In this document: positions 1 to 64,000 of the stretch, in pieces | Numbering within the stretch: position 1 is the first letter of the stretch | How the letters are laid out: each line of letters opens with the position of its first letter | The notes under the pieces: generated by a model | Database searches by the model: none | What the model saw: the letters and a program-made list of their open reading frames with translations, nothing else | What the model was told of the DNA's origin: nothing | Origin: Knoellia koreensis | Lineage (GTDB): Bacteria; Actinomycetota; Actinomycetes; Actinomycetales; Dermatophilaceae | DNA: 64,000 nt | NCBI RefSeq assembly: GCF_013041615.1 | Contig: NZ_JABEPQ010000002.1 | Location: 124,001-188,000 of the forward strand | Reading direction: 5' to 3' | Translations under genes and position numbers: made by a program

Positions 1-85
1 TGGAGGCCGGGGCGTCCGGCCAGGAGAAGTAGGAGACCTGGAGTCCTAGGCGCATGACCGCATCGTGCGCACAAAATGTGTTAAT

Positions 86-688
86 TCACAACGTCTTTCG
101 CATGACGGGTCGGGTTGGGCCCGTCCTCCCGACCTCCGTGAACCCGGCGTCGGCGAAGGTGCTGGCGACGCCGTGGTAGAGGTCGGAGCCCGGCGCCTTG
201 CCACCACTGCGCGCGGCCACGTCCACAGGGTGCCCTTCGAGCACCGAGGCTCCCTGCTCGCGCGCGAAGTCGACCGCTGCCGCGAGCAGCGCCCGCGCGA
301 CGCCCTTGCGGCGTCTCCCCACCCGCACGACGAAACAGGTCACCGACCACACGTCGCGGTCCGCAAGGTCGTCGCCGGTCGCCTCCGCGAGCGCGGCTCG
401 CCCGCGGTTGGTGGTGATGCGGGGGTATGCCGTGCGCGGCCCGAGCTGGACCCACCCCACCGGCTCGTCCCCGGCATACGCCACGAGGCCGCGCGAGCGC
501 TCCTTGGCCCGCGACGCGAGCTGACTGCGCAGCGCCTCACGGTTGGTGTCGGTGTTCTGGAAGTAGCCCTCCCCCGTCGTCAGGAAGAACTGGCACCAGC
601 ACCACGACGGCGCACCTCGGGTGCCGAACAGGTCGACGACGTCGTCCCACCGGCCGGGGCCGGCGGGACGTATCGTCAGCTCGGACAT
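86..688 (-). CDS. GNAT family N-acetyltransferase
   Basis: Predicted acetyl-CoA-dependent N-acetyltransferase of about 200 residues; the acceptor is unknown and the protein should be cytoplasmic. The acetyl-CoA loop is visible at about residues 121-135 (VRVGRRRKGVARALL), after the beta strand VTCFVV, and a WCWC pair lies near residues 29-32. The ATG at 688 is preceded by GAGG and lies 4 nt after the ettA stop, so the gene is the second cistron of an ettA operon. It shares the WC-pair and the AGDE-VGW-Q-GP layout with the acetyltransferase at 63091-63696, so the two probably belong to one subfamily. Fold assignment is solid, function is not. Confidence 0.85.
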   Translation of the reverse strand: MSELTIRPAGPGRWDDVVDLFGTRGAPSWCWCQFFLTTGEGYFQNTDTNREALRSQLASRAKERSRGLVAYAGDEPVGWVQLGPRTAYPRITTNRGRAALAEATGDDLADRDVWSVTCFVVRVGRRRKGVARALLAAAVDFAREQGASVLEGHPVDVAARSGGKAPGSDLYHGVASTFADAGFTEVGRTGPTRPVMRKTL

Positions 689-692
689 GACC

Positions 693-2375
<1,683 letters not shown>

Positions 2376-2449
2376 GAGGGCAAGGCTATCTGCCGCTGCC
2401 CCCACGCCCGAATCCGCGTCGGGCCCCTCGCCGCGGCCCGGTCAGCGCC

Positions 2450-3049
2450 TCACACCCCGGCCCGCAGCGCCGTCACCTCCGCCGGCGCGTCGTCGTCGGC
2501 CGTGCCCGGGTCGTCGTCCTCGTCACCGCCACCGAACCGGTGGATCTCCCCCGTGACCGGGTCGACCACGTCGTATGGCGCCTGGTCGGCCGACTCGGGG
2601 CCGTACCCCTCGAGCTCGGCGCGCGCCTCCTGCACGGCGGGGTCGTCCATGCGGTCGTCACCGGTGGAGAAGCTGGCCCGGCTCACCTTGGTGTACTTCG
2701 TCGTGCCCCAGGTGAGGTCGTGCCCCACCGCGTTGGCGTCGATGTCGACCGAGGTCACCCCGACCTCGAGCTCACCGAGCTTGCGGGTCCACTGGGCCAC
2801 CTTGAGCCGGCCCGTCACGACGACGGGGTCGCCGCGGTGCAGCGAGCTGGCGATGTTGGCGCCGAGCGAGCGCCAGGCGGTCACGTTGACGAAGTTGGTG
2901 TTCGCGTCCTCGAACTCGTTCGTCTTGCTGTTCCACCGGCGCACGGTGGACGCGACCCGGAAGGTCGTGAACGGCTGGCCGCTGCCGGTGTTGCGGACCA
3001 TGGGGTCGGCCACCAGCCGGCCAGCCACGGTCACGTGGGTCTCGTTCAT
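2450..3049 (-). CDS. Single-stranded DNA-binding protein paralogue (Ssb-like)
   Basis: OB-fold single-stranded DNA-binding protein of 199 residues. The fold spans about residues 1-110, starting MNETHVTVAGRLVADP, with the typical FVNVTAWR and GDPVVVTGRL strands. The rest is an acidic, disordered tail that ends ALRAGV and lacks the usual DDDIPF-type tip through which Ssb recruits repair proteins. That points to a secondary Ssb (SsbB-like), not the main replication Ssb beside rpsF. A GGTGAG ribosome-binding site precedes the ATG. Two DnaA-box-like sites lie upstream (3134-3171). The gene ends 74 nt before ettA on the same strand. Confidence 0.9.
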   Translation of the reverse strand: MNETHVTVAGRLVADPMVRNTGSGQPFTTFRVASTVRRWNSKTNEFEDANTNFVNVTAWRSLGANIASSLHRGDPVVVTGRLKVAQWTRKLGELEVGVTSVDIDANAVGHDLTWGTTKYTKVSRASFSTGDDRMDDPAVQEARAELEGYGPESADQAPYDVVDPVTGEIHRFGGGDEDDDPGTADDDAPAEVTALRAGV

Positions 3050-3133
3050 CTGAGCTCACCTGTCTGTTGTCCGAATAGGTGAGGCCAGCGTGCGGCGACG
3101 GTCCGACGGCGGGCCAGCCCCGCGGCATACCCC

Positions 3134-3171
3134 TGTGGACAACGCCCGCGGGCGACCCCGCCTGTGGACAG
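3134..3171 (-). promoter_or_regulatory. Two DnaA-box-like sites upstream of the ssb-like gene
   Basis: Read on the minus strand the region holds TTGTCCACA (3134-3142), an exact match to the high-GC actinobacterial DnaA box, and CTGTCCACA (3163-3171), a one-base variant in the same orientation 20 nt away. They sit 85-122 nt before the ssb-like start. DnaA control of this gene is an inference; no other origin features are present. Confidence 0.45.
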
Positions 3172-3177
3172 CCCGGG

Positions 3178-4869
3178 TCAGGAGGCCGCGCGGATCAATG
3201 CCTCGCGCGTCGCGCGGTGTCGCTCCAGCACCTGCTGGACGGGCGCAAGGATCCGCTCGCGAGCCACCTCGGACACCGCCTCGGTGAGCCGCTTGCGCAC
3301 CGACGCACCTCGTCGGCGTGCGCCCACACGCGCGAACCACCGGGCCAGCCCGGCGAGCACGAGGCCGAGCACGAGCCCGCCCACGAACATGAGGAACGGC
3401 CACGGCAGTCCCCACAGCTTGGGCGTCTCGAGCTGCGGCAGCTGCAACCAGCCCATGACCGCGAGCAGCACCAGCCACAGCAGCCCGAGCACCGTCACGA
3501 CCGCCAGCACCAGCTGCGCCAGGCCGAACACGCGCCACCACACCGGCGGCCGCATGCGCAACGACGTCGACACGACGGCCTGGTCGAGGGCGTCGGCGAG
3601 ATCGGGCCCGGGCGGTGTCGCAGCGTCGGAGACCGCCTGGGACCAACGCACCGGCAGCCCCACCGAGGCCTCGTCACCGACCCGTCGCGTCGCCAGCTCG
3701 ACGGCCGACCGGGCGGCCGGGGTGGGCGGCGGCAGCGAGGAACGGCCGAGCACGGTGCGCACGTCGCCGGCGGTCACCGCCAGCTTCTGGTCGGTCTCGT
3801 CAGTCGCGTTCAACCGCAGGCGTTTCAGCGGGTCGGGACGCAGCGCGCGCACCCAGCGGGTGAAGGGCCACCCAGTGCGTCCCCACGCCTGGTTGCGGTA
3901 GTCGCGCTCGACGGCCGAAACGACGACGGGTATGCCGGCCGCGCGGCCAAGTGCCTCGACCAGGTCCTTGTCCTTGTCCTTGACCGAGGCCTCCTTGTCG
4001 CCGACGTCGGCGCGCAGCTTGTCCGCGGTGGAACGGATGTCGGCCGCCAGCCGGTGCCGGGCGGCGTTCTGCGCGGCGACCGCGGTGGCCAGTCGGTGGC
4101 GCAGCTCGTCGACGCCGTCGCCTGAGGTCGCCGACGTCGCAACCACCTGGACCTTGCCGATGCCGTCGGCCTCCGCGAGCCGGCTGAGGTCCTGACGGAC
4201 CTGCGCGAGCGCGTCGCCGCGCAGCCGGTCGGCCTGGTTGAGCACGACCACGGTCACGGCGTCGTGGGTGGCCAGAGCGCTCAGGAAGTCGTGGTGCAGG
4301 CGCGCGTCGGCGTACTTCTGCGGGTCGGTGACCCACACGAACACGTCGACGAGCTCGAGCACCCGCTCGGACTCCTCACGGTGCTCCACGACCCGGGAGT
4401 CGAAGTCGGGCAGGTCGAGCAGGACGAGCCCGTCGAGGTTGGGCGCGCCGTCACCACGACGCGCGGAGCCACCAGACGCGCCGACGCCCGTTTCGACGTG
4501 GTGCCGCTGCGGCACCTGCAACCAGTCGAGAAGTGGTCCGGCATCCTCCGAACCCCACACTGCCGCAACGGGTTTCGACGTCGTGGGGCGTCGCGCCCCA
4601 ACGGTGGCGACCTGCTCACCCACGAGGGCGTTGAAGAGGCTGGACTTGCCGGAGCCGGTGGCGCCGGCCAGCGCGACGACCGTGTGGTTGCCGGCCTTGG
4701 ACGTGCGCTCGTCGACCTTGGTCACCAGCGTCTCGGCCGCGGCCCGGCGGCCCGGGTCGAGCTCGGCCCCGCCGGAGTCGAGGGCAGACTGCAGCGCCCC
4801 AGCCTTGTCGGACAGCTCGTTCGCCGAGATCGCCTTGACCTTGGCTCCGCCCATCAACAGGGGGCTCAT
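3178..4869 (-). CDS. Membrane-anchored GTPase (YfjP/dynamin-like), second of a tandem pair
   Basis: 563-residue P-loop GTPase with a C-terminal membrane hairpin. Visible motifs are G1 GATGSGKSS (about 69-77), G3 DLPDFDS and the G4 motif NQAD near 209. Two hydrophobic helices at roughly 430-500 are separated by a short loop and followed by a basic, helical tail. The ATG overlaps the stop of the upstream GTPase as ATGA, so translation is coupled. Such pairs resemble bacterial dynamin-like or YfjP GTPases acting at the inner membrane. Possible roles in membrane remodelling or division are inferred from architecture only. Confidence 0.8.
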   Translation of the reverse strand: MSPLLMGGAKVKAISANELSDKAGALQSALDSGGAELDPGRRAAAETLVTKVDERTSKAGNHTVVALAGATGSGKSSLFNALVGEQVATVGARRPTTSKPVAAVWGSEDAGPLLDWLQVPQRHHVETGVGASGGSARRGDGAPNLDGLVLLDLPDFDSRVVEHREESERVLELVDVFVWVTDPQKYADARLHHDFLSALATHDAVTVVVLNQADRLRGDALAQVRQDLSRLAEADGIGKVQVVATSATSGDGVDELRHRLATAVAAQNAARHRLAADIRSTADKLRADVGDKEASVKDKDKDLVEALGRAAGIPVVVSAVERDYRNQAWGRTGWPFTRWVRALRPDPLKRLRLNATDETDQKLAVTAGDVRTVLGRSSLPPPTPAARSAVELATRRVGDEASVGLPVRWSQAVSDAATPPGPDLADALDQAVVSTSLRMRPPVWWRVFGLAQLVLAVVTVLGLLWLVLLAVMGWLQLPQLETPKLWGLPWPFLMFVGGLVLGLVLAGLARWFARVGARRRGASVRKRLTEAVSEVARERILAPVQQVLERHRATREALIRAAS

Positions 4870-6581
4870 CGCACCGCCTTCACCGCTGCTGCGGCATCCG
4901 CCAGGCGCTCGGCCCGGTCCTTCGTCACGTCCACGCCCGCAAGGGCCTCGTCATAACGCGCCTGCTCCTCGGCATACAGGGTCTGCACGTGCCCGATGAG
5001 CGCGAGCCGCGCCTTGCGCGCCATCTCGCGCACCGCCTGGTCGCCGAAGATCGCCTCGAGCACCTTCTGCGCGAGCACCGCCGTGCCGCCAGCGATGCCG
5101 ACCTCGGCACCCACCAGACCACCGGTGTGCGCGAACGCCACGAGCATGAGGATCACGCCAATTCCGTTGAGGCCGTAAGCCGCAACCCGTGCAGTCGTGC
5201 GGCGGTCCTTGCCCTCGTTGCGCACCAGGTCGAGCACCTCGCCCTGCCAGTCACGCACCATGCGCTCGATCCGCTGGGGCAGGTCGGCGCTCGGCTTGGC
5301 CAGGTCGGGGTGCGCCGCGACGAGTGCGTCACCGCCGGGCAGCTGGCGCCAGCGGCGGACCGTGGTCGCGGCGGCGCCCTGGGCCTGCGCGGTGATGAGC
5401 GCGGCCACCCCGGACTGGAGCGCCTCGCCGAGGTCGCCGGACGGGGCCGGCTGCCCCTTGATGGCGGCCGTGATCCGGTCGCGCACCCGCGAGACGGTCG
5501 ACTCGACCTGCTTGAAGAACTCGCCGGTGCCGACGAACTCCTGCCAGCGCGCGAGGACCTCACCGCGCAGCAGGGTCCCGTCGCTCACGCCTTGCTCGAC
5601 GTCCTCGAGGGCGTCGTCGTATGCCGTGTGGGCGGCATCGCCCAGCTCGGTCACCGCGTCGGCCTGCGCCGTCGCCGCGTCGACGACGACGGTGGTGCGG
5701 TCGTCGAGCGAGGCGAGCGCGCCGGCGAGGGTCTGGCGCACGATGACCGCCCTGGCGCGGGCGTCGCTGGCGAGCGCCGTGAGCCACGAGCGCAGCCGCG
5801 CGACGTCGTTCTCGGGCAGGCGCCCCTCGGGGTTGAGCTCTGCCTCGGGGATGCCGAAGATCGGCGCGGTCGCGAGACCCTGCTCGCGCAGCATCGAGGC
5901 GAGGTGGCTGCGGATGTCGGCCATCGCCTCTGGCGGCACCCGGTCGAGGACGATCGCGATGGCGGTGCCGCGGTCGGATGCCTGGCGCAGCAGGTCCCAC
6001 GGCACGGCATCGGCATACCGCGCCGCGGTGGTGACGAACAGCCACAGGTCAGCCGCGGCGAGCAGCTGACCGGCCAGCGCCCGGTTGGCGCTGACGACCG
6101 AGTCGATGTCCGGTGCGTCCAGCAGCGCCATGCCCGGCGGCAGCGACCGTGAGGTGATGAGCCGCAGGGTGGTCGACCCGGACTCCCCCTCGTCGGTGGC
6201 GCGGGCACCGCGGGTGCGGCTCAGTCCCGGCAGGATGCGGTCGTCCAGGAACCACTTCTCGTCGTCCGGGTGGTGGACCAGGACGGGGATGGTGGTGGTG
6301 GGGCGCAGGACACCGGACTGGGAGACCTCGGCGTCGACGATCGAGTTCACCAGCGTGGACTTGCCCGCACCGGTGGACCCGCCGACCACGGCCAGCAGCG
6401 GCGCGTCGAGTGAACGCAGCCGCGGCAGCACGTAGTCGTCGAGCTGGTGGAGGAGCGCGTCGCGAGTCGTGCGAGCGGACTCCACCCCGGGCAGGTCGAG
6501 CGTCAGCTGGGCCTCGTCGACCCGCTCACGGAGGGTCGAGACGGCGCCCACCATGCGTTCGGCGTCGTCGTGGGAGAGCAC
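4866..6581 (-). CDS. Membrane-anchored GTPase (YfjP/dynamin-like), first of a tandem pair
   Basis: 571-residue GTPase paralogous in layout to the next gene: G1 GGSTGAGKST (about 67-76), G3 DAPDIDS, a long helical middle and C-terminal hydrophobic segments around GVILMLVAFAHTGG and GVEVGIAGG-like stretches. Where G4 is expected it has VLDRVP, not the N/TKxD of a classical GTPase, so nucleotide specificity or turnover may be altered. The frame stays open to 7124, but the upstream part is out-of-frame sequence of the neighbouring membrane gene. I use the GTG at 6581 because a -10-like TAGGCT (6589-6594) ends 7 nt before it. The ATG at 6554 is the alternative. Confidence 0.78.
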   Translation of the reverse strand: MLSHDDAERMVGAVSTLRERVDEAQLTLDLPGVESARTTRDALLHQLDDYVLPRLRSLDAPLLAVVGGSTGAGKSTLVNSIVDAEVSQSGVLRPTTTIPVLVHHPDDEKWFLDDRILPGLSRTRGARATDEGESGSTTLRLITSRSLPPGMALLDAPDIDSVVSANRALAGQLLAAADLWLFVTTAARYADAVPWDLLRQASDRGTAIAIVLDRVPPEAMADIRSHLASMLREQGLATAPIFGIPEAELNPEGRLPENDVARLRSWLTALASDARARAVIVRQTLAGALASLDDRTTVVVDAATAQADAVTELGDAAHTAYDDALEDVEQGVSDGTLLRGEVLARWQEFVGTGEFFKQVESTVSRVRDRITAAIKGQPAPSGDLGEALQSGVAALITAQAQGAAATTVRRWRQLPGGDALVAAHPDLAKPSADLPQRIERMVRDWQGEVLDLVRNEGKDRRTTARVAAYGLNGIGVILMLVAFAHTGGLVGAEVGIAGGTAVLAQKVLEAIFGDQAVREMARKARLALIGHVQTLYAEEQARYDEALAGVDVTKDRAERLADAAAAVKAVR

Positions 6582-6723
6582 GTCGCAAAGCCTAGTAGGA
6601 GCAACGCCACGCAGCCGCGCCGACAGACCGGCGCTGAGCAGGGGAACTGTCACAAATCGACCCGAACGGCCGAGACGACGGCGCGTGGGCTGGGTGAGTC
6701 GCGTGGCGGGCAGAAATCCCCGG

Positions 6724-7548
6724 TCAGAAACGGCGGAAGTAGTCGTCGTACCCGCTGCTCGTTCCGCCGTCGCCGGCGCGCCCACCGTCATCGCGGGGCG
6801 AGAGCCGTTCGACCGGTGCGATCTGCTCGACCCCGTCGAGGCTGATGTCGTCGTCGTTCGCGCCGGGGGTGGCTCCGACCCGCCGACCCCGGCCGCCACG
6901 CTCGTCGTCGGCCGCCTCACCGCCCGCACCGGCAGCGGTCGACCCTCGCCCGACGTCAGCATCGTCCGCGTCGAGGGACGTGTCGTCGAACGTCGGCAGC
7001 CGCAACCACCACAGCCCCGCCACGACCAGCACCAGGACCGCGGTGACGGGCACCCCGAGGTTGGCGAACATGATCGACACCGGCCCCGGCCCCTGGTCGC
7101 CGTACACGACATTCGGGTCGTCACCCCGCTGGTTGTAGGGGTCGTCGACGATGCCCGACACGGCCCACCAGCCGACGACCACCAGCGCCCACAGGGCGGC
7201 CAGCACTCCGACGCCGAGCACCTCCCAGCGCACCAGCCGCGCCTGGCTCACGCGCGCCAGGTGCAGGATCGCCACCGATGCCACGACCAGAGCCGCGGCC
7301 AGGAGAGTGGACAGGTCGGTTCCCGCTCCCCCGAACCACCCGTTGGCGGAAGCAGCGACGTGGCGCCAGAAGGTGAGAACGACTGGCGTGCCGTCCGCTG
7401 ACGGCGGGCCGTAGATCCCGGCCTGGACCCATGCCATCCGGCGGCCGAGCGCGCTCGTCACGACCAGCACCAGCACCGCGACCTCGAGCAGGCGCACGGT
7501 GACGAACCACGTCCGCGCTTCTGACCACGACGGGCGCCACTGCGGCAT
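6724..7548 (-). CDS. Four-helix membrane protein with acidic cytoplasmic tail, unknown function
   Basis: 274 residues. Four hydrophobic segments are visible at about residues 18-37, 75-95, 104-125 and 160-180. They are followed by a tail of about 90 residues rich in Asp, Gly and Arg that ends SGYDDYFRRF. No enzymatic motif is seen. A GGGGGCAGG ribosome-binding site precedes the ATG, and the start codon itself lies inside a copy of the dispersed GTATGCCG motif. It lies 142 nt upstream of the tandem GTPases on the same strand, so a membrane role alongside them is possible but unproven. Confidence 0.7.
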   Translation of the reverse strand: MPQWRPSWSEARTWFVTVRLLEVAVLVLVVTSALGRRMAWVQAGIYGPPSADGTPVVLTFWRHVAASANGWFGGAGTDLSTLLAAALVVASVAILHLARVSQARLVRWEVLGVGVLAALWALVVVGWWAVSGIVDDPYNQRGDDPNVVYGDQGPGPVSIMFANLGVPVTAVLVLVVAGLWWLRLPTFDDTSLDADDADVGRGSTAAGAGGEAADDERGGRGRRVGATPGANDDDISLDGVEQIAPVERLSPRDDGGRAGDGGTSSGYDDYFRRF

Positions 7549-7625
7549 ACCTGCCCCCTCTCCCGGCGGAGGTCACGACAACCTGTGTGGCCAATCTAGG
7601 CCAGCCCGCGCGTCAGAATGCGGGG

Positions 7626-8201
7626 ATGCGACTCTTTGCCGCGCTGTATCCGCCCGCCGCCGCCGTCGAGCACCTCGACGACTTCCTCGCCCCACGCCGG
7701 GAGGCGGGCACGGACCTGAGGTGGACCGACACCGAGCAGTTCCACGTGACGCTGGCGTTCATGCCCGAGGTGGCCGAGCACCTGGTCGAGCCGCTGGCCG
7801 ACGCACTCGCCGCGTCCCTGTCGGAGCGTCGACCGCTCGACCTGCGCGTCATCGGCGGCGGAGCCTTCCCCAATGCCGCCGAGGCCAAGGTGATCTGGGG
7901 CGGCCTCGAGGTCGGGGACGACGACCCCGCCGGCGATTCGCTCACCTCGCTCGCGCGAACGGTCCGGCTCACCGCCAGCCACGCGGGCGCCGCCCCGCAG
8001 GGTGGGCCCTTTCGCGCCCACCTCACGGTGGCTCGGTCGCGACGCGCGTTCGAGGCGACGCGCTGGCTGCGGATCCTCGAGGCGTATGCCGGGCCGGCCT
8101 GGATCGCGGACGAAGTCACCCTCGTCGCGTCGCACCTCGGCGAGTCGCGCGGTCGGCGACCGCGCTACGAGGTGATGGCGCAGGTCGCGCTCGGCGGCTG
8201 A
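7626..8201 (+). CDS. thpR: RNA 2',3'-cyclic phosphodiesterase (LigT/ThpR, 2H superfamily)
   Basis: Cytoplasmic 2H phosphoesterase, expected to hydrolyse 2',3'-cyclic phosphate RNA ends (and to ligate tRNA halves in vitro). The 191 residues carry both catalytic HxT motifs: HVTLAF at about 39-44 and HLTVAR at about 133-138. An in-frame start at 7587 exists, but the family begins M-R-L-F-x-A, so I use the ATG at 7626. CAGAAT ends 6 nt upstream, a possible leaderless -10. The gene stands alone, divergent from the membrane protein and upstream of tRNA-Arg on the other strand. Confidence 0.88.
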   Translation: MRLFAALYPPAAAVEHLDDFLAPRREAGTDLRWTDTEQFHVTLAFMPEVAEHLVEPLADALAASLSERRPLDLRVIGGGAFPNAAEAKVIWGGLEVGDDDPAGDSLTSLARTVRLTASHAGAAPQGGPFRAHLTVARSRRAFEATRWLRILEAYAGPAWIADEVTLVASHLGESRGRRPRYEVMAQVALGG

Positions 8202-8266
8202 CCGCTGCGTTCGGCCGTCTCCCGTCGTCCTGCCTGGGTTCGCCAACCTCACTTCGTTCGGTTTGG

Positions 8267-8339
<73 letters not shown>

Positions 8340-8353
8340 TGACTCCCCGAAGT

Positions 8354-9586
8354 CTAGGCGTCGCCGCCGGCCAGCTGCGCACACCGGCGCAACGCCAGCT
8401 CGGCCAGCAGCGCCGCCCCGTCCGGCACCACCGCGTCGTCGAAGTCGGCGCGCGGTGAGTGGTTGTCGGGAGCGTTCTCGTAGTCGTCCACCGGGCACGC
8501 GCTGAGGTTGACGTAGGCGCTCGGCACCAGCTCCCCCACGAACGAGAAGTCCTCCGAGCCCATCTCCGGGTCCCGTTGGTGCACATACCGATCCGCGCCG
8601 AACAGGTCCTCGATCGTCGCCTTCGCGAACGCGTACTCCGCCTCGTCGTTCATCGTCACCGGGTAGCCCGGCAGCTGCGTCACCTCGGCCCGCAGCCCGT
8701 GCCCCTCGGCGATCCCCGTCGCCAGCTGCTCGATCCGCCGCATCACCTCGGCCCGGCTCTGCGGCGAGAGGCTGCGCACCGTCGCCTCGAAGACGGCGTC
8801 GTCGGGGATGATGTTGTCCTTGGTTCCACCGACGAACTTGCCGACCGTGATGACAACCGGGTCGAACACGGAGAACCCCCGCGTCACCAACGTCTGCAGG
8901 GCGAGCACGATCTCGCAGGCCACGGGGATCGGGTCCTTGGCCCGCGACGGCGCGGAGCCGTGGCCGCCCTCGCCGACGACTCGCACCACGACCTCGTCAG
9001 CCGCCGCCATCAGCGGGCCCGGCCGTCCGAACCACGTGCCCCGCGGGTGCTCCGAGGAGTAGACGTGCAGGGCGTATGCCGCGTCGACCCGTCGGCCGGC
9101 CGCATCGAGGAGGCCCTCGTCGACCATCGGCTTCGCACCGCCGGGTCCCTCCTCCGCCGGCTGGAACATGAACACGACGTCACCCTCGAGCTCGTCGCGC
9201 AGCTCGTGCAGGATCCGCGCCGCGCCCACCAACCCTGCGACGTGGAGGTCGTGCCCGCACGCGTGCATCTGCCCCGGGTGTTGGGACACATAGTCCAGCG
9301 GCAGGTCCTCGCTCACCCGCAGCCCGTCCATGTCGCCGCGCAGCAGCACGACCGGACGATCCGTCCCACTCCGGGACCCGCCGCCCCCGCGCAGGACGGC
9401 GACCACGGAGGACAGGCCCTGGCCCACCGTCACTTCGAGGTCCAGGCCGGCAAGGGCGTCCAGCACCTTCTTCTGTGTCTTGGGCAGCTCGAGCCCCAGC
9501 TCGGGCATCTGGTGCAGCTCGCGCCGCAGCGCGATGAGGTCGGGGCCGATGGACGAGGCGAGGTCGGTGGTGCGCACGACCGGCAC
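8354..9586 (-). CDS. M20 family amidohydrolase / carboxypeptidase
   Basis: Zinc-dependent amidohydrolase of the M20D (hippurate hydrolase/IAA-amino acid hydrolase) type, 410 residues. Metal-binding motifs are clear: ACGHDLHVAG (about 113-122) and EEGPGGA (about 149-155), with GHGSAP in the lid domain and GSEDFSF near the C-terminus. It probably cleaves N-acyl amino acids or peptides in the cytoplasm; the substrate cannot be read from sequence. The GTG start lies 1 nt after the TAG stop of the PrsW-like gene, so the two form an operon. Confidence 0.9.
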   Translation of the reverse strand: MPVVRTTDLASSIGPDLIALRRELHQMPELGLELPKTQKKVLDALAGLDLEVTVGQGLSSVVAVLRGGGGSRSGTDRPVVLLRGDMDGLRVSEDLPLDYVSQHPGQMHACGHDLHVAGLVGAARILHELRDELEGDVVFMFQPAEEGPGGAKPMVDEGLLDAAGRRVDAAYALHVYSSEHPRGTWFGRPGPLMAAADEVVVRVVGEGGHGSAPSRAKDPIPVACEIVLALQTLVTRGFSVFDPVVITVGKFVGGTKDNIIPDDAVFEATVRSLSPQSRAEVMRRIEQLATGIAEGHGLRAEVTQLPGYPVTMNDEAEYAFAKATIEDLFGADRYVHQRDPEMGSEDFSFVGELVPSAYVNLSACPVDDYENAPDNHSPRADFDDAVVPDGAALLAELALRRCAQLAGGDA

Positions 9587-9587
9587 G

Positions 9588-10778
9588 CTAGCCGAGCCGA
9601 GCGGGCTGGCCCATGAACCCCTGCCGGGCCGCGGTCAGGGCGTCGAGCAGCTCGCGCTCGGTCTGCAGGGCCTGGGCGTCCGCGGCACTGTGCTGCATCC
9701 GCGCCCGCAGCAGCGCCAGCTCGGACGCGTTGTCCTGGAAGGAGCGCATCGCACCCAGGGCGGGGCCGCCGCCGATCGACTTGGCCCACACGCGGGCCGC
9801 GCGCCGACCGCCCATCGTGGCGAGCATCTGCACCTCACCCGGCGCGAGCCACCCGGCGTCGGCGTACTGGCTGAGGTAGTGCCCGATGAGCCGCCCCTCG
9901 CGCCGCCGGGCCCACACGACGAGGCCGACGAAGGCGAGGAAGATCGGGAGCTCGACGAGCAGGTAGACCGCAACCATCCCGGATCCGCCCGTCACCGCCG
10001 CGAGGTTCCACATGGCGTGGGCCGACACCGCCAGGAGGTACCCGCCGATCGGCGCCAGGACCCTGACCGCCCGGCTGCGTGCGGTCGCCGCGATGCCGAC
10101 ACCGATGCCGGTGAGGACGGTGAACATCGGGTGGGCGAACGGCGTGAACAGCCCTCGGGCGATGAATGTGCCGGTCAGCGCTTGGTCGCCGCCGTCGGCA
10201 TACGCCATCCCGAGGTACTGGATGTTCTCGGTGAAGGCGAAACCGGCGGCGACCAGCCCGGCATACACCATGCCGTCGATGATCCCGTCGAACTCGCGCT
10301 TGCGGATCCACCACACCAACAGCACGAGGAGCCCCTTGGACGCCTCCTCGACGAGCGGCGCGGAGAAGATCGCCGTCGCGAGCAGCGCGTCGTCGGTGCG
10401 CCCGGTCGCCGACTGGAAGGCGATGTTGGCCCCGGTGTTGAAGACCCCGGACACGAGCGCGGCCACGAGGGCGCCCCAGAGGAAGGCCACCACGAGGTAC
10501 TTCGTGGGCTCTGCCTCGAACCGGTCGAGCCACAGGAAGGTGGGGATGACGATGCCGAGCGGGATCGCGGCCAGCAGGATCGCGAGCAGTGTCGTCACCG
10601 GGCCGAGGGTGGCGCCGTAGTAGACCGCGAGCACGACTGCCGCCAACAGGAACCCGACCACGATGACCCCGCCGAGCAGCCACCGGCGCACGGTCGCGCG
10701 GCTGCTCGCCCGGTGCCGACCGGAGCCGGCAGGCACGGGCGCCGGCACGGCATACCGCTGGTCGTGTCCCCATGTCAT
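9588..10778 (-). CDS. PrsW family intramembrane metalloprotease
   Basis: 396-residue integral membrane protein of the PrsW/CAAX-protease-like clan. Conserved motifs occur in membrane helices: EEASKG (144-149), FTEN (182-185), AHPMFT near 218 and a late SAHAMWN. These are the glutamates and histidines thought to hold the catalytic metal. In Bacillus PrsW starts regulated cleavage of an anti-sigma factor, but actinobacterial members have unknown targets and none is nearby. A TAGCCT box (10786-10791) ends 7 nt before the ATG, suggesting leaderless expression. It is followed 1 nt later by the M20 amidohydrolase. Confidence 0.9.
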   Translation of the reverse strand: MTWGHDQRYAVPAPVPAGSGRHRASSRATVRRWLLGGVIVVGFLLAAVVLAVYYGATLGPVTTLLAILLAAIPLGIVIPTFLWLDRFEAEPTKYLVVAFLWGALVAALVSGVFNTGANIAFQSATGRTDDALLATAIFSAPLVEEASKGLLVLLVWWIRKREFDGIIDGMVYAGLVAAGFAFTENIQYLGMAYADGGDQALTGTFIARGLFTPFAHPMFTVLTGIGVGIAATARSRAVRVLAPIGGYLLAVSAHAMWNLAAVTGGSGMVAVYLLVELPIFLAFVGLVVWARRREGRLIGHYLSQYADAGWLAPGEVQMLATMGGRRAARVWAKSIGGGPALGAMRSFQDNASELALLRARMQHSAADAQALQTERELLDALTAARQGFMGQPARLG

Positions 10779-10842
10779 GGCCCGAAGGCTAGTCCAGTGA
10801 AAGCGCTCCCCACCTGTCCGGCGGGGGCCCTAGGGTGGACCG

Positions 10843-11472
10843 GTGAGCCAGAGTCCCACCGAACGTTCCGTCAACGACCGCATCGTCTGGATCGACTGCG
10901 AGATGACCGGCCTGTCCCTCGAGCACGACGCGCTCATCGAGGTGGCGGCGCTGGTGACCGACTTCGAGCTCAACCAGCTCGGCGACGGCGTCGACCTCGT
11001 CATCGCGCCGCCGGCGCAGGCGCTGGAGCAGATGGACGAGTTCGTCCGCACGATGCACACGACGTCGGGGCTGCTCGAGGAGCTCGCGGGGGGCACGACC
11101 ATGGCCGACGCGCAGGAGCAGGTGCTCGCCTACGTGCGCGAGTGGGTGCCGGAGCCGCGCAAGGCCCCGCTCGGTGGCAACACGGTCGCGACCGACCGCG
11201 GCTTCCTCGCGCGCGACATGCCGCAGCTCGAGGAGTGGCTGCACTACCGCATCATCGACGTCTCCTCGATCAAGGAGCTGTCGCGCCGCTGGTACCCACG
11301 CATCTACTTCAACGCACCCAGGAAGCACGGCGGCCACCGCGCGCTCGCCGACATCCGCGAGTCGATCGCCGAGCTGCGCTACTACCGCGAGGCAGCCTTC
11401 GTGCCGCCGCCCGGGCCCGACTCCGACACGGCCAAGAAGATCGCCGCGAAGTACGAGATCACCGGCGACTGA
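10843..11472 (+). CDS. orn: Oligoribonuclease
   Basis: DEDDh 3'-5' exoribonuclease that clears 2-5 nt RNA fragments (and pGpG) to mononucleotides in the cytoplasm. The 209 residues show the DEDD set: DCEMTG (18-23), DRGFLARD near 121 and HRALADI near 165. The GTG at 10843 is preceded by TAGGGT (10831-10836) ending 6 nt upstream, so the mRNA is probably leaderless. The C-terminal AKKIAAKYEITGD extension is typical of actinobacterial Orn. tRNA-His follows, and the PrsW-like gene diverges 64 nt away. Confidence 0.96.
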   Translation: MSQSPTERSVNDRIVWIDCEMTGLSLEHDALIEVAALVTDFELNQLGDGVDLVIAPPAQALEQMDEFVRTMHTTSGLLEELAGGTTMADAQEQVLAYVREWVPEPRKAPLGGNTVATDRGFLARDMPQLEEWLHYRIIDVSSIKELSRRWYPRIYFNAPRKHGGHRALADIRESIAELRYYREAAFVPPPGPDSDTAKKIAAKYEITGD

Positions 11473-11521
11473 AGGGTGGTCACGAGCACCCCTTCAGACC
11501 CGGTACGATGGTCGTCGCTTC

Positions 11522-11543
11522 GCGGCCGGCACTGACCGGCCGC
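11522..11543 (+). other. Hairpin in the tRNA-His leader
   Basis: GCGGCCGG (11522-11529) and CCGGCCGC (11536-11543) form a perfect 8-bp stem with a 6-nt loop, ending 8 nt before the tRNA. A -10-like TACGAT lies just upstream, so the hairpin would be in the 5' leader and may mark the RNase P substrate. Confidence 0.6.
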
Positions 11544-11551
11544 TGCGCATG

Positions 11552-11624
11552 GTGGGTGTAGCTCAGCTGGTAGAGCATCGCGTTGTGGTCGCGAGGGTCG
11601 CGGGTTCAAGTCCCGTCACTCACC
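11552..11624 (+). tRNA. tRNA-His (anticodon GTG)
   Basis: Cloverleaf with acceptor GTGGGTG/CACTCAC, D-arm with GCTCAGCTGG, anticodon loop TTGTGGT and T-loop TTCAAGT. The base at 11551 is G, the G-1 required for tRNA-His, and the discriminator is C. CCA is encoded at 11625-11627. Confidence 0.97.
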
Positions 11625-11629
11625 CCAGC

Positions 11630-11661
11630 GCGAAGGCCCCGACTCCGGTCGGGGCCTTCGC
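11630..11661 (+). terminator. Rho-independent-type hairpin after tRNA-His
   Basis: A perfect 14-bp inverted repeat (11630-11643 with 11648-11661) closed by the tetraloop TCCG starts 3 nt after the encoded CCA. No U-tract follows, as is usual in high-GC actinobacteria. A GTATGCCGCGTG element begins 12 nt later (11673). Confidence 0.85.
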
Positions 11662-11814
11662 CATGTCAGGGGGTATGCCGCGTGCTCACCCGCGCCTCCC
11701 GCGTCGCCCCCGCACTCCCCAGGGTGCCAGGGGCGCAGCATGGCGCGCAGCTGGCATCCCCGGACGCTCTGGACGGCTGGCCGCTGACCGCAGCTGGTGC
11801 GCGAGGATGGGCGC

Positions 11815-12441
11815 GTGTTCCTCCAGGGCAAGAACCACCAGCGGGTGATCCGCATCGGCGTCTGGGTCGCCGTCATCGGCCTGCTGCTCGGCGTGCTCAG
11901 CTCGATCATCATGGCCACCGCGGCCGACGCGCACACGGCACTGAAGTCCAGCGACCCCAAGGACGGCGCGACGCTCACCACCCCGCCGGCCCGGGTGGTC
12001 CTCACCTTCAGCGAGCCGGTCAGCACCAGCTTCGCCACCGTCACCGTGACGGGCCCGGACGGGCCCATCACCGAGGGCAAGGCCGGCGTCGAGGGCGACG
12101 TCGTCACCCAGGCCCTCGCCAGCGGCATACCCGATGGCACGTATGCCGTGTCCTTCCGCGTGGTGAGCGAGGACGGGCACCCGGTCTCGGACCGCCTGTC
12201 GTTCACGGTTGCGGCGGGCACCTCGGCGACGTCGACGGGCACGGCCACGACGTCCGGCGGGCCTGCCAGCAGTCCCCCGGCGACGGCCGTATCCCCCACG
12301 GGCGCGGCGGAATCCGCCAGCGACCAGGTCGCCGACAGCGGGCGCACGACCCGGGTCGGACTGGCTGTTGCGGTGGCTGCCCTGGCCGTCGCAGCCGGCA
12401 CTGCGGTCATCGCCCTGACCCGGCGTCGGGGCGCCGAATGA
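11815..12441 (+). CDS. Secreted CopC-domain copper-binding protein with C-terminal anchor
   Basis: 208-residue exported protein. An N-terminal signal segment (about 14-37) precedes a CopC domain that should begin at AHTALKSSDP after cleavage, leaving a His at or near the mature N-terminus as Cu(II) ligand. A second His lies in SEDGHPVSD. A Ser/Thr/Ala-rich linker leads to one transmembrane helix and a basic RRRGAE end. I prefer the GTG at 11815 because GAGGA sits 8 nt before it; an in-frame GTG at 11797 lies upstream of that site. No CopD or other copper gene is adjacent. cutC at 19.4 kb is unlinked. Confidence 0.85.
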   Translation: MFLQGKNHQRVIRIGVWVAVIGLLLGVLSSIIMATAADAHTALKSSDPKDGATLTTPPARVVLTFSEPVSTSFATVTVTGPDGPITEGKAGVEGDVVTQALASGIPDGTYAVSFRVVSEDGHPVSDRLSFTVAAGTSATSTGTATTSGGPASSPPATAVSPTGAAESASDQVADSGRTTRVGLAVAVAALAVAAGTAVIALTRRRGAE

Positions 12442-12499
12442 CACCGCAGTTCAGCCGATTTCACTCCGGCGGCACCCGGCTGCTACTGTCTCTCCTCGC

Positions 12500-12572
<73 letters not shown>

Positions 12573-12594
12573 CCACCTCTGGCGGATGACCGAA

Positions 12595-12625
12595 GCCCCC
12601 GTGTGCACCTGCACCGGGGGTTTTG
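12595..12625 (+). terminator. Terminator after tRNA-Lys
   Basis: CCCCCG and CCGGGGG arms separated by a short GTG/CAC-containing loop are followed by TTTTG, the only clear U-tract terminator in the window. It lies 20 nt after the tRNA. Confidence 0.7.
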
Positions 12626-12656
12626 TCGTTGGCGCACGCGGGTCCGAAGGCTGCGG

Positions 12657-13058
12657 TCAGACCCGCGGGTTCTCCTGGGGCTCCGAGCCGCCCCAGTAGA
12701 CCCAGTGCCATCCGTCGGGCTCCAGGGTGAAGACACCGGTGGTCCAGTAGGGCACGCGGACGGGCTCACCGTCCTCGACGACCTCGACGTGACCGAGGAC
12801 CTGGGCCCAGGCGACGTCTCCGCGGCGCCAGACCTTCACGTCCTCCGGGACCCACGGCAGGCCGTGCGCCGCGATGCTCTCGGCGACTGCGATGACCTGG
12901 TCGGGGCCCTGCATCAGCTCGCCCTGGCCGGACCCGGCGACCGCGATGTCCTCGTGGTCGAAGGCGGTTGCGACGTCACCGCCGGGCGTGGACATCGCCC
13001 GGTAGGTGCGCTCGATGAGCTCGCCGATCTCGGCGCGGGTCTGCGGGTCCGCTTCCAC
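12657..13058 (-). CDS. NTF2-like/SnoaL-fold protein
   Basis: 133 residues with the helix-helix-strand pattern of the NTF2/SnoaL superfamily: an N-terminal helix pair (TRAEIGELIERTYRAMSTPGG), then a strand with AFDHEDIAVAGSG and a Trp-rich sheet ending GWHWVYWGG. The family covers ketosteroid-isomerase-like enzymes and small binding proteins, so no reaction is assigned. The GTG start has TAGCCT (13065-13070) ending 6 nt upstream, fitting a leaderless transcript. It is the gene downstream of the GH92 enzyme on the same strand, but with its own promoter. Confidence 0.7.
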   Translation of the reverse strand: MEADPQTRAEIGELIERTYRAMSTPGGDVATAFDHEDIAVAGSGQGELMQGPDQVIAVAESIAAHGLPWVPEDVKVWRRGDVAWAQVLGHVEVVEDGEPVRVPYWTTGVFTLEPDGWHWVYWGGSEPQENPRV

Positions 13059-13144
13059 GGGTCAAGGCTAGGACCGCCCCTCCCCGTCCGGCGGCGTTTT
13101 CGCGAAGGCCAGCCGCAGGGCAGACCCCAGCCCGCCGGCCCCGT

Positions 13145-16100
13145 CTAGGTCACGGTCACGCTCACGGTGACCAGGGTGTCGTTGCGGCTGTCACCGACGA
13201 GCACCCGCACGGCAAACGTGCCGGGGACCGCCCACTGGTGCGTGCCCCGCAGGGTTGCGGTGCCATCGGCCGCCACGACCACGGTCACGTCCTGGGTCGG
13301 GGTGCCGTCGCCCCACGCGACCCGGCCCGTGTAACCGCCCGGTGCGGGCACGCCGCCACTCACCGTGCCCAGCGTGACGCTGGTGGATGTGCCCGCCTTC
13401 GCGGTCACGCCCGTCGCGGCGCGTGCGGTGACGGGGGTGCCGTTGTCGGCGACCGCGAACACGTGGATCCGCCCGTCCGCGTGCGGGTCACCGGTCTGGG
13501 CGGGCAGCGTCACGGACTTCACGGTCTTGCCGGACGGGATGGTCAGCGGCGCGGTGGCGAACAGGGTGAGCTGGCAACCGTCGGTGCCGGTCCCGTTGAG
13601 CCGCGTGGTCATCTTGAGCGCCACGAGGTTGCCGAACTGCGGCGAACCGCACCAGTCGCCGTACTGAATCGGGTAGGGCACGCTCGTGCCGTCGGTGAAG
13701 TGCACCGTGCCGACCGTGTCCTGGTTCTTCTGCGTGGCGGTGCCGATGAGGCTCAGCTTCGTCGCCCCCGGCGCGAGTGTCACAGGGAGCGTCTGCCCGG
13801 CACCGGTCGCGTTGTCGTTCTTGCCAGCCGGGATGGCGGGCATCGAGAACGACAGGTCCGACCCGGCCACGGTGAGGAGGCGTCCGGGAGTGCCGCCCGC
13901 GGCATACAGGGCAGGCCGGGAGATGCCCGCCTGGTCTCCGTCGCACGGCACGAGCTGGCCCGGGTCGCCGATGCACACGAGGTCGAAGCCGCTGGCGTAG
14001 GACGGCACGACGGCCTGGTGGACCACCGCCTGGCCGACGGCACTCGACTGCGCCTTGAGCCCGCTGACCGTCACCACCGGCTCGTACGGCCCCGGCTTGG
14101 CGTAGGTGTGCTCGCCGCGGACGGTGTAGGAGCCGAGGTCGCCGGCCGAGATGGTGCCCTGCGAGGTGGTGCCGTCACCCCACGCGATCGTCGCGGAGTA
14201 GTCGCTCGCCGTCGACTGCTTCTCACCGGAGAACGTGGCGACCGTGCCCGACACCGGTGTGCCCTCGACCCCCTCGAGCGCGTCGCCGGCGGTCACGCGC
14301 AGCCCTGCGTTCTCGGCCTTCGTGCCGTCGGTGAGGAACTCCACCTCGGCGAGGCGAGGTATGCCGCTGCTGGCGGTGACGACGAGCCGGTAGGTCGTGT
14401 ACGTGCCCGGCATGGCGACCTTGAACGGACGCGTCTGCGTGGCCCAGCGCCACTCCTCGCCGCTGCGCTGGTCGAGGACGGTCCACGAACGCCCGTCCTT
14501 GCTGCCCTCGAGGCGCCAGGCGGAGGCGGCGCCACCCGACGACCCGTTGGTCAGCGTGTAGAACGTCGCACGCTGACCCGCGCCGGAGAGGGTGTAGCTC
14601 ACCGTGGGCGTGGCCGTGCCGAACGTCACCGAGGTGGCGGAAGTGTTGTCGAACAACGCCTTCGCGTTTGTGGTCCCGGTCGCGGATGCGGTGCCGCGCT
14701 GGGGTCCGGTGGCGTCACGCAGGGGCAGCGGCTGCGCGTCACCCTTGGTCAGCGACGGTGGGGTCGCGTTGTTCTGGGTGCCGTAGTCCGACGGGCTCGA
14801 ACCCATCGTGAAGTCGAGCGTCGTCGCACCCGAGATCATCGAGTTCGGGATCGACACCGGCATGTAGCCGTCACCGTTGATCTTGAGCTTCTGCACGTAG
14901 ATGTTGCGCTCGGAGTTGGCCGGTGCGTTGACGACGAGGTCACCACCGCGACGGTGCACGGTCGCCTTGGTGAACTTCGGGGAGCCCACGGCCCACTGGT
15001 CCGAGCCCACCTGCAGCGGGTAGATGCCGAGCGAGGAGAGGATGTACCAGGAGGACATCTCGCCGTTGTCCTCGTCACCCGGGTAGCCCTGGCCGATCTC
15101 GTCGCCGACGTAGAGGCGACGCAGGATCTCGCGGACCTTCTCGGCCGTCTTCCACTGCTGGCCCGTCCAGTCGTACATGTACGGAATGTGGTGCGACACC
15201 TGGTTGCTCATGCCGAGCTGGCCCATCCGCACATCGCGCGCCTCGATCATCTCGTGGATCGTGCCGCCGTAGGAGCCGGGCTTGGTCGCGGTCTCCGGAG
15301 TGGCGAAGAACGTGTCGAGCTTCTTCGCCAGCGCGGCCTTGCCGCCAAGGAGGTTGGCCAGGCCGTTGCCGTCCTGCGGCACGTGGAACGCGAAGTTCCA
15401 GCCGTCGGTCTCGGTGTAGTCACCGCCCCAGACCTCCGGGTCGAAGGTCGCCGCGAAGCTCCCGTCGTCGGCCCGGCCCTGGAAGAACCCGGTCTTGGGG
15501 TTGAAGAGGTTCACGTATGCCGTGGCGCGCTTGAGGAAGTACTCGGACTCCTCACCCAGCTGGGTCCGGCGCGCCTCCGGCACGCTGGGGTCCTTGGCGA
15601 GCGCCGCGGCCTGGTTGCCGATGCCGAAGTCGTTGATGAGTCCCTCGAGTCCCCACGAGACGCTCTCGCCCGTGCTGTTGGGCGTGTAGCCGAGGAACGT
15701 CGAGGTGGCGAGGCCCTTGCGCCCGACGCCGGACGTCGTCGGCAGGGTCGTGGCGTTCTTGAGCGCGGCGTCGTAGGTGCCGAGCTTGTCCGGCAGCGGC
15801 ACGCCCCTGACGAAGGCGTCGGCAAACGCGACATCGGAGCTCGTGCCGGTCATGAGGTCGGCGTAGCCCGGCGAGGACCAGCGGGCCACCCAGCCGCCGT
15901 CGCGGTACTGCTGGACGAAGCCGTCGACGAGCTCGGCCGCGAAGTCCGGGTAGAGCAGCGAGTAGGCCGGCCACACGGTGCGGTAGGTGTCCCAGAAACC
16001 GTTGTTGACGTAGATCTTCCCAGACACGACAACGGCATTCGTGGTGGTCGCCGTCGCGGCGCCGGACTTGGCCCGCACCGGGCTGGCGTACTTGTAGTCC

Positions 16101-18259
16101 GGTGACGTGGCGGTGCCTGTGTTCTCGAACTGGCTGTTGGGGTAGAGGTTGAGCCGGTACAGGTTGGCGTAGAGGGTGCGCGCGTCGGAGTCCGAGGCGC
16201 CCTCGACCGACACGACCCCGAGCCGCTTGTCCCAGGCCGAGGTGGCGGCGCCACGGACCTGCTCGAAGCTGCGTCCCTGGAGCTCGAGCGTGAGGTTCTT
16301 CCGGGCCTGGTCGAGGGAGATGAAGGATGTCGCCAGGCGCAGCTCGACCCGCTTGGTCCTGGAGGTGTCGAACGAGACGTAGCGGGTGCCGCTGTGGCTG
16401 CCCGCGGCCGGTCCGGTGGCTGTGGCGGGACGGTCGAACGCGCCGTAGACGAACATGCGGCTGCGACCGACCGACAGGCCGCTGCCGTTGTCGACCCAGC
16501 CCGTCATGGTCCCTGCGGTCGCATCGACGGTGAAGGTGCCGTTGTCGTCGACCGTGTCGAGGACGAGGCTGCCCTTGGCTGCGGCGTCCGGGAAGGTGAA
16601 GCGGTACGCACCACCGTGGTCGGCCGGTGCGGTCTCGGCGACGATGCCGCCGTCGAGCGCGACCCGGTAGTAGTCGGGGCGAGCGACCTCGTCCTTGTGG
16701 TCGAAGGGAATCGCACGCGAGGTCGTGCTGCCGCTGGGCACCCCCGTGGCCGCGGACGGCAAGACGGACATCTGGTTGCGGTCACCCATCCAGGGAGACG
16801 GTTCGTGGGAGATGCCGAGCCCCTCCAGCACCGGACGGTTGGCAGCGTTGTTGTCGGCCTGGTACGAGTACTCCCACGACTTGGAGTTCGCGTCGGTGAG
16901 CGGCGTGAAGAACGTGAAACCGTTGGGCAGCGCGCTGATCGGCAGGTTGTTGCCGCGCGAGAACGACCCGGATGCGTTGGTGCCGCGGCGCACGTCGACG
17001 AGGTTGGTCGGGCTGGAGCGGTCGGCGCTGACCGGCGCCGGGTCGATCCGCAGGTCGTCGACCCAGCCGCCGAACCTCGTGCCCCCCTTGGCGGAGGTGT
17101 TGTCGTAGCCGAGCAGGACGGCGTCGATGGTCTTGCCGGCCGCCGCCGGGCCGAGGTCGACGACCACCGAGTTCCACTGCGCGGCATACAGGATCTTGCC
17201 CTTGCCCTGCCCGCTCGGCGAGAACGCCGTCTGGTGGCTGTCCGTCGCGCCCAGGTCGGAGAGGTAGGTGCCGTCGGTGAACTTCAGGTCGACGGCGACG
17301 TTGGTCGAGGGGTAGGTCAGGTCGCCCTTGACCATGTCCGGGATGACCTTGTAGCTGAGCTGGGTGCGGTCACCGACGGGGACGTCGACGTCGTAGAGAC
17401 GGTTCCAGGCGTAACCGCGACCGTCGGCGGTGTGCCGGCCGGCGTAGTGGAGCGCGCGGATGCCGGCCCAGCCCACGAGGGACTTGATGTTGTAGCCGGA
17501 CCGCGGGCCCTGTCCGACCTCGGTCACCATGGGAGCGGCCACCGGCGGGTTGGTGGTCGGGTCCTCGTTCAGCCCCCAGTCGGCAAGCTGGACGATGCCG
17601 CCGGAGTGGTTCGCGGTCACATCCAGCCGGTAGTAGGCGTACGACCCGGGCGTGGCCACGGTGAAGGTCTTGGTCTGGAAGCGCTCACTGAAGTCGAGGC
17701 CCGTCTGCCGGTCCAGGTCGGTCCAGGTCGTCCCGTCGGCCGACCCCTGGAGGGTCACGTCCTTGGGGTCGCGCTCGGGTGCGTCGTTCGCCGAGGTGAG
17801 CGACCACGTCACCGCCCTGCGGGCGCCGGACAGCTGGTAGCGGACCCAGCCGGTGGACTGGAAGGCGAGCCACTTCGTGTCGGGGTTGTCGTCCGACAGG
17901 TTGGCCGCGACCTCTCCGGGCGGGTTCTCCGCGCTGGCGGTGATGCCCACGACCGCACCGAGGAGGCTGCCGTCGGCTCCCTGGCTCCCGGTGACGTTCG
18001 ACTGCCGCGGGCCGTCCGGCCCGGCCTCCACGGTGGATGCCAGGGGTGCCGGCTGGCCGTCCTCGAACGACGTCTCGAACCCACCCGCGGCCACGCCCGC
18101 CGCGCGGGACGACGCACCCGAGCTCGAGGACGCAGACGGTGCGGGTTTCGCGGTCGGGGCGGCGCCGGCCGCCGACGCCCACCCGAGTGCAGCCGCGAGG
18201 ACGCCGACGACAACCGCCCTGGGAAGTGCCGTGCGGGTCAGGGCAGAAGTCGAGCGCAT
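13145..18259 (-). CDS. Secreted multi-domain GH92 family alpha-mannosidase-type glycosidase
   Basis: 1704-residue exported enzyme, the largest gene here. Order of parts: signal peptide (about 1-34); an F5/8 type C-like carbohydrate-binding region (about 85-210); the GH92 N-terminal and catalytic region to about residue 1150, with the hallmark GFWDTYRTVWP near 750 and GDEDNGEMSSWY near 1060; a second discoidin-like domain; and PKD-like repeats with WGDGT motifs at about 1360 and 1650. GH92 enzymes are calcium-dependent exo-alpha-mannosidases that trim mannan or N-glycans outside the cell. The frame is open to 18640, but GGAGG 4 nt before the ATG at 18259 and the signal peptide fix the start. 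A LacI regulator diverges. Confidence 0.92.
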   Translation of the reverse strand: MRSTSALTRTALPRAVVVGVLAAALGWASAAGAAPTAKPAPSASSSSGASSRAAGVAAGGFETSFEDGQPAPLASTVEAGPDGPRQSNVTGSQGADGSLLGAVVGITASAENPPGEVAANLSDDNPDTKWLAFQSTGWVRYQLSGARRAVTWSLTSANDAPERDPKDVTLQGSADGTTWTDLDRQTGLDFSERFQTKTFTVATPGSYAYYRLDVTANHSGGIVQLADWGLNEDPTTNPPVAAPMVTEVGQGPRSGYNIKSLVGWAGIRALHYAGRHTADGRGYAWNRLYDVDVPVGDRTQLSYKVIPDMVKGDLTYPSTNVAVDLKFTDGTYLSDLGATDSHQTAFSPSGQGKGKILYAAQWNSVVVDLGPAAAGKTIDAVLLGYDNTSAKGGTRFGGWVDDLRIDPAPVSADRSSPTNLVDVRRGTNASGSFSRGNNLPISALPNGFTFFTPLTDANSKSWEYSYQADNNAANRPVLEGLGISHEPSPWMGDRNQMSVLPSAATGVPSGSTTSRAIPFDHKDEVARPDYYRVALDGGIVAETAPADHGGAYRFTFPDAAAKGSLVLDTVDDNGTFTVDATAGTMTGWVDNGSGLSVGRSRMFVYGAFDRPATATGPAAGSHSGTRYVSFDTSRTKRVELRLATSFISLDQARKNLTLELQGRSFEQVRGAATSAWDKRLGVVSVEGASDSDARTLYANLYRLNLYPNSQFENTGTATSPDYKYASPVRAKSGAATATTTNAVVVSGKIYVNNGFWDTYRTVWPAYSLLYPDFAAELVDGFVQQYRDGGWVARWSSPGYADLMTGTSSDVAFADAFVRGVPLPDKLGTYDAALKNATTLPTTSGVGRKGLATSTFLGYTPNSTGESVSWGLEGLINDFGIGNQAAALAKDPSVPEARRTQLGEESEYFLKRATAYVNLFNPKTGFFQGRADDGSFAATFDPEVWGGDYTETDGWNFAFHVPQDGNGLANLLGGKAALAKKLDTFFATPETATKPGSYGGTIHEMIEARDVRMGQLGMSNQVSHHIPYMYDWTGQQWKTAEKVREILRRLYVGDEIGQGYPGDEDNGEMSSWYILSSLGIYPLQVGSDQWAVGSPKFTKATVHRRGGDLVVNAPANSERNIYVQKLKINGDGYMPVSIPNSMISGATTLDFTMGSSPSDYGTQNNATPPSLTKGDAQPLPLRDATGPQRGTASATGTTNAKALFDNTSATSVTFGTATPTVSYTLSGAGQRATFYTLTNGSSGGAASAWRLEGSKDGRSWTVLDQRSGEEWRWATQTRPFKVAMPGTYTTYRLVVTASSGIPRLAEVEFLTDGTKAENAGLRVTAGDALEGVEGTPVSGTVATFSGEKQSTASDYSATIAWGDGTTSQGTISAGDLGSYTVRGEHTYAKPGPYEPVVTVSGLKAQSSAVGQAVVHQAVVPSYASGFDLVCIGDPGQLVPCDGDQAGISRPALYAAGGTPGRLLTVAGSDLSFSMPAIPAGKNDNATGAGQTLPVTLAPGATKLSLIGTATQKNQDTVGTVHFTDGTSVPYPIQYGDWCGSPQFGNLVALKMTTRLNGTGTDGCQLTLFATAPLTIPSGKTVKSVTLPAQTGDPHADGRIHVFAVADNGTPVTARAATGVTAKAGTSTSVTLGTVSGGVPAPGGYTGRVAWGDGTPTQDVTVVVAADGTATLRGTHQWAVPGTFAVRVLVGDSRNDTLVTVSVTVT

Positions 18260-18344
18260 GAGTCCTCCGAGCCACGTCGTTGTGTGCACCACCACGCGCT
18301 GTGGGGTGTTGGCATCCTTTGGCCGCGCCCCGCCGACGGCAACT

Positions 18345-18389
18345 GCGGACGTCCGCCTTGTCCGGAGCGGACAGGCCAACCGGACAACC
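18345..18389. promoter_or_regulatory. Candidate operator cluster between GH92 gene and lacI-type gene
   Basis: Within the 192-nt divergent region lie a perfect palindrome GCGGACGTCCGC (18345-18356), the inverted repeat TGTCC-GGAGC-GGACA (18359-18373) and CCGGACAACC (18380-18389). The last recurs inside the regulator gene near 18473. LacI-family proteins bind such palindromes, so this is the likely target of the adjacent regulator. Which of the sites is used cannot be told. Confidence 0.5.
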
Positions 18390-18451
18390 ACCGCACCGTG
18401 CTGGCCAGCGACCTGTTGCCGGCACCGGTGGCGTCTGGTGGGATCGGGCGC

Positions 18452-19498
18452 GTGACGACGATGTCTGGCCACCGGACAACCGCGGTACCGACGATGTCCG
18501 ACGTGGCGGCCGAGGCGCACGTGTCGGTCAAGACGGTGTCGCGCGTGGTCAACCGCGCCCCCGGGGTGCGGCCGGACACCGAGGCCCGAGTGCGCGCCGT
18601 CATCGAGCGCATCGGCTTCGGCCGGCACGGTGCTCCCCACACCCAGCTGAGCCGTACCCAGACCATCGGGCTGGTCATCGAGGACCTGGCCAACCCGTTT
18701 TACTCCCAGCTGGGCGCGGCGGTGGAGCGCGAGGCCCGCATCCGCCAGTACCAGCTCATCACCGCGTCTGCCGAGGGCTCACCGACCCGGCAGCGCGGCA
18801 TACTGCGCGGGCTCGTCGCCCGACGTGTCGACGGTGTCGTCATCGTGCCGGCCGACGACACCCCGGCCGGTGACCTGGCGCTCGGCGCGGACGACATCCC
18901 GATCGTCTACATCGACCGGCCCGTGCGCGGCGACGCGGCCGACACCATCGTGAGCGACAACGCCGGTGGTGTCCGCAGCGCGGTGGAGCACCTCGTCGCC
19001 CACGGCCACCACCAGATCGGCTTCCTCGGCGACCACGCCGAGTACTGGACGGCCCGTCGGCGGCGGGAGGCCTTCCTTGACGTCCACACCTCGCTGACGC
19101 TGCCCGGCGAGCCCCGCGTGGCCATGGGTCCGCACACGACGGAGTCAGCCGTGGCTGCCCTGACGCAGTGGGGCCGGGGCCGCGAACCGGTCACCGCCGT
19201 GATCACCGGCAACAACCGGGTCACCCTCACGGTGCTCCACGCACTGCGTCAGCTGGACCTTCGGTTGGCACTCGTGGGCTACGACGACTTCGAGCTCGCG
19301 GACCTCGTAGAGCCTCCCGTCACCGTGGTGCATGCCGATCCAGCAGCGTTGGGGCAGAAGGCAGCCCAGCAGCTGTTCGCCCGCCTGCTCGGTGATGAGT
19401 CCCCGCCGCAGACGGTCGTGATGCCCACGCGGCTCATCGTCCGGGCGTCGGGCGGCCCACCTGCGCGACCACGGCGGCGGCCAAATCCCGGTCGGTGA
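18452..19498 (+). CDS. LacI family transcriptional regulator
   Basis: 348 residues. An N-terminal helix-turn-helix of LacI type (TMSDVAAEAHVSVKTVSRVVN, about 14-34) is followed by the hinge and a periplasmic-binding-protein-like sensor domain beginning TIGLVIEDLANPFYS. Divergent from the GH92 glycosidase, it probably represses that gene until a mannose-containing sugar is present; this is inferred from position. The GTG at 18452 has GGTGGGA upstream, and the ATG at 18461 is also possible. The long open frame to 16394 is antisense to the GH92 gene and is not coding. The 3' end overlaps convergent cutC by 65 nt. Confidence 0.9.
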   Translation: MTTMSGHRTTAVPTMSDVAAEAHVSVKTVSRVVNRAPGVRPDTEARVRAVIERIGFGRHGAPHTQLSRTQTIGLVIEDLANPFYSQLGAAVEREARIRQYQLITASAEGSPTRQRGILRGLVARRVDGVVIVPADDTPAGDLALGADDIPIVYIDRPVRGDAADTIVSDNAGGVRSAVEHLVAHGHHQIGFLGDHAEYWTARRRREAFLDVHTSLTLPGEPRVAMGPHTTESAVAALTQWGRGREPVTAVITGNNRVTLTVLHALRQLDLRLALVGYDDFELADLVEPPVTVVHADPAALGQKAAQQLFARLLGDESPPQTVVMPTRLIVRASGGPPARPRRRPNPGR

Positions 19499-20174
19499 CG
19501 TCGTGCGTGCCGTCATCCTGGGCGCCGAGGGGTATGCCGTGTGCGGCCACCGGGCGCCGCGCCGAGAAGTGCACGGCGTCGACACCGGTGTCGAGCACCC
19601 GCCCGACCGTCCGAGCGCTGATGCCTCCACCGGCCATGACCTGGATGCGCCCGCCGGCAACCTCCACCATGCGACGAAGCCTCTCGCGGCCCTCAGGTGC
19701 GCTGACCGCGCCACCCGACGTCAACACCCGAGTAGCACCTGACCCGATCGCAACCTCTACGGCCGCAACGGGATCCGCACACACGTCGATGACCCGGTGG
19801 ATGGTCACCTCGCGGCCACCGGAGCGCTCCACCACCTGCGCGACGAAGTCGCCGTCCAGCTGCCCGCCAGCCACCTGTGCGCCGACGACGACACCGGCCG
19901 CGCCGGCGTCCAGCGCACGCTCGACGTCGGCGTACGTCACGGCGAGCTCGTCCGCCGTGTACCGGAAGCCACCGGGCCTCGGGCGCACGAGGACGTGGAC
20001 CCCTACGGCACCTTGGGTTGCGGCAACGGCTGCCTCGATCGTGGCGATCGACGGCGTCACTCCCCCGAGGGCCAGCGCCGAGCACAGCTCGACCCGGTCG
20101 ACGTCCAGCCCGACGGCGATCCGCACGCCCGCAGCATCCTGGACGGCGAGCTCGAGCTGCGGCTGGGCCGTCAT
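19434..20174 (-). CDS. cutC: CutC family protein
   Basis: 246-residue TIM-barrel protein of the CutC family, historically linked to copper tolerance though its biochemical role remains uncertain. Typical segments are RVELCSALALGGVTPS near the N-terminus, VHVLVRPRPGGFRY, TIHRVIDVC and VMAGGGIS. It starts inside the stop of the M81 peptidase gene (ATGA overlap), so the two are translated together. Its end overlaps the convergent LacI-type gene by 65 nt. Confidence 0.92.
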   Translation of the reverse strand: MTAQPQLELAVQDAAGVRIAVGLDVDRVELCSALALGGVTPSIATIEAAVAATQGAVGVHVLVRPRPGGFRYTADELAVTYADVERALDAGAAGVVVGAQVAGGQLDGDFVAQVVERSGGREVTIHRVIDVCADPVAAVEVAIGSGATRVLTSGGAVSAPEGRERLRRMVEVAGGRIQVMAGGGISARTVGRVLDTGVDAVHFSARRPVAAHGIPLGAQDDGTHDVTDRDLAAAVVAQVGRPTPGR

Positions 20175-21700
20175 CGCCGCGCCTTCGGTGGCTTTGCCGG
20201 GCCGCTGAGGACCTCCGCCCTCAGGTCCGGCGCCCAGCCGCCGCCGACGCGAGTCTCCGGGTCGAACGGGTGAACCGGGCGCCGAATCTCCTTGTGTCCC
20301 AACCGCTCAAGGTCCTGGTCGACGCCGCCGGGCGTCAGCGCCAACGTCCACCCGCGGGCGAGGTCGTGCAGCGTCGGCTCGAGGTAGCCGATCTTCGTGA
20401 CGACGATGTCGGCACCCCCCGGGTCGAGCCCGATGGCGGTGAAGTCGGCGACGTCGTGGAAGGCCTTGCGGTGCTCGGTGACGACGGCGTGCAGACCGCC
20501 GACCCGGATGACGGCGATGCCACCCGCGTCGGGATCACCCTCGTGCAGCGAGTGGAGTATGCCGCGCAGTCGCGCCGGCGGGGCGGGTGACGGTGTCGTC
20601 CGCGCACCAACCTCGATCTCGACGAAGTCGCCGATCTCCCTGTGCCGCAATGCCTCCAGGGCCTCGGCATCGAACACCGACGCAACGAGGGTGGTGGGCG
20701 AGTCATCGGCGGTGAGGTCCGGTCGCTCCAGCAGCCGCGCGAGCGTCCAGGTGACGTCGCCGGTTCCCCCAGCACCGGGGTTGTCGCCGGAGTCGGAGAT
20801 GACGTGGGGCCGGGTGCGGCCGGCCAGGGCGCGGTCGACCGCCTCGTCGAGGGTCGCGGTCGGGCCGACGAACTCGAAGTCGTCCCGTACCCGCCACAGC
20901 TCGCGTGCGAGCTCCTCCGCCCCTCTCGCACAGGCCTGGGGGTCGGTTCCCTGCACCACCACGGTGGCGTGGCAGCGTGGCTCGTCGGCCCACGCGTAGC
21001 CCACCCAGATCGCCGCGTCGACGACGCCGTCGCGGCTGGCGACCTCGGGCAAGCGAGCGTAGAGACTCCGGGCCGGCTCGACGCGGGTACTGGTCTTCTC
21101 CCCCGGCAGCAGGATCGGCACGGCCACGCGCGCACGGACCGGGTCGGCCCCCGAGAGCAGTACGTCCACCAGGTTGCGACCGGCGCGGTCTCGGGTCTCG
21201 TCGGCGTCCTCGTGCGGAGCCATGCGAAAACAGGTGAGCAGGTCGACCTGCTCGGCCAGCTCGCGGGAGACGTTGCCGTGCAGGTCCATCGCGGCCGAGA
21301 TCATCACGCCCGGTCCGACCACCTCCCGAACCGCCCGCACGAGGTCGGCCTCCGCATCCCGCAGGCCGTCCACCGACATGGCCCCGTGGATGTCGAGCAG
21401 GATGCCGTCGAGCGGTCCGTACGCCAGCGCCGCCCGCAGCCCGGAGCAGATCCGCGCCCGGTGGTCGGCATAGGTGTCGGCCAGCACGGCCCCGCCCGGG
21501 ATCGACCGCGCGAAGTGCACCCCCACCCACTCGACCTCCGGCGCGGTCTCGCGCGTCACGGCATACCGGTCGAGGAGCTCCTGTCCGGCAAGGACCCGGA
21601 AGTCGCGCGCCCCCGCGCGGTGCGGCGAGAAGGTCGAGGACTCGATCCACATGCCGGCCACGGCGATCCGCAAGCGGCGGTCGGCATCGGTCGGCGGCAC
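20171..21700 (-). CDS. M81 family metallopeptidase (MlrC/microcystinase C-like)
   Basis: 509 residues covering the DUF1485/M81 domain and the MlrC C-terminal domain. Features are ESSTFSPHR near the start, ILLDIHGAMSVDG, AAMDLHGNVS and HEDADETRDR (candidate metal ligands), then SDSGDNPGAGGTGD. Relatives include microcystinase C and uncharacterised zinc hydrolases, so the real substrate is unknown. I start at the GTG at 21700: TAGGTT (21708-21713) ends 7 nt before it and the family starts shortly before RIAVAGMW. Upstream open frame is not conserved. It is coupled to cutC. Confidence 0.87.
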   Translation of the reverse strand: MPPTDADRRLRIAVAGMWIESSTFSPHRAGARDFRVLAGQELLDRYAVTRETAPEVEWVGVHFARSIPGGAVLADTYADHRARICSGLRAALAYGPLDGILLDIHGAMSVDGLRDAEADLVRAVREVVGPGVMISAAMDLHGNVSRELAEQVDLLTCFRMAPHEDADETRDRAGRNLVDVLLSGADPVRARVAVPILLPGEKTSTRVEPARSLYARLPEVASRDGVVDAAIWVGYAWADEPRCHATVVVQGTDPQACARGAEELARELWRVRDDFEFVGPTATLDEAVDRALAGRTRPHVISDSGDNPGAGGTGDVTWTLARLLERPDLTADDSPTTLVASVFDAEALEALRHREIGDFVEIEVGARTTPSPAPPARLRGILHSLHEGDPDAGGIAVIRVGGLHAVVTEHRKAFHDVADFTAIGLDPGGADIVVTKIGYLEPTLHDLARGWTLALTPGGVDQDLERLGHKEIRRPVHPFDPETRVGGGWAPDLRAEVLSGPAKPPKARR

Positions 21701-21787
21701 GGCGCCCAACCTATCGGTGCGTCCGCTCCGCGAGACGGGGACCGCTGCCCGTGGACGCAGCCGCGTCGCCCGTGCTGCACTTGTCCC

Positions 21788-21871
21788 ATGTCTTCGTCCA
21801 CCGCACGGCTCTGCGCGCTCATGGGTTCCATGTGCCGCTGCACCATGCGGTGTTGCTGCCACTGCGCCTGA
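21788..21871 (+). CDS. Cysteine-rich leader ORF 1 (putative attenuator peptide)
   Basis: A 27-codon ORF with seven cysteines, ending with the cluster MRCCCHCA and a stop. It lies in the 383-nt gap between the M81 gene and the cysteine dioxygenase. Cys-rich short ORFs upstream of sulfur genes act as cysteine-responsive attenuators in mycobacteria, and this context (cysteine catabolism downstream) fits. The Cys codons TGTTGCTGC can pair with GCAGCAG just after the stop, and a stem-loop follows at 21890-21914. No ribosome-binding site is seen, so it would have to be leaderless, and no good -10 box is evident. Confidence 0.5.
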   Translation: MSSSTARLCALMGSMCRCTMRCCCHCA

Positions 21872-21889
21872 CCAGCCCGCAGCAGCCAC

Positions 21890-21914
21890 GTCCTCCCCCA
21901 CCGGGGTCGAGGAC
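21890..21914 (+). promoter_or_regulatory. Stem-loop between the two leader ORFs
   Basis: GTCCTC (21890-21895) pairs with GAGGAC (21909-21914), and CCCC with GGGG inside, giving a strong compound hairpin 18 nt after leader ORF 1. It may be an attenuator terminator or a translation-control structure. Confidence 0.45.
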
Positions 21915-21935
21915 CCAGACCCGGAGACGAGACCC

Positions 21936-22133
21936 ATGCCTACACCGGCACCCAGCCACACGGCATACCGCCGCATCCATCTCGACCTGTTCCTCGTGCA
22001 GGGCTCGATGTGTCCCCGAATGTGTTGCGCCGCAATGCATTCGCAGACCACCAGCCATCACCGACCTGCACAGGAGACAACCCATGACCGCCGTCACCAC
22101 CGGCACCCCCGGAGTCAACCGCTTCACCCGTAA
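21936..22133 (+). CDS. Cysteine-containing leader ORF 2 overlapping the cysteine dioxygenase start
   Basis: A 65-codon ORF with a good ribosome-binding site (GGAG, 9 nt before ATG). It contains RRIHLDLFLVQGSMCPRMCC, which resembles the RR-x-H-(V/I/L)-D-L ... SxxC pattern of short actinobacterial leader peptides found upstream of sulfur-metabolism genes. The stop lies 50 nt inside the cysteine dioxygenase gene in another frame, so ribosomes stalling at the Cys codons or terminating past the next start could modulate that gene. The 3' half after the Cys cluster may not matter. Whether it is translated is unknown. Confidence 0.45.
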   Translation: MPTPAPSHTAYRRIHLDLFLVQGSMCPRMCCAAMHSQTTSHHRPAQETTHDRRHHRHPRSQPLHP

Positions 22134-22566
22134 CCAGCTGCTGCGCACCGCGCGGCTTTTCGCCAGCGACCCAGACCTGCACCGACTCGTCGACCTCGAC
22201 TCGAGCGAGCGCACCTGGCACCGCCTCGACGCCACCGACCACCTCGAGATCTGGGTCATCGGCTGGCCCGTCGGGTCACGGACCGGCTGGCACGACCACC
22301 TGCGGTCCGAGGGGGCGTTCCTCACCGTCACCGGCGAGCTGCTCGAGCAGACCTTCTCCGGCGGCGAGGTCCACGACCGGCTCCTCTGGGAGTCGGAGGG
22401 GCGCTCGTTCGGCCCGCGGCACGTCCACAACGTCGCCAACCTCGGCGACCGTCCAGCCCTGTCGGTCCACGTCTACTCCCCCGCGCTGCGCGGAATGACG
22501 CGGTACGCCCTGGTCGACGGGGCCCTGCGCGAGACCAGCGTCGAGCGGGCGGGGGTGCAGTGGTGA
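22084..22566 (+). CDS. Cysteine dioxygenase
   Basis: 160-residue cupin that should use Fe(II) and O2 to oxidise L-cysteine to cysteine sulfinate in the cytoplasm. The metal site is visible as HDH (70-72) within GWHDHLRSEGAF and HVH near 113-115. The position equivalent to the mammalian Cys-Tyr crosslink cannot be confirmed by eye. AGGAG precedes the ATG at 22084. The stop overlaps the rhodanese start (GTGA), so cysteine oxidation and sulfur transfer are co-expressed. Two Cys-containing leader ORFs upstream suggest control by cysteine or charged tRNA-Cys. Confidence 0.88.
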   Translation: MTAVTTGTPGVNRFTRNQLLRTARLFASDPDLHRLVDLDSSERTWHRLDATDHLEIWVIGWPVGSRTGWHDHLRSEGAFLTVTGELLEQTFSGGEVHDRLLWESEGRSFGPRHVHNVANLGDRPALSVHVYSPALRGMTRYALVDGALRETSVERAGVQW

Positions 22567-23033
22567 CCGCCATCGCACCCGCCGCAACCGCACCGGCGAG
22601 CACCCACGACCCGCTCTGGGAGACGCGGCTGTTCAGCGCGCCGCACTACGACGGCATCGACCACCAGCTCGCCGACGCCCGGAGCCGGCTGCGCAGGGTG
22701 AGCGTCCGCGCGGCATACCAGGAGGTCCTGCACCACCGCGCGGTCCTCGTCGACATCCGGCCGGCCGCCCAACGCGCCGCCGAGGGCGAGGTGGCCGCCC
22801 ACCTGGTCCCGCTCGTCGTGGAGCGCAACGTCCTGGAGTGGCGGTTCGACCCGCGCCATGACGCGCGCCTCCCGGTAGCGGGTTTCGACACCCGGGTGCT
22901 CGTGCTGTGCCAGGAGGGCTACACCTCGTCGCTGGCCGCAGATGCCTTGGTGCGCTTGGGAGTTCGTCGGGCCAGCGATGTGGTCGGCGGGTTCCGGGCG
23001 TGGCGCGAGGCGGGGCTCCCCGTCGCGCGCTAG
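22563..23033 (+). CDS. Rhodanese-like sulfurtransferase
   Basis: 156-residue single rhodanese domain. The aspartate motif LVDIRP (about 62-67) and the active-site Cys116 in VLCQEGYTSSLAA are present; the loop is the six-residue CQEGYT type. The enzyme carries persulfide sulfur to an unknown acceptor. GTG 22563 overlaps the cysteine dioxygenase stop by 4 nt; the GTG one codon earlier is equally possible. Pairing with cysteine dioxygenase suggests handling of sulfide or sulfite released during cysteine breakdown. Confidence 0.88.
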   Translation: MTAIAPAATAPASTHDPLWETRLFSAPHYDGIDHQLADARSRLRRVSVRAAYQEVLHHRAVLVDIRPAAQRAAEGEVAAHLVPLVVERNVLEWRFDPRHDARLPVAGFDTRVLVLCQEGYTSSLAADALVRLGVRRASDVVGGFRAWREAGLPVAR

Positions 23034-23057
23034 CGCCACCGGGCCGAGGGCACCGCG

Positions 23058-23378
23058 CTAGAGGTAGAGGCCGGTCTGGCCGTCGCTCACCCGGGCGGCG
23101 GCCACGGCGTGGATGTCGCGCTCACGCAGCACGACGTAGTCCTTGGCCTGCACCTCGACCTCGGCGCGCTCCTCGGGGTCGAACAGGACTCGGTCGTCGA
23201 CCTCGACCTGCCGCACGTTGTGGCCGACCGCCACGACCGTGCCCCACGCCAGCCGGCGCCCGACGCTGGCGGTGGCCGGGATGACGATGCCGCCACCGGA
23301 CCGGCGCTCGCCCTCGCCCTCGAGCGCGACGAGCACCCGGTCGTGCAGCATCCGGACCGGAAGGCGTCCCTCAGCCAC
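23058..23378 (-). CDS. GroES-like (Cpn10) family protein
   Basis: 106 residues with a Cpn10-like core (MLHDRVLVALEGEGERRSGGGIVIPAT ... GTVVAVG), divergent from the normal co-chaperonin and with no groEL nearby. The mobile-loop region has RRSGGGIVIP. The GTG at 23378 overlaps the DUF3618 stop by 8 nt; an ATG nine codons later begins right at MLHDRV and could be the start instead. It is the last gene of the bcp-DUF3618 operon, which hints at a stress-related accessory role. Confidence 0.75.
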   Translation of the reverse strand: MAEGRLPVRMLHDRVLVALEGEGERRSGGGIVIPATASVGRRLAWGTVVAVGHNVRQVEVDDRVLFDPEERAEVEVQAKDYVVLRERDIHAVAAARVSDGQTGLYL

Positions 23379-23685
23379 GTCGGCGGCGCAGCGCCCCGAG
23401 ACCGATCAGTGCGACCGCCGCGGCCGCCAGCGCGGCGACCCGCTCGGTGCGCAGGTCACCCGACGGCGTGCGGGTGGCCTCGGTGAACTTGGTCTTGGCA
23501 CTCTCGACCTCGCGACGCACGATCTCCTTGGGTGCCGTGCGGACGTGCAGCTCGTCGACCGTGCCGGCGAGGCGAGCCCGCGCCGCGTCGATGTCCGCCT
23601 GGAGCTCGGCAACCGACTTGCTCGACTCGGCCCTGGCGGGGGCGCTGCCGTTCTGCTGGGGCTTGGGGGTGGTGGTGTCGCTCAT
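23371..23685 (-). CDS. DUF3618 domain membrane protein
   Basis: 104 residues. After a low-complexity start, the DUF3618 helix VAELQADIDAARARLAGTVDEL is visible (about 25-46), followed by an amphipathic stretch and one C-terminal transmembrane helix (about 84-99) ending RRRRG. The function of the family is unknown; it usually accompanies phage-shock-like or DUF1269/DUF4235 envelope proteins. It lies between bcp (2-nt gap) and the GroES-like gene. Confidence 0.8.
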   Translation of the reverse strand: MSDTTTPKPQQNGSAPARAESSKSVAELQADIDAARARLAGTVDELHVRTAPKEIVRREVESAKTKFTEATRTPSGDLRTERVAALAAAAVALIGLGALRRRRG

Positions 23686-23687
23686 GA

Positions 23688-24167
23688 TCAGTCCTTCCCA
23701 TCCAGGCCGAGGTCGCGCCGCAGCTTGGCGACGTGACCCGTGGCCTTGACGTTGTACCAGGCGTCGGAGACGGTGCCGTCCTCGTCGACGACGACGGTGC
23801 TGCGGATGACGCCCTCGACGGTCTTGCCGTACAGCTTCTTCTCGCCGAAGGCGCCGTACTCGTCCATGACCTTCTTGTCGGGGTCGGACAGCAAGGTGAT
23901 GGACAGGCCGTCCCGGTCGCGGAACTTCGCCAGCTTCTCCGGCTTGTCCGGCGAGATGCCGAGGACCTCGTACCCCTCACCGCGCAGCGTGCCCAGGTTG
24001 TCGCTGAAGTCGCACGCCTGCTTGGTGCAGCCCGGGGTCATCGCGGCGGGGTAGAAGTAGACGATCACCTTGCGCCCGCGCAGGTCGGACAGCGTCACGC
24101 TGCCGCCCTGGTCGTCCGACAGCGTGAAGTCGGGGGCCTTGTCCCCCTTGGTCAGCCGGTCAGCCAC
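23688..24167 (-). CDS. bcp: Thioredoxin-dependent thiol peroxidase (Bcp/PrxQ)
   Basis: 159-residue atypical 2-Cys peroxiredoxin that reduces hydrogen and organic peroxides using thioredoxin. The peroxidatic Cys47 (TPGC) and resolving Cys52 (QACDF) have the Bcp spacing of five. I start at the GTG at 24167, because the sequence V-ADRLTKGDKAPDFTL matches the family start and GAGG-rich sequence lies upstream; the open frame to 24257 is extra. It heads an operon with DUF3618 and a GroES-like gene and is divergent from the metal transporter operon. Confidence 0.93.
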   Translation of the reverse strand: MADRLTKGDKAPDFTLSDDQGGSVTLSDLRGRKVIVYFYPAAMTPGCTKQACDFSDNLGTLRGEGYEVLGISPDKPEKLAKFRDRDGLSITLLSDPDKKVMDEYGAFGEKKLYGKTVEGVIRSTVVVDEDGTVSDAWYNVKATGHVAKLRRDLGLDGKD

Positions 24168-24215
24168 GCTCGCCTCGCTCCTCGCGCCCAGCGTCGGTGA
24201 ACCCTGGGGTAGTTG

Positions 24216-24238
24216 TTGCAATCCATTTGCAATAACGT
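24216..24238 (+). promoter_or_regulatory. Nur-type nickel-responsive operator with adjacent -10 box
   Basis: TTGCAA-TCCAT-TTGCAA (24216-24232) matches exactly the TTGCAA-N5-TTGCAA box reported for Nur, the nickel-sensing Fur-family repressor of Streptomyces. A -10-like TAACGT (24233-24238) abuts it, so bound repressor would block the promoter. The first transporter gene starts 50 nt downstream. Confidence 0.7.
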
Positions 24239-24287
24239 GGGGTCGAGCCCCGATCATTCGACCTCCAACCTATCCCAGGAGCGCCGC

Positions 24288-24977
24288 GTGCACGTCCCCG
24301 ACGGATTCCTCGACGTACCCACCTCCGTGGCGACGGGCGTCGTCGCGGTGGCCGGTGTCGGCTTGGCCCTGCGCGGTGCCCGGCGCGAGCTCGACGACCG
24401 CACGGCGCCTCTCGCCGGGCTCGTCGCGCTGTTCGTCTTCGCCGCGCAGATGCTCAACTTCCCCATCGGCGCGGGCACATCGGGACACCTCCTCGGGGGC
24501 GCGTTGGCCGCCGTGCTGGTCGGGCCGTGGACGGCGACCCTGGCGATCACGGTGGTGCTGCTCGTCCAGGGCACGCTCATGGCCGACGGCGGACTCACCG
24601 CGCTCGGCACCAACATCTCCCTCATGGCCCTCGTCGGCGTCTGGGTCGGCTGGGGCGTGTTCACCCTCGCCCGCCGCCTGCTGCCCAAGCAGCTCTCGTC
24701 GGTGCCCCTCGCAGCCGCCGTTGGCGCCTTCGTGTCCGTGCCGGTCACGGCCGGGACGTTCGCGCTGCTGTTCGCGGTCGGCGGGGCCGTCGACATCCCG
24801 CTCGGCACGCTGGTCGGCGCCATGGTCGGAGTCCACCTGCTCATCGGCATCGGCGAGGCGATCATCACCGCCCTGGCCGTCTCCGCCATCATCGCCACCC
24901 GACCCGACCTCGTGTACGGCGCCAAGCCCCTCGTCACCGCACGCACCCTGACCATCCGTGAGGAGCAGACCGCATGA
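24288..24977 (+). CDS. cbiM: ECF transporter substrate-specificity component CbiM/NikM
   Basis: 229-residue membrane S-component for Co2+/Ni2+ uptake. It begins V(M)HVPDGFLD: the free N-terminus and His2 are metal ligands in this family, so the GTG at 24288 (AGGAG upstream) must be the start, not the ATG at 24213. About seven hydrophobic segments follow, with NFPIGAGTSGHLLGG carrying a further conserved His. The operon order is M, PDGLE, Q, O. The Nur box upstream favours nickel as substrate over cobalt. Confidence 0.93.
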   Translation: MHVPDGFLDVPTSVATGVVAVAGVGLALRGARRELDDRTAPLAGLVALFVFAAQMLNFPIGAGTSGHLLGGALAAVLVGPWTATLAITVVLLVQGTLMADGGLTALGTNISLMALVGVWVGWGVFTLARRLLPKQLSSVPLAAAVGAFVSVPVTAGTFALLFAVGGAVDIPLGTLVGAMVGVHLLIGIGEAIITALAVSAIIATRPDLVYGAKPLVTARTLTIREEQTA

Positions 24978-25333
24978 CCGGGTCCACCGACACCACCGAG
25001 CGCACCGACCCGGCGCCGACCCCGCGCCGACGGGTCTCGACCCGCGCACTCGTGCTCACCGGCATACTCGTCTCGCTCGTCCTGGCGGGCATCGTCTCCT
25101 TCTACGCCTCGTCGAGCCCCGACGGACTCGAGTCAGTGGCCGAGAAACAGGGCTTCGCCACCACGGCCGGGCAGCACGCCACGGACGAATCGCCGTTCGC
25201 CGGCTACGGCGTCGCCGGTATCGAGAACGCGCGCCTCTCCGGGGGCCTCGCCGGCGTCATCGGCGTGCTCGTCGTGGCGGCCGTGGCCTTCCTCCTGTTC
25301 CGTCTGCTGGCACGCCGCAAGAGCCAGGACTGA
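24974..25333 (+). CDS. PDGLE domain protein (NikN/CbiN-like transporter subunit)
   Basis: 119 residues with an N-terminal transmembrane helix (about 25-45), an extracytoplasmic loop containing SSPDGLESVAEK, and a second helix (about 90-112). The PDGLE domain defines the small integral subunit of nickel/cobalt ECF systems, often fused to the M component. Here it is separate and overlaps cbiM by ATGA. It probably helps metal loading of the S-component. Confidence 0.88.
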   Translation: MTGSTDTTERTDPAPTPRRRVSTRALVLTGILVSLVLAGIVSFYASSSPDGLESVAEKQGFATTAGQHATDESPFAGYGVAGIENARLSGGLAGVIGVLVVAAVAFLLFRLLARRKSQD

Positions 25334-25334
25334 C

Positions 25335-26096
25335 GTGGGCGCGGGTCACGGACACGGACTGCACTACCACGGGCACAGCGTCGTCCACCGGCTCCCGGCG
25401 CACGTGAAGCTCGTCGCCATCCTCACGTTCGTCATCGTCGTCGTGGCGACCCCCAACCGGTGGGTCTGGGCCTTTGCCGGGTATGCCGTGCTGGTGCTTG
25501 CCGCTGCGGGCGCCACCAGGGTGCCCGTCGGATACTTCGTGAAGCGAATGGTGGTCGAGGTGCCGTTCGTGGTCTTCGCCCTGCTCATGCCGTTCGTCGC
25601 CAGGGGGCCGCGGGTCGAGGTGGGCCCGTTCTCGGTGTCGGAGCACGGGCTCGTGGGGGCGTTCGGGTTGCTGGCCAAGGCGACGATCGGCGTCGTGGCC
25701 GCGTTGACCCTCGCGACGACGACGGAGCCGCGGGACCTCGTGGCCGGCCTGGAGCGGCTGCGACTGCCGCGGCAGCTGGTGGAGATCATGGGGTTCATGG
25801 TCCGCTACCTCGAGGTCGTCACCGACGACCTGCGCCGCATGAAGGTCGCGCGCGAGTCGCGCGGCTTCACTGCCCGCACCGTGTCGGCGTGGCCCGTGCT
25901 GGCCTCGAGCGCGGGCGCGCTGTTCATCAAGTCCTACGAGCGGGGTGAGCGGGTGCACCTGGCGATGCTGTCGCGCGGCTACCAGGGTCGTATGCCGGTG
26001 ACGCGCCAGCTGCACGCGACGGCCGCCGACTGGCGGTTGGCTTCGCTGCTCCCCGTCACTGCCGCGCTCGTCCTCGCGGCGGGGGTGCTCCTGTGA
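25335..26096 (+). CDS. cbiQ: ECF transporter transmembrane component CbiQ/NikQ
   Basis: 253-residue T-component that couples the S-component to the ATPase. The cytosolic coupling motif ARESRGF (about 172-178) and a second SRGYQGRMP near 218 are the conserved A-R-G type helices. The N-terminus GAGHGHGLHYHGHS holds five His residues, a plausible metal-binding tail seen in some CbiQ proteins. The GTG start lies 1 nt after the PDGLE gene stop. Its own stop overlaps cbiO (GTGA). Confidence 0.92.
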   Translation: MGAGHGHGLHYHGHSVVHRLPAHVKLVAILTFVIVVVATPNRWVWAFAGYAVLVLAAAGATRVPVGYFVKRMVVEVPFVVFALLMPFVARGPRVEVGPFSVSEHGLVGAFGLLAKATIGVVAALTLATTTEPRDLVAGLERLRLPRQLVEIMGFMVRYLEVVTDDLRRMKVARESRGFTARTVSAWPVLASSAGALFIKSYERGERVHLAMLSRGYQGRMPVTRQLHATAADWRLASLLPVTAALVLAAGVLL

Positions 26097-26842
26097 CCAC
26101 ACCGGTACTCGACGTCCGCGGGCTCGCCTACGCCTACCCCGACGGGCACCAGGCGCTCTACGGCGTCAACCTGCACGTCCACCGCGGCGAGCGGGTGGCG
26201 CTGCTCGGCCCCAACGGTGCCGGCAAGACCACGCTCGTGTTGCACCTCAACGGAATCCTGCTCGCCGGGGCAGGCTCGGTGGCCGTGTCAGGGATGCCCG
26301 TGGAGAAGGACAACCTGCTCGAGGTCCGGCGTCGCGTGGGGGTGGTGTTCCAGGACCCTGACGACCAGCTCTTCATGCCGTCGGTACGTCAGGACGTCGA
26401 GTTCGGTCCCGCCAACCTCGGGCTGCGTGGTGCCGAGCTCGACGCGCGGGTGACGCGGGCGCTCGACCAGGTGGGCATGCTCGACTTCATCGACCGGCCC
26501 CCGCACCACCTGTCGTTCGGGCAGCGGCGCCGCGTTGCGGTGGCCACGGTGCTCGCAATGGAGCCCGAGATCCTCGTGCTCGACGAGCCGTCGTCGAACC
26601 TCGACCCGGCGTCCCGGCGCGAGCTGGCCGACATCCTGCGCTCGCTCGACGTCACCGTGCTGATGGTGACGCACGACCTGCCCTACGCGCTGGAGCTGTG
26701 CCCGCGCTCGGTGGTGCTGTCCGACGGCGTGGTGGTGGCCGACGGGTCGACGCGTGACATCCTGACGGATGAGGCGCTCATGAAGGCGCATCGGCTCGAG
26801 CTGCCATTCGGGTTCGACCCGCGCTCGGTGCCGTCGACCTGA
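26093..26842 (+). CDS. cbiO: ECF transporter ATPase CbiO/NikO
   Basis: 249-residue ABC ATPase that powers the metal transporter. It has Walker A GPNGAGKTT (about 40-48), Q-loop VVFQDPDDQLF, signature LSFGQRRR, Walker B ILVLDEPSSNLDP and switch THDLPYA. The -QDPDDQ- Q-loop is typical of ECF ATPases. It closes the four-gene operon started at 24288. The convergent CoA-transferase gene ends 33 nt away with no clear terminator between them. Confidence 0.94.
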   Translation: MTTPVLDVRGLAYAYPDGHQALYGVNLHVHRGERVALLGPNGAGKTTLVLHLNGILLAGAGSVAVSGMPVEKDNLLEVRRRVGVVFQDPDDQLFMPSVRQDVEFGPANLGLRGAELDARVTRALDQVGMLDFIDRPPHHLSFGQRRRVAVATVLAMEPEILVLDEPSSNLDPASRRELADILRSLDVTVLMVTHDLPYALELCPRSVVLSDGVVVADGSTRDILTDEALMKAHRLELPFGFDPRSVPST

Positions 26843-26875
26843 CGGCGGCATCCCGTCTGGTGGGGTCTTCCGGTG

Positions 26876-28213
26876 TTATGCCCACTCTGGCTGATCGGCG
26901 CCGAAAAGTCTTCCGCTCCAGGCAAACTCGCGTGGACCACCGTCGAGCTGGAAGGCGGGCCGGGCCTGCCTGATCCGGCCCGACTCGGTGTCGGCGGTCC
27001 AGGTCCACGGCTCGACGTCGTCGACGGGTCCGCCGGGCAGGTCGAGGGCGTCGCTGCGCAGCAGCCAGTGGGCGGTGCGGGCCAGGTGTGCGCTGACCCG
27101 CCAGGTGCCACCCTCCTCGGCACGACGGCGCAGGGCGGTCGCGATGCCGGCCGCCAGCAGGTAGCCGGTGGCGTGGTCGAGGGCCTGAGCCGGCAGCGAA
27201 CCGAGCTTCTCGCCGTCGGTCGACTCGATCATCGCGATGCCAGTGGCGGCCTGGACGATCGAGTCGAAGCCACGCCGACTCCCCCACGGGCCGCTCGGCG
27301 TCCAGGCGGAGAGGCTGGCGTGGATGACGTGGGCATGCTGTGCCGCAACACTTTCCGCGTCGAGGTGGTACGCCGACAGAGCGCCGGGGCGGTAGCCCGT
27401 CACGACGACGTCGGCCTCGGCGAGCAGCTCGTGCACCCGCTCGCGAGCGTGCTGATCGGTGAGGTCGACGATCGTCGTGCGCTTGCCGGAGTCGGTGTCG
27501 AGGTGCTGCGCCTCCAGCTCGGGCAGGTGGGGGTTGTCGATGCGCAGGACGTCGGCGCCCATGAAGGCGAGGGTCCTCGTCGCCACTGGGCCCGCGATGA
27601 CGCGAGTGAGGTCGAGGATGCGTGGGCGACGTTGCAGGGCAACGGGTTCCGGACCGCCAGCGGCGTCCACCCTTTCGACGGCGAGCACCGGGTGCTGGTC
27701 GACTGCTGCCGCCTGCTCGCTCCCCATCCACTCCCCCAGCTCGCGCACCCGAACCGCGATGCCCTGGTCGGCGGTGACGACGTCCTCCACCTCCTGCGCC
27801 GGGCGGGACGCGATGGCAGCGCCGGCGTCCTCGCGAGTGGCGCCCTCGGACAACCCCAGCGCGCGCAGCAGCCGAGCCCGGTGGTGCGGGTAGTTGGCGT
27901 GGGTGCGCACCCAGCCGTCGGCCGCGCGGAAGAACCCGGACATCGGTGCGAATCCCTGCTGCTGCTCACCGTCGACGGTGAGCACCTGGTCACCGCGGAA
28001 CGACACCGCGACCTGTCGCGGCTCGACGTGCACCCGGGCCGCGCCCGTCAGTGCGGCACCCGCAAGTCCAGCAGCCGCAACGGATCCCGCCGCCAAGGTG
28101 GCCACCGGCAAGGCGGCCGGCAGGGGCCCGCCGGCCGGGAGGTCGAGGTGCGACGCGGCATACCCCTCCTCGAGGCCCAGGACGGGGAGCAGGTCGCGCA
28201 GCAGCGGGTTCAT
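26876..28213 (-). CDS. CoA-transferase family III (CaiB/BaiF) protein
   Basis: 445-residue protein of the formyl-CoA transferase superfamily, which moves CoA between carboxylic acids. The family N-terminal signature ILDLTRVIAGPVATRTLAFMGADVLRID is seen only at about residues 205-235. In front of it lies a domain with GFFRAADGWVRTHANYPHHRARLLRALG that looks like the part usually found later, so the protein may be a rearranged or double-half member. The ATG at 28213 overlaps the DUF1684 stop (ATGA). Substrates are unknown. Confidence 0.8.
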   Translation of the reverse strand: MNPLLRDLLPVLGLEEGYAASHLDLPAGGPLPAALPVATLAAGSVAAAGLAGAALTGAARVHVEPRQVAVSFRGDQVLTVDGEQQQGFAPMSGFFRAADGWVRTHANYPHHRARLLRALGLSEGATREDAGAAIASRPAQEVEDVVTADQGIAVRVRELGEWMGSEQAAAVDQHPVLAVERVDAAGGPEPVALQRRPRILDLTRVIAGPVATRTLAFMGADVLRIDNPHLPELEAQHLDTDSGKRTTIVDLTDQHARERVHELLAEADVVVTGYRPGALSAYHLDAESVAAQHAHVIHASLSAWTPSGPWGSRRGFDSIVQAATGIAMIESTDGEKLGSLPAQALDHATGYLLAAGIATALRRRAEEGGTWRVSAHLARTAHWLLRSDALDLPGGPVDDVEPWTWTADTESGRIRQARPAFQLDGGPREFAWSGRLFGADQPEWA

Positions 28214-28827
28214 CCGTCGTAACCCTTGGGGAGCAGCTCTCCGACAGGAACCGGCGCGTCGACCCGGTTGGCGGGTGGGGCGAGGGGGCAGACCCAGCGG
28301 TAGTCGTAGACGCACGAGGGGTTGTAGGCGAAGTTGAGGTCGAGCACCCAGGCGTCGCCGTCGCGGCCGAGGTCACTGCCCTTGACCGTGTCGAGGACGT
28401 AGCGGCCGGCGCCGTAGGTCTCGCGTCCGGCAGTGCCGTCGCGCAGCGGCAGGAACACGCCGCCGCCGTACGAGTCGAGCCACCACACCGCCACCGAGCC
28501 GAGGTCGCCGAGGGTCACCCGACCGATGCCGCTGAACGGCACCGCGCCGTCGGTGCCCGACTGGAACTGCCACGGCTCGAGGTCGGCCGGCTCGATGGGC
28601 ACGGTGAAGCGAAAGGCCGGGTCGTATGCCGCGTGGCGGAGCTGCTGGCCCGGTCGCCTGGGGCTCGCGGGGTGGTGGTCGAAGAGCTCGGTCCGACCGG
28701 CGACCCACAGCGCGTGCGCGGCGGCCGGGCCAGGCTCGGCCCGCACCGCGGCATACAACGCATGCACCTCGCGCCGCCACGACGCGACCTCGAGCGGCGG
28801 CGGATAGGTGAGCTCGTCGTCGTCCAC
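28210..28827 (-). CDS. DUF1684 domain protein
   Basis: 205 residues. The signature of the DUF1684 family is near the C-terminus: LNFAYNPSCVYDYRWVCPLAPPANR, usually FNPYCxY...CPxPPxxN. The fold is a beta-rich cytoplasmic domain of unknown function, often linked to oxidation-related operons. The GTG at 28827 has TAGCGT (28835-28840) ending 7 nt upstream, consistent with a leaderless start, and the longer open frame to 29082 is antisense to the next gene. It is coupled to the CoA-transferase gene. Confidence 0.83.
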   Translation of the reverse strand: MDDDELTYPPPLEVASWRREVHALYAAVRAEPGPAAAHALWVAGRTELFDHHPASPRRPGQQLRHAAYDPAFRFTVPIEPADLEPWQFQSGTDGAVPFSGIGRVTLGDLGSVAVWWLDSYGGGVFLPLRDGTAGRETYGAGRYVLDTVKGSDLGRDGDAWVLDLNFAYNPSCVYDYRWVCPLAPPANRVDAPVPVGELLPKGYDG

Positions 28828-28837
28828 GGCATCGACG

Positions 28838-29389
28838 CTACCCGCGCGTCCGGCTCCCACGCCGCTCCGGGGCGTCTGCCCGCCGCCAACCCATGACAAC
28901 CGTGCCGTCGGAGGCGCCGGGCCCGAGCACCCCCCATCCCTCGGACTCGTACAGGCGGCGGGCCGGGTCGTCCTCATCGTCTGTCGTCTGCAGCAGGAGG
29001 CGGTCGCTCGGAGCAGCATCCTGGATGCGCCGCAAAAGCCGGCGGCCCACACCGTGGCGCCGCACCGCCGGGACAACGCCAAGGCTCACGATCTCGAAGT
29101 GCGCACCCACCCAGGCATCCACGGCGGGCTGCGCCAGGGTCTCGCTGATCCGGTCGGTCCACCACTGGCCGCGTTCGCCGAGATACCCCCACCCGAAGGC
29201 GACAGGTCGCCCGCCGATCGAAGCAAGGCCTAGCCGAAAACTGTCCCGACGGGCATGCCTGTCCCACGTCTGCTCGAGCCAAGCACCGGCATCCGGCTGG
29301 TCACCGAACACCTCGTCGTAGACCGGCCACAGCCGCTCGCCATCCGCGCGCGAGACCTGCGTCTGCACCGCGTAGGAGACCTCGACCAT
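28838..29389 (-). CDS. GNAT family N-acetyltransferase
   Basis: 183-residue acetyltransferase with motif A VPAVRRHGVGRRLLRRI (about 108-124, R-x-x-G-x-G) and the late YESEGWGVLG motif. Acceptor unknown. The start is the ATG at 29389, which begins MVEVSYAVQTQVSRAD. It sits 10 nt upstream of the DUF1684 start on the same strand but the latter seems to have its own -10 box inside the gap. Confidence 0.8.
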   Translation of the reverse strand: MVEVSYAVQTQVSRADGERLWPVYDEVFGDQPDAGAWLEQTWDRHARRDSFRLGLASIGGRPVAFGWGYLGERGQWWTDRISETLAQPAVDAWVGAHFEIVSLGVVPAVRRHGVGRRLLRRIQDAAPSDRLLLQTTDDEDDPARRLYESEGWGVLGPGASDGTVVMGWRRADAPERRGSRTRG

Positions 29390-29409
29390 GGCGTGATCAT
29401 CTCAGCTGG

Positions 29410-29491
29410 TGCGCAAGGCGGGACTCGAACCCGCACGCCCGAAGGCACTTGGACCTAAACCAAGCACGTCTGCCAATTCCGCCACTTGCGC
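29410..29491 (-). tRNA. tRNA-Leu (anticodon TAG)
   Basis: Class II tRNA of 82 nt on the minus strand: acceptor GCGCAAG/CTTGCGC, long variable arm TGCCTTCGGGCG, anticodon loop TTTAGGT and T-loop TTCGAGT. CCA is encoded at plus 29407-29409. A -10-like TAGACT (29501-29506) lies 9 nt upstream, inside the short hairpin that follows rdgB. Confidence 0.97.
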
Positions 29492-29529
29492 GCGCTGGCG
29501 AGTCTAGGTGACTCGTCGGGACTGTTGGG

Positions 29530-30147
29530 TCAGCCCAGCAGCTCGCGCAGGTGCGGCTCCATCGCGCGGAACGCCTTGCCGCGGTGAGAGATCGCGTTCT
29601 TCTCGGCCGGGGTGAGCTCGGCGGCCGTGCGGGTGTCGCCCTCGACGACGAGGATCGGGTCGTAGCCGAACCCGTTCTCGCCGCGCGGTTCGCGCGCGAG
29701 GGTGCCCCGGAAGTGACCCGCGGCCGAGCGCACCGTGCCGTCGGGCAGAGCCAGCACCGCCGCGCACACGAAGCCCGCGGCGCGGTGCTCGTCCTTGACG
29801 TCCGCGAGCTGGGCGAGCAGCAGGTTGAGGTTGGCGCGGTCGTCACCATGACGTCCGGACCAGCGGGCCGAGAAGATCCCCGGCGCCCCGCCGAGCACGT
29901 CCACCGCGAGCCCCGAGTCGTCAGCGAGCGCCGGAAGACCGGTATGCCGCGCGAGCGCCTCCGCCTTGAGCCTTGCGTTGCCCTCGAAGGTCACCTCGTC
30001 CTCGGTGACGTCTGGCGCATCCGGCCACTCCGAAGCCCCCACGATCTCGAGCCCCAGCTCGGCACAGACGTCGCCGAGGATCTCGCGCAGCTCGACGACC
30101 TTGTGGTCGTTGCGGGTCGCCAGGACGACGCGGCGGGCGTCGCTCAC
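29530..30147 (-). CDS. rdgB: XTP/dITP pyrophosphatase (RdgB/HAM1)
   Basis: 205-residue house-cleaning enzyme that hydrolyses deaminated purine triphosphates (XTP, dITP) to monophosphates. Family motifs are [12 protein letters not shown] near the N-terminus, [33 protein letters not shown] and NGFGYDPI followed by SHRGKAF. The GTG start overlaps the rph stop (GTGA), a conserved actinobacterial pair. A small hairpin (29499-29515) follows the stop. Confidence 0.95.
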
Positions 30148-30923
30148 AGCGTGCGCTCCCGCGGCGTCCCGGCGAGCGCCGCCTGCTGAGCCTGGGTCAG
30201 CGCCGCGCAGCCGGCAGTCGCCTTGTCGAGCAGCGCGTCGAGCATGGCCCGGTCGAACGCGCCGTTCTCCGCGGTGCCCTGCACCTCGACGAACCGCCCG
30301 TCCCCGGTCATGACGACGTTCATGTCGGTCTCGGCGGTCGAGTCCTCGGGGTAGTCCAGGTCGATGACCGGCTGTCCCTCGACGATGCCCACCGACACCG
30401 CGGCGACCGACCCGGTCAGCGGCTGGGCATCGCGCCCGATGAGCCCCTTGGCCCGCGCGTCCTCGATCGCGTCGACGAGAGCCACATAGGCACCTGTGAT
30501 CGACGCCGTGCGCGTGCCACCATCAGCCTGGAGCACGTCGCAGTCGAGCACGATCGTGTTCTCCCCCAACGCCTTCGTGTCAATGATGGCCCGCAGCGAG
30601 CGTCCGATCAGGCGGCTGATCTCGTGGGTGCGGCCGCCCACCTTCCCCTTGCGCGACTCGCGGTCCGAGCGGGTGTTGGTCGACCGCGGCAGCATCTCGT
30701 ACTCCGCCGTGACCCAGCCCGTCCCCTTCCCCTTGAGCCAGCGCGGCACACCCTCGGTGAACGATGCCGCGCACAGCACGCGGGTGCGCCCGAACTCCAC
30801 GAGCACGCTCCCCTCGGCGTGGTCGAGCCAGTTGCGGGTGATCCGCACCTCGCGGGTCTGGTCAGGGGTGCGGCCGTCGTGGCGCGGCTTGGCGGTCGGC
30901 TGGTTCGCAGTCGTGTCGGTCAC
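30144..30923 (-). CDS. rph: Ribonuclease PH
   Basis: 259-residue phosphorolytic 3'-5' exoribonuclease that trims tRNA 3' ends. Typical segments are RPD-like [65 protein letters not shown] and VDLDYPEDS-type metal/phosphate residues. GTG 30923 has TAGCCT (30930-30935) ending 6 nt upstream, a leaderless arrangement. It is divergent from endonuclease IV over 74 nt, with a GTATGCCGCGTG element between the two -10 boxes. Confidence 0.96.
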
Positions 30924-30997
30924 GCGCCAAGGCTAACCGTGGGCACCCGGGCGGCCACGCGGCATACCCCGTCGGTCGTGCGTCCTAGGGTGGACCC

Positions 30998-31810
30998 ATG
31001 GCAGCCAACCTCCCCCGCCTCGGTGCCCACGTCGACTCCGCCGACCCCGTCGGCGAGGCGCAGGCGCGCGGCGCCGGGCTCAGCCAGTTCTTCCTCGGCA
31101 ACCCACAGAGCTACAAGGGGCCGGTCGTGGAGTATGCCGCGGGGCCGGCGGCGCTGAAGGAGTCCGCCGAGGCGGCCGACGTCGACCTGTACGTCCACGC
31201 GCCGTACCTCATCAACGTCGCGTCGACGAACAACCGGATCCGCATCCCGAGCCGAAAGCTGTTGCAGCAGTTCGTCGATGCAGCTGCGGAGATCGGGGCC
31301 AAGGGGCTCATCGTCCACGGCGGACACGTCGAGAACACCGCGGACGTCGACAAGGGGTTCGACAACTGGCGCAAGGCGATCGAGGCGACCGACCTCAAGG
31401 TGCCCGTCTTCCTCGAGAACACAGCGGGTGGCGACAACGCGATGGCCCGCACCCTCGAGCGGATCGCGCGTACGTGGGAGGCGATCCAGGCCGCCCCCGG
31501 CGGTGACAACGTCGGGTTCTGTCTCGACACCTGTCACGCGTGGGCGGGTGGCATCCCGCTCGCGACCGCGCCCGAGCAGATCCGCGCGATCACCGGGCGC
31601 ATCGACCTGGTGCACTGCAACGACAGCCGCGACGAGTTCGACTCCGGCGCCGACCGGCACACCAACCTCGGCCAGGGCCTCATCCCCTCCGACGAGCTGG
31701 TCGCGGCGGTCAAGGCCGCCGACGCCCCCGTCGTGATCGAGACCCGCGGTGGCCTCGAGGGCCAGATCGAGGACCTCGACTGGCTCCGCGAGCGCCTCGC
31801 GGGCGCGTAG
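30998..31810 (+). CDS. nfo: Deoxyribonuclease IV (endonuclease IV)
   Basis: 270-residue zinc TIM-barrel AP endonuclease of base excision repair. Metal ligands are visible in [28 protein letters not shown] and the [21 protein letters not shown] segment, plus IETRGG at the end. The ATG has TAGGGT (30986-30991) ending 6 nt upstream, so leaderless. It stands alone; the next gene is convergent. Confidence 0.94.
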
Positions 31811-31815
31811 CCCGG

Positions 31816-32830
31816 TCAGCCCAGCCGCTGCACGATCTCACGAGTGTCGCCGTCGACGGTGACCGTCGCGAGGGCACCGTTGACCAGCGGCAGGTGGGGT
31901 GGCACGTGCCCGATCTCGAGGTCGAACACGATCGGCAGGTCGAGCCGCCCCAGCGCGTCGAGCACGGCCTCGCGCTGCGTCAGCTTCGGGGCGTCCGGTG
32001 CGTTGGTGCGCCCGACGAGCACGGCGTTCGCGCGCTCGAACCAACCGGCCAGCCGCAGCCCGTGCAGGTTGCGGCAGATCGTCGCAGCATCGTCTCCGGC
32101 CGCCTCGACGTAGACGATGAGCTCCGTCGTCGGCGTGCCCTGCGCCGAAGGCGGGAACGTCGCCGTATGGCGTTCCGGCCAGGTTGCACAGGGTCTCCAC
32201 GCATCCCCCGATGAGCCGCCCCGTGACGTGCAGGCATTCGGCACCGTGCAGGCTCCATCTCCCCTCACCGACGCGCTTCCACGCCGTGGCCCGCGCGTCC
32301 TCCTCGAACCGCCACCACGTGGCGACGAGCCCGCTGTCCCGCTGCCGCACGACGTCCACCCCGGACGCGACCTCCAGCCAGCTCGCCAGACCGTCGGGGA
32401 CCTCGTAGGGGGTGTCCGCGAGGTTGTCGCCGTGCAGCGTGGCCCAGCCGAGCCGGGTCGTAATGGGGAGCAGGACGGTGGACAGGTCCGAGTAGCCCAC
32501 GAGCCACGTCGGGTCCGCCCGGCTGAGCGCGTCCCAGTCGAGCAGGTCGACGAGGTCGATCGCGGTCTCCCCGCCCCAGGGCGGTACGACACAGCGGATG
32601 TCCGGATCGCACAGCATCGCCGTCAGCTCGGCCGCGCGCACCTCTGCGGGCGCCGAAGTGACGCCCGCCCCGTCCATGGCCTCGCCCACGACGACGTCGT
32701 AGCCGCGGTCACGCAGCCACTGGACGCAGAAGTCGATCCGCTCCGCCTCGATCCCACTCACACCCGCTGACGGTGCGGTCACACCGATGCGGTCGCCCGG
32801 ACGCAGCGGTGCAGGAATCGCGATCGTCAT
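31816..32830 (-). pseudogene. LD-carboxypeptidase (S66 family) interrupted by a frameshift
   Basis: The N-terminal part (32830 to about 32125) begins PLRPGDRIGVTAPSAGV and carries the serine nucleophile in LVGYSDLS. The C-terminal part, in another frame, has LIVYVEAAGDDAATICRNLHG and GHVPPHLPLVNGA with the catalytic His. They join at GACGACGGAGCTC near 32124: removing one G restores HADDELIVYVEAA. S66 enzymes cut the L,D-bond of muropeptide tetrapeptides during wall recycling. No slippery heptamer is seen, so this is a mutation or a sequencing error, not programmed shifting. Upstream CAGGAT ends 7 nt before the ATG. Confidence 0.85.
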
Positions 32831-32851
32831 GGGCGCCATCCTGCCAGCGGC

Positions 32852-33565
32852 TCAGATGACGCCCTGCCGGGTGAGGAAGCGGCGGATGTGCTCGCGCGGG
32901 TTGACCCGCAGCTCGGTGCCGTGGGTGAACGCGGCGGTCGTGTAGTCGAGCTCGACGAGCCGCTGCGCCGTCTGCTCGTTGAGCCGGAAGTCGGTGCAGA
33001 AGGCCTTGACCGGCCACCGGAGCTGGCGCACGTTGAAGATCGAGTCGCCCGTGATGAGCACGCCGGTGGGCAGGTGCAGGTATGCCGCGTGGCCGGGAGT
33101 GTGCCCGGGCGTGTGCACCACCTGGAGGCCACCGGCCACGGGCACGACCTGGCCGTCGGTGAAGGTCTCTCCGACAGCAACCGCCTCGAACTTCGACGGG
33201 CTGAGCCGTTCCATGAGGCGACCCAGGCGCAAGCTGTGGTCGCGCGGCGGCCCCTGCCCCGCGGCGGCATACCCGGCGTCGTCCTCGTGCAGCCCGAAGT
33301 CGCGCCCGGTCACGCGGGCGACGTGCGCCGCGCCGCCCGCGTGGTCGGGGTGGGCGTGCGTGAGCAGGAGTCGGGTGACGTCGGACGGGGCGGCGCCGAT
33401 GGTCTCGAGCGCGGCGATCACCTTGGGGCCGGACTTCTTCACGCCCATGTCGACGAGGGTGACCTGACCGTCGTCGTCGCGGAACATGAACCCGTTGACG
33501 AAGTCGCGGATCAGCGGGATCCGCCAGACGTTCGGGGCGAGGGGCACCACCGGCTGCCGGCTCAT
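32852..33565 (-). CDS. Metallo-beta-lactamase fold hydrolase
   Basis: 237-residue MBL-fold hydrolase with the zinc motif THAHPDHAGG (about 93-102) and the later HTPGHTPGH and TGDSIF elements, similar to quorum-lactonase/glyoxalase-II-like proteins. Substrate unknown. The open frame extends to 33646, but the ATG at 33565 is supported by TACAGT (33573-33578) ending 7 nt upstream. It is followed by the LD-carboxypeptidase relic on the other side of 21 nt, same strand. Confidence 0.83.
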   Translation of the reverse strand: MSRQPVVPLAPNVWRIPLIRDFVNGFMFRDDDGQVTLVDMGVKKSGPKVIAALETIGAAPSDVTRLLLTHAHPDHAGGAAHVARVTGRDFGLHEDDAGYAAAGQGPPRDHSLRLGRLMERLSPSKFEAVAVGETFTDGQVVPVAGGLQVVHTPGHTPGHAAYLHLPTGVLITGDSIFNVRQLRWPVKAFCTDFRLNEQTAQRLVELDYTTAAFTHGTELRVNPREHIRRFLTRQGVI

Positions 33566-33603
33566 GCTCGCCACTGTAGGCGGGCAAGCCCACCGGTGCC
33601 GAG

Positions 33604-33645
33604 TGGCCGACGACGCGCCGGGAAATGCGGGCGCGTCGTCGGCCA
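33604..33645 (-). terminator. Terminator hairpin after the VOC protein gene
   Basis: A perfect 16-bp inverted repeat (33604-33619 with 33630-33645) around a 10-nt loop begins 16 nt after the stop of the VOC gene on the minus strand. No U-tract follows. Confidence 0.8.
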
Positions 33646-33660
33646 TTGAATCGGCGCGGG

Positions 33661-34059
33661 TCAGGCGTACTGCGGGTCGGTCGGTTCGACCCAGCTGACG
33701 AGCTGGTAGATCACGCCGTTCGGGTCGGTGAACTGGGCGTATCGCTCACCCCACGGCTCGGTCTCGATCGGCGTCACGACCGTCGCGCCGCCGCCGACGA
33801 GCTTCTCGTACTCGATGTCGACGTCCTCGACGGTGAACACGACCAGCAGGCCGTCGGCGGGCCCTGCCGCCGACGCAGGCTTGAACGTCGGCAGGCCGGT
33901 GGCGAGGTAGATCAGGTTGAAGCCGGCGTCCGGGTGGCTGAGCGACACGAACCCCTCGGCGGCCATGGCCACCTCGAATCCGAGATGCCGCTGCACCCAT
34001 GACGACGACGCCTCCACATCGGCGACGTTGAGCGAAATTGCTGACTGGGTGATCTGCAT
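33661..34059 (-). CDS. VOC family (glyoxalase/bleomycin-resistance-like) protein
   Basis: 132 residues with the paired beta-alpha-beta-beta-beta modules of the vicinal-oxygen-chelate fold: ISLNVADVEASSSWVQRHLGF at the start and QFTDPNGVIYQLVSW at the end. The enzymatic role is unknown. AGGAGG lies 7 nt before the ATG at 34059. It diverges from a TetR-type regulator over an 87-nt gap holding a palindrome, so it is probably the target of that regulator. Confidence 0.85.
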   Translation of the reverse strand: MQITQSAISLNVADVEASSSWVQRHLGFEVAMAAEGFVSLSHPDAGFNLIYLATGLPTFKPASAAGPADGLLVVFTVEDVDIEYEKLVGGGATVVTPIETEPWGERYAQFTDPNGVIYQLVSWVEPTDPQYA

Positions 34060-34090
34060 GCGGATCCTCCTGTGGCTGCGGACGACACTA

Positions 34091-34104
34091 ACTCCGTACG
34101 GTGT
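34091..34104. promoter_or_regulatory. Candidate TetR operator
   Basis: ACTCCGTACGGTGT is a near-perfect 14-bp palindrome centred on CCGTACGG, in the gap between the VOC gene (start 34059) and the TetR-type gene (start 34147). TAAGGT follows directly. It is suited to controlling both genes. Confidence 0.6.
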
Positions 34105-34146
34105 AAGGTAAAGGCGTCCAACGTCACGGCTGCGAGGATTGTTCCC

Positions 34147-34953
34147 ATGCCGGAAAAGCCGGGTACCGACCCCAGCCGCGCCATGGCCCTGCTGTGGCGC
34201 AACCACCCTGCCGACCCGGCATACGCCGGACCTGACGCCGGGGCACGGAGCGCGCAACGCGGGCCAGGTCGCACCCACACCGTCGACCAGGTCGTCGACG
34301 CCGCCCTGGCGCTCGCCGACTCCGACGGTCTCGACGCGTTGAGCATGCGAGCCCTCGCGAAGCGAATCGGCCTGTCCCCCATGGCCCTCTACACCTACGT
34401 CCCTGCGAAGGCGGAGCTGGTCGACCTGCTCGTCGACACGGCATACCTGCGCATGCCACGTCCACGCTGGCGGCGCGGCACCGGCTGGCGCACCCGCCTC
34501 GCCCGCGTCGCCGAGGCGAACCGCGACCTGCTGGCCGAGCACCCGTGGCTCATCGACGCCACCGCCCTCAACCGGCCACCGCTCGGCCCTGGCGTCATGG
34601 CCAAGTACGAGCACGAGCTCGCCGCCTTCGACGACACCGGGCTCGACGACGTGACCACCGACGCCGCCCTCGCCCACCTGCTCGGGTTCGTCCAGGCCCA
34701 CGCGCTCGCCACCCGCCAGGCTGCCCGTGCGACGGCTGATGCGGACGCCTCCGACGACCAGTGGTGGGCCACCAACGCGCCCCTCCTGGCCCGTGCGTTC
34801 GACCCGGCGACCTACCCGCGGGCCGTCCGCATCGGCGCAACGGCCGGAGCCGCCCAGGGCAGTGCGTGGTCACCGGACCGCGCCTGGAAGTTCGGCCTGG
34901 CCCGCACCCTCGACGGCCTGGGAGCCCTCATCGAGCGGCGTCAGATGTCGTAG
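34147..34953 (+). CDS. TetR/AcrR family regulator with C-terminal TetR_C-type domain
   Basis: 268 residues. The helix-turn-helix is offset to about 45-90 (HTVDQVVDAALALADSDGLDALSMRALAKRIGLSPMALYTYVPAKAEL). The ligand domain after it contains DDQWWATNAPLL and resembles TetR_C of drug-responsive regulators. GAGG precedes the ATG at 34147; an upstream ATG at 34072 would cover the operator and is unlikely. It probably represses itself and the divergent VOC gene. Its 3' end overlaps the convergent hydrolase gene by 13 nt. Confidence 0.85.
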   Translation: MPEKPGTDPSRAMALLWRNHPADPAYAGPDAGARSAQRGPGRTHTVDQVVDAALALADSDGLDALSMRALAKRIGLSPMALYTYVPAKAELVDLLVDTAYLRMPRPRWRRGTGWRTRLARVAEANRDLLAEHPWLIDATALNRPPLGPGVMAKYEHELAAFDDTGLDDVTTDAALAHLLGFVQAHALATRQAARATADADASDDQWWATNAPLLARAFDPATYPRAVRIGATAGAAQGSAWSPDRAWKFGLARTLDGLGALIERRQMS

Positions 34954-35708
34954 GACCGACCCGCGACGGCGACGTCCAGCGGACCGGACCAGACCGCGGC
35001 AGCCTGCGCACGGCATACCTCGGGGTCGTTCCACGCGGGGATGTGCGTGAGCAACAACCGGCCCACTCCACCGGCGTCGACGGCGGCCTGCGCCGCTCGG
35101 CTCCCCGACAGGTGGATGCCCGTGGTGTCGTCGCGGCCGTCGACGAAGGCGCTGTCGGCGAGCACGAGGTCGGCGCCGGTCATCAGCGGACGCAGGTTGG
35201 GGCATGCGTCAGTGTCGCCGGTGTAGGCGAGGACCGCGCCGTCGGCCTCGACCCGGAAGCCATACGCCTCGACGGGGTGGTTGACGCGGTATGCCGTGAC
35301 CACGAGCGGGCCGACCTTGGTCACCTGGGCGTCGGCGAGCTCGTCGAACCGGAACTCATGGGTCATCGTGGCGTGCTCAAGCCCGTGGTACATCAGGGCG
35401 AACCGCTGCTCGGCGTCGCGCGGCGCGTGGATCGGGAGCTGCCCTTCGACGGGGCCGCCAGGGCGGTACTTGCGGGTGACGTAGAGGCCGCACACGTCGA
35501 CGCAGTGGTCGGGGTGCAGGTGGCTGATGAAGACGGCGTCGAGGTCGGCGAGGTCGAGATGGCGCTGGAGCGGCCCGAGGGCACCGTTGCCGAGGTCGAG
35601 CACGATCGACCAGGTGCGGCCGTTCTGCTCGGCCTGCACGAGGTAGGACGACGCGGGCGAGTCCGGCCCGGCGAACGACCCCGAACACCCGATGATGGTG
35701 AGCTTCAC
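34941..35708 (-). CDS. MBL-fold phosphodiesterase, Rv1339-like
   Basis: 255-residue metallo-beta-lactamase-fold protein close in layout to RNase Z and to mycobacterial Rv1339, reported as an atypical class II cAMP phosphodiesterase. Motifs are [18 protein letters not shown] at the start, [11 protein letters not shown] (zinc site), [11 protein letters not shown] and [12 protein letters not shown]. Its ATG overlaps the murI stop (ATGA), the same neighbour as in Mycobacterium, which supports orthology. cAMP as substrate is inferred from that. Confidence 0.87.
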
Positions 35709-36553
35709 GCGACCTCCCCTGCCGTCGTGGTCGCCTCGACGACCTGGGTATGCCGCACGGTCGAGTTGCCGTAGACGTCACCGACCTCCGGTCCGAGGAA
35801 GCGGCGCGCCAGGGCGCGGAACTCCTCGGCGTCGCCGGTCGTGGTGAACCCGTGGCTGGGCGGCGGCAGGTCGGCCGGGCGCAGCGCGTCGTGGTCGGCG
35901 AGCACGCGGTAGACGTCCTTGGCCGTCTCGTCCGCGCTGCTCACGAGGGTGACTCGATCGCCCATGACGTAGGAGATCGCGCCGGTGAGCAGCGGGTAGT
36001 GGGTGCAGCCGAGGACGAGGGTGTCGACGTCGTGCTCGACCAGCGGCGTGAGGTAGTCGCGCGCCGTCGCGATCACCTCGGGGCCGCTCGTGACGCCCGC
36101 CTCGACGAGCTCGACGAACCGCGGGCACGGGACGCTCGTGACGTCGAGGTGGGGCGCCGCGGCGAAGGCGTCGACATAGGCACCGGACTGGTGGGTGCCC
36201 TTGGTGGAGATGACGCCGACCCGGCCGTTGCGGGTGGCGGCCGCGGCCCGGCGGACGGCAGGGCGAATCACCTCGACGACGGGGACGTCGTAGCGCTCGC
36301 GGGCGTCGTGCAGGACGGCGGCGCTGGCGGTGTTGCACGCGATGACCAGCGCCTTGACGCCGTGGTCGACGAGCCGGTCGAGACACTCGAGCGCGAACTC
36401 GCGGGTCTGGGCGATGGGACGCGGGCCGTAGGGAGCGCGGGCGGTGTCGCCGAAGTAGGCGACCGACTCGTGCGGCAGCTGGTCGAGCACGGCCCGGGCG
36501 ACGGTCAGGCCCCCGTAGCCCGAGTCGAAGATCCCGATCGGTGCGTCACCCAC
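35705..36553 (-). CDS. murI: Glutamate racemase
   Basis: 282-residue enzyme that makes D-glutamate for peptidoglycan. The two catalytic cysteines are in [10 protein letters not shown] (about 78) and LGCTHYPLL (about 189), and the N-terminal [10 protein letters not shown] is standard. The frame extends to 36655, but the GTG at 36553 has TAGCCT (36561-36566) ending exactly 7 nt upstream and matches the family start V/M[11 protein letters not shown]. It is coupled by ATGA to the Rv1339-like gene. Confidence 0.95.
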
Positions 36554-36642
36554 GCCCCCAAGGCTAAGCGGCATACGCACGATCACCCCCACCGACGCCC
36601 CGTCTGGTGCGTCACACCGGTCACCCCGCGGCGGCGCCGCGC

Positions 36643-36723
36643 AACTTTCGGCCACCCGCCCGAAACCTCGGGGCTGGCCGCGACGACCGGCCGGAACTTT
36701 CGGCCACCAGCCCGAAAGCTCGG
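36643..36723. repeat. Two direct repeats that each form a hairpin
   Basis: A 29-bp unit starting AACTTTCGGCCACC occurs at 36643-36671 and 36695-36723 with three differences. Within each, CTTTCGG/CCGAAAG-type arms make a stem of 6-7 bp. They lie between the DUF2017 stop and the murI promoter and may include a terminator. Confidence 0.6.
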
Positions 36724-36748
36724 CTCCGGCCCCGCCACGGCGGCTCGG

Positions 36749-37387
36749 TCAGGGGCGCAGGGCGTGGGCCAAGGTCTCCTGGAGCCAGGTGAGGAAGTCG
36801 TAGACCGCCAGCGCGTACACCGCCGGGTCGTCGTCGGGGAGGCTGCTCGCCTGCTCCTCGAGCAGCTCGACGTCGTCGTCGTGCTTGAGCCCGAGCCGCT
36901 CCCCCAGCACCAGCCGCACGTCGGTCAGCGAGATGAGCACCGCCAGTGCCTGCTCCTGGTCGAGGCTGACCTTGTCGTCCTTGCCACCGGCAGGCGCCGA
37001 CAGCGCGGCGATCGCGGTCGAGAGGTTCGCCGCCTTGCGCGATCGCAGCCCGTCCTCGGTCAGCCGCCGGAACTCGGCTGCCATCTGCTCGTCTTGCCGG
37101 TTCGCGGTCGGCAGCAGCCGGTCGAGGGCCGGGTCACGCGGCGCCGGCACGTCGCCCGACAGGTCGGGCACCTGGTCGTCCGCCGACAGCGACACCCCCT
37201 GCCCGATACCACCCAGCCCGGCCACGATCCGGTCGAACTCGTCGCCGCCCTCGGCGACCGACGCCGACAGCGTCTCCGGCGCGACCAGCTCGAGCACCTG
37301 CTCCATCAGCCCCACGACGAGGCCACGTTCGACGGCATCGAGCTTCGCGGCATACCGACCGTCACGTCTCTTGAACCCGCGCGCCAC
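36749..37387 (-). CDS. DUF2017 protein (AosR-like)
   Basis: 212-residue all-helical protein of the DUF2017 family, always found with clpS in actinobacteria. The mycobacterial member AosR (Rv1332) is a redox sensor using a CXXXC pair and activates cysteine synthesis genes, but this protein contains no cysteine at all, so it cannot sense by that mechanism. Its GTG directly follows the clpS stop (TGA-GTG, no gap), so the two are co-translated. Confidence 0.85.
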   Translation of the reverse strand: MARGFKRRDGRYAAKLDAVERGLVVGLMEQVLELVAPETLSASVAEGGDEFDRIVAGLGGIGQGVSLSADDQVPDLSGDVPAPRDPALDRLLPTANRQDEQMAAEFRRLTEDGLRSRKAANLSTAIAALSAPAGGKDDKVSLDQEQALAVLISLTDVRLVLGERLGLKHDDDVELLEEQASSLPDDDPAVYALAVYDFLTWLQETLAHALRP

Positions 37388-37678
37388 TCAGTCGTCCTTC
37401 TGGAAGGTGGCCCACAGGCCATAGCCCTGGAGCGCCTCGGTGTCGGTCTCCATCTGCTCGCGGCTGCCGTTGGAGACGACCGCGCGGCCCTTGACGTGGA
37501 CGTCCATCATCAGCTTCTCGGCCTTGGACTTGGGGTAGCCGAAGTAGCTCTGGAAGACGAACGTCACGTAGGACATGAGGTTGACGGGGTCGTTCCAGAC
37601 GAGGGTGATCCAGGGGGTGTCCGCCTCGGTCACCTCGTCCGGCGACACCGTCTCCTGCTCGGTGGGGGCGATGGACAC
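37388..37678 (-). CDS. clpS: ATP-dependent Clp protease adaptor ClpS
   Basis: 96-residue adaptor that delivers N-degron substrates to ClpAP/ClpCP. The conserved WNDPVNLMSYVTFVFQSYFGYPKSKAEKLM segment with Asn-Asp substrate-binding residues and the HVKGRAVV strand is present. The GTG at 37678 has TATGGT (37685-37690 on the plus strand) ending 6 nt upstream, inside the overlapping divergent promoter shared with pncB. It is followed without gap by the DUF2017 gene. Confidence 0.94.
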   Translation of the reverse strand: MSIAPTEQETVSPDEVTEADTPWITLVWNDPVNLMSYVTFVFQSYFGYPKSKAEKLMMDVHVKGRAVVSNGSREQMETDTEALQGYGLWATFQKDD

Positions 37679-37682
37679 GGCT

Positions 37683-37697
37683 CCACCATAGGCTGCC
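37683..37697. promoter_or_regulatory. Overlapping divergent leaderless promoters of clpS and pncB
   Basis: The 22-nt gap between the two start codons contains CCACCATAGGCTGCC (37683-37697). Its ACCATA, read on the minus strand, is the clpS -10 TATGGT, and its TAGGCT is the pncB -10; they share two bases. Each ends 6 nt before its GTG. The same 15-mer occurs at 61951-61965 in the same role. Confidence 0.75.
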
Positions 37698-37700
37698 TGC

Positions 37701-39011
37701 GTGCCCGCTCTCACGCCCAGCACCGCCCTGCTCACCGACCACTACGAGCTGACCATGGTCGAGGCCGCCCTGCGCAGCGGGGCCGCATCGCGTCGGTGCG
37801 TCTTCGAGGTGTTCGCCCGCCGCCTGCCCGAGGGGAGGCGCTACGGCGTGGTCGCCGGGACGGGGCGGCTCCTCGAGGCCATCGAGGCATTCCGGTTCGG
37901 CGAGGCGGAGCTCGAGGCGCTGCGCGGGGTCGTCGACGAGGCCACCTTGTCGTTCCTCGCTGGCTACCGCTTCGAGGGAGACATCTGGGGGTATGCCGAG
38001 GGCGAGGCCTTCTTTCCCGGCTCACCGGTGCTCGTGGTCGAGTCCGACTTCGCTCACGGCGTCGTGCTGGAGACGCTGGTGCTCTCGATTCTCAACCACG
38101 ACAGTGCAATTGCGTCGGCGGCGTCGCGAATGACCTCGGCCGCTGGCGATCGGCCATGCATCGAGATGGGGTCTCGCCGCACGCACGAGGAGGCGGCCGT
38201 CGCAGCCGCGCGGGCGGCATACATCGCGGGTTTCGGCACGACCTCGAACCTCGAGGCGGGCCGACGCTGGGACGTGCCGACGGCGGGGACGGCGGCGCAC
38301 GCGTTCACCTTGCTGCACGACGACGAGCGGGCGGCGTTCAAGGCGCAGATCGAGACGCTCGGCAAGGGCACCACGCTGCTGGTGGACACCTACGACGTGC
38401 CGAAGGCCGTGGAGACGGCGGTCGAGCTGGCGGGGCCTGAGCTGGGCGCCGTGCGGATCGACTCCGGTGACCTGCTCGTACAGGCGCGCGAGGTGCGCGA
38501 GCAGCTCGACCGGCTGGGGGCGACGAAGACCAAGATCGTCGTGACCTCCGACCTCGATGAGTACGCCATCGCCGCCCTGGCCGCCGCTCCCGTGGACATC
38601 TACGGCGTCGGGACGTCCCTAGTGACGGGGTCGGGCGCGCCCACCGCCGGGATGGTCTACAAGTTGGTGGCCCGCGAGGACGCCTCCGGTTCGTTGGTGG
38701 GCGTGGAGAAGAAGAGCAAGGACAAGCAGTCGGTGGGTGGTCGCAAGTACGCGTTGCGGCGGCGCAACGCCCGCGGTGTCGGCGAGGCTGAGGTCATCGG
38801 CATCGGCGAGCCACCGGTCGACGACGGTGACGACCGGTCGCTGCTCGTTCCGCTGATGCGGGCCGGTGAGGTGGTCGACCGCGAGGCGCTTTCGCTGGAG
38901 AAGGCGCGCACGCGGCATACCGAGTCTCGAGCCGAGCTGCCGGCGGCGGCCCGCCGGCTGCAACGCGGCGAACCCGCCATCCCCACCATCTACGACGCCG
39001 GTTCGAGGTAA
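37701..39011 (+). CDS. pncB: Nicotinate phosphoribosyltransferase
   Basis: 436-residue enzyme that makes nicotinate mononucleotide from nicotinate and PRPP in NAD salvage. It shows LLTDHYELTM at the start, the EMGSRRTHEEAA segment with the phosphorylatable His (about 162), the GTTSNL loop and the IDSGDL phosphate-binding motif. TAGGCT ends 6 nt before the GTG, indicating a leaderless mRNA. The stop codon lies in a long hairpin. It begins an NAD-related run, followed by kynU and pncA. Confidence 0.95.
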   Translation: MPALTPSTALLTDHYELTMVEAALRSGAASRRCVFEVFARRLPEGRRYGVVAGTGRLLEAIEAFRFGEAELEALRGVVDEATLSFLAGYRFEGDIWGYAEGEAFFPGSPVLVVESDFAHGVVLETLVLSILNHDSAIASAASRMTSAAGDRPCIEMGSRRTHEEAAVAAARAAYIAGFGTTSNLEAGRRWDVPTAGTAAHAFTLLHDDERAAFKAQIETLGKGTTLLVDTYDVPKAVETAVELAGPELGAVRIDSGDLLVQAREVREQLDRLGATKTKIVVTSDLDEYAIAALAAAPVDIYGVGTSLVTGSGAPTAGMVYKLVAREDASGSLVGVEKKSKDKQSVGGRKYALRRRNARGVGEAEVIGIGEPPVDDGDDRSLLVPLMRAGEVVDREALSLEKARTRHTESRAELPAAARRLQRGEPAIPTIYDAGSR

Positions 39012-39045
39012 AAACGCCGGGAATCCTCGGCGTGTTTACCTCGAA
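39002..39045 (+). terminator. Hairpin overlapping the pncB stop codon
   Basis: TTCGAGGTAAA (39002-39012) pairs with TTTACCTCGAA (39035-39045), with an inner ACGCCG/CGGCGT stem. The TAA stop of pncB lies in the left arm, so the ribosome clearing this codon decides folding. It is probably the terminator, 12 nt before the kynU -10 box. Confidence 0.75.
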
Positions 39046-39069
39046 TCGCGCGGCAATAGGATCCACAGC

Positions 39070-40311
39070 ATGACCGACTTCGCCGCCGAGGCCGCCGAGC
39101 TCGACGCCGCCGACCCGCTGGCCGCCTACCGCGACCGGTTCCTCGCCCCCGAGAGCAGCGACCTCGTCGCCTACTTCGACGGCAACTCGCTGGGCCGACC
39201 CGTCGCTGACGTCCCGGAGCGGATGGCCGAGTTCGTCGACGGGCCGTGGGGTGACCGGCTCATCCGGTCGTGGGACGAGCAGTGGCTCGACCTGCCGCTG
39301 GAGCTCGGGGACCGACTCGGCCGCGTCTGCCTCGGTGCGGCACCCGGCCAGACCTTCGTCGGTGACTCGACGACGGTCCTGCTCTACAAGCTGTGCCGAG
39401 CGGCCGTCGACCACCAAGCCCACCAGGGGCGCACCGAGGTCGTCCTCGACACCGACAACTTCCCCACCGACCGCTACATCCTCGAGGGCATCGCCGCCGA
39501 GCGCGGCCTCACCCTGCGCTGGATCGAGACAGACCAGCGCACGGGCGTCACCGTCGACCAGGTCCGTGAGGCTGTCGGTCCGCAGACCGCGCTCGCCGTG
39601 TTCAGCCACGTCGCCTACCGCTCAGGCTTCATCGCCGACGCCCCGGCCATCACCGAGGCCGTCCACGACGCCGGCGGCCTCGTGCTCTGGGACCTGTGCC
39701 ACACCGGCGGCTCAGTCCCGGCGCATCTCGACGACTGGGGCGCCGACCTCGCCGTCGGCTGCTCGTACAAGTACCTGAACGGCGGCCCGGGATCGCCCGC
39801 GTGGGCGTACGTCGCGAGCCGGCACCACGGCATACTGCGCCAGCCCATCCAGGGGTGGCTCGGACGCAAGGACGCGTTCACGATGGGCCCGGGCTACGAG
39901 CCGGCCGACGGCATCCGCGCCTTCGTCTCGGGCACTCCACCGATCCTCGCGATGGTGCCGCTCCAGGCCAGCCTCGACCTCGTCGAGGAGGCAGGCATCG
40001 ACGCCATCCGCGACAAGTCAGTCAAGCTCACCGACTTCGTCATCCGCTACGTCGACGAGGAGCTCTCCGACCTCGGCGTCGAGGTCGTCAGCCCGCGCGA
40101 TCCGAACCTTCGCGGCGGCCATGTCACGTTGCGGCGCAACGGTTTTCGCGCAGTCAACCAAGCCCTCTGGGACGAGGGTGTCATCCCCGACTACCGCGAG
40201 CCGGACGGCATCCGCATCGGGCTGTCACCGCTCTCCACGAGCTTCGCCGAGGTGGTCGACGGACTCGACGCGCTGCGCGACGCGATCGAACGGCTCGACG
40301 CCTTCCAGTGA
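39070..40311 (+). CDS. kynU: Kynureninase
   Basis: 413-residue PLP enzyme converting kynurenine to anthranilate and alanine. FDGNSLGR near the N-terminus, the DNFPTDRY segment, LCHTGGSVP and the PLP lysine in CSYKYLNGGPG (about 237) mark the family. TAGGAT (39057-39062) ends 7 nt before the ATG. No tryptophan dioxygenase or formamidase is adjacent, so kynurenine must come from elsewhere; its position between pncB and pncA suggests regulation with NAD metabolism. Confidence 0.94.
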   Translation: MTDFAAEAAELDAADPLAAYRDRFLAPESSDLVAYFDGNSLGRPVADVPERMAEFVDGPWGDRLIRSWDEQWLDLPLELGDRLGRVCLGAAPGQTFVGDSTTVLLYKLCRAAVDHQAHQGRTEVVLDTDNFPTDRYILEGIAAERGLTLRWIETDQRTGVTVDQVREAVGPQTALAVFSHVAYRSGFIADAPAITEAVHDAGGLVLWDLCHTGGSVPAHLDDWGADLAVGCSYKYLNGGPGSPAWAYVASRHHGILRQPIQGWLGRKDAFTMGPGYEPADGIRAFVSGTPPILAMVPLQASLDLVEEAGIDAIRDKSVKLTDFVIRYVDEELSDLGVEVVSPRDPNLRGGHVTLRRNGFRAVNQALWDEGVIPDYREPDGIRIGLSPLSTSFAEVVDGLDALRDAIERLDAFQ

Positions 40312-40330
40312 GCCGCCGTAGCGTGGAGCC

Positions 40331-40942
40331 ATGATCACCGCACCCCGGGCACTGGTCATCGTCGACGTGCAGAACGACTTCTGCGAGGGCGGCTCGCTCG
40401 CCGTCGCGGGCGGCGCCGAGGTCGCGCGCCGCATCAGCGCGCACGTGGAGGAGAACACGCGAGGGTATGCCGCGATCGTCGCCACCGCGGACTGGCACGA
40501 GGACCCCGGCGAGCACTGGTCCGACCACCCCGACTTCAAGGGCACCTGGCCGGTGCACTGCAAGGTCGGCACCGACGGGGCGCTCTTCCACCCCGGAGCC
40601 GAGCCTGCGTTCGAGCGGGTCGAGGCGATCTTCCGCAAAGGCCTGCACGAGGCCGCCTACAGCGGGTTCGAGGGCTTCACGGTTGAGGGCGACCGGCGCA
40701 TCCCCCTCGCCGACTGGCTGCGCGAACGCGCCATCGAGGAGGTCGACGTCGTCGGCATCGCCACCGACCACTGCGTGCGGGCCACTGCCCTCGACGCCGC
40801 CGAGGAGGGCTTCGCCACCACCGTGCTGCTCGACCTCACGGCCGGGGTCGCCCCCGACACCACCGCCGCAGCCCTCGACGAGCTGGCTCGCGCCGGGGTC
40901 ACTCTCGACGGCCGCGTCGCGGACGGTGACGCCCCGTCCTGA
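40331..40942 (+). CDS. pncA: Nicotinamidase / pyrazinamidase
   Basis: 203-residue isochorismatase-fold hydrolase that converts nicotinamide to nicotinate, feeding pncB. Catalytic residues: Asp12 in VIVDVQNDF, Lys near 104 (FRKG) and Cys in TDHCVRATALDA; metal ligands lie in DWHEDPGEHW and CKVGTDGALFHPG-like segment. TAGCGT (40319-40324) ends 6 nt before the ATG. The gene begins 19 nt after kynU but seems to have its own leaderless promoter. Confidence 0.94.
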   Translation: MITAPRALVIVDVQNDFCEGGSLAVAGGAEVARRISAHVEENTRGYAAIVATADWHEDPGEHWSDHPDFKGTWPVHCKVGTDGALFHPGAEPAFERVEAIFRKGLHEAAYSGFEGFTVEGDRRIPLADWLRERAIEEVDVVGIATDHCVRATALDAAEEGFATTVLLDLTAGVAPDTTAAALDELARAGVTLDGRVADGDAPS

Positions 40943-40963
40943 CCACGCGGCATACCACCGTCG

Positions 40964-42871
40964 TCAGTGGCGCCCGCCCTCGGCGGCACCCTCGATGACG
41001 ACCGGCTGCCCGTTGGAGACGAGCTTCCAGTCGTAGGTCGTGAACGTCGTCGGGTCGATGACACCCTGCTCGGTCACCCAGTCGATGAGCAGCTGCCGAA
41101 TCTCGATCTGCGCGTTCCACAGCACCGGAGCCGTCTTGACGCCGGGGAAGTTGCCGCCGCCGCTCTGCCGGTAGTTGTTGATGGCGATCACGAACTGCCC
41201 GGCCGGGTCGATCGGCTTGCCGTCGTAGGTGAGGTTGGTGATGCGCTGGCCAGCCGGCTTGGCGATGTCGATGTCGTAGGCGAGCGATGCGTCGAGGCCA
41301 CCCATGACGTCGTAGTTGTAGTCCGGTGTGCCGTTCGGGGCCGTTGCCGTGGGTGCGTTCGTCACCTGGTCCGGGTTGTACGGCCCCGTGCCCGTGACCT
41401 GCTGGAAGTACGTGGCGGAGAACTCGAGATAGTCCTTGACCTGCTGGCCGGTGAACCGGATGCCGAGCAGGGTGTTGTCGTAGATGTAGAGGCCGGCCAC
41501 GTCGCGCACGGTGACGTTGCCTGCGGGGATCGCCGCGTCGCGGTTGAACGGCGCCGCGATCGACAGCACCGGCAGCGACTCGTCGGCGGTTCCCACGAGG
41601 GCGTCCTTGACTGCCTGCGCCTGCACGTGGTTGATGAAGTCGAGTGCCGCCGTGTCCTCGAACCGAGCGGTCGCCGCCGACATGGCCATGGTGCAGGTGC
41701 CGATCACCGAGTTGACGTAGGTGCGGACCACCGCGTGGTCCTGCGCGACGAGCCCGGCGACCTCCTTGTCCTCAGCGACGGTGTTGGCGTTCAGCAGCGT
41801 CGAGCGGCTGGTCGCCAGGTGCCAGCGGCCCTTGCGCTGCTCCAGCTCGAACTCCATGACCGTCAGGCGCATGCCCCACTTGAGGGGCTCGCTCAGCAGG
41901 ACCTGCTTGCCCGGCGTCACCTTGCTCGCCACGAACCGCTGCGGGATCTCCACGTGCGCGTGCCCCACGAGCACCGCGTCGACGTCGGCGACCTCCTCGG
42001 CCAGCTGGGTGGACGCGTTCTCGGGGAACGGCAGCGCGTCACCGTACGACGAACCGGGCGTGGCACCTGAGTGGCACGACACGATGACCAGGTCGCACCC
42101 GGCCGCCTTGAGCCGCGGCACCATGACCTTGGCCTGCTCGACGATGCCGGGGAACTTCACCTGGCCCTCGACGTTGGCCTTGTCCCAGATGGCCACACCG
42201 GGGGTCACCAGCCCGAGGATGCCGACCTTGACGTCGCGGCCGCCGCGGGCCTTGAACGACTTGATGACGTAGGGCTTGAAGATCGGCGCGCCGGTGTTCC
42301 AGTCGACCGAGTTGGCCGACAGCAGCGGGAAGTCGCACTGCGACTCGAAGGCCCGCAACGTGTCGAGGCCGTAGTTGTACTCGTGGTTGCCGAGCGCTGC
42401 CGCGTCGTAGCCGATGGCGTTCATGGCCTTGGCCATCGGGTGCACCGAGTCGCCTGTGATCGGATCGATCTTGGCGTAGTAGTAGGCAAGCGGGGTGCCC
42501 TGGATGGTGTCGCCCGCGTCGAGCAGCAGGGTCGGACCGCCCTTGGCCTCGGCGCGGACACCCTTGACCAGGGTCGCGATCTTGGCCAGGCCGATGTCGT
42601 TGTGCGCCGAGTCGTCGTACTCGGTGTCCTTGAAGTAGTCCCAGTTGAGGGTGTTCCCGTGGGTGTCGGTCGTGCCCATCACCGTGAGCCGGAATGGCCC
42701 GGGGCCGTGGGCCGGGGCGCCCGCGCCCTCCGGCGCGGCCTCGGCGGTTCCGGGGTGGGCCAGGAACGCAAGACCGGCGCCGCCCACGACGGCCATGCCC
42801 AGCATCTCGCGACGCGACCGCTCGACCTCGCTCAGCTTGGCGACGGCAGCGGTGGCACGGGGGCGGGACAT
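40964..42871 (-). CDS. Secreted metallophosphatase/5'-nucleotidase (UshA-like)
   Basis: 635-residue exported enzyme. The N-terminus has a Tat-type signal (SRREMLGMAVVGGAG, about 19-33). The calcineurin-type phosphatase domain has TDTHGNTLNW, DAGDTIQGTP, LGNHEYNYG, SCHSG and GHAHVEIP; the C-terminal 5'-nucleotidase domain has the NNYRQSGGGNFPG substrate pocket. It should dephosphorylate nucleotides or UDP-sugars outside the cell. GGAGG precedes the ATG. The 5' leader of about 60 nt holds a hairpin, and a -10-like TAGGCT lies at 42938-42943. Confidence 0.92.
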   Translation of the reverse strand: MSRPRATAAVAKLSEVERSRREMLGMAVVGGAGLAFLAHPGTAEAAPEGAGAPAHGPGPFRLTVMGTTDTHGNTLNWDYFKDTEYDDSAHNDIGLAKIATLVKGVRAEAKGGPTLLLDAGDTIQGTPLAYYYAKIDPITGDSVHPMAKAMNAIGYDAAALGNHEYNYGLDTLRAFESQCDFPLLSANSVDWNTGAPIFKPYVIKSFKARGGRDVKVGILGLVTPGVAIWDKANVEGQVKFPGIVEQAKVMVPRLKAAGCDLVIVSCHSGATPGSSYGDALPFPENASTQLAEEVADVDAVLVGHAHVEIPQRFVASKVTPGKQVLLSEPLKWGMRLTVMEFELEQRKGRWHLATSRSTLLNANTVAEDKEVAGLVAQDHAVVRTYVNSVIGTCTMAMSAATARFEDTAALDFINHVQAQAVKDALVGTADESLPVLSIAAPFNRDAAIPAGNVTVRDVAGLYIYDNTLLGIRFTGQQVKDYLEFSATYFQQVTGTGPYNPDQVTNAPTATAPNGTPDYNYDVMGGLDASLAYDIDIAKPAGQRITNLTYDGKPIDPAGQFVIAINNYRQSGGGNFPGVKTAPVLWNAQIEIRQLLIDWVTEQGVIDPTTFTTYDWKLVSNGQPVVIEGAAEGGRH

Positions 42872-42907
42872 GGCAACCTCCAGGGGTTTTTCAGGCGCGA
42901 GTCGCAG

Positions 42908-42927
42908 CCTCGTCCACGATGACGAGG
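42908..42927 (-). promoter_or_regulatory. Hairpin in the 5' leader of the nucleotidase gene
   Basis: CCTCGTC (42908-42914) and GACGAGG (42921-42927) form a perfect 7-bp stem with a 6-nt loop between the putative -10 box (42938-42943) and the GGAGG ribosome-binding site. Function unknown. Confidence 0.5.
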
Positions 42928-43016
42928 GCGAACAACCAGCCTAACCACCCGACCGGGCCCCCGGGTAGGGGGTCGCGGGCACCTGTGGAGGAGCAGCCCC
43001 CGGGTGGCGCCCGGCC

Positions 43017-44285
43017 TCAGCCGATGGAGGAGTCCGACCCGTCCGCCGCGCCCGACCCCTTCAGCCAGCTCGCGGCATACTTGCCGTCGTCGACCGCCCG
43101 GCCGCCCTCGCCGAGCTCCAACGGGCGGAAGGTGTCGACCATGACGGCGAGCTCGTCGAAGTACTGGACCCCGATCGACGCCTCCGACGCCCCCGGCTGC
43201 GGCCCGTGGGCGTGGCCGCCGGGGTGCACCGAGATCGAGCCCTTGCCGATGCCGGAGCCCTTGCGTGCCTCGTAGTCGCCGTCGACGTAGAACATGATCT
43301 CGTCGCTGTCGACGTTGGAGTGGTAGTACGGCACCGGGATCGACAGCGGGTGGTAGTCGACCTTGCGCGGCACGAAGTTGCAGATGACGAAGTTCCAGCC
43401 CTCGAAGACCTGGTGCACCGGCGGCGGTTGGTGCACCCGCCCGGTGATCGGCTCGAAGTCGCGCACGTTGAACGCGTAGGGGTACAGGCAGCCGTCCCAG
43501 CCGACGACGTCGAGCGGGTGGAAGGGCAGCTCGTGGATGGTGCCGACGATGCCCGACGGCCCGTTGCCGCGGTGCTTGATGTAGACCTCGCTCGCGTCGG
43601 TGGCCTTGGCGCCCACGTCCTCCGCGAGGAGGGGCCCGGTCGGCGGCCGCAGGTCGCGCTCGCAGTAGGGGGCGTGCTCGAGCAGCTGGCCGTACTTCGA
43701 CAGGTACCGCTTCGGCGGCGCGATGTGGCTGTTGCCCTCGATGCAGTAGGCGCGCAGGGGGTCCTTGGAGGACCGCTTGGGGATCCATCGGTGGGTCGTC
43801 GCGCGCGGGATGACGAGGTAGTCACCCTCGGCGACGTCGAAGGCACCGAAGACCGTCTCGACGCGCGCCTTCCCGCGCTCGACGTAGACGACTTCGTCGC
43901 CAATTCCGTTGCGGTACCACGGACTTGGCGCGCCGGCGACGACGTAGGAGATGCGCACGTCGCCGTTGCCGAGGACGAGCCGGCGCCCGGTCACGACGTC
44001 GGTGTTCTTGACGTCCTTGGCGTCGAAGAGGTCGTGCAGCTTGAGGTGCCGCGGCTTCAGCGGGTGGTTCGGGGTGGTCGAGAGGTCCCCGATGGTCCAC
44101 TCGCGGGCGCCGGCGATGGTCGACGGGATGTTCCGGTGGTAGAGCAGCGAGGAGTCCGAGGAGAAGCCCTCCTCCCCCATCAGCTCCTCGTAGTAGAGCT
44201 CGCCGGTCTTGCCGCGTCCGGCCGGTCGCCGGTGCTGCGTGTGCCGCTTGGGCGGGATGCTGCCCATCGCCTGGTAGTGCGCCAT
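43017..44285 (-). CDS. hmgA: Homogentisate 1,2-dioxygenase
   Basis: 422-residue Fe(II) cupin that opens the ring of homogentisate in tyrosine degradation. HRGNGPSGIVGTIHELPFHPLDVVGWDG and the C-terminal HPGGHAHGPQPG with iron-binding His/Glu residues are seen. The start is the ATG at 44285 (MAHYQAMG), with purine-rich GAGAGCGAG upstream; the frame open to 44927 is antisense to the divergent gene. That gene and fahA continue the same pathway. Confidence 0.93.
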   Translation of the reverse strand: MAHYQAMGSIPPKRHTQHRRPAGRGKTGELYYEELMGEEGFSSDSSLLYHRNIPSTIAGAREWTIGDLSTTPNHPLKPRHLKLHDLFDAKDVKNTDVVTGRRLVLGNGDVRISYVVAGAPSPWYRNGIGDEVVYVERGKARVETVFGAFDVAEGDYLVIPRATTHRWIPKRSSKDPLRAYCIEGNSHIAPPKRYLSKYGQLLEHAPYCERDLRPPTGPLLAEDVGAKATDASEVYIKHRGNGPSGIVGTIHELPFHPLDVVGWDGCLYPYAFNVRDFEPITGRVHQPPPVHQVFEGWNFVICNFVPRKVDYHPLSIPVPYYHSNVDSDEIMFYVDGDYEARKGSGIGKGSISVHPGGHAHGPQPGASEASIGVQYFDELAVMVDTFRPLELGEGGRAVDDGKYAASWLKGSGAADGSDSSIG

Positions 44286-44358
44286 CACTCGCTCTCTCTC
44301 GTCGCCGGAGGATCCTGCCCCGAGCATGGCACGTCGGGGCGCTAGTAACGTCGGCGGC

Positions 44359-45219
44359 ATGACGTCCAGGCCACCCCTTGCCGACCGTCCCGCCGAGCCC
44401 GCACTCTTCGCGCGCCTCATCGACGACGCGGCCGTCTTCCCACCCGGGAACGCGCCGTTGTGGGAAGCGCTCACCGCGCATCGGGAGCACCGCCAGGCCT
44501 GGTATGCCGCGTGCGTGGGCCCGTTGCTCGTGCCGGCTTCGGGCGTGGCTGAGCTGGTGCACCTCACCGATGACGGTGGCGAGCCGGTCCAGGTGTCGGT
44601 GGTCGGCCGGCCAGAGGTCGGGGCCGAGGAGGTTCGTGGTGCGGCGGCCACCCTGCGCGAGACGCCGGGCGTCATCGTCGTGGGCGTGGAGCTGGGCTGG
44701 TTCGAGGGCTGGCGCGACCTGTCGTGGGACCGCGACCCGCTCTCGTTGGAGGTGCCACGCGGCGACGCCCAGGCGGATGCCATCGCGGACATCGCTGGCG
44801 ACGCCAACGACACCGTCGCCGTGCAGGCCAAGTTCCGCACCGGAGCGACGCCGACGTGGCCGTGGCCGGACGAACGCGAGCTTGCCACCTTCTTCCGCAC
44901 GAGCATCGACCACGACCTGGGCTTCAAGCTGACCGGTGGACTCCACCACGCGGTGCGTGGCAGCTACGACGGCGAGGAGCAGCACGGCATACTCAACGTG
45001 CTCGTAGCGGTGCGGTGGGCACTCAACGGCGAGGACGTCGACGAGCTGGTTCCCCTTCTGGCAGAACGTGATCCGGAGGTGCTGGTCGCACACGTCACCC
45101 GCATGAGCGCTGCTGACGCCTCGATCGTCCGAGCCTTCTTCACCGCCTACGGCTGCTGTGGCGTGACCGATCCCATCAACGAGCTGGCCGCGCTCGGCCT
45201 GCTGGAAGGACCCGCATGA
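44359..45219 (+). CDS. Protein of unknown function coupled to fumarylacetoacetase
   Basis: 286 residues with no motif I recognise. The sequence alternates helices and hydrophobic strands (LLVPASG, VIVVGVELGWFEGW, VAVQAKFRTGATPTWPWPDERELATFF, LGFKLTGGLHHAVRG), a pattern like a TIM barrel with a possible Lys/His centre in FKLTGGLHH. It overlaps fahA by ATGA and diverges from hmgA, so it is likely to act in or near homogentisate breakdown; the missing maleylacetoacetate isomerase step is one possibility. TAACGT (44346-44351) ends 7 nt before the ATG. Confidence 0.7.
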   Translation: MTSRPPLADRPAEPALFARLIDDAAVFPPGNAPLWEALTAHREHRQAWYAACVGPLLVPASGVAELVHLTDDGGEPVQVSVVGRPEVGAEEVRGAAATLRETPGVIVVGVELGWFEGWRDLSWDRDPLSLEVPRGDAQADAIADIAGDANDTVAVQAKFRTGATPTWPWPDERELATFFRTSIDHDLGFKLTGGLHHAVRGSYDGEEQHGILNVLVAVRWALNGEDVDELVPLLAERDPEVLVAHVTRMSAADASIVRAFFTAYGCCGVTDPINELAALGLLEGPA

Positions 45220-46475
45220 CGACCTGGGTGGATGTGCCCGCCGACTCCGAGTTCGGACTGTCCAACCTGCCGTACGGCGTCTTCTCGCGCGCGGGTCATG
45301 CTCCGCGCGTGGGAGTGCGCATCGGCGACCACGTGCTCGACGTGAGCGAGGTGACCCGCATCGGGCGTGACGAGGTGGGCGTCGGGGACGGCCCCGACCT
45401 GACCGCCGCGTGGGAGCAGCCGAGTCTGAACGCGTTCCTGCAGCTGGGTCGCCCGGCATGGACGACGGCGCGCGAGTGGCTCACCGAGGTGCTGTCGAAC
45501 CCGGTGCACGAGAAGCGAACTCGCCCCCACCTCGTGCCCTTGGCGGACGTGGCGATGCACCTGCCGATCGAGGTCGCCGACTATGTCGACTTCTATGCCA
45601 GTGAGCACCACGCCAGCAACATCGGCCGCATCTTCCGACCGGACTCCGAGCCCCTGACGCCGAACTGGAAGCATCTGCCGATCGGCTACCACGGGCGGTC
45701 GGGCACGGTCGTCGTGTCGGGCACCGACGTGGTGCGTCCGAGCGGCCAGCGCAAGGCACCGAGCGAGGCTGAGCCGACGTTCGGACCGAGCGTCAAGCTC
45801 GACATCGAGGCCGAGCTCGGGTTCGTCGTCGGCGGCTCGTCGCAGATCGGGGCGCCCGTCTCGGTGCGCCAGGCAGCCGATGAGCACCTATTCGGTGTTG
45901 TTCTGCTCAACGACTGGAGCGCCCGCGACATCCAGGCTTGGGAGTACGTGCCACTCGGGCCGTTCCTCGGCAAGTCATTCGCCACGTCGATCTCACCGTG
46001 GGTCGTGACGACGGATGCCCTTGCGGCAGCGCGGGTTTCGCTTCCCGGGCAGGATCCCGAGCCACTCCCCTACTTGCGCGGGGGCGCCGGGTCCGCTGAC
46101 GGCGACGACCCGGCATACGGGCTCGACATCCACTATGAGGTGGTCTGGAACGGCACCGTGGTGTCGCGGCCTGAGTACCGCGACATGTACTGGTCACCCG
46201 CGCAGATGCTCGCGCACCTCACGGTCAACGGGGCATCGATCCGCAGCGGCGACCTGTTCGGGTCGGGCACCATCTCCGGCGCCGACCCGGCCACGCGCGG
46301 CAGCTTCCTGGAGCTCACGTGGAACGGCACCGAGCCGCTCACGCTCGACGATGGCAGCTCCCGCACGTTCATCGAGGACGGCGACACCCTGGTCCTGCGC
46401 GCCTGGGCACCCGGTGCCGACGGTGAGCGCATCGGGCTCGGCGAGGTGACTGGGACGGTGGCTCCCGCCCGGTGA
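45216..46475 (+). CDS. fahA: Fumarylacetoacetase
   Basis: 419-residue hydrolase releasing fumarate and acetoacetate in the last step of tyrosine degradation. The N-terminal SH3-like domain (LPYGVFSRAG, VGVRIGDHVLD) and the catalytic domain with DYVDFYASEHHASNIG (catalytic His), IGYHGR, EAELGFVVG and LLNDWSARDIQAWEYVPLGPFLGKSF are typical of animal-type FAH. Its ATG lies in the stop of the preceding unknown gene. Confidence 0.95.
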   Translation: MTTWVDVPADSEFGLSNLPYGVFSRAGHAPRVGVRIGDHVLDVSEVTRIGRDEVGVGDGPDLTAAWEQPSLNAFLQLGRPAWTTAREWLTEVLSNPVHEKRTRPHLVPLADVAMHLPIEVADYVDFYASEHHASNIGRIFRPDSEPLTPNWKHLPIGYHGRSGTVVVSGTDVVRPSGQRKAPSEAEPTFGPSVKLDIEAELGFVVGGSSQIGAPVSVRQAADEHLFGVVLLNDWSARDIQAWEYVPLGPFLGKSFATSISPWVVTTDALAAARVSLPGQDPEPLPYLRGGAGSADGDDPAYGLDIHYEVVWNGTVVSRPEYRDMYWSPAQMLAHLTVNGASIRSGDLFGSGTISGADPATRGSFLELTWNGTEPLTLDDGSSRTFIEDGDTLVLRAWAPGADGERIGLGEVTGTVAPAR

Positions 46476-46484
46476 GGGCGCAGG

Positions 46485-47384
46485 TCAGTCGCGGCGCTGC
46501 TTGCCGACGACCACCACGGTGCCGCCTGCCTTGTCGTGCAACGCCTGTCGCTGCTGGTCCCAGGACGGCCACAGCAGGTCGAGCACGCGGCCGATGAAGC
46601 CCAAGAAGCCAAGCAGCGGCAACGCCTGGAGCACGAAGAGGGCCACGGCCGCACCGACTCGCCGCAGCACGGCACCGCTCGACGGCACCCCCGGACGCTC
46701 CAGCTCACGCACGCTGATGTTGCAGACGGCCTTGCCGGGTGTCTGACCGCTCCGCTTGAGGAAGCACCACTGGTAGAGGAAGAAGACCGCGATCCCGATG
46801 ATGCTGTAGACCATCAGCGCGCCCGCATCCACGCGCTGGATGAGGCTCTGGATGTCGGGTTGGGTGCCGGTCTCCACCTGGTTCGCCATGTCAATGGCAC
46901 CGCGCATGTAGTCGGCCATCGCCGTCCACAGGAAGTAGCCCCCGAAGACGAGCCCGAGGACGAACTGCAGGATCCAGTCGATGATGAAGGCGCCGACCCG
47001 CTGGCCGTAGCTCGCGAGCGGCTGCCCGTCCGGCGTCGCGGGTGCACCCCACTGCTGGCCGAACTGCGAGCCGCCGTACTGCGGGGCCTGCTGCCACTGC
47101 TGTTGCGGCTGGCCGGGCTGCTGCCCCCACTGCTGTTGGGGCGGCGTGGGGGTGTTCCACGTGTTGGGGGTCGGCGTGCCGGGGAACTGCGGGTTCGCCT
47201 GCGGGCTCGCACCGTGCTGCGTCGACTGCGCCCCATGGCCCGGCTGGTTCGCGTCGGCGACCGGCTGCGCGCGGCGCGTCGTGCGCGGCTGCTTGTGTGC
47301 GGTCCACACCACCCCGTCGAAGTACCGCAGCTGCTCGGCGTCCTCGGGGTCGTCGTACCAGCCCGGGCTGGTGGGCGTCTCCAT
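46485..47384 (-). CDS. DUF2510-RDD family membrane protein
   Basis: 299 residues. A DUF2510 module at the N-terminus (PGWYDDPEDAEQLRYFDGVVWTAH) is followed by a Gln/Pro/Trp-rich low-complexity linker (about 60-125) and a C-terminal RDD domain with three hydrophobic segments and the RxxD-type GQRVGAFIIDW and RSGQTPGKAV motifs. Role unknown; the type is common in actinobacterial envelopes. It is convergent with fahA, whose stop lies 10 nt from its own. Confidence 0.85.
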   Translation of the reverse strand: METPTSPGWYDDPEDAEQLRYFDGVVWTAHKQPRTTRRAQPVADANQPGHGAQSTQHGASPQANPQFPGTPTPNTWNTPTPPQQQWGQQPGQPQQQWQQAPQYGGSQFGQQWGAPATPDGQPLASYGQRVGAFIIDWILQFVLGLVFGGYFLWTAMADYMRGAIDMANQVETGTQPDIQSLIQRVDAGALMVYSIIGIAVFFLYQWCFLKRSGQTPGKAVCNISVRELERPGVPSSGAVLRRVGAAVALFVLQALPLLGFLGFIGRVLDLLWPSWDQQRQALHDKAGGTVVVVGKQRRD

Positions 47385-47451
47385 GGGCCAAGCCTCTCAC
47401 GCACTGGCTCTGCCGAGCGTCACGGGTCGCCCGCTCGTAGGGTGATTTGCC

Positions 47452-48921
47452 ATGAGCAGCAACGACTCCGTCCTGCGGACCAAACCCGTCGAGGACGTCC
47501 TCGCCCAGCAGGGTGATGCCGGCAGTGAGGGCGATGGCCGCCACCTCAGCCGCCGTCTCGGAGCCAAGGACCTCATGGGCTTCGGCATCGGGATCGTCAT
47601 CGGCACCGGCATCTTCACCCTCACCGGCATCGAGGCCAAGGGCCACGCAGGCCCCGGAGTGGTGCTGTCGTTCGCCATCGCCGGTGTCGTCAGCCTGCTC
47701 GCGGCACTCTGCTATGCCGAGCTCGCCTCGGCCGTGCCGACGGCCGGCAGCGCCTACACCTATGCCTACGCCACGATCGGTGAGATCTTCGCCTGGATCA
47801 TCGGCTGGGACCTCATCCTCGAGTTCGCGCTCGGAGCGGCGGTGGTCGCGCGTGGCTGGTCGGGCTACCTCCAGGAGCTGTTCGACCTGCCGAAGACGCT
47901 CTTCGGCGAGGCAGCGCCGGTCAATGTCGGCGCGGTCGCCATCGTGCTCGTCCTCGGCATCGTCGCCGTCATCGGCATCCGCGAGAGCGCCCGCGTGACG
48001 AACACCCTGGTCGTCATCAAGGTCGCCATCTGCGCGTTCGTCATCGTCCTCGGCGCTACCTTCGTCAAGTCCGCCAACCTCACGCCGTTCATCCCGCCGT
48101 CCCAGCCCGCCAAATCCGAGTCAGGGCTCAGCCAACCCCTCAGCCAGGCGCTGTTCGGCATCGAACCGTCCGCGTTCGGCATGGCCGGCGTCCTCACCGC
48201 CGCGGCCGTGGTGTTCTTCTCCTACACCGGTTTCGAGGCGGTCGCGAACCTCGGCGAGGAGACCCGCAAGCCCAGCCGCGACCTGCCGCTCGGCCTGCTC
48301 GGCACCCTCGGCATCTGCACCGTGCTGTACGTCGGCGTCTCGCTCGTCCTCACTGGCATGGTCGACTACCGCCAGATCAACGTGGGCGCACCGATCGCGA
48401 GCGCGTTCGAGTCGGTCGGCGCGCACTGGGCCGCCAACCTCATCTCGGTCGCCGCCGTCGCAGGACTGACCTCGGTGATCCTCGTCGACATCGTCGCCAT
48501 GGGCCGCATCGGCTTCTCCATGGGCCGCGACCGGCTGCTCCCGCCGGCGGTCGCGAAGGTCCACCCGAAGTGGGGCACGCCGTACCGGATCACCACCGGC
48601 ACAGCGCTTTTCGTCATGGTGCTGGCCGCCCTGGTGCCCCTCGACGAGCTCGCCAACCTGGTCAGCATAGGCACGCTCTTCGCCTTCGTCGTGGTCTCGA
48701 TCGCGGTGCCGATCCTGCGCCGCACCAAGCCGGACATGAAGCGCCCCTTCCGCGTGCCGCTCTCCCCCGTCATCCCGATCCTGTCGGCCCTGGCGTGCCT
48801 CTACCTCATGACGAACCTGTCGCTCGAGACGTGGTGGCGCTTCGCCGTCTGGATGCTGCTGGGGTTCCTCGTCTACTTCGTCTACGGTCGCCGCAACGCG
48901 CGGCTCGCCCGCCAGGGCTGA
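47452..48921 (+). CDS. APC superfamily cationic-type amino acid permease
   Basis: 489-residue transporter with about twelve membrane helices. The first carries GFGIGIVIGTGIFTLTG, the unwound substrate-binding helix of the APC fold, and YTGFEAVANLGEE is the typical helix-6 region of CAT/YfnA-like permeases. Position between fahA and hppD suggests aromatic amino acid uptake, but that is inference. TAGGGT (47438-47443) ends 8 nt before the ATG. Confidence 0.9.
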   Translation: MSSNDSVLRTKPVEDVLAQQGDAGSEGDGRHLSRRLGAKDLMGFGIGIVIGTGIFTLTGIEAKGHAGPGVVLSFAIAGVVSLLAALCYAELASAVPTAGSAYTYAYATIGEIFAWIIGWDLILEFALGAAVVARGWSGYLQELFDLPKTLFGEAAPVNVGAVAIVLVLGIVAVIGIRESARVTNTLVVIKVAICAFVIVLGATFVKSANLTPFIPPSQPAKSESGLSQPLSQALFGIEPSAFGMAGVLTAAAVVFFSYTGFEAVANLGEETRKPSRDLPLGLLGTLGICTVLYVGVSLVLTGMVDYRQINVGAPIASAFESVGAHWAANLISVAAVAGLTSVILVDIVAMGRIGFSMGRDRLLPPAVAKVHPKWGTPYRITTGTALFVMVLAALVPLDELANLVSIGTLFAFVVVSIAVPILRRTKPDMKRPFRVPLSPVIPILSALACLYLMTNLSLETWWRFAVWMLLGFLVYFVYGRRNARLARQG

Positions 48922-48944
48922 CCGCAACCACACGCACAAGGCGG

Positions 48945-48974
48945 GTATGCCGCGTGGTCACCCACGCGGCATAC
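48945..48974. terminator. Inverted pair of GTATGCCGCGTG elements (bidirectional terminator-like)
   Basis: GTATGCCGCGTGG (48945-48957) and CCACGCGGCATAC (48962-48974) make a perfect 13-bp stem with loop TCAC, between the convergent permease and hppD genes. Both arms are the extended form of the dispersed GTATGCCG motif. Inverted uptake-sequence pairs serve as terminators in Neisseria and Haemophilus, and this looks equivalent. Confidence 0.8.
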
Positions 48975-49034
48975 GCCTCTGCTTGTCGTTCAGGTGGCGC
49001 GAAAAGCCTTGCGACCCTGTGGTTTTCGGAAAAC

Positions 49035-50330
<1,296 letters not shown>

Positions 50331-50346
50331 CTAGAGTGCCGCTTGA

Positions 50347-50835
50347 GTGGACAATATGCCCATGCCTGTGCACGACACCCTCGACGACCTGGACCGCCGG
50401 ATCCTCGCGCTGTTCACCGAGCAGCCGCAGATCGGGGTGCTCGGCGCCTCGCGCGAGCTGGCCGTGGCGCGCGGCACCGTGCAGGCGCGGCTCGACCGGC
50501 TCGTGTCGCGCGGGGTGATCCGGTCGTGGGCGCCGCAGCTCGACCCGGCCGCGATGGGCTACCCGGTGTCGGCCTTCTGCACCCTCGAGATCCGCCAGGG
50601 ACGTGGGCACACGCCGGTCGTCGAGCACCTCTCGGCCATCCCCGAGGTGCTCGAGGCGCACACCATCACCGGCTCGGGCGACCTGTTCGTCCACGTCGTC
50701 GCCCGCGACAACGCCGACCTCCAGCGCGTCATCGACGCTGTCGTCGACGACACCCACGTGGTGCGCGCCAGCACCGCGATCTCGCTGGCCACCCGCATCC
50801 CGTTGCGCACCCTCCCTCTCGTCACCGCAACCTGA
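50347..50835 (+). CDS. Lrp/AsnC family transcriptional regulator
   Basis: 162 residues: an N-terminal winged helix-turn-helix (LDDLDRRILALFTEQPQIGVLGASRELAVARGTVQARLDRLVSRGVI) and a C-terminal RAM/AsnC ligand domain with VLEAHTITGSGDLFVHVVARD. Such regulators sense amino acids. Divergent from hppD, it probably controls tyrosine catabolism. The GTG at 50347 follows TAGAGT by 9 nt; internal ATGs at 50356 and 50362 are alternatives. Confidence 0.88.
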   Translation: MDNMPMPVHDTLDDLDRRILALFTEQPQIGVLGASRELAVARGTVQARLDRLVSRGVIRSWAPQLDPAAMGYPVSAFCTLEIRQGRGHTPVVEHLSAIPEVLEAHTITGSGDLFVHVVARDNADLQRVIDAVVDDTHVVRASTAISLATRIPLRTLPLVTAT

Positions 50836-50874
50836 GCGCCCCATAGGGGGCTCACAATGCAGGGCGCCCGAGAG

Positions 50875-52626
50875 TCAGCGGCGGCCGACGAGCCAGTTGC
50901 GGATCTTGTCGATGCGAGCGGCCACCTGGTCTGAGGTGGCCGCGTCCAGGGCCGGCCCGCCGCATGCCCGCCGCAGGTCGTTGTGCACGACGCCGTGGGG
51001 CACGGACTGCTTGCGGGCGTAGGCCGCGACGAGCTTGTTGAGCTCCTTGCGCTGCGCGGCCAGCGCGCGGTGCGCCGACACGGGCGCGGCAGCCGCCTTC
51101 GGCCGCCGGCTGCTCTGGGCGGTCTGCCGCTCGTGCAGCAGCATTGCCACCTGGTCGGGCTCGAGCAGCCCGGGCAGTCCGAGGTACTCCTGCTCGTCCT
51201 CCGACCCAACCGCCGCGCCGAGCCCGAACTGCTTGGCGTCGAAGAGCACGTGGTCGAACTCGGCATCGGACTCCAACGCCTCGAACGCCGGCTGGTCGAT
51301 GTCCGGCGTGCTGGCGGTGCGGTTGGCCGCCGCGACCAGCGCGTCCTCCTCGGCCCACATCGACGCCTCGGTGTCGGCCGCCGTCACCCGGTCGAGGGCG
51401 TGGTCGCGCTCCTCCTCCAGCCGGGCGGCGTGCTCCAGGATGACGGGCACGGACGGCAGGAACACCGACGCCGTCTCCCCACGCCGCCGCGCCCGCACGA
51501 ACCGCCCCACCGCCTGGGCGAAGAACAGCGGCGTCGACGTCGAGGTCGCATAGACCCCGACGCACAGCCGCGGCACGTCCACGCCCTCGGACACCATGCG
51601 CACGGCGACCATCCAGCGCGACTGCGACGCGGCATACTCCTCGATCCGCGCCGACGAGCCGGCGTCGTCCGACAGCACCAGCGTCGGCTTCTCCCCCGTG
51701 ATCGACTCGAGGATCCGGGCGTAGGCGCGCGCGGCCGTCTGGTTGGACGCGATGACCAGGCCCCCCGCGTCGGGCACTCCTCGCCGCACCTCGGTCAGCC
51801 GCTTGTCCGCCGCGGCGAGCACCGCGGGGATCCATTCTCCCTTGGGGTCCAAGGCCGTTCGCCACGCCTGGGCGGTCGCGTCCTTGGTCAGCGGCTCCCC
51901 CAGCCGCGCCGCCACCTCGTCGCCCGCGCGCGTCCGCCACCGCATCGCCCCGCCATAGGCCATGAACAGCACCGGCCGCACGACCCCGTCGCGCAACGCC
52001 TCGGCATACCCGTAGGTGTAGTCGGCGGCCGACCGACGGATGCCGTCGACGCCCTCGGCGTAGGTGACGAACGGGATCGGCGAGGTGTCGGACCGAAAGG
52101 GCGTGCCCGTGAGCGCGAGCCGACGCACCGCCGGCTCGAACGCCTCACGGATGGCGTCACCCCACGACTTGTTGTCGCCGCCGTGGTGGATCTCGTCGAG
52201 GATCACCAGCGTCGGCGCAGCCTCCGTGCGCGTGCGGTGCAGAGCCGGCCGGCTCGCGACCTGGGCATACGTCAGCGCGACGCCGTCGTACTCGCTGGAG
52301 TGGACGGCCGAGGAGTTGGAGAACTTCGGGTCGATGTGGATGCCGACCCGCGCCGCCGCCTCCGCCCACTGCACCTTGAGGTGCTCGGTGGGCGCGACGA
52401 TGGTGACCGCCGAGATGGTGCCGCGACCGAGGAGCTCGGTGGCGAGCCGCAGCGCGTACGTCGTCTTGCCGGCTCCCGGCGTCGCGACCGCGAGGAAGTC
52501 GCGCGGGGTCGCCCGCAGGTATGCCGTGAGCGCGGCCTGTTGCCAGGCGCGCAGCTTCGACGCCGTCCCCCAGGCCGCCCGCTCCGGGAACGCTGGTGAC
52601 AGGTGCTCGGCGGCCGACGTACTCAT
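50875..52626 (-). CDS. SF2 DEAD/DEAH-box DNA/RNA helicase
   Basis: 583-residue superfamily 2 helicase of the type I restriction/UvrB-like branch. Motif I is ATPGAGKTT (about 58-66), motif II DEIHHGG, motif III LTGTPFRS and motif VI QAVGRFVRARRRGE, followed by a C-terminal helical domain (HRALAAQRKELNKLVAAY). Nucleic-acid substrate unknown; no nuclease partner is nearby. I use the ATG at 52626, since the longer frame adds non-conserved residues. Confidence 0.88.
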   Translation of the reverse strand: MSTSAAEHLSPAFPERAAWGTASKLRAWQQAALTAYLRATPRDFLAVATPGAGKTTYALRLATELLGRGTISAVTIVAPTEHLKVQWAEAAARVGIHIDPKFSNSSAVHSSEYDGVALTYAQVASRPALHRTRTEAAPTLVILDEIHHGGDNKSWGDAIREAFEPAVRRLALTGTPFRSDTSPIPFVTYAEGVDGIRRSAADYTYGYAEALRDGVVRPVLFMAYGGAMRWRTRAGDEVAARLGEPLTKDATAQAWRTALDPKGEWIPAVLAAADKRLTEVRRGVPDAGGLVIASNQTAARAYARILESITGEKPTLVLSDDAGSSARIEEYAASQSRWMVAVRMVSEGVDVPRLCVGVYATSTSTPLFFAQAVGRFVRARRRGETASVFLPSVPVILEHAARLEEERDHALDRVTAADTEASMWAEEDALVAAANRTASTPDIDQPAFEALESDAEFDHVLFDAKQFGLGAAVGSEDEQEYLGLPGLLEPDQVAMLLHERQTAQSSRRPKAAAAPVSAHRALAAQRKELNKLVAAYARKQSVPHGVVHNDLRRACGGPALDAATSDQVAARIDKIRNWLVGRR

Positions 52627-52663
52627 AGGCGAGCCACGATAACCGTTGCGCCGCAATGACATG

Positions 52664-52695
52664 CCGAGGCCCCGGCCTGCGAGCCGGGGCCTCGG
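52664..52695 (-). terminator. Terminator hairpin after the M43 metalloprotease gene
   Basis: A perfect 13-bp inverted repeat (52664-52676 with 52683-52695) closed by CTGCGA, lying between the protease stop and the helicase start on the minus strand. Confidence 0.8.
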
Positions 52696-52744
52696 TGGTG
52701 TGCTAGGACGCGACCGGTTCGGGTCACGCCGTTGCCGCGCAGGC

Positions 52745-52787
52745 CACGCGCAGGTCAGCCGCGCAGCTCACGCGCAGGTCAGCCGCG
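52745..52787. repeat. Short tandem duplication at the 3' end of the metalloprotease gene
   Basis: CACGCGCAGGTCAGCCGCG occurs at 52745-52763 and 52769-52787 (period 24). The stop codon lies in the second copy, so the first is an untranslated duplicate, a slippage footprint. Confidence 0.7.
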
Positions 52788-53753
52788 ATAGGTCGCCCAC
52801 TGGTTCTGCATGCGGGTGATCTGGCCCGCGCTGAAGGTGTTCATGCACGAGTCGTCGGTGTAGTCCATGAAGTTCTTGATCGGGTCCAAGCCAGTGGCGG
52901 TGCAGGTGTCGCGACCGGTCGGGCAGCCAAACGCCGGGGATGCCTCGGCCGGGGTGTCGGACACGTAGTCACCGGGAGCAGCGCAGCCGCCCTGGAACGT
53001 GTGGTACAGCCCCATCCAGTGGCCGACCTCGTGCGTGCCGGTGTCGCCCTGGTTGTAGGGCGACAGCGAGCCACCCGGCAGCGTGCGGTAGTCGAGGACC
53101 ACACCATCGAGGGTGAGGTTCCCGCCCGGGAACTGTGCGTAGCCGAGGGTGCCATCGCTGAACGTCGTCGAGTACATGTTGAGCACGTTGGTGCTGCCCT
53201 TGTGCAGTGCCGTCTTCATCGCCTTGGCGTCACTCGGCTCGCTGCCGTTCTGCGGCATCGCGATGCTGAACCAGTCGCTGTTCGTGGTGGTCTCGGTGCC
53301 GGCCAGGGTGAACGAGAAGCCCGCCGACGCGTAGGCGTTGTTGAGCACGCTCAGCTGGCTGTTGATCTGGGTGGTCGTGAGCTTGCCCGCAGTGCCGTTG
53401 GTGATGACGTGCCAGTAGACGGGGATCGACGTGGCCACCGTCCGCTTGGCGAGGCGACCGTCCTTGGTGACGAGGCGACCCTGCGAGTCCTGGCTCAGGC
53501 CCTTGGCCTTGGCCGCCTTGGCGAACGCGGCCTCCATCGCCTTGGTCTGGGCGTCGGTGAACTGGTGCGGGTCGGTGCGGTTGCCACCCTTGGCCGCACG
53601 GGCGGCATTGGTGGCGTCGTCGTTGGTGACGCACGTCGCAGCAGCGCCGGTGGCGGCCGCGAGGGGCTGGGCCTGGGCCGTCGAGCTGCCGAGGGCCAGG
53701 GCGAGGCCGGTCAGGGCCAGGGCCGACAGGGCGAGTCGGGGACGAAGCTTCAT
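52779..53753 (-). CDS. Secreted M43 (pappalysin-family) zinc metalloprotease
   Basis: 324-residue exported protease. The signal peptide spans about 1-28 (ALTGLALALGSSTAQA). The zinc motif HEVGHWMGLYH (about 245-255) has the metzincin form HExxHxxGxxH, and FMDYTDDSCMN supplies the Met-turn; several Cys probably form disulfides. It should degrade extracellular protein. AAAGG precedes the ATG; a second ATG two codons earlier is possible. An ACGGTCG/CGACCGT inverted repeat (53776-53793) lies in the upstream region. Confidence 0.93.
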   Translation of the reverse strand: MKLRPRLALSALALTGLALALGSSTAQAQPLAAATGAAATCVTNDDATNAARAAKGGNRTDPHQFTDAQTKAMEAAFAKAAKAKGLSQDSQGRLVTKDGRLAKRTVATSIPVYWHVITNGTAGKLTTTQINSQLSVLNNAYASAGFSFTLAGTETTTNSDWFSIAMPQNGSEPSDAKAMKTALHKGSTNVLNMYSTTFSDGTLGYAQFPGGNLTLDGVVLDYRTLPGGSLSPYNQGDTGTHEVGHWMGLYHTFQGGCAAPGDYVSDTPAEASPAFGCPTGRDTCTATGLDPIKNFMDYTDDSCMNTFSAGQITRMQNQWATYRG

Positions 53754-53915
53754 GAGCATCCTTTCGCGAGGGCCTACGGTCGGGGTCGACCGTGGCACCC
53801 GCGCAACGCTAGGTCGCTGACCTGCAGGAACGCGACTGCGGTTCCTCTACTCGCGGTAAAGAAGTCCTCCGGAAAGGGTTGGGTTGGTCAGCATCGCGCC
53901 AGCGTGGCGGCCGAC

Positions 53916-54224
53916 CTACTCCTCGCCATCCTGCGGCGCCCGCAGCCCTTCGTAGATCTCCTTGCAGGTAGGGCAGACCGGGAACTTCTTCGGGTCGCGC
54001 CCCGGCACCCAGACCTTGCCGCACAGCGCCACGACGGGTTCGCCGGACAGCGCGCTCTCGAGGATCTTCTCCTTGCGCACGTAGTGCGAGAACCGCTCGT
54101 GGTCGCCCGGCTCCTGCACCTGCTCCTCGACCTGCTCGCGCTCGAGCACGGCGGTGCTGGTCTGGCGCTGCGGCTCGGCCGAAGGGGCCAGCGGGTCGTC
54201 CAGCGGGATCTGGGGCTCGCTCAT
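53916..54224 (-). CDS. DUF3039 protein
   Basis: 102-residue actinobacterial protein of the DUF3039 family. The conserved half is HYVRKEKILESALSGEPVVALCGKVWVPGRDPKKFPVCPTCKEIYEGL, with CGK and CPTC forming a likely zinc ribbon. Function unknown, possibly nucleic-acid binding. TACACT (54231-54236) ends 6 nt before the ATG and overlaps a GTATGCCG copy, so motif and promoter share bases. Confidence 0.88.
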   Translation of the reverse strand: MSEPQIPLDDPLAPSAEPQRQTSTAVLEREQVEEQVQEPGDHERFSHYVRKEKILESALSGEPVVALCGKVWVPGRDPKKFPVCPTCKEIYEGLRAPQDGEE

Positions 54225-54283
54225 CCCCCGAGTGTATGCCGCGTGCCCACCACCGCGACCGCCTCACCTCGGCGTCGGCGCCA

Positions 54284-54345
54284 GTCGAGGGGTCACGGCG
54301 CGCTGAACGAGTCGGGGCGCCTTCAGCGCGCCGTGACCCCTCGAC
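54284..54345. repeat. Perfect 24-bp inverted repeat flanked by GTATGCCG copies
   Basis: Arms 54284-54307 and 54322-54345 are exact reverse complements, with a 14-nt loop. GTATGCCG elements in the same orientation sit at 54234-54241 and 54351-54358. It lies in the 139-nt gap between DUF3039 and the following membrane gene. It may be a terminator, but is longer than others here. Confidence 0.75.
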
Positions 54346-54363
54346 GGCCGGTATGCCGAGTGC

Positions 54364-56001
54364 TCACCTGTCGGACGCGTGCCGGCCGGGTCGCTGGCGC
54401 CTGAGGAACCAGGGCGCGGCCAGCTGCCCGGCGCCCCAGCCGCCGATGCCCAGCCCCATGGCCACCGTGAACAGCGACCCGACCAGGCCGCTCCAGCCGG
54501 GTGCGAACACCGCGTCGGCGGATGGGTCGTCGCTCTCGGCGTAGGCGCGCAACCGCGTCCCGACGTCGCCGCCCCCACCGACGATGTTCACGTCCGTCAG
54601 CCGGCGTCTGCCGTCGTCGCTGGTCCAGTCGCCGTAGTGGTCGCACCCGCCCCTGCCACAGCTCTGCGACAGGACGACGACCGTGCCGGGCTCACCACGC
54701 CCTTGGGCCGCCTGCCAGCTGGGGCCGGTCTCACTGAGGCCCCACCACGCCAGCCCGCCGCCTAGGACGAGACCCCCGATGGCCACAAGGACGACCCCGA
54801 CCTCTCGCGCGCGCTGCCACGGACGGCGGCCCCTCGCGGCCACCCGGTCCACCAGCCGGCCGGCTCCACTGTGCGCGCCGGGCACGGCCCAGCCAGACCA
54901 GCCCATCACCGGCCCGACGACTCGCAGGAAGCCGTCCTCGGTCGCCACCGCGACCCAGGACCCGTGGGCCAGCCGCCCGTGGACCACGCCGGGTCCGGCC
55001 GGGCGCCGACGGTGAGGGGCCGCGTCACCCACCGGCACCCGTGCCAGCGGTCGGGAGGGTCGTTCCTGGGCGAGGACGATGTCGCCGCCGCTGCGGTGCG
55101 CCACGAGCAGCACCCCGGTGGCGGACCCGACCCGGGCGACCCGCCGGGGTGAGACCGCCAGCCTCCTGACCTCCCGACCCACTGCCCAGCCGAGCACGAG
55201 GAGCCCGAGCAGGCCCCACCCGAACCAGTACGTGAGGTCGGCCGGGTTGCCCACGAGCCGCGCCCAGTCCTTGTCCTGCGGGTCGACGAGCACCGGCCAC
55301 CGGGTGCCCCGGTCGAGGTCCTCCTCGGTGGTGACACGCACCTGCCTGCCGGCCAGCGGCCCGTCCTGGATGCGCACCACCTGCCGGTAGTCGTCGTCGG
55401 TGCCGGTCTCGACCACGCCGACGGTGCGGTACGCCCGGTCCAGGTGCTCTTGCTCGGCGGCGGTTCCCCGCAGGTACAGCGCGGCCGACAGCACCACCAC
55501 CAGGAGCCCGACGGCACCCATCACCCGGGGCACCAATCCCCACCAGCTACCGCCACCGGCTGGTGGCCGAGTCGCCTGACGGTGGGGCACCTGCGCGGCA
55601 CCGGTGGGAAATGCCTCCACTGCGACCGCCGCCTGCCGCGAGCGGAGCGAGGTGAGGAACCCCGCCAGGCCCAGGGCGACCAACGCGGCCAGCGCACCGG
55701 CATACCGGCCGGGGATGCTCGGGTCACCGTAGGCACTGACCAGGCCGAAGGCCGCCCCGGCCAGCAGCGCGGACACCGGCAGCCACCAGAGCGCGACCGC
55801 GGAGAACCCGGCGAGCGCCACCACGAGCGGGAAGAGCAGGTCCGGCTCGCACGGCTCGGCGACCGTGCAGGCGCCACCGGGGTCGCCGACCATGCTGGCG
55901 ACGATCGTCGCCACGAGGGACGCCCACCACACGAAGGGCACCCAGACAGGGGGTTGCAGCGCGAGCCAGCGGTCGGTGCCGTCGCCGGCGGGGGTGGGCA
56001 T
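54364..56001 (-). CDS. Multi-pass membrane protein of unknown function
   Basis: 545 residues with about eight hydrophobic segments: four near the N-terminus (about 20-125), pairs near 160-180 and 265-285, and two near the C-terminus. Between them lie soluble stretches, one with QDGPLAGRQVRVTTEEDLDRGTRWPVLVDPQDKDWARLVG, similar to DUF3592-type regions. An extracytoplasmic CGRGGCDHYGDW segment may form a disulfide. The ATG at 56001 is chosen over the GTG one codon earlier. It lies 22 nt after yqgE. Confidence 0.7.
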   Translation of the reverse strand: MPTPAGDGTDRWLALQPPVWVPFVWWASLVATIVASMVGDPGGACTVAEPCEPDLLFPLVVALAGFSAVALWWLPVSALLAGAAFGLVSAYGDPSIPGRYAGALAALVALGLAGFLTSLRSRQAAVAVEAFPTGAAQVPHRQATRPPAGGGSWWGLVPRVMGAVGLLVVVLSAALYLRGTAAEQEHLDRAYRTVGVVETGTDDDYRQVVRIQDGPLAGRQVRVTTEEDLDRGTRWPVLVDPQDKDWARLVGNPADLTYWFGWGLLGLLVLGWAVGREVRRLAVSPRRVARVGSATGVLLVAHRSGGDIVLAQERPSRPLARVPVGDAAPHRRRPAGPGVVHGRLAHGSWVAVATEDGFLRVVGPVMGWSGWAVPGAHSGAGRLVDRVAARGRRPWQRAREVGVVLVAIGGLVLGGGLAWWGLSETGPSWQAAQGRGEPGTVVVLSQSCGRGGCDHYGDWTSDDGRRRLTDVNIVGGGGDVGTRLRAYAESDDPSADAVFAPGWSGLVGSLFTVAMGLGIGGWGAGQLAAPWFLRRQRPGRHASDR

Positions 56002-56023
56002 CACGAAGTGGCCGCCGAGCCGC

Positions 56024-56572
56024 TCAGTTCATCTCGGGGTCGGGCGGGAACGTCGACACGAACGCGAGGTGGTCGCGCTGGCGACGCAGCACCCGCACCC
56101 ACATGGTCTCGGGATCGTCGTCGAAGGCGTCACGGCTCTCGGACTCCACGACGTACCACGACCCCGTGCGCACCTCATCCTCGAGCTGCCCGGGCGACCA
56201 CCCGGCATACCCGGCGAAGATCCGCAGGCCCGCGACCTCGGGGATGACCAGCTCGGGCGGGGTGTCGAGGTCGACGAGGGCGACGCCGCCGAACAGGCGC
56301 TTGACGCCCATCGGCTCGGCTTCGCCGGGCACGGTGACGATGCCGAGGGCGCTGTCGAGCCCGACCGGCCCGCCCTCGAAGAGCACCGACGGTGACGTCA
56401 CGTGGGGCTGCCAGTCGGGCAGCACCGCGTCGACGCGAGCGCCGAGCGGCCGGTTGAGCACGACCCCCTGAGCGCCCTCGGCATCGTGGTGGAGAAGCAT
56501 CACGACACTGCGCGCGAACACGCCCTCAGTGATCTGCGGCGTGGCGACGAGCAGGCTGCCGGAAAGATCCAT
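56024..56572 (-). CDS. YqgE/AlgH family protein
   Basis: 182-residue protein of the UPF0301 family. The conserved start MDLSGSLLVATPQI, then FARSVVMLLHHDAEGAQGVVLNRPLG, FEGGPVG, RIFAGYAGWSPGQLEDEV and GSWYVVE are all present. Its biochemical function is not established. The start is fixed by the family N-terminus with GGAG just upstream; the frame extends far beyond but is antisense to the helicase end. Confidence 0.92.
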   Translation of the reverse strand: MDLSGSLLVATPQITEGVFARSVVMLLHHDAEGAQGVVLNRPLGARVDAVLPDWQPHVTSPSVLFEGGPVGLDSALGIVTVPGEAEPMGVKRLFGGVALVDLDTPPELVIPEVAGLRIFAGYAGWSPGQLEDEVRTGSWYVVESESRDAFDDDPETMWVRVLRRQRDHLAFVSTFPPDPEMN

Positions 56573-56651
56573 CGACTCCACGATTCCATTGTGCCTGCAA
56601 GGCCGCAGCCCCGGTCGGGTGACGACCGGGGCTGTGGCTGAACGGGTGAGG

Positions 56652-58766
56652 TCAGGCTCGCGCGGACCGCGGAGCCCGGCCGCGCGGGCCGCCCTGGCGG
56701 GCGCCGTCACGACCGTCGCGACCGCGCCGGCCGGGGCCACCGGCCCGCGGACCGCCGCGACGCGGACGCTTGTCGCCCTCGAGGAGGCGACGGAACTTCT
56801 CCTCCGGGACGGGTATGCCGCTCGGCGGGGTCGCGCCGGCGGCCGCGAGGACCGCGTCGCCCGGGACGGCCTTGGTCGGCATCGCGTCGACGCCGGCCTC
56901 ACGGGCCATGCGCTCCATCGTCTTGCGCTGGTGCGGCAGGGCCAGGGTCACGACCGTGCCCTTGTCACCGGCGCGGGCGGTGCGACCCGAGCGGTGCAGG
57001 TAGTCCTTGTGGTCGGCCGGTGGGTCGACCTGGAGGACGACCGAGACGTCGTCGACGTGGATACCGCGGGCTGCGACGTCCGTGGCGACGAGGACCGGCA
57101 GGCTGCCGTCGCGGAAGGCCCCGAGCACGCGGTTGCGCGCGCCCTGGCCGAGGCCGCCGTGCAGCGCTGCCGCGTAGACACCGGAGTCGCGCAGCTGCTG
57201 GGCCACACGGTCGGCGCCGAGCTTGGTGCGCACGAAGACGACGGTGCGCCCCGAGCGGTTGGCGATCTCGGCGGTGATGACCTTCTTGTGCACCGGCTCG
57301 ATGAGCAGGATGTGGTGGTCCATCGTCGTGACCGAGGCCTTGGCCTCGTCGGTCGAGTGCGTCACCGGGTCGGACAGGTAACGGGCGACGAGCTCGTCGA
57401 TCCCCTTGTCGAGGGTGGCCGAGAACAGCAGCCGCTGACCCCCGGCCGGCATGCGGTCGAGGATCGCGGTGACCTCGGGCATGAAGCCCATGTCGGCCAT
57501 GTGGTCGGCCTCGTCGAGGACGGCGATCTCGACCGATGACAGGTCGACGGCCTCGCGCTCGAGCAGGTCCTTGAGCCGGCCAGGCGTGGCGATGAGCACC
57601 TCGACGCCACGGTTGAGCGCGGCGATCTGGGTGGTGTACGACAGGCCGCCTGCGACCAGCTTGTGGCGCAGGCCGAGGACGTGCACGAGCGGCTCGAGCG
57701 CGTCGGACACCTGCATGGCGAGCTCGCGCGTCGGCACGAGGACGAGCGCGCGCGGGTGGCGCGGCTGGGCCTTGGTGCCGTCGGCGAGGCGGGCCAGCAT
57801 CGGCAGGCCGAAGGCCAGCGTCTTGCCGGAGCCGGTCTGGCCGCGGCCGAGCACGTCGCGCCCGGCCAGCGCGTCCGGGATGGTCGCGGCCTGGATCGGG
57901 AACGGCTCGGTGATGCCGTCACGGGCGAGGCGCTCGACGATGCGCTCGGGCAGGCCGAGGGCGGCGAAGCCGTTGTCCTCCGACACTGTCACCGGGCCCT
58001 CGACGCTCTTGCGGGTCGCCTTGACCCAGGTGTCGGCCTCGAGACGCTGCGCCTCGGGGTCGACCTGCTCCTCGAACCGGGGGGCACGATCGTCGCGGTC
58101 GAACCGGCGGGCCGGGCGCTCGCCCCGCTCGAACCGGCGCTCCTCGCGGTCGAACCGGCGCACGGGTCGCTGGGTGTGGCCGGCCCGCTCGGTGCGGCGG
58201 GCGCGCTCGCTGCGCTCCCAGTGCTCCTGGCGGGCATCGTCGCGGGTGTCGCGGCGCTCGAAGCGGTCGTCCCGACGCTCGTAGCGACGGTCCTGACGGC
58301 GGTCGTCACGGCGGTCGCGGCGCTCGAAGCCCCCGCCACCACCGGACCGGCGGTCGTCGCGGCGGTCGTAGCCGCGGTCGTCACGACGGTCGTACCGGCT
58401 GTCGCGACGCTCGTAGCCACGGTCGTCACGACGGTCGTACCGGCTGTCGCGACGCTCGTAGCCACGGTCGTCGCGGCGCTCGTAGCCGCGGGTGGGGCGC
58501 TCGTCGCGGCGGGCGCCACGCTCGCCGCGGGGACGCTCGGTCCGCGCGTCGTCGCGGTCACGCCAGCGAGGTGAGCGCTCCTCGCGCGGCGCCTTGCCGG
58601 CATACCCCTTGGCGCCCTTGGCGCCGGGGGTCGTGGCGGGGCCGTTCTTGGCGGCGGAAACCGACTGTCCGCGGTGCGCCTTCTTGGGGCCCTTCTTCGC
58701 GGCAGCCTTCTGGGAGGCAGTCCAACGCGCCTTCTTGGGCGCGCCGGAGCGCAGGTTCTTCGACAC
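56652..58766 (-). CDS. DEAD-box RNA helicase with N-terminal Arg/Asp-repeat region
   Basis: 704-residue ATP-dependent RNA helicase. About 230 disordered N-terminal residues hold RGYERRDSRYDRRDD-type repeats. The core has the Q-motif (FAALGLPERIVERL, PFPIQ), GQTGSGKT, VLVPTRELA, VLDEADHM, LLFSATL, VATDVAARGIHV and HRSGRTARAG; the tail is RGG-like. It probably remodels mRNA or rRNA, perhaps in condensates. The start is the GTG 58766. The leader of up to 211 nt contains a hairpin. Confidence 0.93.
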   Translation of the reverse strand: MSKNLRSGAPKKARWTASQKAAAKKGPKKAHRGQSVSAAKNGPATTPGAKGAKGYAGKAPREERSPRWRDRDDARTERPRGERGARRDERPTRGYERRDDRGYERRDSRYDRRDDRGYERRDSRYDRRDDRGYDRRDDRRSGGGGGFERRDRRDDRRQDRRYERRDDRFERRDTRDDARQEHWERSERARRTERAGHTQRPVRRFDREERRFERGERPARRFDRDDRAPRFEEQVDPEAQRLEADTWVKATRKSVEGPVTVSEDNGFAALGLPERIVERLARDGITEPFPIQAATIPDALAGRDVLGRGQTGSGKTLAFGLPMLARLADGTKAQPRHPRALVLVPTRELAMQVSDALEPLVHVLGLRHKLVAGGLSYTTQIAALNRGVEVLIATPGRLKDLLEREAVDLSSVEIAVLDEADHMADMGFMPEVTAILDRMPAGGQRLLFSATLDKGIDELVARYLSDPVTHSTDEAKASVTTMDHHILLIEPVHKKVITAEIANRSGRTVVFVRTKLGADRVAQQLRDSGVYAAALHGGLGQGARNRVLGAFRDGSLPVLVATDVAARGIHVDDVSVVLQVDPPADHKDYLHRSGRTARAGDKGTVVTLALPHQRKTMERMAREAGVDAMPTKAVPGDAVLAAAGATPPSGIPVPEEKFRRLLEGDKRPRRGGPRAGGPGRRGRDGRDGARQGGPRGRAPRSARA
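58375..58464 (-). repeat. 45-bp tandem repeat coding the helicase Arg/Asp region
   Basis: Two identical 45-bp units (58375-58419 and 58420-58464) encode a 15-residue RRDDRGYERRDSRYD-type block, with degenerate copies on both sides. Exact identity implies recent duplication or copy-number variation. Confidence 0.85.
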
Positions 58767-58783
58767 AGGTATTCAACTCACTT

Positions 58784-58818
58784 CAGGTGACTCGAGTAGA
58801 CACGTCTCGAGCCACCTG
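58784..58818 (-). promoter_or_regulatory. Stem-loop in the 5' leader of the RNA helicase gene
   Basis: CAGGTG-A-CTCGAG (58784-58796) pairs with CTCGAG-C-CACCTG (58806-58818) around a 9-nt loop, 18 nt upstream of the GTG. A position for self-control of an RNA helicase; function not shown. The rest of the gap to 58977 holds nothing else I can identify. Confidence 0.55.
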
Positions 58819-58977
58819 GCGAGGGCAACCGGGAAAGACGAGCCTCAGGCCGCTGTGGGCCCGCTGGACCGGATCGACGGTCGTCATCCGGTGGGCATCA
58901 GTCGGGATCGGGGACATCTGGTGGCTGCTTCGCCACCCGTTGGCGCTGCCAGCACCGCCGAACTGAGCCCGTCCAGT

Positions 58978-59367
58978 CTACCAGCACCGGCGAGCCCGCC
59001 CGACCACGAAGACGCCCACGGCGAGGGCAACTCCTGTGAGGTCGAGCACTGCGTCCCACGCGTCGCCGGAGCGGTTCGGCAGCAGGAAGTGCTGCACGAG
59101 CTCGCTCACCGGGGCGTGCACCGCCATGGCGGTGACGAGGTATGCCGGCCGGATGCCGGCGAGCAGTCCGCTCACCGTGGGCACGAGGAACAGCAGGAGG
59201 TGGACGACCTTGTCGGTCCAGGTCACCGGGCCCTGCACGGTCACGCGCGGCCAGTAGAGCGCGAGCAGCTGCACGACGACGAGGACCGCGAAGACCAGGA
59301 GAGCGGTGCGGTGCGGACGGGTCGTTCCGGTCGCGCCGGACCCGCGGTGACGGGTGCGGTCAGCCAA
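58978..59367 (-). CDS. VanZ-like membrane protein
   Basis: 129 residues with four hydrophobic segments and the VanZ-family signature WTDKVVHLLLFLVP (about 52-65). No glycopeptide-resistance genes are near, so the vanZ label indicates only family. The frame is open far upstream but this overlaps malic enzyme antiparallel frames; the best start is a TTG at 59367 overlapping the malic enzyme stop by 8 nt, which would couple them. Confidence 0.72.
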   Translation of the reverse strand: MADRTRHRGSGATGTTRPHRTALLVFAVLVVVQLLALYWPRVTVQGPVTWTDKVVHLLLFLVPTVSGLLAGIRPAYLVTAMAVHAPVSELVQHFLLPNRSGDAWDAVLDLTGVALAVGVFVVGRARRCW

Positions 59368-60820
59368 TGAACTGTGCGTCTTCGGCGTCGATCGACGGCA
59401 GGCTCTCGGCCTCCTCGACCGTGGTGCCGAGGACGGCCGCCTTGACCGCGGCAGCCACCACCTTCGACACGTCCGGGTGGAAGACGGAGGGGATGATGTA
59501 TGCCGCGTTGAGCTCGTCGGGGTGCACGACCTCGGCGAGCGCCTTGGCAGCGGCCAGCATGACGTCCTCGTCGATCGAGGTGGACGCGGCGTCGAGCAGG
59601 CCTCGGAAGACGCCTGGAAACACCAGCACGTTGTTGATCTGGTTGGCGAAGTCGGACCGGCCGGTCGCCACGACGGCGGCGTGCTGGGCGGCTGCGGTCG
59701 GGTCGACCTCGGGCTCGGGGTTGGCCATGGCGAAGACGATCGAGTCCGGCGCCATGGTGGCGATGTCGTCGCCGGTGAGGATGTTGGGGGCCGAGACGCC
59801 GATGAAGACGTCGGCGTCCTTGACCGCGTCCTTGAGGGTGCCGCTGACGCGGCGCGGGTTGGAGTGCTCGGCCGACCACGCGAGCGCCGGGAAGCTGCCG
59901 CTGGCGATGTCGTCGCGGTCGGGGTGCACGACGCCGAGCGCGTCGGCGACCACCACGTCGCGCGCGCCGGCCTTGAGCAGCAGCTTGAGGATCGCGGTGC
60001 CGGCCGCGCCGGCACCGGACAGGACGACACGGCAGTTCTCGAGCTCCTTGCCGACCACGCGCAGGGCGTTGCGCAGGGCGGCCAGCGTGACGATGGCGGT
60101 GCCGTGCTGGTCGTCGTGGAAGACGGGGATGTCGAGTGCCTCGCGCAGCCGCTCCTCGATCTCGAACGCTCGCGGCGCGGAGATGTCCTCGAGGTTGATG
60201 CCGGCGAACACGGGGGCGATGGCCTTGACCGTGCGGATGATCTCTTCGGTGTCCTGGGTGTCGAGGCAGATCGGGAACGCGTCGATGTCGGCGAACCGCT
60301 TGAACAGCGCCGCCTTGCCCTCCATGACCGGGAGCGCGCCGAGCGGGCCGATGTTGCCGAGGCCGAGCACGGCCGTGCCGTCGGTGACGACCGCGACGGT
60401 GTTGCGCTTAATCGTGAGTCGCCTTGCGTCGTCAGGGTTTTCGGCGATCGCCATGCACACGCGCGCCACGCCGGGCGTGTAGATGAGCGAGAGGTCGTCG
60501 CGGTTGCGGATCGGGACCTTCGACTCGATCTTGAGCTTGCCGCCGAGGTGCACGAGGAAGGTGCGGTCGGAGACCTTGCCGATCTCCACGCCGTGGACGC
60601 CGCGCATCGCCTCGACCAGCTCGTCGGCGTGGACGCTGTCGCGGGCAGCGGCCGTGACGTCGACGCGCAGCCGGTCCGGCCCGGAGGCCGTGACGTCGAG
60701 TCCGGTGACCAGGCCACCGTTCTCCTCGATGACGCCGGTGAGCTCGGAGACCGCGGTGGCGCGGGCCGGGAGCGTGAGCCGGACGGTGATGGAGTTGGAG
60801 ACGGACGGCACGGCGGTCAT
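59360..60820 (-). CDS. NAD-type malic enzyme with N-terminal ACT domain
   Basis: 486-residue oxidative decarboxylase of malate to pyruvate. The first 80 residues resemble an ACT domain (ITVRLTLPARATAVSELTGVIEENGGLVTGLDV), a possible allosteric site. The catalytic part has IYTPGVARVC, TDGTAVLGLGNIGP, FPICLDTQDTEEI, FHDDQHGTAIV and the Rossmann motif VLSGAGAAGTAI. Whether NAD or NADP is used cannot be settled by eye. AAGAAT ends 6 nt before the ATG and GGGAAG could also serve as a ribosome-binding site. Confidence 0.93.
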   Translation of the reverse strand: MTAVPSVSNSITVRLTLPARATAVSELTGVIEENGGLVTGLDVTASGPDRLRVDVTAAARDSVHADELVEAMRGVHGVEIGKVSDRTFLVHLGGKLKIESKVPIRNRDDLSLIYTPGVARVCMAIAENPDDARRLTIKRNTVAVVTDGTAVLGLGNIGPLGALPVMEGKAALFKRFADIDAFPICLDTQDTEEIIRTVKAIAPVFAGINLEDISAPRAFEIEERLREALDIPVFHDDQHGTAIVTLAALRNALRVVGKELENCRVVLSGAGAAGTAILKLLLKAGARDVVVADALGVVHPDRDDIASGSFPALAWSAEHSNPRRVSGTLKDAVKDADVFIGVSAPNILTGDDIATMAPDSIVFAMANPEPEVDPTAAAQHAAVVATGRSDFANQINNVLVFPGVFRGLLDAASTSIDEDVMLAAAKALAEVVHPDELNAAYIIPSVFHPDVSKVVAAAVKAAVLGTTVEEAESLPSIDAEDAQFIG

Positions 60821-60836
60821 GGGCGCATTCTTCCCA

Positions 60837-61280
60837 TTACTGCCGCGTAGGCCGAACCGGGGCCTCGCCGGCGACCGCGGCGGACCGGCCCAGGCCTCGG
60901 CGCAGCAGGTGCTGACCGGTCACGGCGAGCCACAGGCACACGCCAGCCAGGGGCAGCTCGACCAGCGCCGCCATGGCGAGCGCGATCCAGCGCTCGTCAG
61001 GCGTCGGCGCGGTGACCACGTCGAACCACGCGTCGACGACGAGCATCGTGCCGGTGACGGCGGCGGCGACCGGCAGCCACGCACCGACCCGCAACGCGGC
61101 ATACGAGGTGGCGGCCAGGGCGGCGACGAGCCCGAGGTCGAAGCCCGCCCACGCGAGGTCGTAGTGCGTGGCGGCGCGGTCGCTCGGCAGGCGGATCGCG
61201 AGGAACACCACCCATGGCGCGGTCAGCAGCGCCAGGACGGCGAAGACCCACCCGAGCCGGCGCACCGGCTTCTCGGTCAT
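60837..61280 (-). CDS. Four-helix membrane protein, unknown function
   Basis: 147 residues, with hydrophobic segments at about 10-29, 45-64, 69-87 and 100-122 and an Arg-rich C-terminus. No motif beyond the membrane helices is seen. GAGGG lies before the ATG. It lies between the methyltransferase and malic enzyme genes on the same strand; small repeats of GCTCATCGGGC lie just upstream (61286-61316). Confidence 0.65.
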   Translation of the reverse strand: MTEKPVRRLGWVFAVLALLTAPWVVFLAIRLPSDRAATHYDLAWAGFDLGLVAALAATSYAALRVGAWLPVAAAVTGTMLVVDAWFDVVTAPTPDERWIALAMAALVELPLAGVCLWLAVTGQHLLRRGLGRSAAVAGEAPVRPTRQ

Positions 61281-61309
61281 CGAGCCCTCATCGGGCGCTC
61301 ACCGGGCGC

Positions 61310-61945
61310 TCATCGGGCGAGGTCGGCGACGAGGAGATAGCGCTCGTGCTCGATCTCCTTGCCCCAGTAGACGGCGTCGGACAGCTGCACGACGGTCGGG
61401 TCGCCGCCGAGGTCGCGGACGGCGGCGGCCAGCTCGTCCGACGGGACGCCCGCGCTCCACGGCAGGTCGGGCTTGTCCTTGGCGGACTCCAACCCCCACC
61501 GGCCCTCGATGAGGACGATGCGACCGCCCGGCCGCAGCAGGTCGGCCCACCGCTTCAGCGCCGTCTGCGGGTCGGGCAGGGTCCACAGGATGTGCCGGGC
61601 GAAGACGACGTCGAGGCTCCCGGGCTCCCACCCCGGGTCGGCCGCGTCACCCTGCTCGATGGTGACGGCGGCCCCGAACGGCGCGGTCTTGGCCCGCGCC
61701 AGCGCGACCATCTCGCCGGAGAGGTCGACGCCCTTGACCTGGTGGTCGAGCTCGGCGATGAGCACGCTCATCGTGCCGGTGCCGCAGGCCAGGTCGCCGA
61801 CGACGCCGGGGCGCGTCGGCAGCCACGTGCGGACGAGGTCCTTCCACGCGGCCCGCACGTCGGAGTCGAGCAGCCCGTGGTCGGGGTAGCTGTCGTACTC
61901 GGCGGCGAAGTCGTCCCAGTACGCCCTGATCTGTTCGGTGCCCAT
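61310..61945 (-). CDS. Class I SAM-dependent methyltransferase
   Basis: 211 residues with the Rossmann methyltransferase core: motif I GDLACGTGTMSVLIAEL (about 49-65), acidic GVDLSGEMVALAR, and GSLDVVFARHILWTLPDP with LRPGGRIVLIEG. Substrate unknown. The ATG at 61945 (MGTEQIRAYWDDFA) has TATGGT (plus 61953-61958) ending 7 nt upstream in a promoter overlapping that of the divergent SIMPL gene. Confidence 0.9.
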   Translation of the reverse strand: MGTEQIRAYWDDFAAEYDSYPDHGLLDSDVRAAWKDLVRTWLPTRPGVVGDLACGTGTMSVLIAELDHQVKGVDLSGEMVALARAKTAPFGAAVTIEQGDAADPGWEPGSLDVVFARHILWTLPDPQTALKRWADLLRPGGRIVLIEGRWGLESAKDKPDLPWSAGVPSDELAAAVRDLGGDPTVVQLSDAVYWGKEIEHERYLLVADLAR

Positions 61946-61950
61946 CGGGA

Positions 61951-61965
61951 CCACCATAGGCTGCC
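61951..61965. promoter_or_regulatory. Overlapping divergent leaderless promoters (methyltransferase / SIMPL)
   Basis: The 23-nt gap between start codons contains CCACCATAGGCTGCC, identical to 37683-37697. TATGGT on the minus strand and TAGGCT on the plus strand share two bases and end 7 nt and 6 nt before the two ATGs. Confidence 0.75.
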
Positions 61966-61968
61966 GTC

Positions 61969-62586
61969 ATGACCGACCACCTCGAGACCAGCGGCCGCGG
62001 TCGCGCCACCGGTGTGCCCGACGTCGTGCGCCTCCAAGCCGGTGTGCGCTGCGACGCGGACGACGTCTCCGGCGCCCTCGCCGACGCCGGGCAGCGGGCC
62101 TCCGCCCTGGCCCAGGCGGCACGCGACCACGGCGTCGCCGACCGTGACCTGCGCACCACCGGCACCGGTGTCCAGCCGCGCTACGACAAGGACGGGACCG
62201 CGGTCGCCGGCTACACGGCATACCAGTCGCTGTCGGTGACGGTCCGCGACCGCGAGCGCGTCGGCGCACTCATCGAGGCGTTCGCGGGCGCAGCCGGCAA
62301 CGCCCTCACGATCGAGGGCATCAGTCTCGACGTCGCCGACCCCGAGCCGTTGCTGACGGCCGCGCGGGAGGCAGCCTTCGCGGACGCCCGCACCAAGGCG
62401 GAGCAGTATGCCGCGCTGGCCGGGCGCGAGCTGGGGAAGGTTGTCGAGCTGTCGGACGTTGAGGCGGGTGCACCCCAGCCGAGGTTCGCCAGGATGGCGT
62501 TCGCGTCCGGCGCGGCAGACATGTCGGTCGAGGCAGGGGAACACACGGTGACCGCGACCGTCGCGGTCCGATGGGAGCTGAGCTGA
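61969..62586 (+). CDS. SIMPL domain (DUF541) protein
   Basis: 205 residues of the SIMPL/BP26 family: VVRLQAGVRCDADDVSGALADAG, the TTGTGVQPRYDKDG segment, GYTAYQSLSVTVRD, then AREAAFADARTKAEQYAALAGRELGKVVELS. Relatives are often periplasmic, but no signal peptide is present here, so it would be cytoplasmic. TAGGCT (61957-61962) ends 6 nt before the ATG. trxA begins 1 nt after its stop. Confidence 0.88.
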   Translation: MTDHLETSGRGRATGVPDVVRLQAGVRCDADDVSGALADAGQRASALAQAARDHGVADRDLRTTGTGVQPRYDKDGTAVAGYTAYQSLSVTVRDRERVGALIEAFAGAAGNALTIEGISLDVADPEPLLTAAREAAFADARTKAEQYAALAGRELGKVVELSDVEAGAPQPRFARMAFASGAADMSVEAGEHTVTATVAVRWELS

Positions 62587-62587
62587 C

Positions 62588-62980
62588 ATGGCGAGCGTTG
62601 CGCTGACCGCCGACAACTTCGAGAAGACCGTCCTCGAGGGCGGCACCGTCCTCGTGGACTTCTGGGCCGAGTGGTGCGGGCCGTGCAAGCGGTTCGGGCC
62701 CGTCTTCGAGGCCGCGTCCGATGAGCACCCCGACATCGTCTTCGGCAAGGTCGACACCGAGGCCGAGCAGGCCCTGGCCGCCGCCGCCAACATCACCTCG
62801 ATCCCGACGCTGATGGCGTTCCGGGACGGCATCCTCGTCTTCGCCCAGCCGGGCGCGCTGCCCGCGCAGGCGCTGACCCAGGTCATCGACCAGGTGCAGG
62901 CCCTCGACATGGACGACGTGCGCAAGCAGGTGGCCGAGCAGCAGTCGCAGGACGACGACGGCCACACCCACACCCACTGA
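62588..62980 (+). CDS. trxA: Thioredoxin
   Basis: 130-residue thioredoxin with the active site FWAEWCGPCKRF (Cys about 33 and 36) and the cis-Pro segment SIPTLMAFRDG. The C-terminus adds about 20 residues ending DDDGHTHTH, a metal-binding-looking tail absent from classical Trx. Co-transcribed with the SIMPL gene. It may reduce Bcp and similar enzymes. Confidence 0.93.
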   Translation: MASVALTADNFEKTVLEGGTVLVDFWAEWCGPCKRFGPVFEAASDEHPDIVFGKVDTEAEQALAAAANITSIPTLMAFRDGILVFAQPGALPAQALTQVIDQVQALDMDDVRKQVAEQQSQDDDGHTHTH

Positions 62981-63001
62981 CACCCCGACCCCGCCGCGCT
63001 G

Positions 63002-63057
63002 GCGAGTCTTCGGAAGATTACCTACGTTCCAGCGTGCAAATTCCTCCGAAGACTCGC
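63002..63057. terminator. 13-bp inverted repeat after trxA
   Basis: GCGAGTCTTCGGA (63002-63014) and TCCGAAGACTCGC (63045-63057) are perfect complements separated by 30 AT-richer nt. Located between convergent trxA and the acetyltransferase gene, it could end transcription in both directions. Confidence 0.65.
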
Positions 63058-63090
63058 AGGTCCCGGGGGGTCGGCGGGCAGAGCCGGCGG

Positions 63091-63696
63091 CTAGGGCACC
63101 TGGCGGCGCATGACCCAGCGCCACTTGGCGATCTGCCGGTCGCGCTCGAACCCCAGGTCGGCGAAGAGCGTCTCCGGTCCGGTGTGGAAGTACGCGCCCC
63201 GCTGGGGTTTGCGGCCCTCCACTTGTTCCGGGTACGCCTCGACGAGCCCACCGCCCGCCTCGGCGATCTGCTCCAACACGCCCTGCACCGCGGCGCGCGC
63301 CACGCCCTGCCCCCGGTGCCCCTTGCCGGCGAAGATGCAGCCGATCCGCCAGTCCGGCAGCCGGTCGAGGTCCTTCTCGTACGCCTTGGGGTTCTTGATC
63401 CGGGCGACCTCGGTGGGCGGGCCGAACTGGCACCACCCGACGGCCTCGTCGCCGGCGTAGACGAGGACCTGGTGCACCGTGCCCGCGTCGACGTGGGCGC
63501 GCTTGGCGTCCCGGTTGCCGGCGGGGCTGCCCGTGAACCCGTCTGGGTGGAAGCCGATGCACCAGCACCCACCCCACACGCCGTTGTTGGCCTCGACGAG
63601 TGCGGCGAAGTCGTCCCACGTGTCCGGGGCGAGCAACCGCGTCGTGTATGCCGCGCCCTCACCTCTGGCGCCGCCGCGTCCCTTCGTCGTGCTCAC
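63091..63696 (-). CDS. GNAT family N-acetyltransferase
   Basis: 201-residue acetyltransferase with a CWCIGFHPDG element (about 37-46), VYAGDEAVGWCQFGPP and motif A GKGHRGQGVARAAVQGVL. It resembles the protein at 86-688 in the WC-pair and following strand. The GTG at 63696 is supported by TAGGGT (63704-63709) ending 7 nt upstream; the frame beyond is not conserved. Acceptor unknown. Confidence 0.85.
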   Translation of the reverse strand: MSTTKGRGGARGEGAAYTTRLLAPDTWDDFAALVEANNGVWGGCWCIGFHPDGFTGSPAGNRDAKRAHVDAGTVHQVLVYAGDEAVGWCQFGPPTEVARIKNPKAYEKDLDRLPDWRIGCIFAGKGHRGQGVARAAVQGVLEQIAEAGGGLVEAYPEQVEGRKPQRGAYFHTGPETLFADLGFERDRQIAKWRWVMRRQVP

Positions 63697-63754
63697 CTTC
63701 GGCACCCTACGACGCGTTCCGGACGATCCGCGTCCGCTGCGCCACACTGTCGCC

Positions 63755-64000
63755 ATGAACTCGTGGTCCATCCAGCTCCTCGGCTGGGCAGGGTCGGCCC
63801 TGCTGGTCTTCTCGCTGCTCCAGCAACGCGTGCTGCGCTTCCGGCTGCTCAACCTCACCGCGAGCCTGACCCTCACGGTCTTCAACGCGCTGGTGCACGT
63901 GTGGCCGATGGTCGCGATGAACCTCGTCACCGGCTCGATCAACATCTGGATGATCACCCGACTGGTCCGCGAGCGCGGTGACTCCAGCGTCTACGAGGTG
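63755..64000 (+). CDS. YgjV-like inner membrane protein, 5' part (runs off the window)
   Basis: 82 residues visible, starting MNSWSIQLLGWAGSALLVFSLLQQ. The pattern of short helices (LRFRLLNLTASLTLTVFNALVHVWPMVAMNLVTGSINIWMITRL) is that of YgjV, a small multi-helix inner membrane protein of unknown role. The gene continues past the window end after SSVYEV. Confidence 0.7.
   Translation, partial: MNSWSIQLLGWAGSALLVFSLLQQRVLRFRLLNLTASLTLTVFNALVHVWPMVAMNLVTGSINIWMITRLVRERGDSSVYEV

Follow-up and report, generated by a model that had tools for sequence, protein, structure and literature searches.

What would two short cysteine-rich reading frames do in series ahead of an enzyme annotated as catabolizing cysteine, and in which direction would they switch it? 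The question is raised by a locus in the window, the whole 64,000-nucleotide stretch of contig NZ_JABEPQ010000002.1 from the soil actinobacterium Knoellia koreensis analyzed here, where two such frames (ORF1 and ORF2) precede a cysteine dioxygenase (CDO) gene and a rhodanese-like gene. A sequence-only reading had proposed cysteine-responsive attenuation of the kind known for mycobacterial polycysteine ORFs. Our analysis replaces this suggestion with a circuit that can be tested down to individual base pairs and codons, and which involves the following features.

21752-21756, + strand: -35-like element TGGAC, 17-19 nt 5' of the -10-like hexamer in 20/23 loci
21773-21781, + strand: extended -10-like element (TG, then TGCACT), with a geometry shared by 22/23 loci
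21788-21871, + strand: ORF1, polycysteine leader of 27 aa, kept in 15 loci
21800-21851, + strand: P2, predicted long hairpin within ORF1 (minimum free energy [MFE] folds of 12 loci; consensus fold)
21852-21886, + strand: P3, predicted hairpin that includes the end of ORF1 (final Cys codons and stop) (MFE and consensus folds)
21890-21914, + strand: P4, GC-rich hairpin between ORF1 and ORF2 (shuffle z-scores, 15 loci)
21923-21926, + strand: ORF2 Shine-Dalgarno GGAG, in the predicted 3' strand of P1 (pairing probabilities, 15 loci)
21936-22133, + strand: ORF2, HxDL-type leader of 65 aa (core coding score; phase lock)
21984-21995, + strand: ORF2 codons D17-L20, of which codons 19-20 are predicted to face the CDO Shine-Dalgarno
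22011-22013, + strand: first conserved Cys codon of ORF2, C26 = UGU (alignment A3)
22023-22028, + strand: second Cys pair of ORF2, C30 and C31, absent from some relatives
22072-22076, + strand: CDO Shine-Dalgarno AGGAG, inside ORF2
22084-22566, + strand: cysteine dioxygenase, CDO (CDO_I, PF05995; Pfam and PDB profile match)
22563-23033, + strand: rhodanese-like protein (PF00581), overlapping the CDO stop

The CDO product matches PF05995 with an E value of 3.7e-19 and 69.3 bits against a gathering score of 23, as expected of a type I enzyme, and PDB profile 8qfl with an E value of 8.6e-20. The second gene matches PF00581 (E=8.1e-6). ORF1 encodes MSSSTARLCALMGSMCRCTMRCCCHCA followed by a stop, and RRIHLDLFLVQGSMCPRMCC is present within ORF2. 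With the CDO start placed at ATG 22084, ORF2 overlaps the enzyme gene by 50 nt. Searching the region 21500-22300 against Rfam at E<=1 returned 0 matches. A divergent gene of the M81/MlrC family (PF07364, PF07171) lies on the minus strand at about 20174-21670 of the window, and since its conserved part begins near 21670, it may have promoter DNA in common with ORF1.

All 11 Pedococcus genomes of our collection contain CDO, and ORF1 and ORF2 occur together in 11/11 of them and in 4 genomes of three neighboring genera (G051 and G195 from one genus, G194 and G219 from two others). In G221, the pattern search matched ORF2 and no ORF1. The ORF1 consensus in most loci is MSSTTA...HM..MC..xMRCCCCA followed by a stop, and ORF2 reads close to YRRIHLDLLLTQGSxCxRMCC before running on into CDO. 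A further neighboring genus has a polycysteine ORF only, such as MSSTAAARMFPVMPAAVMCCRCCR and a stop, directly 5' of CDO in 8/8 genomes, counting those in which a CDO match at E<=1e-30 came with a locus. In these loci (L013, L175-L179, L181, and L182), the polycysteine ORF looks leaderless and there is no HxDL ORF; visual inspection showed no conservation of the P1-type pairing. When 18 further CDO loci (L013-L030) were read by eye, an HxDL leader was found in 4 and a polycysteine ORF in 1 (L013), not counting the HVDL that occurs inside a long L020 frame. At the sequence level, two cysteine leaders before CDO are confirmed as real and conserved, in agreement with the sequence-only reading, which had placed two cysteine-rich leaders in series before the operon and named conservation in relatives as a check.

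Conservation matters here, as the DNA word for three Cys codons and then TGA matches 67 times in this genome, fewer than the 91 matches of the same pattern reversed as a control. Sought in this way across the genome, polycysteine ORFs were thus not enriched, and a polycysteine end without its conservation means little.

For a wider survey, we took the best 80 of 186 relatives, less L141, L152, and L165 with their short or odd upstream ends, and screened the resulting 77 loci from 450 nt upstream to 130 nt into the CDO match with motifs written after such leaders had been seen. Within this set, an HxDL-type leader lies near CDO in 64/77 loci and a polycysteine end in 10/77, while either motif was found in 0/77 reverse strands, 0/77 regions farther upstream, 0/75 downstream regions, and 0/77 block-shuffled sequences, controls that rule out a chance origin of the leaders. 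Loci L091-L098 repeat lineages counted in the Pedococcus and neighbor set, as L091-L096 are genomes already counted and L097 and L098 have the same leader peptides as L173 and L174. When the motif was narrowed to RRVHLDLVRYAG and its variants, it was present in 62/74 of loci L097-L170, again within the best 80 of 186, and tblastn detected a rhodanese homologue in 71/74 of these named loci and in 12/12 of L001-L012. Most CDO genes of L103-L170 are preceded by a Streptomyces-type leader, such as FWRRVHLDLVRYAGCVCRPSC and a stop, and leaders of these loci end 82-422 nt 5' of the CDO match. All three of the Streptomyces-type CDO leaders scored, out of the 62 found, belong to NF042934, a family of "putative leader peptides" (31.8, 33.8, and 32.8 bits). 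Among the loci examined, from Streptomyces and from other actinobacteria, CDO often has one cysteine leader ahead of it.

Two side observations extend the picture of HxDL leaders. In two Pedococcus genomes, an HxDL leader (RRHVDLLRVSSALC) lies near position 1501 of L034 and L036, before an SsuE/SsuA-like operon; in G008, the one genome given family searches, SsuE passes the TIGR03567 cut-off and an SsuA-like protein falls short of its own, and the operon of G009 is a look-alike. A genome from a different family within the order has a weak match to NF042934 that stays below the cut-off at 22.2 bits (G063:C4:382667-382717, minus strand) and lies 76 nt upstream of its CDO match.

ORF1 looks leaderless by promoter geometry. 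A TG at -15/-14 and T....T at -12 to -7 from the start codon occur in 22/23 loci, with L002 shifted by one base, and an extended -10 element at this position would put the transcription start at the A of the ORF1 ATG. The frame is open in 15/15 loci, with one in-frame codon inserted in L001 and a GTG start in L003. Codon 16 is Cys in 15/15 loci, and at least two of codons 22-25 are Cys in 15/15, although this cluster varies: L003 and L010 each have a single Arg in it, and L172 and L173 have more changes. The coding score reveals no protein-level constraint on ORF1 (Z of 0.03), and its variability is lowest at third codon positions (0.10 versus 0.19 and 0.15). ORF1 matched 0 NCBIfam families at E<=1 for the window and 0 at E<=10 for L005, and it falls outside the mycobacterial polycysteine models NF042933 (Ms5788A) and NF042936 (Ms4527A). 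The constraint on ORF1 is seen at the nucleotide or RNA level rather than in the protein.

The ORF2 core is constrained as a peptide. Codons 7-26 have a coding Z of 3.57, equaled by 1/400 column shuffles, while the whole of ORF2 reaches 1.75 (20/400 shuffles as high) and another frame gives 2.11. The tail carries no coding signal either before CDO (Z of -0.57) or over it (-0.70), and the extension into CDO therefore rests on a phase lock: measured from HxDL to the CDO ATG, six different distances occur (79, 82, 85, 91, 94, and 124 nt), and they are 1 mod 3 in 16/16 loci, the independence of these length changes being limited by the relatedness of the loci. By comparison, all three phases occur in the ORF1-ORF2 gap among 15 loci. 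The ORF2 frame passes the CDO start in 15/16 loci and ends 16 nt 5' of it in L172. The sequence-only reading had described ORF2 as having a good ribosome-binding site and overlapping the enzyme start, which the GGAG at 21923-21926 and the 50-nt overlap bear out. Its view of both ORFs as reading frames holds for the ORF2 core, and ORF1 is better described by RNA-level constraint.

The family to which ORF2 belongs is less direct. The window's ORF2 matched 0 NCBIfam families at E<=1, as did a shortened consensus-like ORF2 at E<=10, and it falls outside NF042934 at the hmmscan cut-off of 27 bits. The ORF at the same position in L172 scores 28.3 bits on this model, and on this basis we regard ORF2 as a divergent relative of NF042934 and not a member by the model. 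The CDO leaders of L023 and L022, which like L172 are relatives from the same family, score 31.7 and 28.6 bits, the L012 counterpart scores 12.9 bits, below the cut-off, and the leaders of L015 and L173 receive no score. The proposed likeness to polycysteine attenuators accordingly suits ORF1, whose anatomy fits a leaderless polycysteine ORF, and does not carry over to ORF2.

Folding predictions suggest how the two leaders could be connected. A closed domain of P1-P4 appears in the MFE folds of 11/12 loci, the exception being the window, whose full-length MFE fold lacks P1. In P1, the first 9-12 nt of ORF1 are predicted to pair with the ORF2 Shine-Dalgarno region. P1 has a probability of at least 0.72 in 12/15 loci, with the window's own at only 0.33, and its value is reached by no more than 1/60 synonymous ORF1 shuffles in 10/15 loci, compared to 20/60 for the window. 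Compared to synonymous shuffles, stability of the whole domain has a z-score below -2 in 12/15 loci (-1.03 for the window). P4 varies in sequence between loci and has a z-score below -1 against mononucleotide shuffles in 12/15 (mean, -1.71). Covariation gave these predictions no support: in alignment A2, 1/30 pairs changed on both sides, with 144/500 shuffles as high, the RNAalifold covariation term was unfavorable for A2, and A3 gave no convincing consensus. An intrinsic terminator between ORF1 and ORF2 was considered and rejected, as neither P3 nor P4 is followed by a U-run in the window. The strong hairpin noted earlier between the two ORFs is present at 21890-21914, and the models suggest that it is one arm of a larger fold closed by P1 and not a terminator. 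Farther downstream, the predicted partner of the CDO Shine-Dalgarno is formed by ORF2 codons D+2/D+3 in 13/16 loci; this masking beats synonymous shuffles (no more than 1/60) in only 3/16 loci, with no clear excess in the other 13.

We then folded the RNA with ribosomes placed on it, each represented by a 29-nt footprint held unpaired, and averaged over 15 loci for the ORF2 site and 16 for the CDO site. Openness of the ORF2 site rises from 0.10 to 0.42 with a ribosome on the ORF1 start and to 0.41 with a three-ribosome queue reaching from the Cys cluster back to that start. The site stays shut with a stall in ORF1 alone (0.11-0.13) or with a stall and one queued ribosome that falls short of the ORF1 start (0.12). 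For the CDO site, openness increases from 0.16 to 0.30 when a ribosome stalled at the first ORF2 Cys codon has one queued behind it, with a gain of at least 0.1 in only 7/16 loci, and the site remains closed when a stall has no queue (0.15-0.19). For Streptomyces-type leaders, the consensus of 39 loci, selected by distance out of the 62, predicts pairing between the last leader codons (CCGUCCUG) and the Shine-Dalgarno of CDO (CAGGACGG). Among the 41/50 such leaders modeled (9 were dropped as having no AGGA[CG]G site), the CDO site has an openness of 0.02, which becomes 0.26 once a ribosome occupies the second Cys codon, 0.27 if it occupies the stop codon, and 0.05 if it occupies the first Cys codon; in 0/41 is the site lifted above 0.6 by a ribosome on one of the two Cys codons. 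These folding results modestly favor a circuit in which a stall opens the downstream site.

Combining the sequence level (both ORFs and how they are conserved, the promoter geometry, and the phase lock of ORF2) with the folding level (P1 in most loci and both maskings), we propose a two-stage translational attenuator that senses cysteine supply through the speed of Cys decoding, a reading that we hold to have about an even chance of being right. Transcription, we infer, would begin at the ORF1 AUG, leading to leaderless translation of ORF1. In the resting RNA, the first codons of ORF1 would pair with the ORF2 Shine-Dalgarno through P1 and close ORF2, and the D-L-x-L codons of ORF2 would pair with the CDO Shine-Dalgarno and close CDO. 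When charged Cys-tRNA is scarce, ribosomes would slow on the ORF1 Cys codons, and the queue behind them would extend as far as the start, where it would cover the P1 strand and open the ORF2 site. Ribosomes on ORF2 would slow in turn at the UGU codon, and their queue would cover the strand masking the CDO site, so that this site is uncovered and CDO and rhodanese are made. With ample cysteine, P1 would shut, and any ribosome on ORF2 would travel across the CDO start rather than leave it accessible.

Provided that the leaders do act, we lean toward the operon being on during cysteine shortage, a sign that, like the purpose of sulfur scavenging, is inferred. The key Cys codon of ORF2 is UGU in 15/15 loci (alignment A3) and that of the Streptomyces-type leaders in 45/45 unique cores, which are not independent. 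UGU makes up just 15/154 Cys codons in long high-GC3 ORFs of the window and 129/979 in Streptomyces-type loci, and the invariance of what is elsewhere a minority codon points to decoding. Sulfonate use serves sulfur shortage, and the same leader type before a sulfonate-type operon likewise argues for shortage. This sign is odd for a purely catabolic enzyme, which suggests that the operon may scavenge sulfur. Application to cysteine catabolism, as first proposed, is doubtful, because the anatomy suits sites that open upon ribosome stalling and queueing, as under cysteine shortage, unless the leaders arrest on excess.

That exception is the strongest alternative, a cysteine-excess switch in which run-through of ORF2 unmasks CDO by coupling or in which the HxDL peptide arrests on excess cysteine; we consider it possible but unlikely. 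The frame of ORF2 is open across the CDO start in all but one of 16 loci, as coupling needs, and conservation of the HxDL peptide exceeds the needs of a codon sensor, both in ORF2 (Z of 3.57) and in the Streptomyces-type leaders (Z of 5.76, with 0/500 shuffles as high). An excess switch would also suit an enzyme annotated as catabolic. However, equilibrium folding, which does not cover closing time, returns the CDO site to its closed state after ribosome passage (0.17 versus 0.16), and neither the invariant UGU nor the leader before the sulfonate-type operon is in keeping with it. If excess did turn the operon on, the widespread HxDL leaders would be a cysteine-sensing arrest or coupling device.

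It is improbable that ORF1 is instead an untranslated structured RNA, possibly ligand binding, with P1 gating ORF2 and ORF2 as the sole cysteine sensor. The quiet third codon positions of ORF1, its lack of a coding signal, and the closed multibranch P1-P4 domain in most folds would all suit such an RNA. Yet the frame stays open in every one of the 15 loci, its start is placed for leaderless initiation, and its sole length change (L001) is in frame; the genus that lacks ORF2 and has no evident P1 still carries an ORF of the form MS-TAA...MCC... in 8/8 genomes with a CDO match at E<=1e-30, and Rfam offers no match. Action of the leaders on transcription, through Rho-dependent or intrinsic termination and not Shine-Dalgarno masking, is more improbable again, for although Rho has been suggested for mycobacterial cys leaders (Seliverstov et al. 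2005, PMC1262725), P3 and P4 lack a U-run in the window and most loci have the masking partner in common.

If the attenuator is indeed on during shortage, an enzyme annotated for cysteine catabolism would be recast as a sulfur scavenger. We tentatively extend this to a general suggestion, itself more doubtful than the circuit: actinobacterial CDO-rhodanese operons might not be primarily catabolic and might recover sulfur from other thiols upon Cys-tRNA shortage, with the two leaders of different families in Pedococcus and its neighbors forming a serial relay that gives a steep, AND-like response and in which run-through means off.

How does this arrangement compare to known systems? Among the top-ranked papers listed, no title or abstract opening shows a leader before CDO. 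Candidate cysteine leaders have been predicted for cys operons of mycobacteria and Propionibacterium acnes and for cbs of Bifidobacterium (PMC1262725). The portion of the Streptomyces lividans reannotation at hand (PMC8079986) gives eight leaders, none of them before CDO. The metL leader MSTTSDRTPATEATTTPGARCMCRRMCAF (Table 4 of PMC8079986) is called methionine dependent there; three Cys codons close to its end give it the appearance of a cysteine leader. Leaderless polycysteine sORFs act as cysteine-responsive attenuators in Mycobacterium smegmatis (Canestrari et al. 2020, as related in passages of PMC9094748, PMC9031893, and PMC13236596), and the same passages ascribe control to the speed of elongation through the Cys codons and to translation attenuation. 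As far as these excerpts describe them, such sORFs resemble ORF1 in being short, leaderless, rich in contiguous Cys codons, and upstream of other genes, but the first codons of ORF1 can mask the site of a second leader and not that of the enzyme gene. The tandem leader peptides of ermB (PMC8274638) likewise put two leader ORFs before one controlled gene, but they respond to erythromycin and not to amino acid decoding. ORF2 shares with NF042934 leaders an RR-x-H-x-D-L core and a Cys about 9 residues on; unlike them, it has no Arg after HxDL and continues into CDO. The TnaC leader senses tryptophan excess through peptide arrest and Rho. Like ORF1 and ORF2, it precedes a catabolic operon, and its peptide arrest has at most a hypothetical counterpart in either ORF. 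Lone cysteine leaders often precede CDO in the loci examined; what is new here is the serial pair of two leader types with an overlap into the target gene.
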